A stretch of 52,085 nt of DNA from Candidatus Methylacidiphilales bacterium (GTDB lineage: Bacteria > Verrucomicrobiota > Verrucomicrobiia > Methylacidiphilales > CAZTYG01). Shown one piece after another: positions 1-52,085 of this stretch (its first letter is position 1; every line of letters starts with the position of its first letter). Under the pieces are notes generated by a model that had not been told where the DNA came from, made no database searches, and worked only from the letters and a program-made list of their open reading frames with translations. The position numbers and the translations under genes are program-made. Where the stretch lies: assembly GCA_033875315.1 (NCBI GenBank), contig JANRJG010000001.1:1-52085 (forward strand), given 5' to 3'.

Positions 1-1
1 G

Positions 2-109
2 ACAGAACCAAAATTAGTCAGAGTTGGTCTGATTACATTACTGGCAGTAATTTTACTACTAACCATCGGAATTTCTTGTGACTTACACTTTAGTCCATAT
101 GTCGAATAA
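2..109 (+). CDS. C-terminal end of a cassette-encoded membrane protein (partial)
   Basis: An open frame enters from the left edge and stops with TAA at 107-109, giving 35 visible residues. A strongly hydrophobic stretch (residues about 6-25, rich in Leu, Ile and Val) looks like a transmembrane segment, followed by about 12 polar residues. The stop lies five bases before the inverse core of the first attC site, the usual place for a cassette ORF to end. Function cannot be assigned from this fragment. Confidence 0.55.
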   Translation, partial: TEPKLVRVGLITLLAVILLLTIGISCDLHFSPYVE

Positions 110-113
110 AAAA

Positions 114-216
114 TCCGAACAATCGCGTCCAGCCAACCCCACTCCGCCCGGCACTTCGGCTGCGGAGCAGCCTCGGGTGCCCGGCTCCGGGGGTGGCTGA
201 CGCGGGGACGTTCGGA
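114..216 (+). other. attC site 1 (103 bp)
   Basis: The site runs from inverse core TCCGAAC (114-120) to core GTTCGGA (210-216), exact reverse complements. Inside, GCGTCCAGCCA pairs with TGGCTGACGC leaving one unpaired C, the extrahelical base that directs integrase to the bottom strand. The central 130-190 stretch forms a longer variable terminal structure than in the other sites. It closes the partial first cassette. Confidence 0.88.
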
Positions 217-224
217 ATACAAAT

Positions 225-476
225 ATGTCTGATGTCACCTCATTATGCGGGCCAGTAGAGAAATTCGGAGAAGTTTTGATGCTGCGTATTCCACTTGATG
301 CGGGCGGAGACAAGCTTGCAGATTGCTCCAAAGGAATCAGCGAGATTCAGGATGGCTTTCTTTGTATCGAGATCAAGGATTGGCTAGCCCAGAAACTGAG
401 CATTATTGAGGGAAGTTTTGTTACTGTTGATAATGCGGATGGAAAATTCAACATCCGGCTAGAAACCGAAGAATGA
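225..476 (+). CDS. Hypothetical cassette protein, 83 aa
   Basis: An 83-residue protein with an ATG eight bases after the attC core, the compact layout typical of cassettes. It is acidic, ends in a Glu-rich tail and has a mixed alpha/beta look with no transmembrane segment or recognisable motif. The stop lies three bases before the next attC. I do not recognise the family. Codon use is visibly more AT-rich than in the chromosomal genes after 2254, as expected of an acquired cassette. Confidence 0.65.
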   Translation: MSDVTSLCGPVEKFGEVLMLRIPLDAGGDKLADCSKGISEIQDGFLCIEIKDWLAQKLSIIEGSFVTVDNADGKFNIRLETEE

Positions 477-481
477 AAAAA

Positions 482-541
482 ACCGAACCAGACCGTTGAG
501 CCAACGCGCGAGACGCGCGTGGCACACGGTTGACGTTCGGT
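482..541 (+). other. attC site 2 (60 bp)
   Basis: Inverse core ACCGAAC (482-488) and core GTTCGGT (535-541) are exact reverse complements. The interior pairs GCCAACGCGCG with CGCGCGTGGC around an AGA loop, with a bulged A, and ACCG with CGGT nearer the base. It terminates the cassette carrying the 83-residue ORF. Confidence 0.88.
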
Positions 542-549
542 GAAAAAAT

Positions 550-1140
550 ATGCCTCGGCCCGTTCCTCAAAAAATTCTGAAATGCATGCTTCGCCTCATG
601 AGCGCGATCGCTGACATGGAGGAAAGTCGACAGGCATATCAAAGTTTCAAGCAGTCCCCTTCTCTTTTGCAACACTATTTCTTTGAATCCATGGTGATTG
701 CGTATTATAGACCTTTTACGCAGAACCACGGGGTTGGCTGTATCTTGGCTAACTTTCCCAACTACCCGGACTATTCAGATCCTGAAATGAATGCGAGACA
801 CCTACGTATGCAGGATCTCCGCAACAAATTTGTGGCTCACAGCAGTATCGAAGGAACCCGAGTATTTATCGTTCCCCCTGGAGTATTACACCCTGTGAAA
901 CAGTCAACGTCATCCAATTTTGACTATGCCGTTATGCGACGCTATTTTCCTCGTCCTGATTTAGCAGATTGGTTATTTGAGGTTTGTGGCGCGTTCAGAC
1001 TCCGTTTAGAAGCCGAGCTGACTGCACTTCTAGATAGATATGGCCCAAGGATTGCGTCCTACTCTCAGGTCACAGAATTATTGGCTCCAGAAAGTCCATT
1101 TGAGTGGTCAAAAAATGAAGAGGCCGAACCATGTCATTGA
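550..1140 (+). CDS. Hypothetical cassette protein, 196 aa, possible HEPN-like fold
   Basis: A 196-residue, largely helical soluble protein starting at an ATG nine bases after the attC core. Around residue 95-105 it has LRNKFVAHSS, which resembles the R-N-x(n)-H motif of HEPN-type nucleases and AbiU2-like proteins. This is a motif-level resemblance only; spacing (R-x5-H) is at the edge of the family rule. The C-terminal third ends in an acidic tail and the stop codon lies inside the following attC. An unknown function, or a toxin or defence RNase, are both open. Confidence 0.7.
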   Translation: MPRPVPQKILKCMLRLMSAIADMEESRQAYQSFKQSPSLLQHYFFESMVIAYYRPFTQNHGVGCILANFPNYPDYSDPEMNARHLRMQDLRNKFVAHSSIEGTRVFIVPPGVLHPVKQSTSSNFDYAVMRRYFPRPDLADWLFEVCGAFRLRLEAELTALLDRYGPRIASYSQVTELLAPESPFEWSKNEEAEPCH

Positions 1141-1180
1141 CCCAACGCGCTTCGCGCGTTGGTCATGACGGACGTTGGAT
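1123..1180 (+). other. attC site 3 (58 bp)
   Basis: Inverse core GCCGAAC (1123-1129) and core GTTGGAT (1174-1180). Only the AAC/GTT parts match, because the last six bases of the core belong to the next cassette. The inner arms CAACGCGC/GCGCGTTG with a TTC loop and the GTCA/TGAC outer pairing give a good hairpin with bulges. The stop codon of the 196-residue ORF is within it. Confidence 0.87.
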
Positions 1181-1227
1181 AAAAGATTTTCTTTAGATTC
1201 GTTCACAATGTGTTACCAAGGTTTCCT

Positions 1228-1455
1228 ATGCTTACAGACTTAGAAAAATTTCTTCTTAGAAATAATCGCGATCTATTTGAAGTGGCTGGCTCATTGATGT
1301 GGGATACAGCCTGTCTATATGAGTTCATTTCAACTCTTCCCCAGTTGCCCCCAAATGTTCAGAGGGAATACAAAAAGATTTCTGAAGAACGAAAGGCACA
1401 TTCACAACTTTGGAAAGCTCGCGTCCAACCAATTGAACAGATTCTAGACAGCTAA
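1228..1455 (+). CDS. Hypothetical cassette protein, about 75 aa
   Basis: A small helical protein read from ATG 1228; a GTG at 1210 in the same frame would add six residues. It is rich in Leu, Glu and Lys, with a Trp-containing centre and a C-terminal half of charged helix. There are no transmembrane segments, signal peptide or motifs I recognise. It sits alone in its cassette, with 41 bases between the stop and the attC. Size and composition would suit a small regulator, antitoxin or defence accessory, but nothing in the sequence decides this. Confidence 0.6.
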   Translation: MLTDLEKFLLRNNRDLFEVAGSLMWDTACLYEFISTLPQLPPNVQREYKKISEERKAHSQLWKARVQPIEQILDS

Positions 1456-1496
1456 CGACCCGGCTGAACTGATCTTCGGAAAAAAACGAAGCAAAA

Positions 1497-1557
1497 ATCC
1501 AACAATCGCATGCAGCCAACCCGCGCAACGCGGGCGGCTGATGCGGGGACGTTCGAT
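1497..1557 (+). other. attC site 4 (61 bp)
   Basis: Inverse core ATCCAAC (1497-1503) is the exact complement of this cassette's own left end (GTTGGAT, 1174), while the right core is GTTCGAT (1551-1557) contributed by the next cassette. GCATGCAGCC pairs with GGCTGATGC leaving one extrahelical G, and CCCGCG/CGCGGG forms the inner stem. Confidence 0.9.
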
Positions 1558-1563
1558 AAAGTT

Positions 1564-1931
1564 ATGATTGACCTAATCTTTGATGTCTACCAGCAAGGCC
1601 GAATAAATGCGGCAGACTCCCAAGCTAGAAAAGCATCGGAAAAATTTCCGATTTCCGGAGCGAATTGCAGCAGATTACCTTTCGTCTAGACCGATTGACA
1701 TTGGCCAGCCAAGCCATGTGGGAGCTTATTCGGGAGCAGACACAATTAACCGACGCAGATATCAGGAAAAGAGTGGAACAGATCGACATGAGAGATGGCA
1801 TAAAAGATGGGAAAATATCGGCCGTGGTCCTCACTTGTCCAACATGTGGCAAACCTATTAGCTCTAAACGCCCTGTCTGTATTTACTGCGGGGAGCGAAA
1901 TGGAAAACATCGGGTGTTTGATATCACATAA
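1564..1931 (+). pseudogene. Frameshifted zinc-ribbon cassette protein
   Basis: Two frames together rebuild one protein. ATG 1564 (12 bases after the core) reads MIDLIFDVYQQGRINAAD and on to about 1644. The next frame continues through a coiled coil (LDRLTLASQAMWELIRE), an EIDLRDG-like segment and a C-terminal zinc ribbon (CPTCG and CIYCG) to a stop at 1931. I know this arrangement from small PVC and environmental zinc-ribbon proteins. One extra A in the five-A run at 1640-1644 would restore a single frame of about 122 residues. A true mutation, a base-calling error or slippage are all possible. The downstream part alone could start at TTG 1665. Confidence 0.7.
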
Positions 1932-1935
1932 AAGA

Positions 1936-1994
1936 ATCGAACAATCGCATCCAGCCAACGCGCTGACGCGCGCGGCTGATGCGTGACGTTGATA
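1936..1994 (+). other. attC site 5, last in the array (59 bp)
   Basis: Inverse core ATCGAAC (1936-1942) is the exact complement of this cassette's own left end (GTTCGAT, 1551); the right core is GTTGATA (1988-1994). GCATCCAGCC pairs with GGCTGATGC with one extrahelical C. No later sequence complements GTTGATA in an attC-like setting, so the array appears to stop here. Confidence 0.88.
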
Positions 1995-2253
1995 TGGCTG
2001 CATTTGTCAAGGGTCAACACACTTCCAGCTTTCCGTTTTTTTTTCGGTTTCATGTTGGTTTACGAGGGAGAACAGAAGCGAGCAGACCGCGTGGTTTACG
2101 ATGGTGGATGCTGCTGATATTCGCGGGTTGGTGCCGCCGTTATGATGTCATCGTGGCCATTCCAAACACACGATAAAAATCGAAATCTTTGTCGCTGGCG
2201 TGTGGAAACACGCAGCTGAACCCAAAATGCTCCGGCTATTTCAGTTGTCTTTT
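1995..2253. other. Non-coding junction between array and chromosome
   Basis: About 260 bases with no convincing gene. A 65-codon frame covering 1979-2176 starts inside the attC, has atypical composition and no family resemblance. A short perfect-stem hairpin (GCGTGT, loop GGAA, ACACGC, about 2198-2213) stands near the xseA end without a following T run. It probably holds the integron boundary. Confidence 0.5.
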
Positions 2254-3549
2254 TCAAGTGTCCAGTGAAGGTCCTTTGAAGGGACGGGCACCCACCTCAC
2301 CATCGGCGAAGCGCACCCGGAGTGTCTCCAGGGCTCGGGCCCGCTTGGCCTCACGCACGATCGCCCCTTTTTCATCCAGGACCATGGTATAACCTCGCCG
2401 CAGGGTGGCCTCCGGTGAAAGCAGGCGCAATTGGTGCTCACGTGAGGCAAGAACCTCCCGCCAGCGCGCAATTTTCTGCAGCGGATCGAGGACCTGCCAG
2501 GTTTGCCGCAAGCCGGCCAGCCGGCCGCTCCGCTGCCGGTGCTGGGTCAGGAGCGCCGTGCGCAGCCGGTCGCGGTGTTCGTCCATCCGCTGCGACCACT
2601 GGTGGACCAGGCGGACGGGTTCGCGGAAGACGTAATGGTTGCGGAAGGCGTCCAAGCGTGTGTGTTCATCGTCCAGGCGTTGCTGCAGGGCGCGGTCCAT
2701 CCCTTCCCGCAGGTCGGCCAGGTCGTCGAACCAGTCGGCATCGGCTCGGGACAGCAATTCCGCGGCGGCCGAGGGTGTGGGGGCCCGTAGATCGGCGACG
2801 AAGTCGCAGATGGTGAAGTCGGTTTCGTGTCCGACCCCGGAAATGACCGGCACCGGGCAGGCGGCCACGGCCCGTGCCAGTGCTTCCTCGTTGAATTCCC
2901 AGAGGTCCTCCAGGCTGCCTCCTCCGCGGGCCACCACCGCAATGTCGGCCCGTGCCGCACGCCCGATGGCTTCGAGGGCATCGATGATTTCCCGGTGGGC
3001 CCCCTCCCCCTGCACCCGCACACCGTAAACCTGGATGCGGATGCGTGGGCAGCGTCGTTGGAGGACGTTGATGAAATCCCGCACCGCCGCGCCGGACGCG
3101 GAGGTGACGATGGCCACGGTGCGGGGGAACTCCGGCAGGGGGCGCTTGCGTGCTTCCTCGAAGAGTCCCTCCTCCCGAAGCTTGAGTTTCAGAGCCTCGA
3201 AGCGTTCCTGAAGGCTGCCGCGTCCCACGGGTTGCAGGCTGGTGACCCGGATTTGGTACTCCCCCCGGGGCACATAGACGGTGATCTCGCCACCGGCCAC
3301 CACTTGGTCGCCGTCCTTGGGTTGGAATCGCAGGCTGCGGGCATCCCCACGGAAGAACACGGCCCGGATCTGGGATTGGGCGTCTTTGAGGGTGAAATAC
3401 ATGTGCCCGGAGGGCTGGCGACGGAGGTTGGATATCTCCCCCTGGACGCGGACGGTCCCGATGCCGGATTCGAGCAGGGCGCGGACGGATTCGGTCAGCT
3501 CACTGACGCTGACCGGCCCGGGCTTTGTCTCAAAGAGTTCGTCAGGCAT
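2254..3549 (-). CDS. xseA: Exodeoxyribonuclease VII large subunit
   Basis: XseA, the catalytic large subunit of exonuclease VII, degrades single-stranded DNA to oligonucleotides. The N-terminal OB fold is clear (VRVQGEISNLRRQPSGHMYF), followed by the catalytic domain with VVARGGGSLEDLWEFNEE and SGVGHETDFTICDFVADLRA, then a long helical region and the usual C-terminal segment. From ATG 3549 it is 431 residues, close to the E. coli protein. The frame is open further upstream, but the extension does not resemble the family. It lies 85 bases after ymdB on the same strand. No xseB is seen in the window. Confidence 0.95.
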   Translation of the reverse strand: MPDELFETKPGPVSVSELTESVRALLESGIGTVRVQGEISNLRRQPSGHMYFTLKDAQSQIRAVFFRGDARSLRFQPKDGDQVVAGGEITVYVPRGEYQIRVTSLQPVGRGSLQERFEALKLKLREEGLFEEARKRPLPEFPRTVAIVTSASGAAVRDFINVLQRRCPRIRIQVYGVRVQGEGAHREIIDALEAIGRAARADIAVVARGGGSLEDLWEFNEEALARAVAACPVPVISGVGHETDFTICDFVADLRAPTPSAAAELLSRADADWFDDLADLREGMDRALQQRLDDEHTRLDAFRNHYVFREPVRLVHQWSQRMDEHRDRLRTALLTQHRQRSGRLAGLRQTWQVLDPLQKIARWREVLASREHQLRLLSPEATLRRGYTMVLDEKGAIVREAKRARALETLRVRFADGEVGARPFKGPSLDT

Positions 3550-3634
3550 CACGTTTCTGTGCGGGGGCGGGTCTCGCCAGGGTTCGATCTGATCGGTGGG
3601 AAGGGACTGCCGCTCTACAATAAAAAGGACGGTT

Positions 3635-4444
3635 TCAGCAGGCCATGCCGGAAGGGCCGGGCACCGGGGTGGGGATCTGGAAACGCTCGATCCGCCGGGC
3701 CTGGCCGCTGGCGTCGTCAATCTCGATGAAGACCCCGTCGGCCTGGCACTGGCCGGAGGTGACGGTCATGCGCACGGGCATGAGTGTGCGCGAGCGTTCC
3801 AGGATCGGTCCCTTGTCGCGGCCGATGACCCCGTCATGGCCGCCGCAGAATCCGGCGTCGGTCAGGTAGGCGGTCCCTCCGGGAAGGATCTTCTCGTCGG
3901 CCGTCTGGACATGGGTGTGGGTACCGACGACGGCCGAGACTTTCCCATCGACGGCATGACCGAAGGCGATCTTCTCGGAGGTGGTTTCGGCGTGGAAATC
4001 GATGAAGATGCAGTGGGTTTCGCCGTAAATGTCGGCCAGGAGGTCATCGATGCCTAGGAATGGGTTGTCCGCGTGGACGGGCATGAAGGTGCGGCCGAGG
4101 GCGTTGACGACGGCCAGTTTTTTTCCGTTGCCCGAGACGACGACGAAGCCCCGACCGGGGACGCCGTCCGGGAGGTTGAACGGGCGGATGAGGCGGGGTT
4201 CTTCCTCGAAGAAGGGGTAGATCTCCCGCTGGTCCCAGCAGTGGTCGCCGAGGGTGATGACATCGACCTTGGCCCGCATGATTTCGTAGGCCAGGCGCGG
4301 GGTGATGCCGTGGCCACCGGCGGAGTTCTCCCCGTTCACGATGACAAAATCCGGCTGGAACCGTTCCTTGAGAATGGGGACGGCCTGGCGCACGGCCTCA
4401 CGACCGGGCTCGCCGACGACATCCCCCAGAAAAACGACGCGCAT
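3635..4444 (-). CDS. ymdB: YmdB-family metallophosphoesterase
   Basis: A 269-residue calcineurin-like phosphoesterase of the YmdB/TIGR00282 family; the Bacillus member hydrolyses 2',3'-cyclic nucleotides and affects biofilm choice. Motifs in order are FLGDVVGEPGREAV at the N-terminus, NGENSAGGHG, GDHCWDQ and GTHTHVQTAD. In most relatives the third reads GNHTWD, so the usual metal-ligand Asn is Asp here. ATG 4444 was chosen because it starts directly at the conserved MRVVFLGD. It is 65 bases downstream of the permease gene and may share its transcript. Confidence 0.9.
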   Translation of the reverse strand: MRVVFLGDVVGEPGREAVRQAVPILKERFQPDFVIVNGENSAGGHGITPRLAYEIMRAKVDVITLGDHCWDQREIYPFFEEEPRLIRPFNLPDGVPGRGFVVVSGNGKKLAVVNALGRTFMPVHADNPFLGIDDLLADIYGETHCIFIDFHAETTSEKIAFGHAVDGKVSAVVGTHTHVQTADEKILPGGTAYLTDAGFCGGHDGVIGRDKGPILERSRTLMPVRMTVTSGQCQADGVFIEIDDASGQARRIERFQIPTPVPGPSGMAC

Positions 4445-4509
4445 CGGAAGACGATAACCGGCGGGTGCGGGCTGCCCAGAGGATTTTGTGAAAAAAGGGG
4501 CCGGAGCTC

Positions 4510-5760
4510 CTATTGGCCGGTGCCGCGGAGGATGCCGGCGGGCTCGATGCGCGAGGCCCGGCGGGCCGGGATGTAAGCAGCGAGGGTGACCGAGACCAAC
4601 GCGAGCACGGCAGCCATGAGATAATGGTCCATGGACCATTCGACCAGGAAGTAGCGGGTGCGCATGATGCCGGTGATGTTCACGGGAATCTTGGATATGC
4701 CGTAGGTCATGCAGGCGCCGAAAATCCATCCACCGACGATCCCCACCACCGCGACCCAGACCCCCTGCCAAAGGAAGATCATGGTGATGTCATTTTTACG
4801 AAAACCCATCGAACGAAGGATGGCGATTTCCTTGGACCTCTGCATGACGGAAATGGAGAGGACGTTGTAGATGCCGAAGCCGGAAAGAAGGATGACCATC
4901 GAAACCACCAAACCGGCGGATATGCGGAGGAGCTTGAAGATCTGCAGATTGCCCCTCTGCCTTTCCTGCCAGGAGGCGGCGCTGTGGGACAACAAATCCT
5001 CGAATGCCTCGGCCAGAGCCCCGGCCCGCATGGGGTCGCGAAGTTTCACATACATCAACGAAGTGTAGTACGGCTTGCGGAGAAGCGTCTGGGCCGAGCG
5101 CATGTGTACGAAGACATTGCGCGTGTCCATCATCCAAACGCCGGTCTCATAAATGGCATCAATGCGGTAGCGGCGGCTGGAGTGGTCCGAACCGGACAAG
5201 TAAACGTTCTGGCCGACCGAGAGGCGGAGGCGCTCGGCCAAAACCGATCCGACGCAGATTCCGGAGGGGTTGGCGCGGAAGTCATCCAGTGAACCCTTGA
5301 TGATCTGGTTGCGGAATTCCGTGGTGCGGAGGTGGAGTTCGAGATCCACCCCGCGGAGGAGGACCACGTCCGAGGCAAATCCCGAACGGAGGATGGCATT
5401 GCCCTCGACAACGGGCGAACAGCCGACGACATCCGGGATATGGCTGAGCACGTCGATGATGTGATAGGCATCGGCAATGCCGGGATAGTATTTACGCTGC
5501 TGCTGGCTGGAAACCATGACCTGCTTGTTCGAATCCCCGGCGAGGATGCGGCTGTTGTAACTCTGGAAGCGGTCGGTGATGACCACGCTGCCCTCGCAAC
5601 CCAGGAGGGTTTTGATGAAAAAAGCCTCGAATCCCTGTGCCTGGGCGAGGGCGGCGATGAACAATCCCACACCGACGGCCACGCCCAGAACGGTCATGCC
5701 CATGGAGCGCTTGTGGGCCCAGAGAAAGCCGGCGGCGATGTGGTAGGAAGAGGTGTTCAC
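4510..5760 (-). CDS. ABC transporter permease, FtsX/MacB type
   Basis: A permease of the MacB/LolC/FtsX superfamily, about 416 residues. The N-terminal transmembrane helix is followed by a large periplasmic MacB-like domain (about residues 40-270). Three C-terminal helices contain the family's coupling region (SVMQRSKEIAILRSMGF) and the terminal ARRASRIEPAGILRG. Such permeases act mechanically on a partner ATPase rather than moving substrate through a pore. GTG 5760 is chosen: it lies 13 bases after the fusion-protein stop and starts near the first helix. No ATPase gene is adjacent; the nearest LolD-type ATPase is at 23183-23959. Confidence 0.88.
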   Translation of the reverse strand: MNTSSYHIAAGFLWAHKRSMGMTVLGVAVGVGLFIAALAQAQGFEAFFIKTLLGCEGSVVITDRFQSYNSRILAGDSNKQVMVSSQQQRKYYPGIADAYHIIDVLSHIPDVVGCSPVVEGNAILRSGFASDVVLLRGVDLELHLRTTEFRNQIIKGSLDDFRANPSGICVGSVLAERLRLSVGQNVYLSGSDHSSRRYRIDAIYETGVWMMDTRNVFVHMRSAQTLLRKPYYTSLMYVKLRDPMRAGALAEAFEDLLSHSAASWQERQRGNLQIFKLLRISAGLVVSMVILLSGFGIYNVLSISVMQRSKEIAILRSMGFRKNDITMIFLWQGVWVAVVGIVGGWIFGACMTYGISKIPVNITGIMRTRYFLVEWSMDHYLMAAVLALVSVTLAAYIPARRASRIEPAGILRGTGQ

Positions 5761-5773
5761 GGTCCGGCGAAGG

Positions 5774-6976
5774 TCAATTGTCCTTGACCACCACGGAACG
5801 AACGCGCACCCCTTCGGGATAGAGGTCATGGTTGGACAGGATGACGCGGTCACCCTCGTCCAAGCCCTGCAGGATCTCGGTCTTTTCCATGGTGCGGAAA
5901 CCGGATTTCACCACCACCTGGCCGACAACGCCGTTCTTGATCCGGTAGACGATGTTGCCCTTGCGGATGGCACGGGTCGGGATGGTCAGGACATTGTTGT
6001 GTTCGCTGATGATGATATTCATCTCGCCCGTCATGCCCGGAAGGAGGATATCGGGCGGATCTTCCAGGCTGAAGACCACGCGGTAGGATTGATTTTCCGC
6101 CTGGGGAAGGATTTCCTTGAGCACCCCCGTCAGGTCGCGGTCGCGGTGGGAATAGAGGCGGATCTTGGCTTTCAGTCCGGGGCGCAGGTAACCGACGTCC
6201 TCCTCGTTGATCTGGGCGACGATCTGGTTGTCGGAACTGCCGATGCGGCAAAGTTCGGCCTGTGGGGGGACGAATTCACCGAGGTGGCAGTAAATGTTCA
6301 GCACCACGCCATCGAGCGGAGAAATGACCTGCATTTGATCCAATTTGGAACGGGTCTGATCGGTGGCACGGGTCAGGTTCTCCACCTCCATGTCGAGGTT
6401 CATCTGCTCCTTTTGGACGATCTCTCGCAGGCTGGTCAGTTCGTTGACCGCCTTTTCATATTCAATCGGCGCGATGTTGCCGGCATCGAGGAGTTTTTTC
6501 AACTTCTCCACCTCGATTTCCTTGTTGCGCAGTGCCGCGTTGGAGGCAGGCCCCATCTTCAGCCGGGCCTTGGCGTTATCAAGGGCCGACTGGTTGGCCT
6601 CGAACTGGCGCTGGAAGCTGTCGTCGGAAATCTGGGCCAGGACATCGCCGTTCTTGACCTTGCGACCCTCCTTGATGTTGAGCTGGGTGACCTGGCCGTA
6701 TTGGCGGGTGCGGACGATCAACTGATTGACGGGCTCGACATTGACCGTTCCGTAAACCCCGGCCACCGCGGTGCCACGCCGGACCACGGCGATTTCGGCA
6801 AATTCGACGCTGTTGCGGTTGTAGAGAAAAAAGCCGAGTCCGGCCAGGGCGAGAATGACCGCCGCACCCGCCTGGTATCTCCGGGCGTTGCCTCCCTTCC
6901 AGAAACGGAGGGCGAAGGTACGGACGGCCTGGAGGGAGGACATGAGGAGGGCGATAGGAGATGCTTTCATGGGCAT
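5774..6976 (-). CDS. Membrane fusion protein (HlyD/MacA family)
   Basis: A 400-residue periplasmic adaptor linking an inner-membrane pump to a TolC-type channel. A single transmembrane helix lies at about residues 34-53. It is followed by a lipoyl-like half-motif (YGQVTQLNIKEGRKVKNGDV), a long alpha-helical hairpin (about 105-190), the second lipoyl half (SPLDGVVLNIYCHLGEFV) and beta-barrel and membrane-proximal domains. The start is ATG 6976, with a second in-frame ATG at 6970. It lies 21 bases after the second TolC-like gene and 13 before the permease, so the set is one operon. Confidence 0.9.
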   Translation of the reverse strand: MPMKASPIALLMSSLQAVRTFALRFWKGGNARRYQAGAAVILALAGLGFFLYNRNSVEFAEIAVVRRGTAVAGVYGTVNVEPVNQLIVRTRQYGQVTQLNIKEGRKVKNGDVLAQISDDSFQRQFEANQSALDNAKARLKMGPASNAALRNKEIEVEKLKKLLDAGNIAPIEYEKAVNELTSLREIVQKEQMNLDMEVENLTRATDQTRSKLDQMQVISPLDGVVLNIYCHLGEFVPPQAELCRIGSSDNQIVAQINEEDVGYLRPGLKAKIRLYSHRDRDLTGVLKEILPQAENQSYRVVFSLEDPPDILLPGMTGEMNIIISEHNNVLTIPTRAIRKGNIVYRIKNGVVGQVVVKSGFRTMEKTEILQGLDEGDRVILSNHDLYPEGVRVRSVVVKDN

Positions 6977-6997
6977 TGGAGGGAAGAAGACATGGGT

Positions 6998-8299
6998 TCA
7001 AGGACTGTCAAAGGCGGCCACCCGACCCAAGCTATGGGCGAGCGCGGCCGCATAAAGACTAATTTTGGTGCGTGCCTGGAGTTCGCGCAGTCGTGTGGCC
7101 AGCAATTCATCCTCGAGGAGACAACGGGAGAGGTACGTGATTTTTTTCTGCGACAGGTCCTGATCGCCCATGGCGCGGATGTCCTCGGGACGGGGCTGGG
7201 CGGCCAGGGTTTCGAGCGTGACCCGGGCGGTCCGGACGCCCTCGACCGAGAGGGCGATTTCCGCCGGGATGGCTTTTTCCATGGCCGCCAGTGCGGTGGC
7301 GCGGTCGACAAGGTCCGCCCGGGCGACATTTTTCTGTCCCTCGGAAATGCCCCCGTCGAAGAACATCCAGGACAGGCGCAGTTGGAAAGCGGATTGGGAA
7401 TCGCCATCGCGGCGCTGGATGTTGGGCTCATTGTCGTTGCGCTGCGGATCGAAATTGCCCAAGCCGGAGGAGAAGGCCTGGAAGGCCGAAACATTGGACG
7501 CAGACAGCACCGGGAAGAGAGGCCGGGTGGAAAGCTGGAGACGGGCCTCGTCGGCTTTTTTCATGCCTTTCAACATCAAGTAGTCCGGCCGGTTCTCCAT
7601 CGCTTCACGAACCAATGTCGCCACATCGAGTTCGGGCAGGGCCTCATTGCCCACCCCCCCCTCGAGCAGGCTGCCGGGCTCGAAGGCAGCCCCCAGGACG
7701 CGCTCCAATTGCTTGATGGCGGCCGCCTGGTCGGCCCCAGCCTGCACTTCAGCATCGCGGGCGAGTGAGCGTCGGACCTCAAGCCGCTGCAGGTCCGACT
7801 TGCGGATACGTCCGGCCTCAAAGAGGGAATTGCCATCCGTGATCGCCTTGCCGCAAATGACGGTCTGGGCCGCACGCAGGCGGGAGACTTCCGAGGCGGC
7901 CAGAACCTGGATGTAAGCCAGGCGGGTTTGGTACACCGCTTCCACCAACGTTGCGCGGAAATTGGCCTCGGCCTGGCCCTGCGAAAGACGGGCCAACTGG
8001 AGTTGTGGTGCCTGGGCCCGGTCGTAAAGGGTTTGCTCGATCTTGAAATAGGCGATGGCCGGGAAGGTCAGTGCCTGCGCCTGGAGGGTGGGATAAAGGA
8101 TGGCGCGCAGGCCGATGGCCCGTCCCTCGGCATTCAGATACCCGGTAGATGCCGCGCGGACCTCGGGATTGTTCTGAAGCATCCGCTCCAGGCAGGCCTT
8201 CCAATCCAAGCGCACTTCTTGCGACCAAAGGGCGTTGCCGCCCCAGATCAAACCAAAGGCCAGGATAAGCCATTTGCGCCAGCTGCGGATCCTGATCAT
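6998..8299 (-). CDS. TolC-like outer-membrane efflux protein (second copy)
   Basis: An outer-membrane factor of about 433 residues. From ATG 8299 it has a signal peptide (basic IRIRSWRKW, hydrophobic core, cleavage near ALWSQ). Two OEP repeats follow: helical segments around LEAGRIRKSDLQRLEVR-type sequence in the first half and ALAAMEKAIPAEIALS-type sequence in the second. The ATG overlaps the previous stop by four bases (ATGA), implying translational coupling. The frame is open upstream but that part is antisense-like shadow of the preceding gene. It is more divergent than the first copy. Confidence 0.85.
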   Translation of the reverse strand: MIRIRSWRKWLILAFGLIWGGNALWSQEVRLDWKACLERMLQNNPEVRAASTGYLNAEGRAIGLRAILYPTLQAQALTFPAIAYFKIEQTLYDRAQAPQLQLARLSQGQAEANFRATLVEAVYQTRLAYIQVLAASEVSRLRAAQTVICGKAITDGNSLFEAGRIRKSDLQRLEVRRSLARDAEVQAGADQAAAIKQLERVLGAAFEPGSLLEGGVGNEALPELDVATLVREAMENRPDYLMLKGMKKADEARLQLSTRPLFPVLSASNVSAFQAFSSGLGNFDPQRNDNEPNIQRRDGDSQSAFQLRLSWMFFDGGISEGQKNVARADLVDRATALAAMEKAIPAEIALSVEGVRTARVTLETLAAQPRPEDIRAMGDQDLSQKKITYLSRCLLEDELLATRLRELQARTKISLYAAALAHSLGRVAAFDSP

Positions 8300-9735
8300 G
8301 GCGACGGTGCGGGCACTGGGGTGTCTTCCGCGGGGCTTTTCGGGGTCCGCGCGGCGGGGTCGTCCTGGAACTGAAGGGAAACGGCGTATTGCAGGTCGGA
8401 CAACGCGTTCATGTAGCGCTGACGGGCCCGGACCGATTCCAAGCGCGCGGTCGACAAATCGAGGGTGGCCTGAAGCACGTCCAGCAACGTGGCATAACCG
8501 GCATCCAGTGAATTGCGGGAAAGTTTGACCGATTCCTCGGCGGTCAGGATGTTGCCCTTTTGGATCACGACCGACTCGCCAGCGGTCCGCAACCGGGCAT
8601 AGGCGTCCCGGACTTCGCTCTGTACTTGGAGGGTGGTTTTGTCCAAGGAGACCCTGCGTCCCTGGAGGGCGGCTTCGGCCGAGATCGCCTTGCCCTTGCC
8701 GCTGAAGCCGTCGAAGATATTCCAAGTGCCGAGGAGTCCGAACGCGCCCGCACTGACATGGTCCCCCAATCCCGAGCCATTCTGGTCGCGACGGAGTTCG
8801 TAGCCTGCGAAGGCGTCGATGTTCGGGAGGTTGGCGGCCTTTTCCACTTTGACCTGGCGCTGGGATTTTTCGATCTCATGCCGCAGGACCTCAAGTTCCG
8901 GACGCCGGGAAAGCGCCATGGCCACCAGTTGATCCTCGGACTCCGTCACCTGGGGGCAATCCATGGCTTCCTTAAGAAGGAAAGGCGGACGGCTGGCACC
9001 GTCCCCGGGCCATTCGATTTGCAACAATTGGGACAATCGGACGCGCGAGGACAAGAGTTCGGACTGGGCCTCCAGCAGCAAGACCTGCTGGTTGGAAAGG
9101 CTGACCTGGGTGCGCAGGACGTTGAAGCGCGTGGTTTTGCCGGCATCGAAGTATTGTTTTTGACGCTGCAATTCATCGGCCAGCAGGGCCACCGTCTTCT
9201 TGCGTGCTTCAATGAGCGCTTCCTGCACCACGGCTTCGTAGACCGCGTGTTGGATGTCGCGCAACACCCGGTTGGTCACTGAGCGCATCTGGGCCAGGGC
9301 GGCGGCGTTCTCCAACTTGGAAATGGCGATTTTCTGACGGTTGGCCCCCCCCGAATACAGGCTCTGGGTGGCCATCACGGAAACCGTCCAATACTCCCGG
9401 AACTTCTGGCGCTCGGCGGAGTCCCCGTTGGCAAAGAGGTCATCGTTGCGTTCTTCAGCCCTGCCGTTGAGGGTCAATTTGGGATAAACGAGCGATTTGG
9501 CGGTGATGACCAACCCCTGGCTGCGTTCGATGTCCTGTTCCGCCCGGAGAATATCGGTATTCCGGGACAGCCCGAGTTCGAGGCAATCCTTCAGGGTATA
9601 GACCACCGTGGCGCCATTTTTGGTGGGAAGTTGCGGGATAGCCTGAAGTTGGGCCGCCAAAGGGAAGAACAGGGCAAAAACAACCCAGTTGAAGCGCTTT
9701 GCCCAAAAAAATGCTGGTCGAAGGGATAAAGACAT
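8296..9735 (-). CDS. TolC-like outer-membrane efflux protein (first copy)
   Basis: A TolC-family outer-membrane factor, about 479 residues, first gene of the minus-strand export operon. A signal peptide (RPAFFWAKRF, hydrophobic core, cut after AQLQA) precedes the LKDCLELGLSRNTDILRAEQDIERS segment in its usual N-terminal place. The conserved FDAGKTTRFNVLRTQVSLSN hairpin region follows, and its counterpart SLDAGYATLLDVLQATLDLS lies in the second half. ATG 9735 begins just before the signal peptide; an ATG at 9792 is the alternative. The promoter must lie in the short divergent gap to 9828. Confidence 0.88.
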   Translation of the reverse strand: MSLSLRPAFFWAKRFNWVVFALFFPLAAQLQAIPQLPTKNGATVVYTLKDCLELGLSRNTDILRAEQDIERSQGLVITAKSLVYPKLTLNGRAEERNDDLFANGDSAERQKFREYWTVSVMATQSLYSGGANRQKIAISKLENAAALAQMRSVTNRVLRDIQHAVYEAVVQEALIEARKKTVALLADELQRQKQYFDAGKTTRFNVLRTQVSLSNQQVLLLEAQSELLSSRVRLSQLLQIEWPGDGASRPPFLLKEAMDCPQVTESEDQLVAMALSRRPELEVLRHEIEKSQRQVKVEKAANLPNIDAFAGYELRRDQNGSGLGDHVSAGAFGLLGTWNIFDGFSGKGKAISAEAALQGRRVSLDKTTLQVQSEVRDAYARLRTAGESVVIQKGNILTAEESVKLSRNSLDAGYATLLDVLQATLDLSTARLESVRARQRYMNALSDLQYAVSLQFQDDPAARTPKSPAEDTPVPAPSP

Positions 9736-9827
9736 GGCGATATTGTTGCGAATATGGCCCATCAGTAGTGTGCCAGCCAAGGATTTAATCACTACCCGAC
9801 TTCTTCGCCTCCCTACCGAACGGCCCT

Positions 9828-11075
9828 ATGCACGCACCCCAATCCCAATCCGTTGAGGGAAAACCCCTCTTGAATCGGTTCCGGGATGATCCTGACAGCC
9901 TATACCTGAGGCATTACCAGCCCTACTACCATGTGGTCGAACAGACTTCCGGTTCCGAAGTCGTGTCGAACGGCCGCAAAATGGTGATGATGTGCAGCAA
10001 TGAATACCTCGGCCTGAGCCAGCACCCGCTTGTGGTCGAGTCCGCCACCCAGGCGCTGAAAACCTGGGGCACCAGTCCCTGCGGCTCCCGACTGGCCAAC
10101 GGCACGCGCAGCTACCACATCGAGTTGGAGGAAGAACTGGCCGACTTCCTCGGCACCGAAGCCTGCCATGTGACTTCCGCCGGCTATCTGGCCTGCATGG
10201 CCTCGATCAGCACCCTGGTTCATCACGGCGATTCCCTTTTTGTGGACAAGAGCATCCATTCCTCGCTCGTGGACGGCAGCCTGCTGAGCCGGGCCCATCT
10301 GCGGCGGTTCCGCCACGAAAATTTGCCCGAATTGGAACAGATGTTGGCCGCCGCCCCCCCCTCGCGCGCCAAGGCCATTGTCGTCGATGGCGTCTATTCC
10401 ATCGAGGGACACATCGCTTCCCTCCCCCACATCACACGCCTGGGCAACCTGTTCCAGGCCCTGGTCATCGTCGACGACGCACACGGACTCGGCGTGCTCG
10501 GGCACGAAGGCCGGGGAACGGTCAATCATTACGGGCTGGGGGCCGAGGTCGATGTCCAGGTGGGGAGCTTCTCCAAATCCCTCGCCAGCACCGGGGGGTT
10601 CATCGCGGCCAGCCGCGACACCATCAGTTACCTACGCACCCACTGCCGCCAAATCATTTTCAGTGCCGCCCTGCCCCCGGCCCAGTCCGCCGCCGCCTTG
10701 ACATCCCTCCGCATCCTCCGCAGCGAGCCCGGCCACCTCGCAAAAATGAAGGACAACTGCCACTATTACCGCCAGGGGCTCGAGTCCCTCGGCATCGATT
10801 TTTGGCAGAGCGCCACGGCCGGCTTCCCGATCGTCATCGGTTCGCGCGAACGCTGCTACCGTGTCTGGCACAGCCTTTGGGAACAGGGGTTCTTCACCGT
10901 GATGGTCACCAGTCCGGGGGTGGCCGCCGGCCGGGACCTGATCCGCACCGCCATGACCGCCCAGCACAGCCGCGACCAGATCGACCGATTCCTCGCCGCC
11001 CTCGCCCGGGCCCTCGAGACGGTCCGCGATGCCGAACCCGCCGCCACGGCAGAGCCAGCCCAGATTCCAGGTTAA
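9828..11075 (+). CDS. Alpha-oxoamine synthase (BioF/KBL/SPT family)
   Basis: A 415-residue PLP enzyme of the family that condenses an amino acid with an acyl thioester (BioF, KBL, serine palmitoyltransferase, CqsA). Visible marks are CGSRLANGT, the PLP-stacking His in KSIHSSLVDGS, VDDAHGLG (Asp216, His219), and the Schiff-base Lys250 in GSFSKSLASTGG. FSAALPPAQSAAAL is close in style to SPT's LPP motif. It heads a three-gene operon with an ACP-dehydratase fusion and a ketoacyl synthase, not biotin genes, so long-chain-base or acyl-aminoketone synthesis from acyl-ACP is more likely than biotin. Exact substrates cannot be read from the sequence. Confidence 0.88.
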   Translation: MHAPQSQSVEGKPLLNRFRDDPDSLYLRHYQPYYHVVEQTSGSEVVSNGRKMVMMCSNEYLGLSQHPLVVESATQALKTWGTSPCGSRLANGTRSYHIELEEELADFLGTEACHVTSAGYLACMASISTLVHHGDSLFVDKSIHSSLVDGSLLSRAHLRRFRHENLPELEQMLAAAPPSRAKAIVVDGVYSIEGHIASLPHITRLGNLFQALVIVDDAHGLGVLGHEGRGTVNHYGLGAEVDVQVGSFSKSLASTGGFIAASRDTISYLRTHCRQIIFSAALPPAQSAAALTSLRILRSEPGHLAKMKDNCHYYRQGLESLGIDFWQSATAGFPIVIGSRERCYRVWHSLWEQGFFTVMVTSPGVAAGRDLIRTAMTAQHSRDQIDRFLAALARALETVRDAEPAATAEPAQIPG

Positions 11076-11093
11076 CCGTCGAACCACTTCTTT

Positions 11094-11972
11094 ATGTCAT
11101 CCTCCGCCATCATGTCCCTGACCGCCGAACAAGAACAGGTTCTCCGGGAATCCTTCAAGCGCCACTCACCCGAAACAGTCGAATCCATCATCCGCTTCCG
11201 CAAAGAAGGTGATGCCTCCGGGGTGGTGACCGCCATCCACGGGATCATTGAAAAGTACATCACGGTCGAGGAACGCAAGAATCTGTCCGAATGCCCGGAT
11301 TCCGCCCGCCTGATTGAGGATCTCGGGATCGACTCGCTCACCATGTTGGAAATCGTCATGTCGGTCGAAGAAGCCTTCAATTTCCGCATCGACGACAATG
11401 ATGCGCGCAACATCCGCACCATCGGTGATGTGCGCCGCTACGTCGATGACCGCGTGCACAACCGTCCGACCCAACTGGCCGAAACCCGCATCTTCACCCG
11501 GGAGGATATCCTCGGTCATCTGCCCCAGCAGGATCCTTTCTTTTTCCTGGACAGCGCCGAGACACGCGGAGAAACCGTGCGGGCGAAGTACCTCTTCCGT
11601 GGCGACGAGTTTTTCTTCAAAGGCCATTTCAAAACCCGTCCCGTGGTGCCCGCCTCGATTGTCAGTGAGGCGGTGGGGCAGGCGGCCTCGCTCTGGCTGC
11701 ACCAGAACGCCCAAGCCCGCCTCAACCCCGGGGAAAAACTCCTGAGTGAATTCCTCTTTGTCTCCATGGAAGGCACGCGTTTCAGCCACCTTTGCGTTCC
11801 CGGCGATGAAATCCTGATCGATTTCCGTTTGACCCGGTTCCGGGCCCCTCTGGCCGTTTTCCAAGGCACGGTCCATCTCAAGTCGGAGGTGGTGGCTCGC
11901 TACGATGCCCTCACCCTCGCCTTTGCCGAGTTTCCGGAACCCGCCGCTTCCGTCGTCCCCCAAGCCACCTGA
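11094..11972 (+). CDS. Acyl carrier protein-FabZ-like hotdog fusion
   Basis: A 292-residue two-domain protein. Residues about 20-125 form an acyl carrier protein with the phosphopantetheine site at Ser81 in DLGIDSLTMLE. Residues about 135-285 form a hotdog domain resembling FabZ/FabA 3-hydroxyacyl-ACP dehydratase. His178 (in FKGHF) and Glu192 (in VSEAVGQ) are spaced 14 residues apart, as the catalytic pair in FabZ. The gene begins 18 bases after the synthase stop and ends 14 before the next start. Free FabZ and ACP are normally separate, so a dedicated fused carrier and dehydratase suggests a specialised fatty chain. ATG 11112 is an alternative start. Confidence 0.88.
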   Translation: MSSSAIMSLTAEQEQVLRESFKRHSPETVESIIRFRKEGDASGVVTAIHGIIEKYITVEERKNLSECPDSARLIEDLGIDSLTMLEIVMSVEEAFNFRIDDNDARNIRTIGDVRRYVDDRVHNRPTQLAETRIFTREDILGHLPQQDPFFFLDSAETRGETVRAKYLFRGDEFFFKGHFKTRPVVPASIVSEAVGQAASLWLHQNAQARLNPGEKLLSEFLFVSMEGTRFSHLCVPGDEILIDFRLTRFRAPLAVFQGTVHLKSEVVARYDALTLAFAEFPEPAASVVPQAT

Positions 11973-11986
11973 CCGCGGTACCCGGC

Positions 11987-13261
11987 ATGCCCCACCCACG
12001 CGTCCTGATCACCGGTACCGGCTTTGTCACCAGCATCGGGAACGACCGCGCCTCGGTCACCGACAGCCTGCGCCATGCCCGCCACGGGATCGAGGTCTTT
12101 CCCGAACTGCCCCAGGATGTCGGAATCTGCGGACTGGCCGGCACCCTCAAGGGTTTCTCATTTTCGGGAGCACGATGTGAGGATTGGACATTGCCACCCG
12201 GCCTGGTGATCGACCGCAATCATCTGCGCTCCATGAGCCCCCATGTCGTGTGCGCGTGCCACGCCATGGACCAGGCCATCGCCGAATCGGGATTGACCGC
12301 GGATCAGGTCAGCCATCCACGCACCGGGGCCATGTGTGCCTCCGGCGGATCCATGTCGACGGTCTACGAAAACCTGCAGGTCATGGAGACCAGGGGCGTG
12401 CACCGCTGCTACCCGTTGGCACTGCCGGCCGGGATTCCCGGGACACTGAATTCCAATCTGGCCGCCAAATACAAGCTCAAGGGCGCCGTGCTGGGCTTCG
12501 CCAGTGCCTGTGCCTCGTCCGCCCATGCCCTCGGTTATGCCTACGACCAGATCATGCTGGGCAGGCAGGATATCGTGTTTGTCGTCGGGGCCGAGGACTG
12601 CAACCGGACCAGCATCCTACCCTTTGCCGCAGTGCGGGCCCTCAGCACCAGGAACGATCCCCAGACAGTCCCATGTCCCTTTGATGCCCAGCGCGATGGA
12701 TTTGTCGCCACCGGCGGGGCGACGGTGTTGGTTCTTGAATCTGAGACCTCCGCCCAGAAACGTGGGGCCAAGCCGCTGGCGGAAGTTTTGGGATGGGGCG
12801 AGGCTGCCGACGGTTTCAACGTCATGGCCCCGGAACCCCATGGTGAGGGATTGGGCCGCGCGATGAACAACGCATTGCAATCCGCCGGACTGGACACAAA
12901 CGGGATCGACTACCTCAACGCCCACGCCACCGGCACCACCGTGGGCGACACGGCGGAAATCCGCGCCATCCAACGGGTTTTCACCACCGGCAGGCTTCCC
13001 TGGATCAGCAGCACCAAAGCCCTGACCGGACACGGGCTCTGCCTCGCGGGCGCAATGGAAGCGGCCTTTTGTGTTTTATCCCTGAAAGAAGGCTTCATGC
13101 CGGTTTCAGCCAAAATTTCGCGGCTCGATCCCGAGTTCGAGGGAGTACCCATCCTGACCAAGCCGGTTGACGCGGCGCCGCACACGGCGATGACCAATTC
13201 CAGCGGATTTGGCGGCAGTAATGTTTCGGTTATTCTCCGCAAGTGGCAGGCCACGGCCTGA
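11987..13261 (+). CDS. Beta-ketoacyl-ACP synthase (KAS II/FabF-like)
   Basis: A 424-residue condensing enzyme that elongates acyl-ACP with malonyl-ACP. The full Cys-His-His triad is visible: Cys175 in FASACASSAH, His313 in NAHATGTTVGD and His349 in LTGHGLCLAG. The C-terminal NSSGFGGSNVSVIL is the usual glycine-rich end. Length and motifs match FabF, but its place after the alpha-oxoamine synthase and ACP-hotdog fusion marks it as the elongation enzyme of a secondary lipid pathway rather than the housekeeping copy. It converges on the glycosyltransferase gene with only 23 bases between stops. Confidence 0.92.
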   Translation: MPHPRVLITGTGFVTSIGNDRASVTDSLRHARHGIEVFPELPQDVGICGLAGTLKGFSFSGARCEDWTLPPGLVIDRNHLRSMSPHVVCACHAMDQAIAESGLTADQVSHPRTGAMCASGGSMSTVYENLQVMETRGVHRCYPLALPAGIPGTLNSNLAAKYKLKGAVLGFASACASSAHALGYAYDQIMLGRQDIVFVVGAEDCNRTSILPFAAVRALSTRNDPQTVPCPFDAQRDGFVATGGATVLVLESETSAQKRGAKPLAEVLGWGEAADGFNVMAPEPHGEGLGRAMNNALQSAGLDTNGIDYLNAHATGTTVGDTAEIRAIQRVFTTGRLPWISSTKALTGHGLCLAGAMEAAFCVLSLKEGFMPVSAKISRLDPEFEGVPILTKPVDAAPHTAMTNSSGFGGSNVSVILRKWQATA

Positions 13262-13284
13262 TGCGCTACCCCTATACAGGGTTA

Positions 13285-14439
13285 TCAATCCAAGACGAGA
13301 CGCAGGGCCTTTTCCGGGGTGGTGGCATCGCGACAAGCCGCCATCCGCGTTTTGAGTCTTGTAAAAGACGCGGGATCATCCATCCATCCCTTGACGGTCA
13401 ATGCCAATCCATCCGGTGAAGACAACCGGAAGCCGATCTCCCTTTTTTGGAAATAACGCCATGTCGGCATTTCCTGCGGCATGATGCCACCCATGGTGTT
13501 GAAAATGACCGGGCAGCCGCTCAAGAGCGCTTCCCCTGCGGTGGTCGCACCGGCGCGCGCCACCACTGCGGAACATGCCTGCAACAACCGGGGCATTTGA
13601 TCGGTGAACGACAGCACCCGCACAGGGAATTGCACCTGCCGTCTCGCCCAGTCCTCCAGCCACACCCGGGCAGCTTCCTGGCGTCCGGCCAAGGCCACCA
13701 CTTGCACGAACCGGCCGAGCGGCTTGAGCGCGCCCAGCAGATCGGCATGGTTTTGTGCCCCTGCCCCACCCGTCGAAAGCAGCAAGGTGAACCGATCTTT
13801 CTCCAACCCCAGCCTTTCGGTCAAGTAGGCGGTTCGTGCCGCTTCTTCCATGGGCGGCGCATAGAAGGCGGCGGGGGCCCAGTGTCCCGAAACCACCGCC
13901 CGATCAGCAGGCAGATGGAGCCGGCGAGCCGCCTCCCCGGCCTCGTCCGTGCGGGCGAAAAAGTAATCCGCCCGCGGATTGACCCAATTCCGGCTGAATC
14001 CATAGCCTCCTTCAAACTCCGCGCAAAATGTCGCGCATCGCACTGCGGACCCCAAGATGCTGCGGGCGAGCTCGAAGTAGCCCCTGTTCAGGCAGTCGTG
14101 CATGCTGATGATGGCATCCGGGGCCACCTCCCGGAACAAACGGGCGCAATAGCCTTCGCCTGGAAAAACCGACCGGGAGTCCAGGTAGCCAGGAAGCTCG
14201 AGCAGATTGTAATAAAGGTGGTGGAACCAGGGGGCCCGGCGCTGGATCTGGTTGTAAAAATCCACCCCCAGACGACACAGGGCATGCGAGTCCTCCAGAA
14301 TGTGTTCGATGCGCACATCCACCGCACTGCCATACATCCGGCCACACCATTCGGCCGCGGCGCCGGCATGGGTGTCGTGACCGGCACCGGTGGCCGATGT
14401 CAGGATCAGAAGCCGCTTGGGTCGCGTCTGTCCGCTCAT
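13285..14439 (-). CDS. MGDG-synthase-like glycosyltransferase (GT28 type)
   Basis: A 384-residue glycosyltransferase resembling monogalactosyldiacylglycerol synthase and MurG-like enzymes, which add a sugar from a nucleotide donor to a membrane lipid. The N-terminal LILTSATGAGHDTHA matches the family's SxxGxGHxxAA acceptor-side motif. LLLSTGGAGAQNH and the C-terminal donor-site VVARAGATTAGEALLSGCPVI are present. The ATG overlaps the reductase stop by four bases (ATGA), so it is the last gene of the exporter-GT-SDR operon. A likely role is glycosylation of the lipid made by the neighbouring pathway; that is inference. Confidence 0.85.
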   Translation of the reverse strand: MSGQTRPKRLLILTSATGAGHDTHAGAAAEWCGRMYGSAVDVRIEHILEDSHALCRLGVDFYNQIQRRAPWFHHLYYNLLELPGYLDSRSVFPGEGYCARLFREVAPDAIISMHDCLNRGYFELARSILGSAVRCATFCAEFEGGYGFSRNWVNPRADYFFARTDEAGEAARRLHLPADRAVVSGHWAPAAFYAPPMEEAARTAYLTERLGLEKDRFTLLLSTGGAGAQNHADLLGALKPLGRFVQVVALAGRQEAARVWLEDWARRQVQFPVRVLSFTDQMPRLLQACSAVVARAGATTAGEALLSGCPVIFNTMGGIMPQEMPTWRYFQKREIGFRLSSPDGLALTVKGWMDDPASFTRLKTRMAACRDATTPEKALRLVLD

Positions 14440-15269
14440 GGCTTCGCGTCCAGTTGGTAATACTTTCGGATGCTGTCGAGCAACCCCGTCCTGGACAGGA
14501 ACACGGAACCGAGTGGACCGATCACAGCCTGGAAAAAAGAGCCGCAACGCTTCATCGCCGGGGCATCTCCCTTGCGCAGCATGCGCAGGATCAGCTTCGC
14601 AACCAATTCGGGCCCCGGTGCCAGGGAGAGCAGGCGGCAGTTTTCGTCCCACGCCCTGCGAATCCAGGGTTGGTAGGGTGACTGGTCTGGTATTGTCTTT
14701 CCAGCGACTTCATTGAAAGGCGTCCGGATGTCCCCCGGACGCAAATCAACCACCCGCACCCCGAAAGGGTGGAGTTCCATCCACAAGCCCGCCAGCAACG
14801 CGCTCAGGGCCGCCTTGCCCGCACTGTAGTGGGCGAAAAACGGCATCGGCATTTCCCCGGCCAGCGAGCTGATCCCGATGATCCACCCACGCTTCCTCTG
14901 ACGCAAGTGGGCGGCTGCGAGCCGGAGAAGAGTCAACGGGCCGTCGACCAATACGACCCACTGGCGTTGTGCTGCCGCGGAATCCGTTTCTTCGATCGAA
15001 CCAAAATGGCCCCAGCCGGCATTTTGGATCACGACATCTATCGAACCCGCCTCCTCCAGGGCCCGTGCCCAGGCCTTTTCCACCGAACCCGGCACCAAGA
15101 AATCCATTTCCAGCGGATGGAGGCCCCGGAGTTCGGACAAGTGGCGCAAGTCCCGGGCCGTACCCCAGACCTCATATCCCTCATCCAGCAGTGCGGAGGC
15201 AATCGCCCGTCCGATGCCGGAGGACGCCCCAGTCAGGAAAACGTTCGTCTTGATGCCCTCCCGCTTCAT
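14436..15269 (-). CDS. Short-chain dehydrogenase/reductase
   Basis: A 277-residue classical SDR. It has the Rossmann TGASSGIGRAIA nucleotide motif, NAGWG, a Ser in IIGISSLAG and the catalytic YxxxK as Tyr148-Lys152 in HYSAGKAALS. The basic Arg at RDLRH after strand two favours NADP(H). It starts one base after the preceding GT stop and overlaps the next gene. In sphingolipid-producing bacteria an SDR reduces the 3-keto group made by the alpha-oxoamine synthase; the same job is plausible here across the convergent operon, but the sequence alone cannot prove it. Confidence 0.88.
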   Translation of the reverse strand: MKREGIKTNVFLTGASSGIGRAIASALLDEGYEVWGTARDLRHLSELRGLHPLEMDFLVPGSVEKAWARALEEAGSIDVVIQNAGWGHFGSIEETDSAAAQRQWVVLVDGPLTLLRLAAAHLRQRKRGWIIGISSLAGEMPMPFFAHYSAGKAALSALLAGLWMELHPFGVRVVDLRPGDIRTPFNEVAGKTIPDQSPYQPWIRRAWDENCRLLSLAPGPELVAKLILRMLRKGDAPAMKRCGSFFQAVIGPLGSVFLSRTGLLDSIRKYYQLDAKP

Positions 15270-15270
15270 A

Positions 15271-16467
15271 TCACATTCCCCTGCCCTTGGAAGGAAGCTC
15301 ACGGATGGCTGAGGAAACATCCTGCCAATAATCCGGCCAATGGCGGAATGTCCGGGCTTGAATTTCCCGATAAAGCTTGAGGTAGTGCCCCTCATCGGTG
15401 AGCAATCGGCCGATCGCCTCCACCATCGAACCCGTGTCACCCGGATTCATCGGCTGGCATCCCCCACCCCGGGCCGCCTCCCCGATGGCTCCCTGATCGG
15501 AACACACCACCGGACGTCCATGCCATAGGCTCTCAACGACCGGCAACCCGAACCCCTCATGCAGCGAGGGAAAAACCGTAAACGAGCACGAGGCATACGC
15601 CTCGTGCAATTCCCTCTCGGTCACCTGCGAACGCAGTTGCACATCCCTCCCCGCAGCCCGCAGGGAAGCAATCTTGCGGCGTACCTTCCAAACATAACCC
15701 GGATAACTGTTGCAGCCGATGAGCCGGAGCCGGAAATCCAAACCTTGGTTCCAGAGTCGTTCACAGGCATCGAGCAGCGCGAGCTGGTTCTTGTAGGCTT
15801 GCAGGCGGGCCACCGTAAGGAGACTTTTGGCCGGAAACGCGGGCCGGTGTTCCGGCTGCCTGCCGCCAAATGGCACAGGCCAAAGCGCGGCATGGGTGCG
15901 TGTTGGCTTGATGCCCATTTGTTTCCAGTAAAAGTGCAGGTCTTCCTCCGCTTCCCGCGAAACACAGACGACAAGGTCGAAATGGGAGAGGAAACGGATG
16001 CCGCGTCTGCACAAAAAACTGTCGATCGCCGATTTGGTGCTTCGCTTGAGAGGAATGGCATCATGGAAAACACCAACCATTTGGGCCGGACAAGCCTCCA
16101 ACCCGCTGAAAAAAGTCCCGCGGCTGTCCCAGAGCATATCCGGAACCAGGAGAATGTCCCCGCTGCGGAGTTCACGCGGGAAGTCCATGGCCAGCTGTCG
16201 ATCCCGGTTCAAGTGCCAAATGTCGGTGAGGCTGGGTCCGCCGTAGGCGTCAATCGACTCCCAGCCGCGCGCTTTGCGATCTCCCACTTGTTCGAGGATG
16301 GCAAGGTCCTCTTTTGTGAGGGAACGGTAATTCCGCCGGACGGATTGCCAGCAAACCGGGCGGTAGTCGGAGCCTTGGCCAAGCCAGGCATGCAGCCCCC
16401 TTTGCATGCGCTTGACCCCGGTGTTCAGCACCGTTTTACAGGAACTGGTCACATCGAGGTAAATCAT
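15271..16467 (-). CDS. Glycosyltransferase family 4 (paralogue B)
   Basis: A 398-residue GT4 enzyme with a GT-B fold. The C-terminal donor half carries LLTVARLQAYKNQ, a Tyr/Ser-rich linker, and FPSLHEGFGLPVVESLWHGRPVVCS with the family E-x7-E pattern. It shares its start (MIYLDVTSS), an FHDAIPL segment, SREAEEDL-type sequence and WPVPFGG with the gene upstream, so the two are tandem duplicates that probably add different sugars of one glycan. It lies 32 bases after its paralogue and one base before the SDR. Confidence 0.9.
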   Translation of the reverse strand: MIYLDVTSSCKTVLNTGVKRMQRGLHAWLGQGSDYRPVCWQSVRRNYRSLTKEDLAILEQVGDRKARGWESIDAYGGPSLTDIWHLNRDRQLAMDFPRELRSGDILLVPDMLWDSRGTFFSGLEACPAQMVGVFHDAIPLKRSTKSAIDSFLCRRGIRFLSHFDLVVCVSREAEEDLHFYWKQMGIKPTRTHAALWPVPFGGRQPEHRPAFPAKSLLTVARLQAYKNQLALLDACERLWNQGLDFRLRLIGCNSYPGYVWKVRRKIASLRAAGRDVQLRSQVTERELHEAYASCSFTVFPSLHEGFGLPVVESLWHGRPVVCSDQGAIGEAARGGGCQPMNPGDTGSMVEAIGRLLTDEGHYLKLYREIQARTFRHWPDYWQDVSSAIRELPSKGRGM

Positions 16468-16499
16468 AGCGCAGACTGACTGGTGAAGTGTTCCAGGAA

Positions 16500-17696
16500 T
16501 CAGCCCGCGGGCTGCAACCCCAGTACGGGACCGAGGTCACGCCCGTATTCCTCCCAAGTGCGGAAATGACGTCTGCCTGCTTCCGCGCATAGGGATTGGT
16601 AAAAGTCGGGATCACTAAGAAGCTTTTCCATGGCCGCCGCCAGTTGGGACGGATCATTCTGGTCGATCTGTAAGCATCCCCCTCCATCTGAAGCCACCTC
16701 TCCGATGGCCCCATTGCGACCACAGATCACCGGACGCCCGTGCCAGAGACTTTCCAAAATGGGCAAACCGAATCCCTCCATCCTGGAGGGGAACACCGTG
16801 AACGAGGCCGCCTGGTAGGCCTGGTTCAATTCCTCGTCGCTGATGTGCTTGCGCCAGCGGACCGGGCGACCCTTGGCCGCCAGTTCGTCCACCCGCTGAC
16901 AGATGCGCCAGGTGTCCGTCACCGAATCCTCGACTCCAATGAGGTCCAGACTGAATTCTATCCCCCGGCTCCAAAGGCTCTCGCAGGCCTCCAACAACAC
17001 CAGGTGGTTCTTTCGCAGTTTAAGTCGGGCCACGTAGATAAGGTGGCGGGCGGTCTGGTTGGGGCGGTTGTCCGGACGCGGACCCGAAAAAGGAACCGGC
17101 CAAACCAGCAACGGAGTGGGCTTGGCCTCCACACCCATTTCCGCCCAATAACGCAGAAGATCGTCGCGCACCTCTTTTGAAATGCAGATCACCTGGTCGA
17201 GGCGTCCGAGAGCCGCAACATAGTGCCGGAAAACCGTATCGTTGCTCTCGGCCTGCCCGGGAATGTTGAGCGGCATGGCATCATGGAAGACCGCGACCTT
17301 TCGCCCCGGCCAGCTGGCCAGTCTTTTCCAGGAGTAGATGCGCAGATCCCAGCAAAGGTCGGGAATGAAAAGCACATCATTCTTTCCCATGACCGAGGAC
17401 AGATCAATCAGGCGGGCGCCCCGTGTTGCCGAGTCCCAACAGGATGCCAGCCAGCTTTTCCACTGCCAGCGCCCCGGAACGGCCTGGCCTGACTGGTAGG
17501 AGGCGAATGGGTTTTCGAGGAAATCCCTTTCCCGTTTGGAAAGCAGGGCATAGTTCCGGCGGAAGAAATCCCAGCGGACCGGAGTGACCGCGGCACCCAT
17601 GCCCGAGGCGAGCAAACGATGAAGACCCCTAACAGTCCTCTGGACTCCCATATTGATCGGGGAGGCGGAGGCGCTGGTTACATCCATGTAAATCAT
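16500..17696 (-). CDS. Glycosyltransferase family 4 (paralogue A)
   Basis: A GT4 enzyme of about 398 residues. IYVARLKLRKNHLVLLEACE starts the donor-binding half, and FPSRMEGFGLPILESLWHGR carries the E-x7-E motif. ATG 17696 is preferred because it aligns the N-terminus MIYMDVTSA with its paralogue; an ATG at 17723 overlaps the ATPase gene end and adds nine residues. FHDAMPLN and WPVPFSG are shared with paralogue B. It follows the Wzt-like ATPase by 13 bases, tying glycan assembly to export. Confidence 0.88.
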   Translation of the reverse strand: MIYMDVTSASASPINMGVQRTVRGLHRLLASGMGAAVTPVRWDFFRRNYALLSKRERDFLENPFASYQSGQAVPGRWQWKSWLASCWDSATRGARLIDLSSVMGKNDVLFIPDLCWDLRIYSWKRLASWPGRKVAVFHDAMPLNIPGQAESNDTVFRHYVAALGRLDQVICISKEVRDDLLRYWAEMGVEAKPTPLLVWPVPFSGPRPDNRPNQTARHLIYVARLKLRKNHLVLLEACESLWSRGIEFSLDLIGVEDSVTDTWRICQRVDELAAKGRPVRWRKHISDEELNQAYQAASFTVFPSRMEGFGLPILESLWHGRPVICGRNGAIGEVASDGGGCLQIDQNDPSQLAAAMEKLLSDPDFYQSLCAEAGRRHFRTWEEYGRDLGPVLGLQPAG

Positions 17697-17709
17697 GACG
17701 CCGGGATAC

Positions 17710-18429
17710 TCAACCGATGGCATTGTGCGGCCCGCTCATGGCTTGATCGTATTTGGCCATGACCACCTCCGGGGTCCCGTCGGCCAGCAATTCCCCGTGT
17801 TCGATCCATATGGCCCTGCTGCACAAATCCCTGATGGTTTCGGTGTCGTGTGAAACCATGACGGCGGCCTTTCCGGATTTCAGCCTTTCCCGGACAGCGG
17901 CCCCCGACTTGACCCGGAAAGTCCGGTCTCCCACGGACAGCATTTCATCGATCAGGAGCACATCAGGGGCGACTTCCAGTGCCGTGGCAAAACCGAGGCG
18001 GGCATGCATCCCGCTCGAATAGGTGTAAATCGGCTGCTCGAAGAAATCGCCCAGTTCGGAAAAATCCTTGATCCGCTCCAAGCTGGCCACCATGTGTTCC
18101 TTGGTCGCCCCGAGAATCATGCCGTTGAGTATGGCGTTTTCCCTGCCCGAAAGTGTGGAATGCGAACCCACACCGATGGAAAGCAGGGTGCTGCAAAGCT
18201 TGGGTCGTATCCAAATCTTCCCGCGGTCGGGCTCGATGATGCCGGACAACAACCTGAGGAGCGTGCTTTTGCCCGCCCCGTTGCGTCCAATGACACCGAG
18301 TGTTTCACCGGCATGCAATTCGAAGGAAATGCTTTTGAGGGCCCAGAAATCGGATCGGGACCCTTTGAAAAAACCCTGGGCTTTGCGGTAGCAAACGCCC
18401 GCCTGTTCCAATCGGATGATGCTTTCCAT
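17710..18429 (-). CDS. Polysaccharide ABC exporter ATPase (Wzt/KpsT type)
   Basis: A 239-residue ATPase driving export of O-antigen, capsule or teichoic-type glycans. Walker A is GRNGAGKST, the signature motif is the family-typical YSSGMHARLGFA, and Walker B is DVLLIDEML followed by the switch His in VSHD. It stops after the nucleotide-binding domain, so it lacks the C-terminal carbohydrate-recognition domain of O9a-type Wzt and is closer to KpsT/TagH-like short forms. It starts four bases after the permease stop. The substrate is presumably the glycan made by the adjacent GT4 pair. Confidence 0.93.
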   Translation of the reverse strand: MESIIRLEQAGVCYRKAQGFFKGSRSDFWALKSISFELHAGETLGVIGRNGAGKSTLLRLLSGIIEPDRGKIWIRPKLCSTLLSIGVGSHSTLSGRENAILNGMILGATKEHMVASLERIKDFSELGDFFEQPIYTYSSGMHARLGFATALEVAPDVLLIDEMLSVGDRTFRVKSGAAVRERLKSGKAAVMVSHDTETIRDLCSRAIWIEHGELLADGTPEVVMAKYDQAMSGPHNAIG

Positions 18430-18433
18430 GAGA

Positions 18434-19201
18434 TCAGCGGTGGATGGATTTCACAATGGAGCGGTCGATTTTGCGGTAAATGGAGAACGATCCAACCACG
18501 AGGAGCAAACCGAACGCGCAGGCCCATCCCAAGCGGAGAAAATTCGGCCACGAGTCGTGAAGAAGAATGGAGCGGTAGGATTCCACCAAAACCGCCATGG
18601 GGTTCAAATAAAGCAAGGAGTGATACTGCACCGGCACCTGGTCGGCCGAGAAGAATATTCCCGACACCAGCATGATCGAACGAAGAACCGCATCGACGGC
18701 GAACCTCCCATCCGGGAAATAAGGGATCAGGGCGGCCACAGGGAGACTGAAGCCGAGGATCAGAATCAACTGGGTGACGAAGAGACAGGGAAGGGCGAGA
18801 TAATGGATATTCGGGGGGTTGCCCGAGAAAAAACACCACAGGAGCAGCAGTCCGAACAAAAACATGAACCGCCAGATACCGGCCAGGATGGAAATAAGGG
18901 GTAATACGATTTTGGGAAGGTAAACCAACTTCAGCATCATGCTGGCCTCAAAAATGGACTGGGAGGAACTGACCACGGATGCGCTGAACCATTGCCAAAC
19001 AATGGTGCCCACGAGAAGGAAAGAGACAGCCCCCACATTCGATTGCTGCATGACCAGGATCAAAATGGCGTAAAACAGTATGGTGTTGACCAAAGGCTCC
19101 AAGAACCACCAGACGTAGCCCATGTAATTGATCTGGGCCTCCGCTTTGATTTCAGCGTAGGCCCGGTAAAGGATGATGTTCCAATAACGCTTCCAATCCA
19201 T
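18434..19201 (-). CDS. Polysaccharide ABC exporter permease (Wzm/ABC-2 type)
   Basis: A 255-residue ABC-2 membrane protein. The amphipathic N-terminus (WKRYWNIILYRAYAEIKAEA) precedes about six transmembrane helices; the typical YLWWFLEP-like segment appears as GYVWWFLEPLVNT. A short LNPMAVLVESYRSIL loop lies before the last helices, as in Wzm and TagG. It opens the minus-strand operon; a 105-base gap separates it from the divergent acyltransferase, so promoters for both must lie there. Confidence 0.92.
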   Translation of the reverse strand: MDWKRYWNIILYRAYAEIKAEAQINYMGYVWWFLEPLVNTILFYAILILVMQQSNVGAVSFLLVGTIVWQWFSASVVSSSQSIFEASMMLKLVYLPKIVLPLISILAGIWRFMFLFGLLLLWCFFSGNPPNIHYLALPCLFVTQLILILGFSLPVAALIPYFPDGRFAVDAVLRSIMLVSGIFFSADQVPVQYHSLLYLNPMAVLVESYRSILLHDSWPNFLRLGWACAFGLLLVVGSFSIYRKIDRSIVKSIHR

Positions 19202-19306
19202 GGGACGAAGCAGTCAAATCTATGGGGACCACCGTCCGGGCGCAACGCTTATCGTCGCGCGGAATATACTTGTCCCAGAAGCCATTGCCCCGCATTTTTT
19301 CCCGGC

Positions 19307-20023
19307 ATGAACGCATGGTTTTGGCATCCCGACCATGTGGACTCCAAACACATTCCCGGGGTATCGCATTTCTGGAGGCATGTGAGCCTCTGCCTGCCCC
19401 TGCAGCGCCTGTATTCGGCGTTTGTCACGATGCTTTTTCGTATGCGCCTAACCGGTGCCGGGCACCTGCCTGTGGATCGCCCTTGTATTTTCATTTCGAA
19501 TCACGGCTCCCATTACGACGGTTTTTTTCTCTTTGCCGTGCTGCTCCGAATCTGTGACAGGGGGGTGGTGCCGGTGGTCTGGTTCCGCATGCTGGAGTAT
19601 CCCATCGTCGGACCCATCTTGAGATGCCTGCGCGCCGTCCCGATCAGCCATGAGGCCGATTTCATGAGCCAGCGCTCCATCCATCTGCGTGGCATGATCG
19701 AGCAGATCCAAGCGGGACGCCATCTGCTGATTTTGCCTGAAGGACGAAGGGGCGACGTCCTGGGAACATTCCAACCGGGCGCGGGCATTGTCGCCATCCG
19801 CACGGGGTCACCCCTGGTTCCCATCACTCTCCGGGGAGTGCAGCCACTGTTCAAGGAGCTGGACCGCCTTCCCAGACTGCGCGGAAATGTGGAAGTCGTC
19901 ATCCACCCTCCCCTATTCCCGGAAAAAACACCTGATGAGATGGTGTATGCCTCCAAGCTTATGGAACAGGCACGCGCCAGGGTGGCTACCGCGCTGGATT
20001 ACCCGCGCAAAGAGGACGCCTGA
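19307..20023 (+). CDS. PlsC-like 1-acyl-glycerol-3-phosphate acyltransferase family protein
   Basis: A 238-residue membrane-associated acyltransferase. The catalytic HX4D is seen as His66-Asp71 in NHGSHYDG; an EGRRG segment replaces the usual EGTRS, and PLVPITLRG is the typical fourth motif region. Family members move a fatty acyl chain from acyl-ACP or acyl-CoA onto a lysolipid. The frame is open much further upstream, but only from ATG 19307 does it resemble the family. It is transcribed away from the exporter operon and could finish the lipid built by this locus. Confidence 0.88.
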   Translation: MNAWFWHPDHVDSKHIPGVSHFWRHVSLCLPLQRLYSAFVTMLFRMRLTGAGHLPVDRPCIFISNHGSHYDGFFLFAVLLRICDRGVVPVVWFRMLEYPIVGPILRCLRAVPISHEADFMSQRSIHLRGMIEQIQAGRHLLILPEGRRGDVLGTFQPGAGIVAIRTGSPLVPITLRGVQPLFKELDRLPRLRGNVEVVIHPPLFPEKTPDEMVYASKLMEQARARVATALDYPRKEDA

Positions 20024-20044
20024 CCGTGGCCCCTCAATGAACCA

Positions 20045-22909
20045 TCAAAGCCGATAGTTGAGGAACGGTGCGGGCTCCAGAACCGGTCCGGAACGGACAG
20101 CCAGGCGGGGCGGCAGGTCGGCGGCTTCCAATGCCTTGCGCCAGCAAAGCTCCGCGCGAGTATCGAACTCACGGGCAAGGCGGGCATCCACGCGCCCCGC
20201 CTGCAAATGATGGGCGATCCCGTTGCGATGATCCGTGACGAACCTGCGGCATTCCTCGTCAATCTCCGACTGGCTGTGGAAGAACCGGCCATGGCGGTTG
20301 GCAAAGTATATTTTCGAAAAAAGAATCGGGCCATGATCCACGATTACATCATCCTGGCGCAAATCCGAGGACGCGTTGTGGTGGGTCACCCAAGCCCCCG
20401 GCAACTGGCGGATCACAAACCCCGCATCATTGACCCGGAGACAAAGCTCGGTCTCATCGAGGTAGTAGGCGTAATTTTCGTCAAATCCACCCAATTCCGA
20501 CAACACCGAACGGCGGAACACGGCATTCGTGCCCTGGAGGTAGGGGAATCGGTAACTGCCCGGGTAATTGCGTTCGGAGCAGGCCGCCTTCAACAGCCAA
20601 TTGCTTCTACCTAGGCGGTCAGAGGAGGCATACTCGTATTGGAAGGATTTGCCTGTCCGGTCGAGCACCTTGCCTCCAGCAGCACCCACACCGGCATGAT
20701 CAAAGCCCTGCAATACTTGGATCAACCATAATGGGTCCGGCACCGCATCGTCGTCGAGATAGGCAATGAATTCGCCGGCTGCCATCGACCATCCGATGTT
20801 GCGGGAGACCGAGAGGTTGGCCAGGTCGGTTTGGGCAACCTTGATCCTGCCCCGCCTGCCCTCCAGAACACCGGCGGTACCGTCCCTGGATGGTCCATTG
20901 ACCACCACCACTTCGAATTCCGGACCGGTCAGCTGTTCCAGGCCACGGAGGGTTTGCTCGAGCATGGCCGCGCGGTTGAGGGTGCAAATCACCACGCTCA
21001 CGGCACCCGTTCGGACCTTTGGCCGGGATGGACTTGTACAGGTGCGGGTTCCACGAAGGGCCAATTGGCGCAAATCGTCTCGCATCGCTTCGGGAAGAGC
21101 CATCGAGGCAACCAATCTGGCGGTGGGTCCCCTGCGGTGCAGTAACCAGTGCCAGATCCCGGCCAGCGAAACACTGCGCACCGGATGATCCAACCTCAGC
21201 CCCTTCAGAGCGAAACCCAACTGCCGGTGGTCATCCGCATTTTGTCCGATCGAGGCGGGAGAACACACCGGGTGGATCGACAAAGCGACACGGTAAAAAC
21301 CCTCTGCATCCGCGGGGCCCAGTGGCACACTAAGATTTCGAACTGGGCACGGGAAAAAAAATAAAAAGTCCCGGACCTGCCGGCCGTTCACACTGATCTT
21401 GATCCGCTTCCAGAGCAGCCTTGGATTGACGAATGCCCGCCCCCGAAGCTTCAGAACGATGGACTGTCCATCGGGGGCGGTCACTTCAAAGAACAACGAG
21501 GCCTCAGGTCCATCAGTCCAAGCTCCCCAGGATTCACGGGCGGACCAGCCTGGGCCCAAATAGGGGCCAAACGAATGGGGCGTGCGGAGCTGATAATTCA
21601 CCTCAGGCACGAGGGGGGCGGCAATCAAAGCAGATTTCTCCCCGGGGTGGGGCGGAACAGCCGGTCCAGAGGAGGCGGATGGGGCAGCAGGCATACCGGT
21701 GGCCGATTCCAGTGCCTGCCAGGCCAGGAGGGCGGAGGCAGCCCAGCTGAATTGCGCGGCCCGGGCCAAACCATGGGCCACCAAGCGTTCGCGGAATGCC
21801 GGGTCCTGCAAGGCACGCTGCAGCAAGAGACTCAGCGAGGGCACATCGTGGGGATCGAACATGGCATCCGACAGGCCGAGCACCTCCGGGATGCTGGTGG
21901 TGTTCGAGCCAATCACGGCCGCGCCGCACGACATGGCTTCCAGCACAGGAAGCCCAAAGCCCTCGTGCCACGAGGGAAAAACAAACAGGCTGGAAAACTG
22001 GTAAAAGGCCGCAAGTTCCTCATCCCTGACATAACCGGTGAAGACCACATTGGCGTCTTCCAAACCCAGTTGGGTGGCGAGTTGTTGCAGAGCGGAACGC
22101 CGTCTGGATTCGATACCGCACACGACAGCCAATTGGAATTGCTTCCTCAGTTCCGGAGGCAGTGAGGCGTAGGCTCTCAATAGTGTTTCGATGTTTTTCT
22201 GGGGACTGTCCCCCCCACAGAACATCACATAGGGCCGGGTGATCCCGAATTTGCCCAAGAGACAGCAGCGCTCCCTTTCCGTATAGGAACGGGGGCGGAA
22301 GAGTGCATCGGCAGCACAGGAAATCGAAACCACACGCCCTGGGGGAAGATTCATCTGTTGGATACCTTCGTTGCGCGAAGATTCCGAAATCGCCAAAAAA
22401 AGGCCGGCATGCGACAGATGCCCCAGTTTTTCTGCGTACCACGCCCTCAGCAAAGGGCTGTTCAAAAAAATTTGCGGGTGGATGAGGGGCATGAGGTCGT
22501 GAAGACTCACCACCTGGAGATAACCAGGGTCCCCTGCCGCCAATGACGTCACGGATTCATCCGCCAATCCCTCAAAGAGACTGCTCAGGAGCACCGCGTC
22601 GGGACGGAGCGAGGAAAGGATCTTTTGCCGTTCATTTTCTGCCTGCAACCGCATGCGCGCGCTAGCTGGATGCCTCCAGGCCACGGGTCCTGTGAGATCC
22701 ATGACCACGATCCGTTCCGGGGAGATCCAAGGCTGCAGTTTGTTTCGCAGCGGTTCGATCGTATCTGGAAAAAGTCCTGAGAGCAGTATCCAAACCTCGT
22801 GGCCGCGGGAGTCCGCCGCCAGGGCTTTGGCCAAGGAAACCGACTGTCGACCGATACCCCTCTGGCCGCTCTGCCCCTGGGCAGACTGCAAATCGATCAC
22901 CAGTTTCAT
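20045..22909 (-). CDS. Two-headed glycosyltransferase (GT4 plus GT2), 954 aa
   Basis: A large chimeric enzyme. Residues about 1-400 form a GT4 module (GIGRQSVSLAKALA at the start, CGGDSPQKNIETLLRAY, and FPSWHEGFGLPVLEAMSCGA). Residues about 430-600 look like a beta-rich sandwich insert with no clear catalytic motif. Residues about 635-870 form a GT2 module (VSVVICTLNRAAMLEQTL, YLDDDAVPDP as the DxD site, GGFDENYAYYLDETELCLR). It stands alone after a 270-base gap and probably adds two sugars of the surface glycan. The stop lies 21 bases beyond the convergent acyltransferase stop. Confidence 0.9.
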   Translation of the reverse strand: MKLVIDLQSAQGQSGQRGIGRQSVSLAKALAADSRGHEVWILLSGLFPDTIEPLRNKLQPWISPERIVVMDLTGPVAWRHPASARMRLQAENERQKILSSLRPDAVLLSSLFEGLADESVTSLAAGDPGYLQVVSLHDLMPLIHPQIFLNSPLLRAWYAEKLGHLSHAGLFLAISESSRNEGIQQMNLPPGRVVSISCAADALFRPRSYTERERCCLLGKFGITRPYVMFCGGDSPQKNIETLLRAYASLPPELRKQFQLAVVCGIESRRRSALQQLATQLGLEDANVVFTGYVRDEELAAFYQFSSLFVFPSWHEGFGLPVLEAMSCGAAVIGSNTTSIPEVLGLSDAMFDPHDVPSLSLLLQRALQDPAFRERLVAHGLARAAQFSWAASALLAWQALESATGMPAAPSASSGPAVPPHPGEKSALIAAPLVPEVNYQLRTPHSFGPYLGPGWSARESWGAWTDGPEASLFFEVTAPDGQSIVLKLRGRAFVNPRLLWKRIKISVNGRQVRDFLFFFPCPVRNLSVPLGPADAEGFYRVALSIHPVCSPASIGQNADDHRQLGFALKGLRLDHPVRSVSLAGIWHWLLHRRGPTARLVASMALPEAMRDDLRQLALRGTRTCTSPSRPKVRTGAVSVVICTLNRAAMLEQTLRGLEQLTGPEFEVVVVNGPSRDGTAGVLEGRRGRIKVAQTDLANLSVSRNIGWSMAAGEFIAYLDDDAVPDPLWLIQVLQGFDHAGVGAAGGKVLDRTGKSFQYEYASSDRLGRSNWLLKAACSERNYPGSYRFPYLQGTNAVFRRSVLSELGGFDENYAYYLDETELCLRVNDAGFVIRQLPGAWVTHHNASSDLRQDDVIVDHGPILFSKIYFANRHGRFFHSQSEIDEECRRFVTDHRNGIAHHLQAGRVDARLAREFDTRAELCWRKALEAADLPPRLAVRSGPVLEPAPFLNYRL

Positions 22910-23182
22910 GTCATCGGAATGGTCCGTTTGCCCGGGTTACCGTGGCTCAGGCTGCTGGAAATCGGGGTATTGTCAACATGTGCAAGAGCCGTCATGCGAT
23001 GCGATTGTGGCTTCTCCATGAAAAAAACCCTTTGAGTTTCAATCAACTCCCACCCATTGGGTCTTGCTGTTTTTGGGCGGATTGGCAGTTGCGCGGGCAC
23101 CGGGTTATCGTCCATACCCATCGATTCAGGAACGGATCATCAAGGTTCTCCGACGAGGAGTGGCCCGTTGAGCCGCCTGCGT
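22910..23182. other. Intergenic region upstream of the large glycosyltransferase
   Basis: About 270 bases between the lolD-like stop and the glycosyltransferase start. A 71-codon minus-strand frame (22906-23121) ends with an ATGA overlap onto the glycosyltransferase start, which hints at a leader peptide gene. However, it has no family resemblance and mixed codon use. On the minus strand a TTGACA lies near 22970 but without a good -10. No terminator hairpin was recognised. Confidence 0.4.
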
Positions 23183-23959
23183 TCAGTGCATGACGCCGTC
23201 GCGCATCTCGTAGGTGTGGTCGGAAGATTCGGCGATCTGGGCGTTGTGGGTGACAATCAACATACTCAGGCGCGTCTCATGCGCCAGCTTGCGCATCATG
23301 GAAAAAACTTTTTTGGAGTTGGCCGTATCCAGATTGCCGGTGGGTTCGTCGGCCAGGACCACTCGCGGGTTGTTGGCCAGTGAGCGGGCGATGGCCACCC
23401 GTTGCTGCTCCCCACCGGACAACTGATGGGGGTGGCGGTGGGTCTTGTCGCCCAGTCCGACCAAGTCCAGCAGATGGGCGGCACGCTTGCGCATCTCCGG
23501 TTCATCCAACAGTCCGGCCCGGCGCATCGGGATCATGATGTTTTCCAGCGCGCTGAACTCGCGGAGGAGAAAATGGAACTGGAAGACAAAGCCGATGTGG
23601 AGGTTGCGCAGGTTCGACATTTCCTCGTCGTTGAGAGCCGAAGTTTCTCGTTCACCTATCCAAACATTCCCCTCTGAGGGCCGGTCCAGCAGCCCGAGAA
23701 GGTAGAGAAGGGTGCTTTTTCCGCAACCGGAAGGCCCCATGACCGAATAGATCTTCCCAGGATAAAGGGTCATGCTGACGTCCTTGAGGACATGCACCCG
23801 GCTTTCCCCCTCCCCCAGATAATGATGGAGGCCACGGCAATGCAGGACACTGCTTTCGCCATCAGTTGCCGACTTCTCACCCCCCCCCAATCCCTTCAGT
23901 TCGGGAAATTGGATTACCGAGTCGTAGGCATTGGCCAAGGGCATTTCGGAATCGGACAT
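23183..23959 (-). CDS. LolD-type ABC transporter ATPase
   Basis: An ATPase of the LolD/MacB family that drives mechanotransmission permeases. Walker A is [16 protein letters not shown], and [22 protein letters not shown] is the characteristic LolD Q-loop region. The signature is [16 protein letters not shown] and Walker [13 protein letters not shown]. The core is preceded by about 45 unusual residues. ATG 23959 is the shortest plausible start; ATGs at 23998 and 24091 would lengthen it, the last overlapping prmA. No permease is adjacent; the FtsX-type permease at 4510-5760 is the obvious unmatched partner in this window. Confidence 0.88.
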
Positions 23960-24077
23960 AGGTTTAATGGGATCGTTCGTCTGGCGTGCAACGGACATCA
24001 TCAGGATGCGACGGCTTGCGTCGAGCAGAAATGCCCGGGGTTGAAACCGGCCCAAGGAATACTCGTTTTGCCGTAGC

Positions 24078-24959
24078 TCACTTGGAGGCAACCAGACAGA
24101 CCCATTTGCCGCGTCGCAGGGTGCGTGTCACCCGGTAACCGCCGTGGGCCAGCGCGTTCCGGATGTCCGTTTCCTGCGTGCGCAGAATGCCGGACATGAT
24201 CAAGAGTCCACCCGGTCTGACCCACCGGAGCATTCTTGGCAGGGCTGCCCGCAGAAGGTCGGCGAAGAGATTGGCCACCACCACATCCGCCTGATGCCGG
24301 GGACGGTAAGTGAGCACATCGCCCCGTCTCCATTCCACCTTGGGCACCTGGGGATGACGGGAGGCATTGGCCCGGCACTCCTTCAGGCAAATGGGATCGG
24401 CATCGAAGGCCTCGACCCTTGCGCCCAAGAGGGCCGCGGCCAGTGCGAGAATGCCGCTGCCCGTACCAGCATCGATCAAGCGCAGACAGGAGTCGCCGGA
24501 ACGTTTGCGTCTCCGGATGACCTCCGCCACCTGGCGGAGGCACAATGCGGTGGTGGTGTGTTCTCCTGTGCCAAAGGCCATGCCGGCGGGTATGCGCAGA
24601 ACCGGAACCCCATCTGGAGCCGGGCCGGATTCGGAGACGACCGCCAGTTGCCTGCCCACCCTGAGGACAAAATTTCTTTTTTGCCGCTGGAGCCAGTCGT
24701 TCGGTTGCAAAGCCCGGACAGAGCCGCCCATAGCAGCAAGGAGCGGATGCAAGATGGAGGCTTGTGCCGCGCAAACCGTCAGCAGGGCCCTGCGGGCACC
24801 AGGCTTCTCGGTCACCACCGGGGTCAAATCAGGAAATACCGCCAGATCGTCCAGCCAAGCCTCCACCCTTCCAACCGGGATGAACCGGCGCCATTGGTGG
24901 ACAGTGCCGGTTGTTTTGCGGTCTGGGATCCGGTGTTGGGAGATGTGCCGCCGGGTCAC
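24078..24959 (-). CDS. prmA: Ribosomal protein L11 methyltransferase-like protein
   Basis: A 293-residue SAM-dependent methyltransferase of the PrmA family, which trimethylates ribosomal protein L11. PAGMAFGTGEHTTT, the SAM-binding DAGTGSGILALAAALLG, an acidic FDADPICLKE, and VVANLFADLL, the PrmA version of motif IV, are all present. The N-terminal substrate-recognition half is less conserved, so a different protein target is possible. The start is GTG 24959, overlapping the preceding stop by four bases (GTGA). Confidence 0.88.
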   Translation of the reverse strand: MTRRHISQHRIPDRKTTGTVHQWRRFIPVGRVEAWLDDLAVFPDLTPVVTEKPGARRALLTVCAAQASILHPLLAAMGGSVRALQPNDWLQRQKRNFVLRVGRQLAVVSESGPAPDGVPVLRIPAGMAFGTGEHTTTALCLRQVAEVIRRRKRSGDSCLRLIDAGTGSGILALAAALLGARVEAFDADPICLKECRANASRHPQVPKVEWRRGDVLTYRPRHQADVVVANLFADLLRAALPRMLRWVRPGGLLIMSGILRTQETDIRNALAHGGYRVTRTLRRGKWVCLVASK

Positions 24960-27097
24960 TTGTCCTTGGGAATCAGGTAATCGCGGGCGGGCTTGAAATC
25001 CGTGGACAAAACCTGGATGTCGTTCTTTTTGTACTCCAACACGGTGAAGTCGCGCACGGCCCAGTATTCATCGTCTTGGAGCAATCCGCGCACCAACAGG
25101 GTGTACTCACCCGGCGGCAGTTCGGTGCGCTCTTGCACGTCACGCACGAGAAGATGGCCATCCGCGGGAAGATCAAGGGTCATCTTCTCGAAGTCACCCG
25201 GAACATTGAGCAATTCGCGCAGGAAAGGAGCCACCGTGTCCTCCAAAGCCTGACGGGCTTCTTGAAGTCGTTGCTCATAGGTGGCGACCTCATCACGCAG
25301 GGCGCCCAATTCGATATCAAGGGCCGCAATTTCCGAGCGGAGTTGTTCGATGCGCTCCTGGGCGGCGGCGACCTGCGGACCGGGCTCCTGTTTGATCGCT
25401 ATGGCCTTGTTCTTCAGTTCCAGTTGCTTGTCGTTCCACTTTTTCTCGAATTCGTTCCATCGTTTCAACAGGGCTTCGGACCATTTGCGCTGCTCGTCAA
25501 CCGCCACGCCCGTTGGCGCGTTGTAAAGGGAAAGCCTGAAGGCGTTCGCGGCGACCTCGATGGCATCGAGTTCGAGGTTTTTCTGATACTTCAGACCGAG
25601 CTGTTTGGCCCGGTCCTGGATTTCCTGGTGGAGGCTGTCGCGGAAGGAATTGTACTCCTCCTTGAGGGCCATGCCCTGCTTTTCCCAGAATTGGTCCAAT
25701 TCTTTCTGGCTTCGCTCCAGGATCTGGGGGATTTCCTTCTGCAGTTGGTCGCTGGACTCGCTGAGCAGGTCGCGGCGTTGTTGGCGGGAAGCGAGGTCGC
25801 TCTTGGCCGAGGCCAGTTGTTCGCGTTGTTGGTCGAGCTGTTCAAGCAAGGGGGCCTGGCGGGCCAGGAAATCCCGTTTCAACATGCTGGTTTTTCCGGC
25901 GAAGTTGAAGACAACGAATGCTTTTGGCTGGAGTTGGTATTGTCCGGGCTCGACGTTGATATCAAGGATCGTCTCGCGGTTGAGCAGGTAAATGCTTACC
26001 GCGCTGATCACGAGGAAGGCAAGAATGCCAACGATGGCTGCCGGGGTTTTCCAACTGGCCCGGTTCTGTCCCACGGGCACCGGCTTGAGGGTGACCCGCG
26101 GACGGCGCAAATCACGGACCGGGGTCGGCCGGGATGCGGCAGTCTCATTGCCCGGGCCTGGTTTCGCTTCTTTTGCAGCCGGGGTCTCAGAGGCCACGGA
26201 CGCCTTGGGCTTGGCGGATGGTCCCGGGATAGGGGCAGCGACAGATTTTGAACCTGGAGGGGGGGGCGGCAATGCTGAAACCGGGCGTCCGGCTTCGGGC
26301 GCGGCCACACGCGGAGCCACCGGCGGGGGTGGAGTGGCGGGCAACTTTGGAGTCGGAGGGGGGACTTTTGTTTCAACTGACTCGTTAGTTACTACTGGAA
26401 GCGGAGGAAGCGGGACTTTTTCTTGCGGGGGGGCGGAGAGCGGAGGAATCTGCGGAACAGCGGGGGGCGGCGGGGGAACCACACCGCTTGAGCGTCCCGC
26501 TTCCGGAGGAGTGGTAGCGACGCGTGCCGTATCCGGTTCAGGCGCGGACTTCTCCAATTGGACTTGGGCCTTGGATTCGGGCTCTACAGTGGGGGTTATT
26601 TGGGATCCAGTGATAACCCCCGTGGGAACCACAAGGGTCGGAACGGGGGGGGGTGGAGGCGGGAGCTCGGAAGAGGGAATCCACACCGTAGAGCGCAAGC
26701 GCGCCTCGGCAGGGCTTGCAGGCGATGAAGGAGGGCCCGCATCATGTGCAACTGATTCGGTCGCGGGAGCAACTTTAGCTCTGGAAGAGGCCGGGGCTTG
26801 CGGCACGGGAGTCCCAGATGGTTGGGATTTGGGGACTTGGTCCGTGGCGGCTGTTCCATTGAACAGATCGTCAACAGGTGCAGGAGGCAAGGCCTCTCCT
26901 CCGACACCCTTGGATTGATAGTTGCGCAGGAAACGGGACTCCCCTTTGCCCGAAGTCTCTTTGCTTTTGGCGGAGGGCGGAGGAATCGGAACTGCCGTCG
27001 GTGAAGAAGAGGGCTTGGCCGGAGCAGCTCCATCCGCGGTAAAGGGATCGGGAACCACCGATGGCTGGCCCGGGGGTTTATTGGTTTCGTCAGTCAT
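24956..27097 (-). CDS. Pro-rich, single-pass coiled-coil membrane protein of unknown function
   Basis: A 713-residue protein of three parts. Residues 1 to about 345 are low-complexity Pro/Ala/Ser-rich, with many PPPP runs and no predicted fold. One transmembrane helix follows (about 348-370, IVGILAFLVISAVSIYLL), so the Pro-rich part should be cytoplasmic. Residues about 400-620 are charged coiled coil (Glu, Gln, Lys, Leu), ending in a small beta-rich domain with LPPGEYTLLVRG. It overlaps pheA by eight bases and prmA by four, within a housekeeping operon. I do not recognise the family; an envelope-spanning scaffold would fit the layout. Confidence 0.8.
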   Translation of the reverse strand: MTDETNKPPGQPSVVPDPFTADGAAPAKPSSSPTAVPIPPPSAKSKETSGKGESRFLRNYQSKGVGGEALPPAPVDDLFNGTAATDQVPKSQPSGTPVPQAPASSRAKVAPATESVAHDAGPPSSPASPAEARLRSTVWIPSSELPPPPPPVPTLVVPTGVITGSQITPTVEPESKAQVQLEKSAPEPDTARVATTPPEAGRSSGVVPPPPPAVPQIPPLSAPPQEKVPLPPLPVVTNESVETKVPPPTPKLPATPPPPVAPRVAAPEAGRPVSALPPPPPGSKSVAAPIPGPSAKPKASVASETPAAKEAKPGPGNETAASRPTPVRDLRRPRVTLKPVPVGQNRASWKTPAAIVGILAFLVISAVSIYLLNRETILDINVEPGQYQLQPKAFVVFNFAGKTSMLKRDFLARQAPLLEQLDQQREQLASAKSDLASRQQRRDLLSESSDQLQKEIPQILERSQKELDQFWEKQGMALKEEYNSFRDSLHQEIQDRAKQLGLKYQKNLELDAIEVAANAFRLSLYNAPTGVAVDEQRKWSEALLKRWNEFEKKWNDKQLELKNKAIAIKQEPGPQVAAAQERIEQLRSEIAALDIELGALRDEVATYEQRLQEARQALEDTVAPFLRELLNVPGDFEKMTLDLPADGHLLVRDVQERTELPPGEYTLLVRGLLQDDEYWAVRDFTVLEYKKNDIQVLSTDFKPARDYLIPKDK

Positions 27098-28160
27098 GTC
27101 GGTGCGCCCTGGGATATGAACCGAGCACTTTCAACCAAAGGGTCTTGGGTCGGATGGCATCCAAGGTGGCCGCCAAGTCCGCATCCTGGCTGTGACCGCA
27201 GACATCCACGAAAAAAAGATATTCCCATTCCTTCTGCATAGCCGGCCGAGATTCGATTTTTTCCAAGTTGATTTCGCGATCCGAGAAGACACGTAGAATC
27301 TTACCGAGTGCCCCCACTTCATGCGAGACGGAAAAAAGGAGGCTGGTTTTGTCGTCGCCGCTGGGTCCGGCGGGCGTACGGTTGAGGACGAGGAACCGGG
27401 TCATGTTGCGGCGTGCGTCCTGGATGTTGGTGTGGAGCACTTCGAGTCCGCACCGGCGGGCGGCGAACTGGCTGGCGATGGCGGCGCTGCCTGCTTCGTT
27501 TGCGGCCAATTCGGCCCCGTGGGATGTGCTGGAACTTTCGACCAAGCGCACGCCCGGGTAATGGCGGAGCAACCATTGGCGGCACTGTCCAAAGGCCTGG
27601 GGATGGGAGTAAATCTTGTTGATCTTTTGCGTGCCCGGACGGGCCATCAAAACATGGCGGATGCGGATGCAGATTTCACCGCAGATCTTCAGGTCGGTCT
27701 GCACCAGCATGTCCAAAGTGGCATTGACCCCGCCTTCGATCGAATTTTCCACCGGAACCACGCAGGTGTCGATTTCGTCGCGATCGAGCAGGGCGAAGAC
27801 TTCCGGAATGGTCGGGGCCGAAACATAGCTGTCTCCCGCCCCAAAACGACTGAGGGCCGCCTGGTGGCAGTAGCTGCCCTCGGAACCAAAATAGCCCACC
27901 GTGAGTGGCTTCTGGCGGCTGCGGGAGGCGGAGAGGATCTCCCGGTAGATGGCACGAAGGGAATCGTTGGTCAGGGGACCCGGATTGGATTTGGCCAGGC
28001 TGCGCAGGAGGATTTCCTCGCGTTCGGGTGCGAAGACAGCCTGTCCGGACGAACGCTTGAGCTTGCCCACCCGTTCAGCCAGCCGGGTGCGGGCATTCAG
28101 CAGGGCGAGCAGCCGGGCGTCAATCTTGTCGATCTGCAGGCGCAATTTCTGAAGGTTCAT
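27090..28160 (-). CDS. pheA: Bifunctional chorismate mutase/prephenate dehydratase (P-protein)
   Basis: A 356-residue enzyme taking chorismate to phenylpyruvate for phenylalanine synthesis. Residues 1-85 are an AroQ-type chorismate mutase (LRLQIDKIDARLLALLNART). Residues about 90-270 are prephenate dehydratase with GSYCHQAA, VPVENSIEGGV and the catalytic NMTRFLVL. Residues about 280-350 are an ACT domain with a GALG turn (GALV in E. coli) and IESRP, so feedback by phenylalanine is expected. Its start overlaps the scpB end by 41 bases, and it overlaps the next gene by eight. Confidence 0.96.
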   Translation of the reverse strand: MNLQKLRLQIDKIDARLLALLNARTRLAERVGKLKRSSGQAVFAPEREEILLRSLAKSNPGPLTNDSLRAIYREILSASRSRQKPLTVGYFGSEGSYCHQAALSRFGAGDSYVSAPTIPEVFALLDRDEIDTCVVPVENSIEGGVNATLDMLVQTDLKICGEICIRIRHVLMARPGTQKINKIYSHPQAFGQCRQWLLRHYPGVRLVESSSTSHGAELAANEAGSAAIASQFAARRCGLEVLHTNIQDARRNMTRFLVLNRTPAGPSGDDKTSLLFSVSHEVGALGKILRVFSDREINLEKIESRPAMQKEWEYLFFVDVCGHSQDADLAATLDAIRPKTLWLKVLGSYPRAHRHD

Positions 28161-28758
28161 GGATCAGGTCCTGTTGTACCTCGGAGGTCGGCTCAGGCGG
28201 GTCCGGCAGCTTGACGCGCTTGAGTTCTTCCACGTTCGGTAGGTCGTTGATGTCGCGCAGGCCGAAGTGTTCAAGGAAATACGGGGTGGTTTCGTAAAGC
28301 AAGGGCCGACCGGGAACATCCGCACGCCCGGCCACACGGACCACTTCGCGGTCGCACAGGGTTTCCAACACACCCCCCACGGCCACGCCGCGCACCGCTT
28401 CGATTTCCGCCCGCGAAATGGGCTGGCGGTAGGCGATGACCGCCAGGGTCTCAAGCGCGGGCTGGCTGAGTTTGGGTGGCTTGGATTCGTGTGCGAAAAG
28501 ATGACCCAACCAGGGACCGTAGTCCGGTCGGGTGGCCAGTCGGAATCCACCCGCGACTTCCTCCAGCTGGATGGCCCGGGGGGCCAGCGAGGAATCCAGC
28601 ACCGCCAGGGCCGAACGGATGTCCGATTCCACGGCCGAGGCAAATGGCGAGGGCTCCCCTTCCCTCCCATTCTTGCGGACGAGTTCGAGGAGGTCGCCCA
28701 CCGGGACCGGCTTGTCGGCAACAAAAAGGATGGCTTCGAGGAGTGTGGGCAGTTCCAT
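28120..28758 (-). CDS. scpB: Segregation and condensation protein B
   Basis: ScpB, the winged-helix kite subunit of the SMC-ScpAB condensin complex, 212 residues. It has LLEAILFVADKPVP at the N-terminus, LSQPALETLAVIAYRQPISRAEIEAVRG as the diagnostic winged-helix core, and RPLLYETTPYFLEHFGL towards the end. It lies 18 bases after scpA, as in most bacteria. Its last 40 bases overlap pheA in another frame, an unusual but not unprecedented depth that may couple translation. Confidence 0.96.
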   Translation of the reverse strand: MELPTLLEAILFVADKPVPVGDLLELVRKNGREGEPSPFASAVESDIRSALAVLDSSLAPRAIQLEEVAGGFRLATRPDYGPWLGHLFAHESKPPKLSQPALETLAVIAYRQPISRAEIEAVRGVAVGGVLETLCDREVVRVAGRADVPGRPLLYETTPYFLEHFGLRDINDLPNVEELKRVKLPDPPEPTSEVQQDLIHEPSEIAPADRQD

Positions 28759-28776
28759 GGGAAAGACGGGATGCGT

Positions 28777-29529
28777 TCAAGCGCGCAGGATGTCGATGTC
28801 TCCAAAGACATCCGACTGGACGCACTTGAGTTGTTTTAGCCGGATCAGCTCCAGCAAGGCAAGAAAGGTCACGGCAATTTCGGTGCGTGAGGTCATGTCA
28901 TGGAAGAGTTCGAAGAAACGAAGCCGCGCCTGCTTCTCGATCAGGGCCAGGATGGACTGGATCTTGTCGCTGACGGTGTATTTGTCCTCGTAGATTTCCT
29001 TGAAGCCGTCGCGCTCACGCGCCCGCTGGAGCACGGTCTGGAAGGCCTTGACCAGGTCAATGACCCCGACCCGCCCGAGCCCCGGCTTGGCCGCGGGTTC
29101 CTGGCTGACGGCAAGGACCGGTTTGGCTTCGCGGTGGAAGATGAGCTCCCGGAGCCGCTCCCGTTCGCCCAAGTTACCCGCCGCATCCTTGAATTTCTTG
29201 TATTCGACCAATTGCTTGATCAGCTCCCAGCGCGGGTCTTCCTCCTCGGCATCCTCCTCGGGCGGTTGCTGGTCTTCGGGCAGAAGGGTGCGGCTTTTGA
29301 TATAGATCAGGTTGGCCGCGACGACCAGGAACTCGCCCGCAACTTCCAGATCCTGTTTCACCATGTGATCGAGATAAGAAAGGTACTGGTCGGTGATGCT
29401 GGCAATCTCGATGTCGTAGATGTCGACCTCGGTTTTCTTGATGAGGTACAGCAAAAGGTCGAGGGGGCCCTCGAATGAGGGCAGGGAGACACGCCAGGGG
29501 TCTGTCGGCAGATCGGTGATTTCACTCAT
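28777..29529 (-). CDS. scpA: Segregation and condensation protein A
   Basis: ScpA, the kleisin that bridges the SMC heads, 250 residues. The N-terminus has the family FEGPLDLLLYLIKKTEVDIYDIEIASITDQYL, followed by FLVVAANLIYIKSRTLLP, a variable acidic stretch (EEDAEEEDP) and a C-terminal winged helix (TEIAVTFLALLELIRLKQL). The ATG overlaps the trpS stop by four bases (ATGA), indicating one transcript. Confidence 0.96.
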   Translation of the reverse strand: MSEITDLPTDPWRVSLPSFEGPLDLLLYLIKKTEVDIYDIEIASITDQYLSYLDHMVKQDLEVAGEFLVVAANLIYIKSRTLLPEDQQPPEEDAEEEDPRWELIKQLVEYKKFKDAAGNLGERERLRELIFHREAKPVLAVSQEPAAKPGLGRVGVIDLVKAFQTVLQRARERDGFKEIYEDKYTVSDKIQSILALIEKQARLRFFELFHDMTSRTEIAVTFLALLELIRLKQLKCVQSDVFGDIDILRA

Positions 29530-30494
29530 GGTTGGATACCGACCGCTTTCCGCACACGTTCGAGGGTGGTGGCCGCGACCACGCGTGCTTTCTCACCGCC
29601 CTGCTGGAGAACCCCCGCGACCCAGCCGGGGTCGGCGGCCAGTTCGGCGCGTTTTTCCCGCATCGGACGCAGGAATTCCCAGAGCAGTTCAAACAGTTCC
29701 TTTTTGTAGTCGCCGTAGCCCCTGCCTCCCGCCTGCATGCTGGAAACCAAGGCCGCAAACTGTTCGTCCGAGGCGGCTGGTTTGGCCAAGGCCAGCAGGA
29801 GCGAACCCTCGATGGGTTTGGGCGCTTCGACCGGAGTCGAGTCGGTCTTGAGCGACATGATCTTTTTGCGGAATTCCTTTTCCGGGGCGAACAAGTCGAG
29901 CGTGTTATGATAGGACTTGGACATCTTCTGGCCATCCAATCCCGGAAGCGTTGCGGTTTCTTCGCGGATCGATGGCTCGGGCAGCTTGAACACCGGACCG
30001 AAGGCTTCGTTGAACTTCTGGGCGATGTCGCGGGTGACTTCGAGGTGTTGTTTTTGGTCCTTTCCCACCGGGACGAGGTCGGCGTCGTATAAGAGGATGT
30101 CCGCGGCCATCAGGACCGGGTAGGCAAAGAGACCGTGATTGGCGGCCAGGCCCCGGGATGTTTTGTCTTTGTAGCTGTGACAACGCTCGAGCAAGCCCAC
30201 CGGGGTGACCTGTGAAAGATACCAGGCGAGTTCATGCACCTCGGGCACGGCGCTCTGGCGGTAAAAAACCGTCCGCGAAGGGTCCAAACCGCAGGCAAGG
30301 AAGTCCACGGCCAGATCCTGCACCCTCTGTTCCAATCCACCGGATTCTCCGGCCGAGGTCAGGGCGTGGTAGTCCGCGATAAAATAAAAGCACCCCTCGT
30401 GCCGGGCCTGGAGCTCGATGGCCGGCCGCATCATCCCGAAGTAATTCCCGAGATGGGCTGCCCCCGAAGGCTGGATTCCCGACAAGACGCGCAT
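29526..30494 (-). CDS. trpS: Tryptophanyl-tRNA synthetase
   Basis: A class I synthetase charging tRNA-Trp, 322 residues. The HIGH-type site appears as SGAAHLGNYFG, KMSKS is present in GLDGQKMSKSYHN, and MAADILLYDADLVPVGKDQ is the tryptophan and ATP pocket region. ATG 30494 begins exactly at the conserved MRVLSGIQPSG; the frame is open upstream but that extension is unlike the family. It is the first gene of the seven-gene minus-strand operon. Confidence 0.97.
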   Translation of the reverse strand: MRVLSGIQPSGAAHLGNYFGMMRPAIELQARHEGCFYFIADYHALTSAGESGGLEQRVQDLAVDFLACGLDPSRTVFYRQSAVPEVHELAWYLSQVTPVGLLERCHSYKDKTSRGLAANHGLFAYPVLMAADILLYDADLVPVGKDQKQHLEVTRDIAQKFNEAFGPVFKLPEPSIREETATLPGLDGQKMSKSYHNTLDLFAPEKEFRKKIMSLKTDSTPVEAPKPIEGSLLLALAKPAASDEQFAALVSSMQAGGRGYGDYKKELFELLWEFLRPMREKRAELAADPGWVAGVLQQGGEKARVVAATTLERVRKAVGIQP

Positions 30495-30615
30495 CGAATA
30501 GGGATGCCCGACAGAGGCAAGCACTTCCAGAAGATTTTTTGGGGAGTTTTGCCGCTCGGCACCGCCTGCCCCTCTCCCATTGGCCAGATCAAGGGTTTTC
30601 AGCTGCTGAGTGAAG

Positions 30616-31677
30616 TCAACGCCCCGCCACAATCTTCAAATCATCCGCCAACGAGACCCTCGGTCCTTTGGCTCCGGGGTCGAGAGGTTTACGCAAGCGT
30701 TCCAGGGCCTCGCGGAACCGTTCTTCTTTGGCTCCGGGCATCGAGGCCCCGACCGCTGCCAGACCACCGGCAAGCTTGCGCCAGCGGGCGGCATCCATCG
30801 CCGTCCATGCCGGCCGGGATGCCATCCCGCCGGCCAACTGGCCCAACCGTTTGAAAACCGCCTCGGTCTGGTTGTCATTCCATTTTCCCCCGGCCAACTG
30901 GCGGGCAAAATCATCACAGACAACCGCGTCGGGCTGCTCAGGCAAGACACGTGCGAATTCTGCCGCTGGCAGGATTTCCTTCAAAACCCACAGGGTGGAT
31001 TCCCAGTCCTCGCGCACCACGTCATCCTCCGCAGTCTTGCGGCGATGGGCCAATTCACGCAGCACCGCCAATTGACCGGTGATCCATGCCTGGGGTCCGC
31101 CCCAGATTTCTTTCCAATGCCGCGGCTCGCGTTCCTGGTGCGACTCCAATTCAAAATGCAACCGGGGGTGTCCGGCCCTGACCAGTTCCGGATCAATCAC
31201 TTGGTGGCAGGCCACGCAGGTATTGGCCCGGAGATAGAGATCCTGCAAATCACGCATCCCTGCCGCCACCCGCTGCCCCCGGCTGTAGTCTTTCCGGGTG
31301 TGCGAGCGCCACCAACCCTCCGCAGCTCCGTGGCACGACTCGCAGGATATCCCCTCCTCAATCCGGGCCGAGGCCGCCAGCCTCTCCGGTGCCACTGCGG
31401 CAAATGGGGCATGACAAGTGGTGCAACGCGCATCCCGGGCCGCATCGGCCATGCCCAACGCCTCGGCCATCCGGGCCGAACGTGCCGTGGTCAGTGTGCT
31501 GTGGCCACGCGAGTGCGGATCAGCCCGGAACCACACGGTGTATTGCTTGGAGAGGTCCCCCGCACCGCCGTGGCATCCGCTCGTCGAACAATTCTTGGAG
31601 CCGACAAAGTCGGGGGCTGCTGCCAACAGCAACGGCCCAAACGCAAACGCCGATGAAAACAGGACGAACGCCTTCAT
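30616..31677 (-). CDS. Secreted tetrahaem cytochrome c (c554-like)
   Basis: A periplasmic cytochrome of 353 residues with a signal peptide (MKAFVLFSSAFAFGPLLLAAA). Four haem sites lie in the N-terminal half: CSTSGCH, which is the less common CX4CH form, then CTTCH, CESCH and CVACH, with distal His candidates such as HSRGH and HPRLH. This resembles the cytochrome c554 family of electron carriers. The C-terminal 150 residues are helical and haem-free. It is transcribed away from the FeS/decahaem operon across a short shared promoter region, suggesting a common electron-transfer task. The ATG follows a GGA, a weak ribosome site. Confidence 0.85.
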   Translation of the reverse strand: MKAFVLFSSAFAFGPLLLAAAPDFVGSKNCSTSGCHGGAGDLSKQYTVWFRADPHSRGHSTLTTARSARMAEALGMADAARDARCTTCHAPFAAVAPERLAASARIEEGISCESCHGAAEGWWRSHTRKDYSRGQRVAAGMRDLQDLYLRANTCVACHQVIDPELVRAGHPRLHFELESHQEREPRHWKEIWGGPQAWITGQLAVLRELAHRRKTAEDDVVREDWESTLWVLKEILPAAEFARVLPEQPDAVVCDDFARQLAGGKWNDNQTEAVFKRLGQLAGGMASRPAWTAMDAARWRKLAGGLAAVGASMPGAKEERFREALERLRKPLDPGAKGPRVSLADDLKIVAGR

Positions 31678-31786
31678 TTCCAGCTTTGGTGGGCGCTTAT
31701 GGCCGATGTTCAGGTCCGGGCAATTTTTTGAAATTCTCACACAAGCGTCCTTGAGATTGGCATGTACTCTGTTACCAAAGTCATAG

Positions 31787-33490
31787 ATGGTCACCGTTCC
31801 AATGGAAAGCAAACTTGGTCAGGGAGAGGCCCTGAGCTGCGATCGGCTGCTCGGCTTCCTTCCCGCCCTCGGCGAGGTTCCCAAGGGAGTCTTCACCAAA
31901 TTCGCCGAAGGCGCCGCCTCCGTCCGCCATTTCAAGGCCGGCGACCTCGTCTGCCGCGAGGGTGACTTCGGTTCCACCGCCTTTTACATCGTCTCGGGCA
32001 GTGTGGACATCTTCATCGCCTCACCCCAGGCCCACATCACCACTTCCCTGCAAACCGGCGGATTCTTCGGCCGCACCATCGCCCGCATGAAGAGTGCGCT
32101 CCGGCCTGAAACCAACGATGGCCGCAAGGACACCCCTCCCCGTCGCCGCTGGATCCCCGTCGATGCCAGTGTCGACCTCGCCGTCGGCTCCCCCATCGCC
32201 CAACTGGGTGCGGGGGAACTTTTCGGGGAGATGACCTGCCGTACCTTCCAACCCCGGTCCGCCACGGTGCGCGCACGCGAGGATTGCGTCATGGTCGAGA
32301 TGCTCCGGGTCGTCCTCGATATGCTCGTGGGCACGCGCGATATCATGGAGGAGATCAAATCGACCACCAAGGTCAAAGCCCCCACCTTCAAGGGCACCTC
32401 CTTCAAAGCCGAACTCGACAAAAAATACCGCGAGCGCGCCCTGCTCAACCACATCCGCAACGTCCCGATCTTTGAATCGCTCGATGAATCCTTCGTCCAA
32501 CAGCTCTGCGCCCGGGCCGGACTGCAAACCTTCTACAAGGGCCAGGTCATCTGTCGTGAGAACGACCCCGCCGACCGCTTCTACCTCATCCGCCAGGGGA
32601 TGGTAAAGGTGAGCCAGGGCATGCCCGGGGGCGAAATGGTCCTCACCTATCTTTCCCGTGGCGACTACTTCGGGGAAATCGGGCTGGTCCGCCGTCTCCC
32701 CCGCACCGCCACCTGCACCGCCACCGACACGGTCGACCTCGTGGTCATCGGCGCCGACGACTTCCATGCCATGCTGGCCGCCTATCCCTCGGTGGCGCAA
32801 ACGATCGAGGCCGTCGTCGACCAGCGTCTGGCTCCTTCCAGCCGGGAGCGCCCGGCTTCGCTCCCCGCGAGTTCCACTCTGCGGGAAGCCCTCGACCTCG
32901 GTCTCCTCCAGGCGCAAAACCTCCTCCTCATCGATCTCGAAAAGTGCACCCGTTGCGATCTTTGCGTGCAGGCCTGTGCCGAAGCCCATGAAGGGGTCAC
33001 CCGTCTCCTCCGCGACGGCACCCGCTACCAGAATTACCTCGTGGCCACCGCCTGCCGATCCTGCCAGGACCCGCTCTGCATGACCCAGTGCCCGGTCGGT
33101 TCCATCCGCCGGAAGGAAAGCCTGGAAATCGTCATTGAGGACTGGTGCATCGGTTGCACCAAGTGCGCCGAGCTCTGTCCCTACGGCAACATCACCATGC
33201 ATCCCATCGAGTGGAAGCTGGACAAAGCGGAAACGGCAAACAAAAAACCGGAAACACCACCGGCCACAGCCACCCCGGCGGCCAAGAAACCCGCCGCCAC
33301 AAGCAAGGCCACCACCTGCGACCTCTGCACCGACCTGGCCACTCCGAGCTGCGTCTATGCCTGTCCGCACGACGCCGCCATGCGCGTCAATCCGGTCGAC
33401 TTCTTCTCCCGGAGAATGCCCGGTCTGTCCGGATTGCTGATGGGCGAGAAAAAACCCATCCAACGCGCCCATTTCCGCACCACCCATTGA
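31787..33490 (+). CDS. Tandem cyclic-nucleotide-domain protein fused to a 4x[4Fe-4S] ferredoxin module
   Basis: A 567-residue cytoplasmic-type protein. Domain one (about residues 25-190) is a CNB fold with a long insert and GEMTCRTFQPRSATVRA as phosphate-binding cassette. Domain two (about 220-350) is a second CNB fold with GEIGLVRRLPRTATCTA. Residues 385-540 carry four Cys clusters starting at 387 (CTRCDLCVQAC), about 421, 454 (CIGCTKCAELCP) and 511 (CDLC..ACP), the DmsB/NrfC/HybA pattern for four [4Fe-4S] centres, with a Pro/Ala/Lys linker before the last. It may be an electron-transfer subunit gated by a nucleotide ligand. ATG 31802 is an alternative start. Confidence 0.88.
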   Translation: MVTVPMESKLGQGEALSCDRLLGFLPALGEVPKGVFTKFAEGAASVRHFKAGDLVCREGDFGSTAFYIVSGSVDIFIASPQAHITTSLQTGGFFGRTIARMKSALRPETNDGRKDTPPRRRWIPVDASVDLAVGSPIAQLGAGELFGEMTCRTFQPRSATVRAREDCVMVEMLRVVLDMLVGTRDIMEEIKSTTKVKAPTFKGTSFKAELDKKYRERALLNHIRNVPIFESLDESFVQQLCARAGLQTFYKGQVICRENDPADRFYLIRQGMVKVSQGMPGGEMVLTYLSRGDYFGEIGLVRRLPRTATCTATDTVDLVVIGADDFHAMLAAYPSVAQTIEAVVDQRLAPSSRERPASLPASSTLREALDLGLLQAQNLLLIDLEKCTRCDLCVQACAEAHEGVTRLLRDGTRYQNYLVATACRSCQDPLCMTQCPVGSIRRKESLEIVIEDWCIGCTKCAELCPYGNITMHPIEWKLDKAETANKKPETPPATATPAAKKPAATSKATTCDLCTDLATPSCVYACPHDAAMRVNPVDFFSRRMPGLSGLLMGEKKPIQRAHFRTTH

Positions 33491-33497
33491 CCCTCCC

Positions 33498-34433
33498 ATG
33501 ATCATCGACCGAAGCCACCGCATCTGGGCCGTCACCACGGGCATCGCCACCTTCCTGGCCGGGCTTGCCTATTACCTGACTTTTTACTCGGGCCTCATCC
33601 CCGGTTCGCTCCATGAAAGTTTCGGTGGCAGTCTGCTGGGTCTGTTCTTTGGCATGGTGTCCTTTCTCATCTTCCTTTTCGCCGCGCTTTTGGGCTGGCG
33701 GCGCAAACACCCCAGCTGGCGCATCGGACGGATGCAGTTCTGGATGAAGGGCCACATCTGGCTGACTTTCCTCACCGTTCCGCTCATCCTCTTCCACTGC
33801 GGGTTCCGCTTCGGTGGTTTTCAAACGTCCCTCCTCATGGGCATCTACCTAGCCGTGATGCTCAGTGGTGTCTATGGACTCCTGCTCCAACATGTGCTTC
33901 CCCGCATGATGATCGACCGCCTGCCGGATGAGGTCGTCTTCGAGCAAATCCCTTTCCTTCGCGGCCAAATCGTCAGCCGGGCCCAGGCCATCGAAAAGTC
34001 CCTTGCCGAGGCCTGCCACCCGCCCGCGCCTGCTGAAACGGTTCAGGAACCGGATCCGAACGCTGATTCCGCAGCCACATCAGCCACCGCCACCCCGGAG
34101 CCGGCCCAAACCGGCACACCCCCAGACATCCTGCTCCGGGGAACCCGGGAATCGATCCTGCCCTACCTGGAACTGGACCGCGGCGACCGCCACGCCCTCG
34201 GCAATGTCCAGTCAACCGAGGATTTTTTCATCCAGTTGCGCGTTCAGACCCACGCCCACTGGCACCCGCAACTGGAGGAATTGAAAGACCTGTGCGTGGA
34301 ACGTCGCAAACTCGACCTCCAGACGAAACTCCAACACTGGCTCCACGGCTGGATTCTGGCCCACGCCCCCTTTTCCTTCATCCTCATCATCCTGACTGTC
34401 TGGCACATCGGTGTCGCCCTCTTCGCCTACTGA
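33498..34433 (+). CDS. His-rich polytopic membrane protein, possible cytochrome b-like subunit
   Basis: A 311-residue integral membrane protein. About four hydrophobic helices lie in residues 10-130 and one at about 282-308, separated by a Pro/Ala-rich soluble linker (about 165-225). Histidines sit in or beside helices: GHIWLTFLTVPLILFHCGF, LLQHVLP, LHGWILAHAPFSF and VWHIGVALF, the kind of placement that binds haem b. I do not recognise a named family. It begins seven bases after the FeS protein and precedes the decahaem gene, so it probably passes electrons across the membrane between them. Confidence 0.82.
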   Translation: MIIDRSHRIWAVTTGIATFLAGLAYYLTFYSGLIPGSLHESFGGSLLGLFFGMVSFLIFLFAALLGWRRKHPSWRIGRMQFWMKGHIWLTFLTVPLILFHCGFRFGGFQTSLLMGIYLAVMLSGVYGLLLQHVLPRMMIDRLPDEVVFEQIPFLRGQIVSRAQAIEKSLAEACHPPAPAETVQEPDPNADSAATSATATPEPAQTGTPPDILLRGTRESILPYLELDRGDRHALGNVQSTEDFFIQLRVQTHAHWHPQLEELKDLCVERRKLDLQTKLQHWLHGWILAHAPFSFILIILTVWHIGVALFAY

Positions 34434-34504
34434 ACCGGTCCATAACCACAAAATCCCCACAACAAAGAATACCCCCATTGATCCGTATTTATTAGTGGTC
34501 CGAT

Positions 34505-35974
34505 ATGTCTTCATCCAAACCCAGCCTGAAACAGATCGCCAAGCGCTACGCCGGCAATCTGTCCTATTTCAAGGAGAACCACTACTTTCGCACCCTGCGC
34601 AAGCATCTCTTCCTGTACAGCACCCTGGCCGCCCTGTTGCTCGTGCTCGCGGCCACCATCATCACCACTTGGGAATCCTCCGTCTCCGGAAAATACCTCT
34701 TATCCCGCATCTACAATCCGGGCCCGGTTTCGCAAGCCCACGCCGATCTGGCCAACGACTGTGCCGCCTGCCACGGTCGGCCCAATTCCATCTTCCAGGT
34801 ATCGGTCGAAAATTCGCCCGTCGACACCGCCTGCATGAAGTGCCACCAGCAGCACGACTTCCACGCCAGCCAGTCGCCCCGCACCCACTCCTGCACCGCC
34901 TGCCACCACGAACACCTCACCGCCGGGCCGATGAAACCCGTGGCCGACGCCAATTGCGCTTCCTGCCACGGCAACACCCAAACCATGAGGGCAGCCGAAA
35001 CGACAGCCCGATCCCTGCCACCCTCGGCCCTTGATCTGACCCCGCGCGACGGACACACCCATTTCCAACCGGGCCGTTCGGCCACCCCGCCCGCCGTTTT
35101 CACCTCTTTTGAAAAAGGCCACCCCGAGTGGCAGATCCACCGGGAAAAACTCAAAGACCCGAATTCCCTGGCCTTCAACCACGCCCTGCACCTCAAGGGC
35201 GACGGCATCCCCCTCGTCGGGGGAAAGAAGCTGGATTGCAACTACTGCCACCAACCCGACCCCAGCGGATCCTACCTCCAACCGATGGTCTTCGAGAAAA
35301 ACTGCCAAGCCTGCCACTCCCTCCAATTCGACCCCCGCAATCCCGACCTCGCCATCCCCCATGGCAGTGTCGAGGCCGTGCAGGCCTACCTGGCCAGTCT
35401 ACCGCTCCAATATGCCAAGAAAGGCCGCGCCCGGGGCATTTCCGGCGAGGCCGAACTCCGGGCCTACGTCATGGCCCAGATCGAAGCCCTACGACAGGAT
35501 GTGCGTTCCGGTGATGACCTGACCAAGAAAGTTTTCTTCAGCGATGCCGACAAAGGTCCGACCGGTGCGATCAAGGGTATGCCCGAGGAGGGCCGGGCCC
35601 GCTTTGCCGGTTGTGCCTACTGCCACCAGGTTGGCGGCCAGGCCACCAATACGCCGGTTGTCAAAGCCCCAACCACCCCGGATCGCTGGCTGGGACGTGC
35701 CTTTTTCAATCACGCCAAACACCAGCATGTGAGCTGCAGCGAGTGCCATCAGGCCGAAGCCAGCCATCTGACGAGCGACATCCTCATGCCCACGATGGTC
35801 AGTTGCCAGAAGTGCCACAGCGCCCAGGGGGGTATTGTCGCCAGTTGTGAGACCTGCCACAGCTACCATCCCCACCCCACCGCGCCGGCCGCCCATGCCC
35901 ATTTCCAAAAAACCGCATCATCCGCAGCTCCGAAGACGCTCAAATCCCTCATGACGGCGACCGAAGTCCGCTGA
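34505..35974 (+). CDS. Membrane-anchored decahaem cytochrome c
   Basis: A 489-residue protein with a 40-residue N-terminal cytoplasmic stretch, one transmembrane helix (about 38-58, LFLYSTLAALLLVLAATII) and a periplasmic part with ten CXXCH haem sites: CAACH, CMKCH, CTACH, CASCH, CNYCH, CQACH, CAYCH, CSECH, CQKCH and CETCH. Extra His residues such as FNHALHLKG and FNHAKHQH supply distal ligands, as in cytochrome c7/c3-type and Qrc/Hmc-type proteins. It lies 71 bases after the membrane protein. It would carry electrons to or from the periplasm. Confidence 0.92.
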   Translation: MSSSKPSLKQIAKRYAGNLSYFKENHYFRTLRKHLFLYSTLAALLLVLAATIITTWESSVSGKYLLSRIYNPGPVSQAHADLANDCAACHGRPNSIFQVSVENSPVDTACMKCHQQHDFHASQSPRTHSCTACHHEHLTAGPMKPVADANCASCHGNTQTMRAAETTARSLPPSALDLTPRDGHTHFQPGRSATPPAVFTSFEKGHPEWQIHREKLKDPNSLAFNHALHLKGDGIPLVGGKKLDCNYCHQPDPSGSYLQPMVFEKNCQACHSLQFDPRNPDLAIPHGSVEAVQAYLASLPLQYAKKGRARGISGEAELRAYVMAQIEALRQDVRSGDDLTKKVFFSDADKGPTGAIKGMPEEGRARFAGCAYCHQVGGQATNTPVVKAPTTPDRWLGRAFFNHAKHQHVSCSECHQAEASHLTSDILMPTMVSCQKCHSAQGGIVASCETCHSYHPHPTAPAAHAHFQKTASSAAPKTLKSLMTATEVR

Positions 35975-35991
35975 TGCGGCCATTACCGCAC

Positions 35992-37239
35992 CTAGGGTAC
36001 AGAGTTGAAAATGCCGGAGAGATTCGAAAAACCCCCGACATTGCTCCGGCCATAATGTTTGCCGCTGCTGGAGGAGGAGTATTCCAAGCGGTCAAAGGCG
36101 ATCTGAACCGGGTTGGTCCCATCCCACTGCACAAAAAGATAGGGAGCATAGGCCGGGCGGAGGCTGTAAGTGGAATTGCCCACCGCGTAGAAGACCTGGG
36201 TTAGGTTGCCGCCCTGGCTCGAGATGCCGTCAAAAGTGTAACTATAATTCCCACCCGTACCGGCGGCGTTGATGGTCATCTGCACCTGTTGGGTGCCGAA
36301 GAGCCCGGGGAAGGTGAAGGTTTTATTGGCGACCGAAGCCGGTATGAAGGGGTTGCGGGCCAAGCTGTAATCCACCCGGGAATACTGGAAAAAAGCCCTC
36401 GCACCCGAGGCTTGGCCGGTCACATCGACATCTCCCGTGGGGGCAACACCGTGGAAATAGACATCATTGACGAACCGCGTCCAACTCACCAGATCGGTGC
36501 TGTTGGACCCGAAGTATGAGGAATAGGGCTGCCGGTCGTAGCCCAGGGTGGTGGCCGTGCCGTTCCGGGTCAGCGAGGGACGCCCCCCCACGACCTTGGG
36601 AAGTCCGTTGGGCTGGAGGTTGAAGCTGGAATAAGACGGGCCGTAAATGTTGACCGAAGCAATCGTCACCGGGGTCAGCGGGACGGAAGTGGCGTTCGTC
36701 GTCACGGCATTCAGGGCATCGCAGACAGCGGCCCCCGAGGTGACACGGCCAAAGATGGTGTAACTGCCATCGAGGCCCGTCGGTGCAGCCGTGGCGTTTC
36801 CCGTGGTGATGTAAAACTGGGAACCGTTGGAATACGCGCCGCCGGAATTGGCCATGGCCACGGTGTAGGGTGTGGCATGGCTGAGACTGGGATCAATCTC
36901 GTTGGCAAAGGAATAGCCGGGCCCGTCGGTGCCCTGGCCATTGCGGGAACCGGTTTGCGAGACAAAGTTGGCCACGACGCGATGGAAGGTCAGTCCTTGG
37001 TAAAAAGGATCGTTGCGCAGGCGGCCGGTGGCCGGATCAATCCAGGCGTTGCGACCGGTGGCCAATCCGATGAAATTGGCCACGGCCACCGGAGCCTTGA
37101 CGGGCTCCAAGGTGATGGTGAAGTTCCCAACCACCCCGCCCGTGAGCTGGACGTCGGCAAAAATCTGGGATTGCGCGCCTGCCGGAGCAGCCAGAACCGC
37201 CGCGACGCATGCCATGAACATGATCCCTTGTCGGAACAT
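35992..37239 (-). CDS. Secreted cyclophilin-type peptidyl-prolyl isomerase with extra C-terminal domain
   Basis: A 415-residue exported protein. The signal peptide (FMACVAAVLAAPAGAQS) precedes a cyclophilin domain (about residues 28-200) with FHRVVANFVSQTG, NEIDPSLSH, MANSGGAYSNGSQFYI and YTIFGRV. The core sites FHR and GSQFYI are kept. Residues about 205-415 form a second, beta-rich Ser/Tyr/Gly-rich region repeating VDVTGQASGARAFFQYSRVDY-like style, which I associate with verrucomicrobial secreted proteins. It converges on the decahaem gene with 17 bases between stops. Confidence 0.88.
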   Translation of the reverse strand: MFRQGIMFMACVAAVLAAPAGAQSQIFADVQLTGGVVGNFTITLEPVKAPVAVANFIGLATGRNAWIDPATGRLRNDPFYQGLTFHRVVANFVSQTGSRNGQGTDGPGYSFANEIDPSLSHATPYTVAMANSGGAYSNGSQFYITTGNATAAPTGLDGSYTIFGRVTSGAAVCDALNAVTTNATSVPLTPVTIASVNIYGPSYSSFNLQPNGLPKVVGGRPSLTRNGTATTLGYDRQPYSSYFGSNSTDLVSWTRFVNDVYFHGVAPTGDVDVTGQASGARAFFQYSRVDYSLARNPFIPASVANKTFTFPGLFGTQQVQMTINAAGTGGNYSYTFDGISSQGGNLTQVFYAVGNSTYSLRPAYAPYLFVQWDGTNPVQIAFDRLEYSSSSSGKHYGRSNVGGFSNLSGIFNSVP

Positions 37240-37299
37240 ACTCTGGTTCAGCGGTTCGTTCGGAATGGATGATCCGGACCCCCTAAAGAGGAGGAATCT

Positions 37300-37827
37300 T
37301 CAGACAATCGGGGACGGGGTATTGCGGGCCGGCTTTTCCAGCCGGTTGAAGAGATTGCCAAAGTCGGCCGGGGGCGCGGTCTTTTCTGTCGTGCGTGAAT
37401 TGCCGACAAAGGTGGCCCCATCGCTCAGGCTGAAACGCGGCGACACCACATCGCCGTAAAGCTGGGCCTTGGCCGCCACCTCCACTTTGTCCTTGGCATC
37501 GATGTTGCCCTGCATCTTGCCACGGATGACCACGGTGGACTGGGCCTGGATATCCGCCTTGACCACCGCGCTCTCGCCGATGATCAGCGGTCCGTCGGCA
37601 ATGATCTCGCCTTCAAAGCGTCCGTTGATCTCCATGCTCGATGAAAAACACAGAGTGCCCTTGAACTCGACATCCTCGGAAATGTGGGCGTTGGTGGACT
37701 TGGTGCTGCGGGTGGGTTCCATGGCTTCTTTGACTCCTTTGAGTGGGGGAAAGGTGAGTTTGTCTTCGGCTGCCAATTCGGCGCCTTTCTTGAACACGTC
37801 CGTGAACATGAGCGGATTCAAACGCAT
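37300..37827 (-). CDS. Bactofilin family cytoskeletal protein
   Basis: A 175-residue polymer-forming protein. The beta-helix core (about residues 45-140) shows the repeating hydrophobic pattern GRFEGEIIADGPLIIGESA, then VKADIQAQSTVVIRGKMQGNI and KVEVAAKAQLYGDV. The flanking N- and C-terminal tails are disordered and charged, as in BacA-type bactofilins that scaffold cell-shape or polar proteins. ATG 37809 is an alternative start, adding doubt to the first six residues. It shares strand with the upstream-facing cyclophilin gene but stands 60 bases away. Confidence 0.92.
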   Translation of the reverse strand: MRLNPLMFTDVFKKGAELAAEDKLTFPPLKGVKEAMEPTRSTKSTNAHISEDVEFKGTLCFSSSMEINGRFEGEIIADGPLIIGESAVVKADIQAQSTVVIRGKMQGNIDAKDKVEVAAKAQLYGDVVSPRFSLSDGATFVGNSRTTEKTAPPADFGNLFNRLEKPARNTPSPIV

Positions 37828-37919
37828 TTACCGGGGGAGTCGAGCGGATTCGCATGGGGATTGCGGGCAAATATCCGGGTTGACCCCCCCCTGCCCGCGA
37901 GTCCATGCTTCCTGCCGCC

Positions 37920-38240
37920 ATGGTCCACCACCTCATGCTCTTCAAACTCAAGTCCGACGTCACCCCTGCTCAGACCGAAAACATCATGGTCGAAACTCGC
38001 ATCCGCCTCCTGAAAATCGCCGAGGTCATGAACCTCCGCTGCGGCAAGAAGATCGACGTCAAAAAGAACCCCCATGACGTCTTTGTTTCGATGGATTTCG
38101 AAAACATGTCCAAGTTGAACACCGCCCGGGCAAGCGCCCTCTGGGTGCAGTATGAAAAACAGGTCATCGAACCCAATGTCACCACCCTGACCGAATTCGA
38201 CTACGAAATGGATCCCGGCAAAGACGTGGCCTATTCCTGA
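37920..38240 (+). CDS. Dabb-domain (stress-responsive alpha/beta barrel) protein
   Basis: A 106-residue ferredoxin-like barrel protein of the Dabb family, opening with MVHHLMLFKLKSDVTPAQ, the family's typical start. MDFENMSKLNTARA and a short Pro-containing C-terminus complete one domain. ATG 37920 was chosen because it starts exactly at the family N-terminus; an ATG at 37905 adds five residues. Function in bacteria is usually unknown; homologues are small dimeric proteins. It stands alone between divergent bactofilin and convergent aminotransferase genes. Confidence 0.85.
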   Translation: MVHHLMLFKLKSDVTPAQTENIMVETRIRLLKIAEVMNLRCGKKIDVKKNPHDVFVSMDFENMSKLNTARASALWVQYEKQVIEPNVTTLTEFDYEMDPGKDVAYS

Positions 38241-38302
38241 ACGGAAAACGGACCGGACACACTTTCCCGGACTTGCCGGCCCGGAATGAGGGTTGACTGA
38301 AT

Positions 38303-39601
38303 TTATCCGGCTACGCGCAGACTGCGTCCCAAGCATTGGCCCGCCCAAGCCACCTGCTCCGGCGTCATCACCAACGGCGGCGAGAGACTGAGGACATTTC
38401 CCAGCGGACCGCCACCGAGCACAATCAACCCTTCGGCAAGGCAGGACTCCATCAGCTTGCCCGCCGCAACTTTCCGCTTCAATTCCACCCCCCAAAGCAA
38501 TCCCCGTCCGCGGATTTCCCGCACCTTGGCCGAAGCCATCAATGGGGCCAGGGCCTCACACCACCGCGCCTCGGCCAGACGGGCCTCGTTATCCCGCCCC
38601 GGTTGTTCCCAGAAAGCCAGTGATTCCAACACCGCCCGCATCCCCAGGGGCGAACCCAGAAAAGTGCTGGTGTGCAGGGCTTCTCCAGTCGAAACCGGCC
38701 AGGCATCCATCACCGACGCCCGGCCCACACAAGCAGAAACCGGCAGACATCCCGTCAGAGCCTTTCCCAGACAAATCAAGTCCGGATAAACCTTTTCATA
38801 TTCGCAGGCAAAGAATCGCCCGGTGCGAAAGAAGCCCGTGTATATCTCGTCGTAAATCAACAGAATCCCCGCCGCGTCGGCGATGCGGCGCAGTTCGGGC
38901 AAAAAGCCCTTCGGCGGGATGATCTCGCCCCCCCGCCCCTGGATCGGTTCCACCAAGATCGCACCAATATCCCGTCGTCGGGACAGGGCCTCGACGGCGT
39001 GGATGGCGTCGGGCATTTCCGCCGCTTTGGCGGGGAACGGTGCCCATTCCGCCAAATCAGCCAGTTGCTGGCGGAAGGGCGACTGGAATGCCTCCAAGCC
39101 GGTCACCGCCAGTGATCCGAACCCCAACCCATGGTAACCCGAGCGGAAGGCAATGACCCGTGGACGCCCGGTCACCAACGCAGCTGTCTTCAGCGCGGCC
39201 TCCACCGCCTCAAACCCCGAGTTTCCCAAAAGAACCTTCCCCGAACCCAGCCCCCAACGCTCGAAGGTCACCCGGCTCAACCCCTCGCAAACCCTCACCT
39301 TGAGCTCGGTCGGATGGACATCGCCCATCCCGTGGTTCAGCTGGGCTGCCTGCCCGCCCAGAGCGGCCGCCAGCTCCGTGCGTCCATAGCCCGCCGTGGC
39401 CACGCCGAAGCCACTGGTCACGTCAAGGAATCGATTGCCGTCCACATCCCAGACATTCGCCCCCTCGGCCCGTTCCCAAAAAACCGGGAACTTCGGTGAA
39501 AGAAAAGTCACATTGGGCGACTCATGCGCGCGCAAGCGCCGCGCCAGATCCAGCGAACGCGGTCCGGGAATTCCACTCAGGATCTCAGGCAGCATGAACA
39601 A
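38303..39601 (-). CDS. Class III aminotransferase (PLP dependent)
   Basis: A 432-residue fold-type I aminotransferase of the ornithine/GABA/adenosylmethionine family. GNSGFEAVEAALKTA is the PLP-phosphate and entry segment, AFRSGYHGLGFGSL the cofactor-stacking region, YDEIYTGFFRTG carries the Asp that binds the PLP nitrogen, and CLGKALTG holds the Schiff-base Lys. The substrate cannot be read from sequence and no pathway neighbours help, though it is close to an MscS channel gene. ATG 39595 is an equally good start. Confidence 0.9.
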   Translation of the reverse strand: MFMLPEILSGIPGPRSLDLARRLRAHESPNVTFLSPKFPVFWERAEGANVWDVDGNRFLDVTSGFGVATAGYGRTELAAALGGQAAQLNHGMGDVHPTELKVRVCEGLSRVTFERWGLGSGKVLLGNSGFEAVEAALKTAALVTGRPRVIAFRSGYHGLGFGSLAVTGLEAFQSPFRQQLADLAEWAPFPAKAAEMPDAIHAVEALSRRRDIGAILVEPIQGRGGEIIPPKGFLPELRRIADAAGILLIYDEIYTGFFRTGRFFACEYEKVYPDLICLGKALTGCLPVSACVGRASVMDAWPVSTGEALHTSTFLGSPLGMRAVLESLAFWEQPGRDNEARLAEARWCEALAPLMASAKVREIRGRGLLWGVELKRKVAAGKLMESCLAEGLIVLGGGPLGNVLSLSPPLVMTPEQVAWAGQCLGRSLRVAG

Positions 39602-39626
39602 CCCCCAGCCGAATGCGGGCGCGGAT

Positions 39627-40502
39627 TCACAAGGACAAGGGCTCCCGACCCGGGTTTCCAGTCTTGAGGTGAACCACCCGCTGCGGGAAAGGCAGGGCGA
39701 CTCCGGCCCGGTTCAACGCCGCAAAAACCGCCCGGTTGACCGCATAACGTGTATTGAAATAATTCCGGCTAGGCACCCAGTAGCGATAACCAATCACCAC
39801 GGCCGAGTCGCCGAAGTTGTCGATGCCAACCTGCGGCACGGGTTCACGAACGACTTCGGGCACGGACCATACCGCCGCCCGCACCGCTTCAACCGCGCGG
39901 TCCATATCGGCGGCGTAATCCACCCCTACCACCGATTCCACCACCCGGTTGCCCTTCGAATTCGTCTGGACCTCGCCCACGATTTGCTTGTTGGGGATGG
40001 TGATGATTTCGCCGTCCTCGGTATGCAGGCGGGTGAACCCCAGCTTGACCTCCTCGACCACCCCGGAATACTCGCCCACCCGGATCAGGTCGCCCAAGGT
40101 GAACGGGCGGGTCAGGATGATGATCAGCCCGGCGCCATAATTGGAAATGGGTCCCTGCAGGGCCAGGCTGATGCCGAGGGTGCCGGCGCCCACGATGGCC
40201 ACCAAAGGCGTGACCGAGATGCCGACCAGGTCGAGCGCCGCCAGCACGATGAACGCAATGAGCGCGAACCTCACTCCGCTGCCGATGAACCGCGCCAGCA
40301 ATACATCCAAATTCTTTTTCTCACAGAAGCGGGTGACGAAGTTCCCAACCTTGCCCGCCGCCCACCATCCCAGGGCCAGAACCACCGCGGCTCCGAGGAT
40401 CTGGAAAAAATACTTCACGACAAAATCCATCACCTTGGCGAGGACTTCCTGCCCGAGGGCAATTTTGGCGGCTTGGGCTTGGCTGACGGCTTCCGTGGAC
40501 AT
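39627..40502 (-). CDS. Small-conductance mechanosensitive channel (MscS family)
   Basis: A 291-residue MscS channel that opens under osmotic down-shock. Three transmembrane helices lie in residues 25-150. The pore-lining third helix is GTLGISLALQGPISNYGAGL, continuing into the conserved RPFTLGDLIRVGEYSGVVEEV beta domain and IITIPNKQIVG. The C-terminal domain is complete (VVHLKTGNPG). It is 25 bases upstream of the aminotransferase start on the same strand. Confidence 0.94.
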   Translation of the reverse strand: MSTEAVSQAQAAKIALGQEVLAKVMDFVVKYFFQILGAAVVLALGWWAAGKVGNFVTRFCEKKNLDVLLARFIGSGVRFALIAFIVLAALDLVGISVTPLVAIVGAGTLGISLALQGPISNYGAGLIIILTRPFTLGDLIRVGEYSGVVEEVKLGFTRLHTEDGEIITIPNKQIVGEVQTNSKGNRVVESVVGVDYAADMDRAVEAVRAAVWSVPEVVREPVPQVGIDNFGDSAVVIGYRYWVPSRNYFNTRYAVNRAVFAALNRAGVALPFPQRVVHLKTGNPGREPLSL

Positions 40503-40807
40503 GGTGGTAATCTAGAGAAGCGGCCGTTCTCGGCAATCCTGTTCCTTCCACTCTTGAGCCGTCATCATGGCCTTCAAAAACCGGATGAAGCGACTCCTCG
40601 ATCTGCCTGTGAATGGACCTCTGCTCCCCAGCCATGATGGGCAACCCAAAAGCTATGCGAAGACGTGACTGATAACTTGCTCCCCAGCATGATAGCTATG
40701 GCCATTCCTACCTGAACGAATTGCGGAGTCATTTCGACTTCTGATCCCGCCCGCCGGGATAGATTTCCAACCTTGCTAAAGTGTTGGGCTTGCGGGTTAA
40801 TGCTTCC
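40503..40807. other. Intergenic region with an imperfect direct repeat
   Basis: About 305 bases between divergent mscS and deoC, without a convincing gene. It holds an imperfect direct repeat, GCTCCCCAGCCATGAT at 40623-40638 and GCTCCCCAGCATGAT at 40679-40693, differing by one base. Its meaning is not clear. Promoters for both flanking genes must lie here, but no clear -35/-10 pair was recognised. Confidence 0.45.
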
Positions 40808-41470
40808 ATGGAAATCGCCACCCTCATCGACCACACCCTCCTCAAACCCGAGGCCACCCGCACCCAAATCGAGCAGCTTTGCACCGAAGCCCGCGAACAC
40901 GGGTTCTTTTCCGTCTGCATCAACCCCTACTGGATCAGCGACGCCAAGAAGCTCCTCAACGGCTCCGGCGTGAAGGTTTGCACCGTCATCGGTTTCCCCC
41001 TTGGCGCGGGACTCCCCCAGTCGAAAATGCACGCCACCCAGGACGCCATCAAGGCAGGAGCCGACGAAGTCGACGTGGTCCAAAACATCGGCGCCGCCAA
41101 GGAAGCCCACTGGAACTTCATCGAACATGAGATCCACGAAGTGGTCTCGGCCGCGCAGGGTAAAACCGTCAAGGTTATCCTGGAAACCTGCCTCCTGACC
41201 GACCACGAGATCGTCGAATGCTGCAAGGCCGCGCAGAAAGCCGGGGCCCATTTCGTCAAAACCTCCACCGGATTCAGCTCCGGCGGGGCCACCATCGAGG
41301 CCGTTGCCTTGATGCGGAAAACCGTGGGCCCCTCCATGGGAGTCAAAGCCTCCGGGGGTATCAAGGATCTGGCCGCCGCCGAGGCCATGGTGGTCGCCGG
41401 GGCCAACCGGCTCGGCACCTCGGCCGGGGTCGCCATCGTCAAAGGATCAGTGGGTGGAGCGGGCTATTGA
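40808..41470 (+). CDS. deoC: Deoxyribose-phosphate aldolase
   Basis: A 220-residue class I aldolase splitting 2-deoxyribose-5-phosphate into glyceraldehyde-3-phosphate and acetaldehyde. LIDHTLLKPEAT is the N-terminal signature, VCTVIGFPLGAG carries the substrate region, and VKTSTGFSSGGAT contains the Schiff-base Lys. KASGGIKD supplies the second Lys. ATG 40808 begins at the family N-terminus MEIATLIDHT. It may form a pair with the rlpA-like gene 113 bases downstream, though their functions differ. Confidence 0.96.
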   Translation: MEIATLIDHTLLKPEATRTQIEQLCTEAREHGFFSVCINPYWISDAKKLLNGSGVKVCTVIGFPLGAGLPQSKMHATQDAIKAGADEVDVVQNIGAAKEAHWNFIEHEIHEVVSAAQGKTVKVILETCLLTDHEIVECCKAAQKAGAHFVKTSTGFSSGGATIEAVALMRKTVGPSMGVKASGGIKDLAAAEAMVVAGANRLGTSAGVAIVKGSVGGAGY

Positions 41471-41583
41471 AGTCCGCCCCGTTTCCTGTCAGCAGACTTC
41501 TGGCATTCTGTCCCGCCTAAAAGGCTTCCAGCAGGGGTGTTCTCCCCATAGACGGCTTGGGTTCAACCCCCATGCTAGAGAAC

Positions 41584-41994
41584 ATGAATCCCTTCAAACC
41601 TTGGCTTTCTCTGTTGATCTTGATCTTCTCGGTTTCGCTCTGCCCCGCCGCGAGTGAGCCCCAATCGGAAAAAAGCAAAAGCACCCCCCATTCCCCGGCT
41701 TTTCCCAAAAAGCTTGAATGCAGGGCTTCGTGGTATGGAGGAAGGGCCCACGGCGGACCCACCGCATCGGGAGAAAAGTTCAACCAATACGCCCTGACAG
41801 CGGCCCACAAAACCCTGCCCTTCCATTCCCGGGTGCGCGTCACCAATCTCGCCAACGGGAAATCCGTCATTGTCCGCATCAATGACCGCGGCCCGTTCAT
41901 CAGGGGTCGCGAAATCGACATTTCCTACGCCGCCGCCAAAAAGATCGGCATGCTCAACCAGGGCGTGACCCGGGTAAAAATCGAGATGCTCTGA
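41584..41994 (+). CDS. RlpA-like double-psi beta-barrel protein
   Basis: A 136-residue exported protein with a signal peptide ([19 protein letters not shown]) and one RlpA-type double-psi beta-barrel domain: [50 protein letters not shown] and a C-terminal beta strand. The catalytic Asp of RlpA is present in NDRGP. RlpA cleaves glycan strands lacking stem peptides at the septum. It has no SPOR domain. ATG 41584 is preferred because it is nearest the signal peptide; ATG 41572 is also possible. Confidence 0.88.
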
Positions 41995-42003
41995 CCCTCC
42001 TCC

Positions 42004-42032
42004 TGCAGCGGCGGTCTGTGACCGCCGCTGCA
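42004..42032. repeat. Perfect 13-bp palindromic hairpin
   Basis: TGCAGCGGCGGTC (42004-42016), loop TGT, then the exact reverse complement (42020-42032), followed by seven A. It lies between converging rlpA and trpC. The A tract is on the wrong side for a simple terminator of rlpA, and on the minus strand the T tract comes before the stem rather than after it. So it may be a bidirectional stop or a genome-wide palindromic repeat unit. Nothing else in the window matches it. Confidence 0.7.
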
Positions 42033-42043
42033 AAAAAATCCAC

Positions 42044-42844
42044 TCAGGGCCGGTGCAGGCCTTCGCCGAAAAGCTCTTCCACGGTCTGCTTCACGTTGGC
42101 CGAGCGCATGAGGGTCTCGCCGATGAGGAAACAATCGATCCCCTGCCCGCGGCAATAGTCGACATCGGCCGGGGTCTTGATTCCGCTTTCGGTGATGCCC
42201 AGGACATCGGCCGGAATTTCCGGGGCCAGATCCTCGGTGGCGGCGAGGTTGACCTCGAACGTTTTCAAATTCCGGTTGTTGATTCCGATGATGTCGGCCC
42301 CGAGATCGACCGCTCGGTCCATTTCGGCCAGATTGTGTACTTCAACCAGGACATCGAGTTGAAGGTCGTGGGCGGTGTGGTACAGGCGGGCCAGTTGGTC
42401 ATCCTCCAAGGCGGCGACAATCAACAAGACCGCATCGGCCCCTGCGATGACCGATTCATAAATCTGGGGCACGGTCAGCATGAAATCCTTGCGCAGGAGC
42501 GGCACGTCCACTTGGTCGCGGATGTCCTGGAGGTAGCCGAGGTTTCCCTGGAAATACTTCTCGTCCGTGAGCACGGACAGCGCATGGGCTCCGGCATGGA
42601 TGTATTCGCGGGCCTGTTGGACCGGATTGAAGTCATCCGTGATCACCCCGACCGAGGGCGACGCTTTTTTGATCTCGGCGATGAGCGTGGCCGCGCCCGG
42701 CTGGAAAAGCACGCGTCGGAAGCCGCGGAAATCATTCCGCTTGAGCGCGGCTTTGCGCAGCTCCGCGGCCAGGGGTTCCAGACGGGCTGCCTCGTCGCGC
42801 TTGGTGGCGAGGATCTCGGCCAGCTTGTTGTGGAAGGTGCTCAA
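42044..42844 (-). CDS. trpC: Indole-3-glycerol phosphate synthase
   Basis: A 266-residue TIM-barrel enzyme closing the indole ring in tryptophan synthesis. LIAEIKKASPSVG, RKDFMLTVPQIYESVIAGADAVLLI, LVEVHNLAEMDRA, GINNRNLKTFEVN and ITESGIKTPADV give the catalytic Lys/Glu set. It is mono-functional (no TrpF domain). The ATG overlaps the prfB stop by four bases, so a release-factor gene and trpC are co-transcribed. trpF and trpB lie 8 kb away on the same strand. Confidence 0.96.
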   Translation of the reverse strand: MSTFHNKLAEILATKRDEAARLEPLAAELRKAALKRNDFRGFRRVLFQPGAATLIAEIKKASPSVGVITDDFNPVQQAREYIHAGAHALSVLTDEKYFQGNLGYLQDIRDQVDVPLLRKDFMLTVPQIYESVIAGADAVLLIVAALEDDQLARLYHTAHDLQLDVLVEVHNLAEMDRAVDLGADIIGINNRNLKTFEVNLAATEDLAPEIPADVLGITESGIKTPADVDYCRGQGIDCFLIGETLMRSANVKQTVEELFGEGLHRP

Positions 42845-43969
42845 CCGTCATCCTCCTCATCTTCATCTTTGTCGGTGCGCTTCTTGCCCTTGAGGAAGGC
42901 ACTGATGAAGTCATCCAGCTTTCCGTCAAGGACCCCCTGGACGTCATTGGTCTGTTCGCCGGTGCGCAGGTCTTTCACCATCTGGTAGGGCTGGAGGACG
43001 TAGGAACGTATCTGGCGGCCCCATCCGATTTCCCCCTTCTCGCTGTAGTGCTTCTCCTGCTCGGCGCGTTTCTTGTCCATCTCGATTTCGTAAAGGCGTG
43101 ATTGGAGGACTTTCATCGCCGTGGCCTTGTTCTTGATCTGGGAACGTTCGTTCTGACAGGTCACGACCAAACCGGAAGGCATGTGGGTGATGCGGACGGC
43201 CGAGTCGGTGGTGTTGACCCCCTGCCCACCGTGGCCTCCGGCGCGGTAGACATCAACACGGATGTCCTTGTCCGGGATTTCAATCACGATGGTGTCGTCG
43301 ACCTCGGCCAGGACATCGAGCGAAGCGAAGGAAGTTTGCCGCTTCCCGGCGGAATTGAAGGGTGAAATACGGACCAATCGGTGCACCCCGCGTTCGGCCT
43401 TGAGCAGTCCGTAGGCCATCGGTCCTTCCACCATGAGCGTGACGCTTTTGACCCCGGCTTCTTCGCCCCCGAGGTAATCCAGGATGTTGACCTTCATGCC
43501 GTGGCGCTCGGCCCAGCGGTTGTACATGCGCAGCATCATATTGGCCCAGTCACAGGCCTCGGTGCCCCCGGCACCCGCGTGGATGGAAACGATGGCGTTG
43601 TTGGGGTCTTGTTCACCGCTGAGCAGGACGGAAATCTCCAGGTCGTCCAAGGCTTTTTCAGCGGCCTGGTATTCCGCGGAAAAATCCGCACGCGCCTGGG
43701 CCGTGTTTTCTTCCTCGGTCAATTCCAGCAGCACGGAAAGATCGGCCACCCGTTTTTCCAGTGCATCGAGGCCGTTGATGCGGTTGCGCAAGGCATTGGC
43801 CTCGGTCATGACTTTTTGCGCCGCGTCGGTGTTGTCCCAGAATCCGGGGGCCGACATCTTTTGCTCGAGCTCGCCGAGCTGGGTGGTCAATTTTGGTACG
43901 TCAAAGAAACCTCCGGAGCTGCTTGGTGCGGGCTTCGAGGTTGGGAACGTCAAATGTTTCAGCGGCCAT
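42841..43969 (-). CDS. prfB: Peptide chain release factor 2 (with programmed +1 frameshift)
   Basis: RF2 recognises UAA and UGA stops. Reading from ATG 43969, 22 codons (MAAETFDVPNLEARTK start) end at an in-frame TGA (43903-43901). A +1 shift at CTTTGAC continues into the main frame. Beyond it are SPFNSAGKRQTSF (the RF2 SPF recognition motif), the catalytic GGHGGQGVN and a charged C-terminal tail ending EDEEDDG. The joined product is 375 residues, normal for RF2. Without the shift the protein would be 22 residues. It overlaps trpC by four bases. Confidence 0.95.
43900..43915 (-). promoter_or_regulatory. prfB programmed +1 frameshift site
   Basis: On the minus strand CGGAGG (43915-43910), a Shine-Dalgarno-like stimulator, is followed by TTT and the slippery CTTTGAC (43906-43900). 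Low RF2 leaves the TGA unread, the tRNA on CTT slips to TTT, and translation continues in the +1 frame. The feature lets RF2 limit its own synthesis. Layout matches the well-known site in E. coli and most bacteria. Confidence 0.95.
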
Positions 43970-44046
43970 CGGGAGAAAATGCCCGAAATCCGTGGCATTT
44001 CAACCGGGAATTGGAATGTGATTCCAAGACCCGATGTGCTAGGTCT

Positions 44047-44490
44047 ATGTTTGCCATGTGCATTGCCTTCCAATTCAAGGGTCAGACGTTTAAGCCGGCC
44101 CGCCCCATCCGGGTGGTGGCGGACGGGCGGCCGAAAGACCATGTATGGGCCGGCTGTGCGCGCGGGGAAATCCTCGAGTGGTGGAAAAAACGTGGAGCCT
44201 TGCTGGCCGATCTGCATGCGGAGAAATTCGCCGAGCGATCGAGCCGCGATGGCCGGATTGTCTGGGGCGAGGTGCCTGCGGGGACCGTGTTGCGCGCGTT
44301 GATCGACCCATCGAAAGGGCCCGGCAAGGAACTGATCAAGGTGGTGACACGGGCCGCCACCCCGGAAGAAGCGGCCCATTTTGGCCACGACCGCCTGCCA
44401 TTGATCGAGTCCCCGCTTTATCCCGGGGTCATCCCGGAAGCAGGCCCCGAGCCTCCGGTCCAACTGCAGGGCAGGTTGTTTCCAGATTAG
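44047..44490 (+). CDS. Hypothetical protein, 147 aa
   Basis: A 147-residue protein with even codon use and a conserved look: FQFKGQTFKPARPIRVVADG, WAGCARGEILEWWKKRG, DGRIVWGEVPAG and KVVTRAATPEEAAHF. No signal peptide or membrane helix is present. Cys residues are few and not paired. It reads as a small enzyme-like or nucleic-acid-related protein, but I do not recognise the family. ATG 44056 is an alternative start. It is divergent from prfB and convergent with creD; the promoter would share the 77-base gap with prfB. Confidence 0.7.
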   Translation: MFAMCIAFQFKGQTFKPARPIRVVADGRPKDHVWAGCARGEILEWWKKRGALLADLHAEKFAERSSRDGRIVWGEVPAGTVLRALIDPSKGPGKELIKVVTRAATPEEAAHFGHDRLPLIESPLYPGVIPEAGPEPPVQLQGRLFPD

Positions 44491-44505
44491 ATCCTATCGG
44501 ATCAG

Positions 44506-45924
44506 TCACGGAAGCGGGGGCGGCTGAGCCGGGGAAGCGGGCGCAACGGGTTCTTCACGCCCACCGTACCAGTCGACCCGTCGGGTGACAAACATCACCG
44601 CGGCCAGGGCCAGGAAAAGCCCGATGGTCCCCACCAACAGGGCGTAATCCTGGAGTTGGAGGACGACATACAAGAGACCCTGGATCAACGCCAACAGCCC
44701 GGCCACGATGAGCGTGCGGCTTCCAGATCGCAGGACGGACAGGCTGTACAGCGAGACCAAGGCCCACGAGGCCGCGGCCGCGACCAGGTAAGCCCAGCCA
44801 AAACGCAGGAATTCCGAAAGGGAGAGCAACCCGAGGTAAAAGAGACAGAGTGCCGCGCCGACCAAGATGTATTGGAAGGGATGGATGCGCAGCTTGGAGA
44901 TCACTTCAAAGAGGAAGAATGCGGTGAAGACCAGAACCAGGAAGAGCATGGCGTATTTGATGGCGCGTTCGACATTTCGGTAGAAGTCGATCAGCGAAAC
45001 AAATTCCACACCGAATAGAGATTTGTGTAGCGTGGCCGAGGAAACTTCATTCTGACGGGCCCATTGCTGGGGAAAGCTGCGCCCGTAGTAAGAAACATCC
45101 CAGGCAGCGGTGAAACCCTGGGCACTGATCTCCCGGCTGGTGGGCAGAAAGGCCCCCCGGAATCCGGGGTCGGGCCAGTCCGAACTGAGATGGACCCTGC
45201 TCTCCACCCCGAGGGGCGCGATGAGCACCTGCTGACTGCCATTGAAAGTAACCGGCAGGGAGAAAGACGTGGGCTGATCGGTCGGCAGCCAACCTTTCAC
45301 CGATGCGGATACCCCGGCCGGGAGAAGATCGGTGTTGGTACCCGGGGTCATCGGGCAGGCCCGGCCACCCCAATCCAATACCAACCGCCCACGCGTGCCG
45401 CGGAGATCGGACACACCGACAACGACGACCGCATCCTCATAGACCGCCTCCTTGGGATCGATTTTCAGGGCCTGCCAGTCCGGTTGGGAAAAGGCTCCGG
45501 AAAGGGTGATGTTGCCCGAATAGACCACGGCATCATAAATTCCCCGGTGGAGCTTTTGGGTCAGGATCTCGCCATCCACCTTCAACTCCTTGGGCAGGAA
45601 AGTGGCCAGGGCCATCTCGACCACTTCCACCTCGACCCGCTTGCTGGTGCCATTCTTCTGGGGCTGGTCGCGCCAGACTTTGCTGCGGACTTTGTAGGGA
45701 ATCTGGAGAACCGGGCCGATGATTTTCTGGGAATCACCCCAGGAGGAGGTGATTTCAGCCACCGCTTCATTGCGGCGCCCCAAGCGCTCCTGCAATACCG
45801 AGCCGATCATGGAGAGCGGGATGAGCAGAATCAGGATCAAAAAGCCAATCACCGCCAATTTGAACAAGACGGCAAATTTGCCGAAAAAAGCGCGCACGGA
45901 CTGGAAAAAAGAGGAATCAGCCAT
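44506..45924 (-). CDS. creD: CreD-like inner-membrane protein
   Basis: A 472-residue CreD family protein. An N-terminal helix (about residues 20-45) precedes a large periplasmic region (YKVRSKVWRDQPQKNGTSKRV, YDAVVYSGNITLSGAF), then about six C-terminal transmembrane helices beginning VERAIKYAMLFLVLVFTAFFLFEV, the region most typical of CreD. In Proteobacteria it is in the CreBC regulon and affects envelope stress and beta-lactam response; no creB or creC is seen here. The C-terminus is Pro-rich. Confidence 0.9.
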   Translation of the reverse strand: MADSSFFQSVRAFFGKFAVLFKLAVIGFLILILLIPLSMIGSVLQERLGRRNEAVAEITSSWGDSQKIIGPVLQIPYKVRSKVWRDQPQKNGTSKRVEVEVVEMALATFLPKELKVDGEILTQKLHRGIYDAVVYSGNITLSGAFSQPDWQALKIDPKEAVYEDAVVVVGVSDLRGTRGRLVLDWGGRACPMTPGTNTDLLPAGVSASVKGWLPTDQPTSFSLPVTFNGSQQVLIAPLGVESRVHLSSDWPDPGFRGAFLPTSREISAQGFTAAWDVSYYGRSFPQQWARQNEVSSATLHKSLFGVEFVSLIDFYRNVERAIKYAMLFLVLVFTAFFLFEVISKLRIHPFQYILVGAALCLFYLGLLSLSEFLRFGWAYLVAAAASWALVSLYSLSVLRSGSRTLIVAGLLALIQGLLYVVLQLQDYALLVGTIGLFLALAAVMFVTRRVDWYGGREEPVAPASPAQPPPLP

Positions 45925-46106
45925 GGGTCCATCCTCGGAGGCCCCCGGATGGCGTCAAGCCAAAGTCATCAGCCCAATCTTATCCAACGAATACCGCTAA
46001 TAAATGATGGAGGACACGACACGAAACAGGTGTTCCATATACAGGCCGTCCCCTTGCAAAGGTCGCATGGCGGAGAATCGCCCGCAAATTCGCGTGGGGC
46101 AAAAGA

Positions 46107-48872
46107 TCAGCTTTGGGATGTCCTCTTCGCCTTGCGCCGGTCCATCAGCGTGAGGATCTGCGGAAGGATCAGGGTCGAACACAGGAAGCAGAACAGGACC
46201 CCCAGGGTCATGACCAGACCTAGACTGGCCAGCCCCCGATATTCGCCCGTCATCATGGTGGAAAATCCGATGATGGTCGTGGCAGCGGACAAAAACAAAG
46301 CCTTGCCGGTGCTCGAGGAGGACAAGGCCACCCGCCCTTCCTCATCATGGCGATCCACCACATAGACGCCAAAAGCCACGCCGATGCCGATGACCAGCGG
46401 GAGCGTGATGATGTTGGCCGGGTTGAAGGGAATATCAAACCAGCCCATGAATCCAAAGGTGTAAAGGATGCCCAATCCGAGCGGCAGCAGGGTCAGACCC
46501 AGTTTGAACAGACTGCGGAAGTGCAGGAACACCAACAACACGATGGCAATAAAGGCCAGCCCTCCGGCCTGGATGTAACTGTCTCTGAGCAGGTTGATGT
46601 ATTGGAAATTCTGCACCGGTGTGCCGGTCGCCCGCTCACTAACTTTTCGAATATCCTCAACGAAACGGCGGTTGGGCTCCTCCTCCCAGACATTTTCCTT
46701 GGGATCCACCTCGATCAGCACTTTCCCCGAGGGGGAAAGATAGCGTTCGCGAACTTGGAAAGGCAGGTCATCCAGGGTGATGACATCGCCGAATTTCTGG
46801 CTGCGGAGGAAGGCGATTTCTTCGCCCAAGTTGCCGAATGTGGCCGCTTGGTAACGTCTGAGACGTTCGTTGACTTCATCTTGGCTGAGTTTGTCGAAAT
46901 TGGCCACCGCCCGCTCCAGAGGAGGAATCATGCGGTCGAAAACTTCGATGGCCTTTTCGACCAGGCTGCCCTTGCCGGCGAATTTGGCGGCGGTCTTGTA
47001 CTTGGCGGCCTGGATGCGCCCCTCCCTGGCCATTTCGAGAAGCTGGCGGATATGGGCGCGGGCCTTGGCCACATCGATCTCATTGGAAAAATCCGGGTTG
47101 TATTCCAGGGTGGCGACGATTTTTCCGATGTCGCGCAGCAGGGGAAGTTTGGCTTCCTGGTCCGGGGGAAGGGCTTGGTCGAGGCTGCGCACATTGCGCA
47201 CGGTGGGCAGTTCCTTGAGTTTGGCCGTTTTCACCCGCGCATCGGCCAGATCATCGGCCACAATGACCCCGAATATCACCGTGGCGGCAGGGGAATTGAC
47301 CAGCTTCAAGGTGTATTGCACAGAATCCATTTTTGGATTCTGGAGGTTGAGCAGGTTGTAGTCGTAGCGGATACGGCCCATGCCAACTATGGCCACCACC
47401 ACCAACACGGCGGCCATTGCCAGTGCCAGCCCGGGGCGGGCAAATAGCTTCTCATCCAAGCGCGAGCGGAAACCCGGCGTCGGGGTCGGACGGGCTGCAA
47501 AAACCTCCTCGCGGTGCCGGTCACGCAGCACAAACAAGGCGGGCAGGAGAATGATGTAGGCCACCACAGCTGCGACCATTCCCATCCCGGCGATGATGCC
47601 GAGTTCGGCCAGACCGATGAAGTCATTGAAACACATGGTGAAAAAGGCTATGGCCGTGGTACTGCCACCGGTGAGCACGGCCAATCCGGTGTTTTCCAGC
47701 GTCCTGCGAACCGCATGGTGCACCCCGGTTTTATGGGCCAATTCCTCCTCATAACGCCCGAGGATCTGCACACCGAAATCAATGCCCAATCCCATGATCA
47801 TGATGACACAGGCCTGGGAGATGACATTCAGATGCCCGACGAAAACGACTGTCAACCCCATGGTCCAGGCAATGACCACGATCAAGACCATCATGGCCAG
47901 GGCCGGGCGAGCCAATTCGCGGTAGGCAAAGAAGAAAAGCACGGCGATCAAAACGAGGGTGAGGATCGAGGCGACGGCGGAATCGTGCGTGCTCTGGCGC
48001 ATTTCATCGTCCAGCAAAACCGGCTCCCCGGTCAGGCCAATATCCACCCCGGGATGGCGCAGCCGCAGACCTTCCAGGTCCTTGCGCAAACGGCCGATGC
48101 TATCCCCGTAAGGCGAGAATGAGTTGCGGTCGCCCTCCGTTGGCGTCAGGAGAACCAGGATCATTTTGCCTTCATCAAAACTGAGGTAACTGTTGAGGGC
48201 CAACTGCCGGCGCATTTCCGCCAAGTCCTGGCGCTTGGCCCCGGTTTGTTGAGCCTCGGTCGTACTACGGTTTTCCAGCACATCGGCCAGCTTGTCCAAG
48301 CGCGCCACGAACTCATTGATCTCCGATTCAAAATCCTTCCAGTTGGCCTCTTTGCGCAACCGGGTTTCATCGAAGCCCGCGATGGCTTCCTCCAACATGG
48401 TGTTGAGGTTGAGCCTGTTTCCCCTGCGCTTGAGCACGTCGCGCAGGGTGAGCAGGTCCTTCTGGATTCCTGCCAGCTCCTCGGGAGTCTGGAAGTTGAG
48501 CAACTTGTCCTGCAGCCTGCTGAAGTCGTGCCGGTAGTAGACCCGGTCGAAATCCCCCGTGCGTTGCTGCAGAATGGCACCGATGTCATCGGCGGCGGCG
48601 GCGTTCTTGGCGAAGTCGTCGGAGGTGATGATGACCACCATTTCCTCGCGGACGGAGAATTCCTTCTTGTAGTCGAGGTAGAATTTATGGACGGGTGAAT
48701 CGGCGCGGATGAGGTCGTTGATGTTGTTGATGACGCCGAGGTGGAAAGCCGCGGCGTAGGAGGCCGCGACGAAAAGGATGGCGGACACCGTCACCACGGC
48801 ACGGGGATGGTGGTAGACCATATCCGCGGTGCGCAGAAGGACGCGTTGCAAGAAATGACGGAATCGGACCAT
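46107..48872 (-). CDS. MMPL/RND family transporter (HpnN-like)
   Basis: A 921-residue RND-superfamily exporter with two sets of about six helices separated by large periplasmic loops. The first helix is VVTVSAILFVAASYAAAF, followed by a coiled-coil-rich loop (about residues 60-240). The core has ACVIMIMGLGIDFGVQILGRYEEE and, in the second half, LPLVIGIGVAFGVYVVDRHDEE, the paired RND helix-4 motifs with proton-relay Asp. HpnN homologues move hopanoids to the outer membrane; this is the nearest match I can suggest, but hopanoid genes are not visible here. ATG 48872 was chosen at the first helix. Confidence 0.88.
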   Translation of the reverse strand: MVRFRHFLQRVLLRTADMVYHHPRAVVTVSAILFVAASYAAAFHLGVINNINDLIRADSPVHKFYLDYKKEFSVREEMVVIITSDDFAKNAAAADDIGAILQQRTGDFDRVYYRHDFSRLQDKLLNFQTPEELAGIQKDLLTLRDVLKRRGNRLNLNTMLEEAIAGFDETRLRKEANWKDFESEINEFVARLDKLADVLENRSTTEAQQTGAKRQDLAEMRRQLALNSYLSFDEGKMILVLLTPTEGDRNSFSPYGDSIGRLRKDLEGLRLRHPGVDIGLTGEPVLLDDEMRQSTHDSAVASILTLVLIAVLFFFAYRELARPALAMMVLIVVIAWTMGLTVVFVGHLNVISQACVIMIMGLGIDFGVQILGRYEEELAHKTGVHHAVRRTLENTGLAVLTGGSTTAIAFFTMCFNDFIGLAELGIIAGMGMVAAVVAYIILLPALFVLRDRHREEVFAARPTPTPGFRSRLDEKLFARPGLALAMAAVLVVVAIVGMGRIRYDYNLLNLQNPKMDSVQYTLKLVNSPAATVIFGVIVADDLADARVKTAKLKELPTVRNVRSLDQALPPDQEAKLPLLRDIGKIVATLEYNPDFSNEIDVAKARAHIRQLLEMAREGRIQAAKYKTAAKFAGKGSLVEKAIEVFDRMIPPLERAVANFDKLSQDEVNERLRRYQAATFGNLGEEIAFLRSQKFGDVITLDDLPFQVRERYLSPSGKVLIEVDPKENVWEEEPNRRFVEDIRKVSERATGTPVQNFQYINLLRDSYIQAGGLAFIAIVLLVFLHFRSLFKLGLTLLPLGLGILYTFGFMGWFDIPFNPANIITLPLVIGIGVAFGVYVVDRHDEEGRVALSSSSTGKALFLSAATTIIGFSTMMTGEYRGLASLGLVMTLGVLFCFLCSTLILPQILTLMDRRKAKRTSQS

Positions 48873-48940
48873 GGTCAGCGGGGGAATGTAGCAAGCTGCC
48901 CCCAACTGACAACTCCGACTTATGGGGGGATTATTGACCC

Positions 48941-48973
48941 TTGCCCGGGGTCCCGGTCGTGGTAAATTAGAAT
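48941..48973 (+). promoter_or_regulatory. Possible promoter of ssrA
   Basis: TTGCCC (48941-48946) and TAAATT (48963-48968) are spaced 16 bases apart and resemble sigma-70 -35/-10 boxes. The mature tmRNA 5' end is 17 bases after the -10, so the primary start would be a few bases upstream and trimmed by RNase P. TAGAAT (48968-48973) is an alternative -10 with poorer spacing. Confidence 0.35.
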
Positions 48974-48985
48974 GGTCATAGGATT

Positions 48986-49341
48986 GGGGGCGATTTGGAT
49001 TCGACTCTTGGTTTCTGTGGCGTGTGGCAAGTCGAGGACTGGACCTGTTGGCCTCGTTAAATCCCCGGGTATCCAAACATTAATTGCTAACGAAGAGTTG
49101 GCTCTCGCGGCCTAAAGTGCCGTGACGTTCCGCCCCTGACCCCGGCTGGGGGGACCGGAACGCCATCAGCCGGGTCACTGGACAGGTGGGACACCGACCT
49201 GTCCGGGGGAATCAACGCGGTGACTAAGGCCGTCCGGCTCGGGGCTGGGCAACGGGCGGCTCGAAAATCCAACAGCTCCTAAACTTGTAGAGGCACGTCG
49301 TAGCCGCCTTGAGGACGCGGGTTCGATCCCCGCCGCCTCCA
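48986..49341 (+). ncRNA. ssrA: Transfer-messenger RNA (tmRNA)
   Basis: A 356-base one-piece tmRNA that rescues stalled ribosomes. The 5' GGGGGCG (48986-48992) pairs with CGCCTCC (49334-49340) as acceptor stem with one G-U. ATTTGGATTCGAC is the conserved D-loop analogue, and the T arm is GCGGG-TTCGATC-CCCGC. The tag frame reads GCT AAC GAA GAG TTG GCT CTC GCG GCC TAA (49086-49115), ending ANEELALAA; the first residue is uncertain because the resume codon was not identified. Pseudoknot-forming GC-rich repeats fill 49120-49250. CCA is not encoded. Confidence 0.95.
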
Positions 49342-49375
49342 GCCTTCGCTGAGGGTTTACCCGAAACCGAAGGCT
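49341..49375. terminator. Hairpin after tmRNA
   Basis: AGCCTTCG (49341-49348) pairs exactly with CGAAGGCT (49368-49375), with GGGT-TT-ACCC forming an inner stem. No T run follows, so it is a weak or factor-assisted terminator at best, but it sits immediately after the mature tmRNA end and before the convergent trpB stop. A second GGCGA/TCGCC pairing further on could add to it. Confidence 0.4.
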
Positions 49376-49414
49376 GCCGCGACGTAGGCTTGGCGAAGTC
49401 GGGCTCTCGCCCCG

Positions 49415-50623
49415 CTATTTCTTTTCCAGCAAATAACGGCTGGCTTCTTGGACGTCCTTGTCCCCGCGGCCAGAAAGGTTGATCAACACGATTTCATCCG
49501 GGGCCATCTTGGGCGCTTGTTTGATGGCTTCGGCCACGGCATGGGCTGACTCGAGGGCGGGAATAATGCCCTCGATCGAGGCGAGCGTCTGGAATGCACC
49601 CAAGGCTTCGGTGTCGGTGGCGTAGGTGTAGGCCACCCGCCCCGAATCCTTGAGGTAGCAATGCTCCGGCCCGACAGCGGCGTAATCCAATCCGGCGGAA
49701 ATGGAATGGGTCAGTTCGATCTGGCCGTCCGCATTCTGCAGGATGTAGGCCTTGGCCCCCTGCAACACCCCAAGCGTCCCTCCTTGGAAACGGGCGGCAT
49801 GCTTCCCGGGTTCGATCCCCTCGCCTCCGGCCTCGACCCCGGTCATGCGCACGTTCTTGTCCTCCAGGAAGGCATGGAACAGGCCGATGGCGTTGCTCCC
49901 GCCTCCCACACAGGCCACCAGGAGATCGGGCAGTTTCTCCTCGCGCTCCAGAATCTGCCTGCGGGCTTCTTCCCCGATGATGCGGTGAAAATTACGCACA
50001 ATCATCGGATAGGGATGGGAACCATATGCGGTGCCGAGGATGTAATGTGTTCCGCGGACATGGGTCACCCAGTCGCGCATGGCTTCATTGACCGCCTCCT
50101 TGAGGGTACGTTGCCCAGCCGTGACCGGGACCACCTGGGCCCCCAGGAAACGCATGCGGGCGACATTGAGCGATTGGCGGACCATGTCCACCTCGCCCAT
50201 GTATATGACACATTCGAGCCCGAACCGGGCGGCCACAGTGGCGGTGGCCACCCCATGCTGGCCAGCTCCGGTTTCGGCGATGACTCGTTTTTTGCCCATT
50301 CGCACCGCCAGCAGCGCCTGGCCGAGGGCGTTGTTGATCTTGTGCGCTCCGGTGTGGAGCAGGTCCTCGCGCTTGAGATAGATCCTCGCACCTCCCAGGT
50401 GCCGGGTCAGGCGCTCGGCAAAGTAGAGCGGCGTCGGGCGTCCGGTGAAATCCCGCTGGAGATTCTTCAGTTCGCGGTCAAATTCCGGATCGGCCATGGC
50501 CTCATGGTAGGCTTTTTCCAGTTCTTCCAGCGGATGGACGAGAGTTTCGGGCACATACTTCCCGCCGTAGGGACCGAAATAACCGGAAGCGTCGGGTAGG
50601 CTCACTTGAAGTGTTGGCGGCAT
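49415..50623 (-). CDS. trpB: Tryptophan synthase beta chain
   Basis: A 402-residue PLP enzyme condensing indole and serine to tryptophan. [22 protein letters not shown] is the N-terminal signature, [20 protein letters not shown] carries the PLP Lys, [13 protein letters not shown] is the loop, [15 protein letters not shown] binds the phosphate, and the C-terminal NLSGRGDKD is typical. ATG 50623 overlaps the trpF end by 22 bases; the longer frame above it is trpF shadow. The partner trpA is not present in the window, so it should be just downstream or elsewhere on the chromosome. Confidence 0.97.
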
Positions 50624-51231
50624 AAGCGGATGAAGGTGGCGAGGGTGTCTGGATTTTTGCGGCCGGGCCGCACCTCGACCCCGCTGCAAACATCGACCCC
50701 CCAAGGTTGCACAAGTTTGAGGGCCTGCTCAACATTATCCGCCCGGAGGCCGCCGGAAAGGAGGACGGGGCGTTTGTTGGAACGGATAAAATCCACCGCC
50801 AGATTCCAGTCGAAGGCCTCGCCCGTGCCCCCATGGCGCACACTCGCTTTGTCGAGCAGGAAGGCTTCAACGTCGTAGCTCGATGCTTCTTCAGCCACCC
50901 CGGGCCGGGGTAGTCCGAAAGCCTTGATCAGTCGGCGGGGCCGGAAAGTGCGCGCCAGACTGGGACTCTCCGAGCCGTGCAACTGCCAGTAGTCGAAGGT
51001 CCCGTAGGATTCGATTTCGCGGATGCGCGCCTCCGTCCAGTCGACCCCGACTGCCACCCGGGCCACACCGGCGGGCACGGCCTGCAAAAGATTCCCGGCA
51101 TCGGAGGGAGCCACATAGCGCGGGCTGTGCGGATGGAAAATGATCCCGATGGCATCGGCTCCGGCATCCACGGCGATGCGAATGTCGTCGCGATGCGTCA
51201 TGCCGCAGATTTTGATCCGGAACACGTCCAT
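50602..51231 (-). CDS. trpF: Phosphoribosylanthranilate isomerase
   Basis: A 209-residue TIM-barrel isomerase acting before trpC in tryptophan synthesis. [29 protein letters not shown] is the N-terminal strand with the catalytic Cys, WQLHGSE is the second motif, and [13 protein letters not shown] with GVDVCSGVE contains the phosphate site and catalytic Asp. It starts cleanly at ATG 51231, 54 bases after the CNB gene stop, and overlaps trpB by 22 bases. Confidence 0.96.
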
Positions 51232-51285
51232 GAACGGAAGTCTGTCAGCCGGCTTGTCCTTCCGCGGGCGGACAAGCGTGATGCG

Positions 51286-51888
51286 CTACCTTTTGACCTT
51301 GGGGTTGAACTTGGGCTCTTCTTTTTTGCCGCCCAGCAGGCCGCCCAGCAGGCCTTTGCCACCCTTGGAGTTGACGTTGTCCGCCTTGATCGGTTCGCGG
51401 ATGAGCCCGGAACGGACCCCGAGGTGGCCCGGGATGATGCGGTTTTCGATGATGGTCTGGTTGGCATGGCGCAAGCGGCGACAAAGCAAGCGGCTGATAC
51501 CTAACAAAAGATAAGCGCCTCCCACGGGCACGGCCTCGAAGTACTGCTGCAGCGCTTCGACATCCATGCTCCAAAGAATGGCCCGTTCGCGCACCACGAC
51601 GGTGGCTGACGCCTCACCCGGTTCCAAGATGGCCACTTCACCGATACTGTCGCCCGTCGAGATCTCCCCGACTTTGGTGTCCTTGCCTTGGTGGGAAACC
51701 AGGACATCCAGGGCGCCATGGACAACAATGTAGAGGCGGTCGTTGGGCTGGTCTTGGGTGATGATCACTTCACCCTCTCCGTACTCGCCAAAGGCACCAT
51801 AAAACTTGAGCGCCTCCAGATCAGAGTAGCCGATGTATTGCAAAATACCCGTCTGAGTCAAGTCAGCGATGATTTCCGGTTCACCCAT
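51286..51888 (-). CDS. Cyclic-nucleotide-binding-fold protein with Gly/Lys-rich tail
   Basis: A 200-residue protein. One CNB domain (about residues 15-130) has GEGEVIITQDQPNDRLYIVVHGALDVLV and the phosphate cassette GDSIGEVAILEPGEASATV. The usual Arg before SATV (as in RSATV) is Ala here, so cAMP or cGMP binding may be lost. Residues 130-175 are helical, then a flexible GGKGLLGGLLGGKKEEPKF tail ends in KVKR. There is no DNA-binding HTH, so it is not a CRP-type regulator. ATG 51888 is the first good start; the IS630 remnant lies 74 bases upstream and may have replaced its promoter. It is the first gene of a run with trpF-trpB. Confidence 0.85.
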   Translation of the reverse strand: MGEPEIIADLTQTGILQYIGYSDLEALKFYGAFGEYGEGEVIITQDQPNDRLYIVVHGALDVLVSHQGKDTKVGEISTGDSIGEVAILEPGEASATVVVRERAILWSMDVEALQQYFEAVPVGGAYLLLGISRLLCRRLRHANQTIIENRIIPGHLGVRSGLIREPIKADNVNSKGGKGLLGGLLGGKKEEPKFNPKVKR

Positions 51889-51962
51889 GTGCTTATATGT
51901 TAATGGATTACAAATACCTTGGTCAACTGAAAGCTTGCTCGGAAAACTAGAGCATTTCCGGA

Positions 51963-52085
51963 TCATATAGACACATAATGTGCATGAGTGAAGTAGTTGA
52001 TACATTCTTGTGGAGTGAACAGTGACAAGCAGTCTGCGACCGCCCGCATGAGTTCTTCGTAGGTTCTTGCACAAGCCCGGCGTAA
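51963..52085 (-). mobile_element. IS630-like transposase, C-terminal end (partial)
   Basis: Reading leftwards from the right edge, one frame gives 40 residues ending at TGA (51965-51963). RTYEELMRAVADCLSLFTPQECINYFTHA matches the style of the IS630-family transposase C-terminus (..TPQ-C-NYF-HA-Y). The rest lies outside the window. No terminal inverted repeat can be fixed from this side. Two other frames over the same bases do not look like proteins. Confidence 0.8.

Follow-up and report, generated by a model that had tools for sequence, protein, structure and literature searches.

Among the described systems closest to the locus presented here are two kinds of known or hypothesised electron conduit. 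The Mtr/CymA conduit of Shewanella and the ImcH/CbcL conduits of Geobacter have the same overall layout, with an inner-membrane entry, a periplasmic multihaem relay and an outer-membrane porin–cytochrome exit. To our knowledge, the known inner-membrane entries to extracellular electron transfer are quinol oxidases. Cyclic nucleotides are known to act on extracellular-electron-transfer chains via transcription. The second kind is found in Verrucomicrobia, where clusters predicted to encode a porin together with periplasmic or extracellular multihaem cytochromes, among them octahaem cytochromes, have been hypothesised to carry out extracellular electron transfer (He et al. 2017, PMC5615132). In the text consulted, the inner-membrane step is left unspecified, as “ET in IM”, no CNB–Fe-S protein is mentioned, and the cytochromes are octahaem in contrast to the decahaem proteins described below. 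Their pairing of a porin with multihaem cytochromes resembles our barrel–LVIVD pair, although homology between the two is not established. Full-text literature searches for a system combining CNB, Fe-S and multihaem or decahaem components returned nothing relevant, only these Verrucomicrobia porin–MHC clusters.

The window, by which we mean the whole 52,085-nucleotide stretch of DNA analysed, contains four neighbouring genes (P1 to P4), all found among its open reading frames where a preliminary description had placed them, which appear to encode an inner-membrane electron wire whose entry protein has two intact cyclic-nucleotide sensors (CNB domains). That description had proposed a CNB pair fused to a four-cluster module, accompanied by a membrane protein and a decahaem cytochrome and opposed by a tetrahaem cytochrome, an arrangement confirmed by Pfam and motif analysis. 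Loss of all ligand residues from the CNB pockets, or a lack of co-occurrence of the genes in other genomes, would have refuted it; neither occurred, as the ligand residues of both pockets are conserved and co-occurrence elsewhere is strong. We consider it probable that P2, P3 and P4 form a quinone-independent conduit across the inner membrane, as part of a path that leads on to the outer membrane and is probably under cAMP or cGMP gating, with both direction and gating inferred. Unlike the quinol-oxidising entries of Mtr/CymA and ImcH/CbcL, this one would begin at a cytoplasmic Fe-S hub, with NAD(P)H modules feeding it in relatives; its b-type subunit is of another kind, it carries CNB domains, and Pfam gives no NapC/NirT or MtrB_PioB match. 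If true, electrons would exit without quinones and under a second-messenger control that is part of the complex itself, and mostly uncultured bacteria of several phyla would have a previously unrecognised redox outlet. Such a complex would combine NAD(P)H-type donors, an Fe-S hub whose CNB pockets are intact, a b-type subunit without a curated family and a predicted outer-membrane decahaem partner. Note here that our statements on the window's own genome rest on targeted searches.

P2 (31787..33490, forward strand, 567 aa) is assigned as a CNB–CNB–four-[4Fe-4S] electron-transfer hub on the basis of Pfam and NCBIfam matches (cNMP_binding at 2e-41, plus Fer4 families), an alignment of 31 homologues and an AF2 model. 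CNB1 spans approximately residues 18–185 (31838..32341, forward), as delimited by the alignment, the AF2 model and residue conservation, and its phosphate-binding cassette, FGEMTCRTFQPRSAT, lies at 32222-32266. CNB2, delimited by structure comparison and residue conservation, spans approximately residues 219–349 (32441..32833, forward), with its cassette, FGEIGLVRRLPRTAT, at 32669-32713. With a predicted CNB fold and the cassette Glu and Arg in place, P2 meets the PF00027 criterion, ligand binding itself being inferred. There are no biochemical data behind the conduit, and the CNB domains might bind something else or nothing. The AF2 model is confident for the CNB domains and poor for the Fe-S part, so that no structural route from CNB to cluster can be demonstrated; direct control by a nucleotide second messenger is an inference. 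It is conceivable that the conduit is real and that its CNB domains have a structural role or recognise some other ligand, without second-messenger gating. Non-binding CNB folds are common, the CNB2 pocket is degenerate in a few homologues (L042, L049, L062), and CNB1 has an insertion of ~45 residues in the alignment as well as a cassette cysteine, Cys151, that is invariant in 31/31 homologues. Against this, the Glu and Arg contacts are kept in 30/31 homologues for CNB1 (E148/R157) and in 28/31 for CNB2 (E297/R306), both cassettes have the canonical E-x8-R spacing and the RSA/RTA motif, and the closest structures to CNB2 are nucleotide-bound CNB domains, namely PKG II CNB-B:cGMP (Z 21.6, rmsd 2.2, 145 aligned; VIA) and SthK:cAMP (Z 21.1, rmsd 1.6, 137 aligned; VIA). 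Searches of the window genome also gave six class III cyclases that pass the cut-off, and adenylate-type residues are present in four of them. An ungated conduit seems unlikely to us, though it is the most serious of the competing explanations.

The C-terminal module of P2 (32924..33391, forward) resembles DmsB and HycB and contains 16 Cys in four 4Fe-4S motifs, nearly invariant across the 31 homologues with 1–2 exceptions at two sites. In a phmmer search against the PDB it matched HycB4 (2e-17), as well as formate hydrogenlyase subunit 2 and ArrB, and judged by its residues it meets the 16-Cys criterion of the DmsB/NrfC/HycB four-cluster subunits. The predicted four-[4Fe-4S] arrangement is thus held in common with the DmsB/NrfC/PsrB-type subunits of NrfCD, PsrABC and HycB, from which P2 differs in having two fused CNB domains, no molybdopterin subunit and a membrane partner that is not NrfD/PsrC. 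The preliminary description had stated that an NrfD-type subunit was missing and that donor and acceptor were unknown. The former still holds, as neither Pfam nor NCBIfam gives an NrfD match for P3, which shows a b-haem His pattern instead; the latter can now be narrowed through the NAD(P)H modules that relatives carry and through a predicted barrel–LVIVD pair encoded in trans. In long-form relatives a NuoE-NuoF fusion lies upstream and P2 begins with a NuoG/HoxU-like part, and in L149-L152 an FNR-type FAD/NAD/2Fe-2S gene precedes P2. The long forms are counterparts of the NADH-oxidising modules of NuoEFG, HoxFU and HydABC, whereas the window version is without the NuoF and NuoG/HoxU parts, and electrons would leave through a b-type/decahaem conduit instead of going to quinone, hydrogenase or ferredoxin. 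The window's own donor remains unidentified, since its genome yielded no PF01512 (NuoF) match and no ortholog of the FNR donor; window P2 likewise has no N-terminal Fer2_4 match in Pfam. The only FNR match there is CysJ-like, a sulfite reductase flavoprotein, and not the linked donor. In relatives from several phyla, enzymes that oxidise NAD(P)H and a predicted outer-membrane cytochrome system are attached to the wire, which suggests a route of electron export under second-messenger control that had not been described before. Could P2 instead be a combined redox and cyclic-nucleotide signalling sensor, with P3 and P4 as its sensory input? CNB domains are mostly regulatory, and the output partner could be encoded at another locus. 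However, P2 has no signalling output domain, its four [4Fe-4S] sites are complete, and it is tightly linked to the barrel–cytochrome pair; we reject a sensor-only role, which we regard as very improbable, because NAD(P)H dehydrogenase modules are fused or adjacent to P2.

P3 (33498..34433, forward) is predicted, from its alignment, AF2 model and the sub-threshold Pfam matches of its homologues, to be a five-TM, di-haem b-type membrane subunit. Two H-x13-H pairs, H86/H100 and H289/H303, are invariant in 26/26 aligned sequences, with the predicted haem ligands at 33753 (H86), 33795 (H100), 34362 (H289) and 34404 (H303). The AF2 model (pLDDT 88.6) has five helices, with a cytoplasmic helical insert of ~130 residues (148-280) before the last one. 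The b-type assignment, earlier only a possibility, now has good support from the His pairs, which are characteristic of a stack of two b haems, and from the five TM helices, although haem binding is inferred from sequence and model. Two such pairs on two helices also occur in the ferric reductase/NOX, b561 and DUF4405 proteins; P3 differs from these in its five helices, its insert, the lack of a flavin/NADPH domain on the same chain and its scores below Pfam cut-offs. No Pfam or NCBIfam family matches P3 above cut-off, its Pfam matches falling below the gathering score, and its homologues give sub-threshold matches to DUF4405, Ni_hydr_CYTB and Ferric_reduct with E only in the 1e-3 range. A PDB sequence search gave no meaningful match, and a Foldseek search with the model gave no significant PDB match, none at E<=0.001. 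Structural likeness (VIA) to STEAP1 (Z 7.1, rmsd 5.2, 156 aligned) and SpNOX (Z 6.0, rmsd 5.5, 138 aligned) is weak. The other VIA matches are mostly generic helical bundles, and only these two fit the haem pattern.

P4 (34505..35974, forward) is predicted to be an inner-membrane-anchored decahaem c-type cytochrome, with exactly 10 CXXCH motifs, Pfam matches to Cytochrome_C7/c3 and a single N-terminal TM helix. Nearly all complete homologues also have exactly 10 haem sites, and a PDB sequence search with P4 gave no meaningful match. P1 (30616..31677, reverse strand) is a putative periplasmic tetrahaem c554-like cytochrome (Pfam Cytochrome_C554, 8e-10) with the signal peptide MKAFVLFSSAFAFGPLLLAAA, one CX4CH and three CXXCH motifs. 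NapC/NirT matches are absent from Pfam results for both P1 and P4, which match the C554, C7 and c3 families instead. Although P1 is listed as an open reading frame running to 31812, translation probably begins at the ATG at 31677, and with this start P1 and P2 do not overlap. They are separated by a divergent, likely regulatory intergenic region of 109 bp (31678..31786), in which an Rfam scan found no RNA family, the only hit in the window being a tmRNA.

At the outer-membrane end, a predicted barrel and a ten-haem LVIVD cytochrome are found within the P2 operon in L149-L151, where a divergent P1 adjoins the FNR–P2 genes; the window genome has the barrel–LVIVD pair in trans on another contig (C19). 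The LVIVD cytochrome adjoins a predicted barrel in nearly every linked locus of sufficient length. That the barrel is an outer-membrane beta-barrel is a prediction based on weak Alginate_exp matches, an aromatic C-terminal strand and a lack of TM helices; an amphipathicity test did not clearly separate it from controls. The window-genome barrel has no MtrB_PioB match in Pfam, its homologues giving weak Alginate_exp matches, and neither the LVIVD cytochrome nor the barrel had a meaningful match in sequence searches of the PDB. The missing MtrB/PioB match leaves the claim that the unit works like Mtr unaffected, given that barrel and decahaem cytochrome are adjacent. The identity of the LVIVD cytochrome across phyla, at about 50-57%, is unusually high and more typical of an enzyme than of a wire. 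Since its acceptor is also unknown, it might be a catalytic multihaem reductase acting on a soluble acceptor in the periplasm or outer membrane, without extracellular electron transfer. The neighbouring predicted barrel, as in porin–cytochrome systems, speaks against this, and we find it rather improbable.

In the conduit we favour, low-potential electrons from a cytoplasmic donor would enter the [4Fe-4S] chain of P2, coming from NAD(P)H via a NuoEF/HoxU module or FNR-type reductase in relatives and possibly from a ferredoxin in the window genome. They would then pass to the cytoplasm-side b haem of P3 (H86/H289), its periplasm-side b haem (H100/H303) and the ten haems of membrane-anchored P4, with P1 relaying them through the periplasm to the predicted barrel and LVIVD decahaem unit. 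The likely role would be to dispose of excess reducing power on an extracellular acceptor, and the CNB pair would most likely gate the Fe-S chain, opening or closing it upon cAMP (or cGMP) binding. Assembly of the complex, the periplasmic relay and the nature of the acceptor are inferred, as is the direction, which sequence does not fix. Electrons could also run the other way, from an extracellular or periplasmic donor through LVIVD, P1, P4 and P3 to ferredoxin or NAD(P)+ in the cytoplasm, as modules of the NuoEF and FNR types can in principle work in reverse and outer-membrane cytochromes could oxidise extracellular donors. However, inward flow to low-potential carriers opposes the inside-negative membrane potential, the cluster shows neither a quinone nor a proton-coupling subunit, and three COX1 matches in the window genome indicate conventional oxidative respiration, making the reverse direction quite unlikely. 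A broader proposition, to which we give somewhat less than even chances, is that outward conduits of this kind form a widespread class of respiratory complexes in which a cyclic nucleotide, by direct binding to the electron-carrying Fe-S subunit, post-translationally switches quinone-free export, driven by NAD(P)H or ferredoxin, across the inner membrane and on to a cytochrome at the outer membrane.

P2, P3 and P4 occur together in Verrucomicrobiota, Planctomycetota, Acidobacteriota and other phyla, and the recurrence of the gene set in the same order across phyla places it far beyond chance. P3 is present in 35/37 genomes with P2, all Verrucomicrobiota P3 matches adjoin P2 (14/14), and no P3 was found in a plasmid collection. 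P3 also co-occurs with the LVIVD cytochrome, being present in 9/9 genomes that have it among 289 Verrucomicrobiota genomes (p = 6e-14) and in 25/26 such genomes of Acidobacteriota (p = 3e-20). In some Acidobacteriota the CNB-CNB-4Fe4S part and the P3 membrane domain are fused into one protein. A divergent P1 beside P2 is kept in L029, L032, L035, L038, L043-L045 and L065.

A preliminary description of this locus had proposed an electron conduit made of a ferredoxin fused to cyclic-nucleotide-binding (CNB) domains, a membrane protein, a decahaem cytochrome and an opposed tetrahaem protein, and all four genes are indeed found where it placed them. P2 (31787-33490, +; 567 aa) carries two CNB domains (Pfam cNMP_binding, 2e-41) and, C-terminal to these, a ferredoxin module with likeness to DmsB, HydN, FDH3-beta and HycB. 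Co-directional with it are P3 (33498-34433, +; 311 aa), which begins after a gap of 7 bp and matches no curated family above cut-off, and, after a further 71 bp, P4 (34505-35974, +; 489 aa), with an N-terminal membrane anchor and ten CXXCH motifs. P1 (30616-31677, -) is a tetrahaem c554-like protein (Cytochrome_C554, 8e-10) with one CX4CH and three CXXCH haem motifs; its start is likely the ATG at 31677, and P1 and P2 are thus divergently oriented with 109 bp between them.

A single scan across public genomes turned up 37 P2 relatives, which by record title belong to Verrucomicrobiota, Planctomycetota, Acidobacteriota, Wallbacteria, Methylomirabilota, Omnitrophota and Myxococcota, with the caveat that MAG titles can mislead. 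The closest relative of the window, locus L065, is titled "Blastochloris"; the titles of L065, L050-L052 and L034 (Blastochloris, Kuenenia and Actinobacteria) appear doubtful when set against protein relatedness, and titles are unfit as taxonomy. In most relatives P2 is directly followed by P3 and P4, often with a neighboring divergent P1, and the number of haem sites in complete P4 homologues is almost always exactly ten. P3 is present by profile in 35 of the 37 P2 genomes; of 289 Verrucomicrobiota genomes searched for P3, 14 were positive, and P2 adjoins P3 in 14/14. Among P3 profile matches in 247 genomes from the phylum of L036 (Acidobacteriota by title), P2 and P3 are adjacent in L103-L116, while L117-L124, L126, L128 and L131 encode CNB-CNB-4Fe4S and the five-helix P3 domain in a single protein; these gene fusions are strong evidence that P2 and P3 form one working unit. 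More distant five-helix P3-like proteins (L129, L130) are followed by a Fer4 and FAD/NAD oxidoreductase without CNB, and the membrane subunit therefore appears to be an adaptor for different cytoplasmic donors.

An alignment of 26 P3 homologues shows that H86, H100, H289 and H303 are invariant and form two H-x13-H pairs; bc1 and NOX/ferric reductase proteins are known to use this spacing for stacked bis-histidine haems. The AlphaFold2 model of P3 (mean pLDDT 88.6) has membrane helices at 5-29, 46-70, 79-101, 108-141 and 281-309, with residues 148-280 forming a helical insert. From the positive residues of the 67-86 loop we infer that this loop and the insert are cytoplasmic, which would put H86/H289 on the cytoplasmic and H100/H303 on the periplasmic side. 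Some homologues match DUF4405, Ni_hydr_CYTB and Ferric_reduct weakly, and a Foldseek search with the model against the PDB gave no significant match. Of the VIA rows, those fitting functionally were STEAP1 (Z 7.1, rmsd 5.2, 156 aligned) and SpNOX (Z 6.0, rmsd 5.5, 138 aligned); Z values of this size are not decisive for helical proteins.

On the donor side, 12 of 31 aligned P2 homologues have an N-terminal extension with a NuoG/HoxU-type 2Fe-2S plus 4Fe-4S region, and upstream of these, where the contig shows it, lies a fused NuoE-NuoF gene (in L036, Complex1_51K 6.6e-43, 2Fe-2S_thioredx, SLBB and NADH_4Fe-4S). A reductase gene of the FAD/NAD(P)/2Fe-2S type (FNR), unrelated to NuoE-NuoF, takes this place before P2 in four Verrucomicrobiota loci. 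Given two non-homologous NAD(P)H modules on the same P2 hub, NAD(P)H probably supplies the electrons in the lineages that carry them. The window P2 falls in a Verrucomicrobiota clade of seven (SH-aLRT 100), none of which has an adjacent donor gene. The window genome (95.65% complete) contains no match to NuoF (PF01512) and no ortholog of the relatives' FNR donor, and has three COX1 matches; NADH is probably oxidized there by an enzyme other than the NuoF type, and soluble ferredoxin as donor to the window system is a guess.

The acceptor side is suggested by three operons (L149-L151) that contain a divergent P1, then FNR, P2, P3, P4, a predicted outer-membrane barrel of ~800 aa and a ten-haem LVIVD-repeat cytochrome of ~1300 aa. 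Loci from Planctomycetota, Acidobacteriota and Wallbacteria likewise have barrel and LVIVD genes close to P2-P3-P4. The window genome encodes such a pair on another contig, C19, with the LVIVD cytochrome at 15516-19424 (-) and the barrel at 19426-21762 (-), separated by 1 bp (C19 15516-21762 corresponds to L148 9516-15762); the cytochrome shares about 50-57% identity with homologues from Planctomycetota/Acidobacteriota. Kdp-like K+-transport and RND efflux genes also lie nearby. The barrel identity is a prediction from weak Alginate_exp matches (best 1.4e-5), C-terminal aromatic strands and the absence of TM helices. Among the 289 Verrucomicrobiota genomes, LVIVD occurs in 9 and P3 in 14, and all 9 LVIVD genomes have P3 (Fisher p = 5.9e-14). 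In the Acidobacteriota sample, 25 of 26 strong-LVIVD genomes have P3-family matches (p = 2.9e-20), and LVIVD is found in 24/26 genomes with CNB-linked P3 and in 0/4 inspected genomes with P3-like proteins outside a CNB context. These p values are inflated by shared ancestry; the pattern is nonetheless repeated in two phyla.

In the path proposed here, electrons from an NAD(P)H module or ferredoxin would enter the four [4Fe-4S] clusters of P2, pass to the cytoplasmic and then the periplasmic b haem of P3, and may continue through the ten c haems of P4 to P1 and, via barrel-LVIVD, to the outside. We infer that outward flow is favored, since the inside-negative potential aids electron exit and no energy-coupling subunit is evident in the cluster. 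We rate the system as an extracellular-type electron conduit, a known kind; we know of no described counterpart to its entry complex and regulatory principle, and the literature searched yielded no account of a system of this composition. Quinol-linked inner-membrane entry families have been tabulated as CymA, CbcL/MtoC/MtrH and ImcH (PMC6295460). Porin-multihaem clusters for extracellular electron transfer have been proposed in Verrucomicrobia (He et al. 2017, PMC5615132), with the inner-membrane step left unspecified; these clusters may overlap the outer half of the present system.

Both CNB pockets of P2 retain their predicted ligand contacts. The cassettes (CNB1, FGEMTCRTFQPRSAT; CNB2, FGEIGLVRRLPRTAT) have an E-to-R spacing of nine, as is known from PKA, and the Glu and Arg are retained in 30/31 (CNB1) and 28/31 (CNB2) aligned homologues. 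The CNB2 model superposes on PKG II CNB-B:cGMP (Z 21.6, rmsd 2.2, 145 aligned) and SthK:cAMP (Z 21.1, rmsd 1.6, 137 aligned). Six class III cyclases lie above cut-off in the window genome; a motif check of five of them showed the adenylate-type Lys together with Asp/Thr in four. A supply of cAMP is therefore probable, though binding of cAMP to P2 has not been shown. Two intact pockets are explained most economically by a cyclic-nucleotide switch acting between the CNB pair and the Fe-S chain, which remains undemonstrated. Cys151, within the CNB1 phosphate-binding cassette (FGEMTC; window 32222-32266), is invariant (31/31) and possibly a thiol or redox switch. CNB1 also contains an insertion of ~45 residues (~82-126; window 32030-32165), where P2 homologues repeatedly carry a short stretch that is basic and amphipathic, e.g. 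FFGRTIARMKSALR.

Elsewhere in the window, an ordinary tmRNA gene (48986-49344, +) encodes the tag peptide ANEELALAA. The contig start (1-2000) has several small ORFs and a GC of 0.47 versus about 0.60 elsewhere, and is possibly recently acquired DNA.
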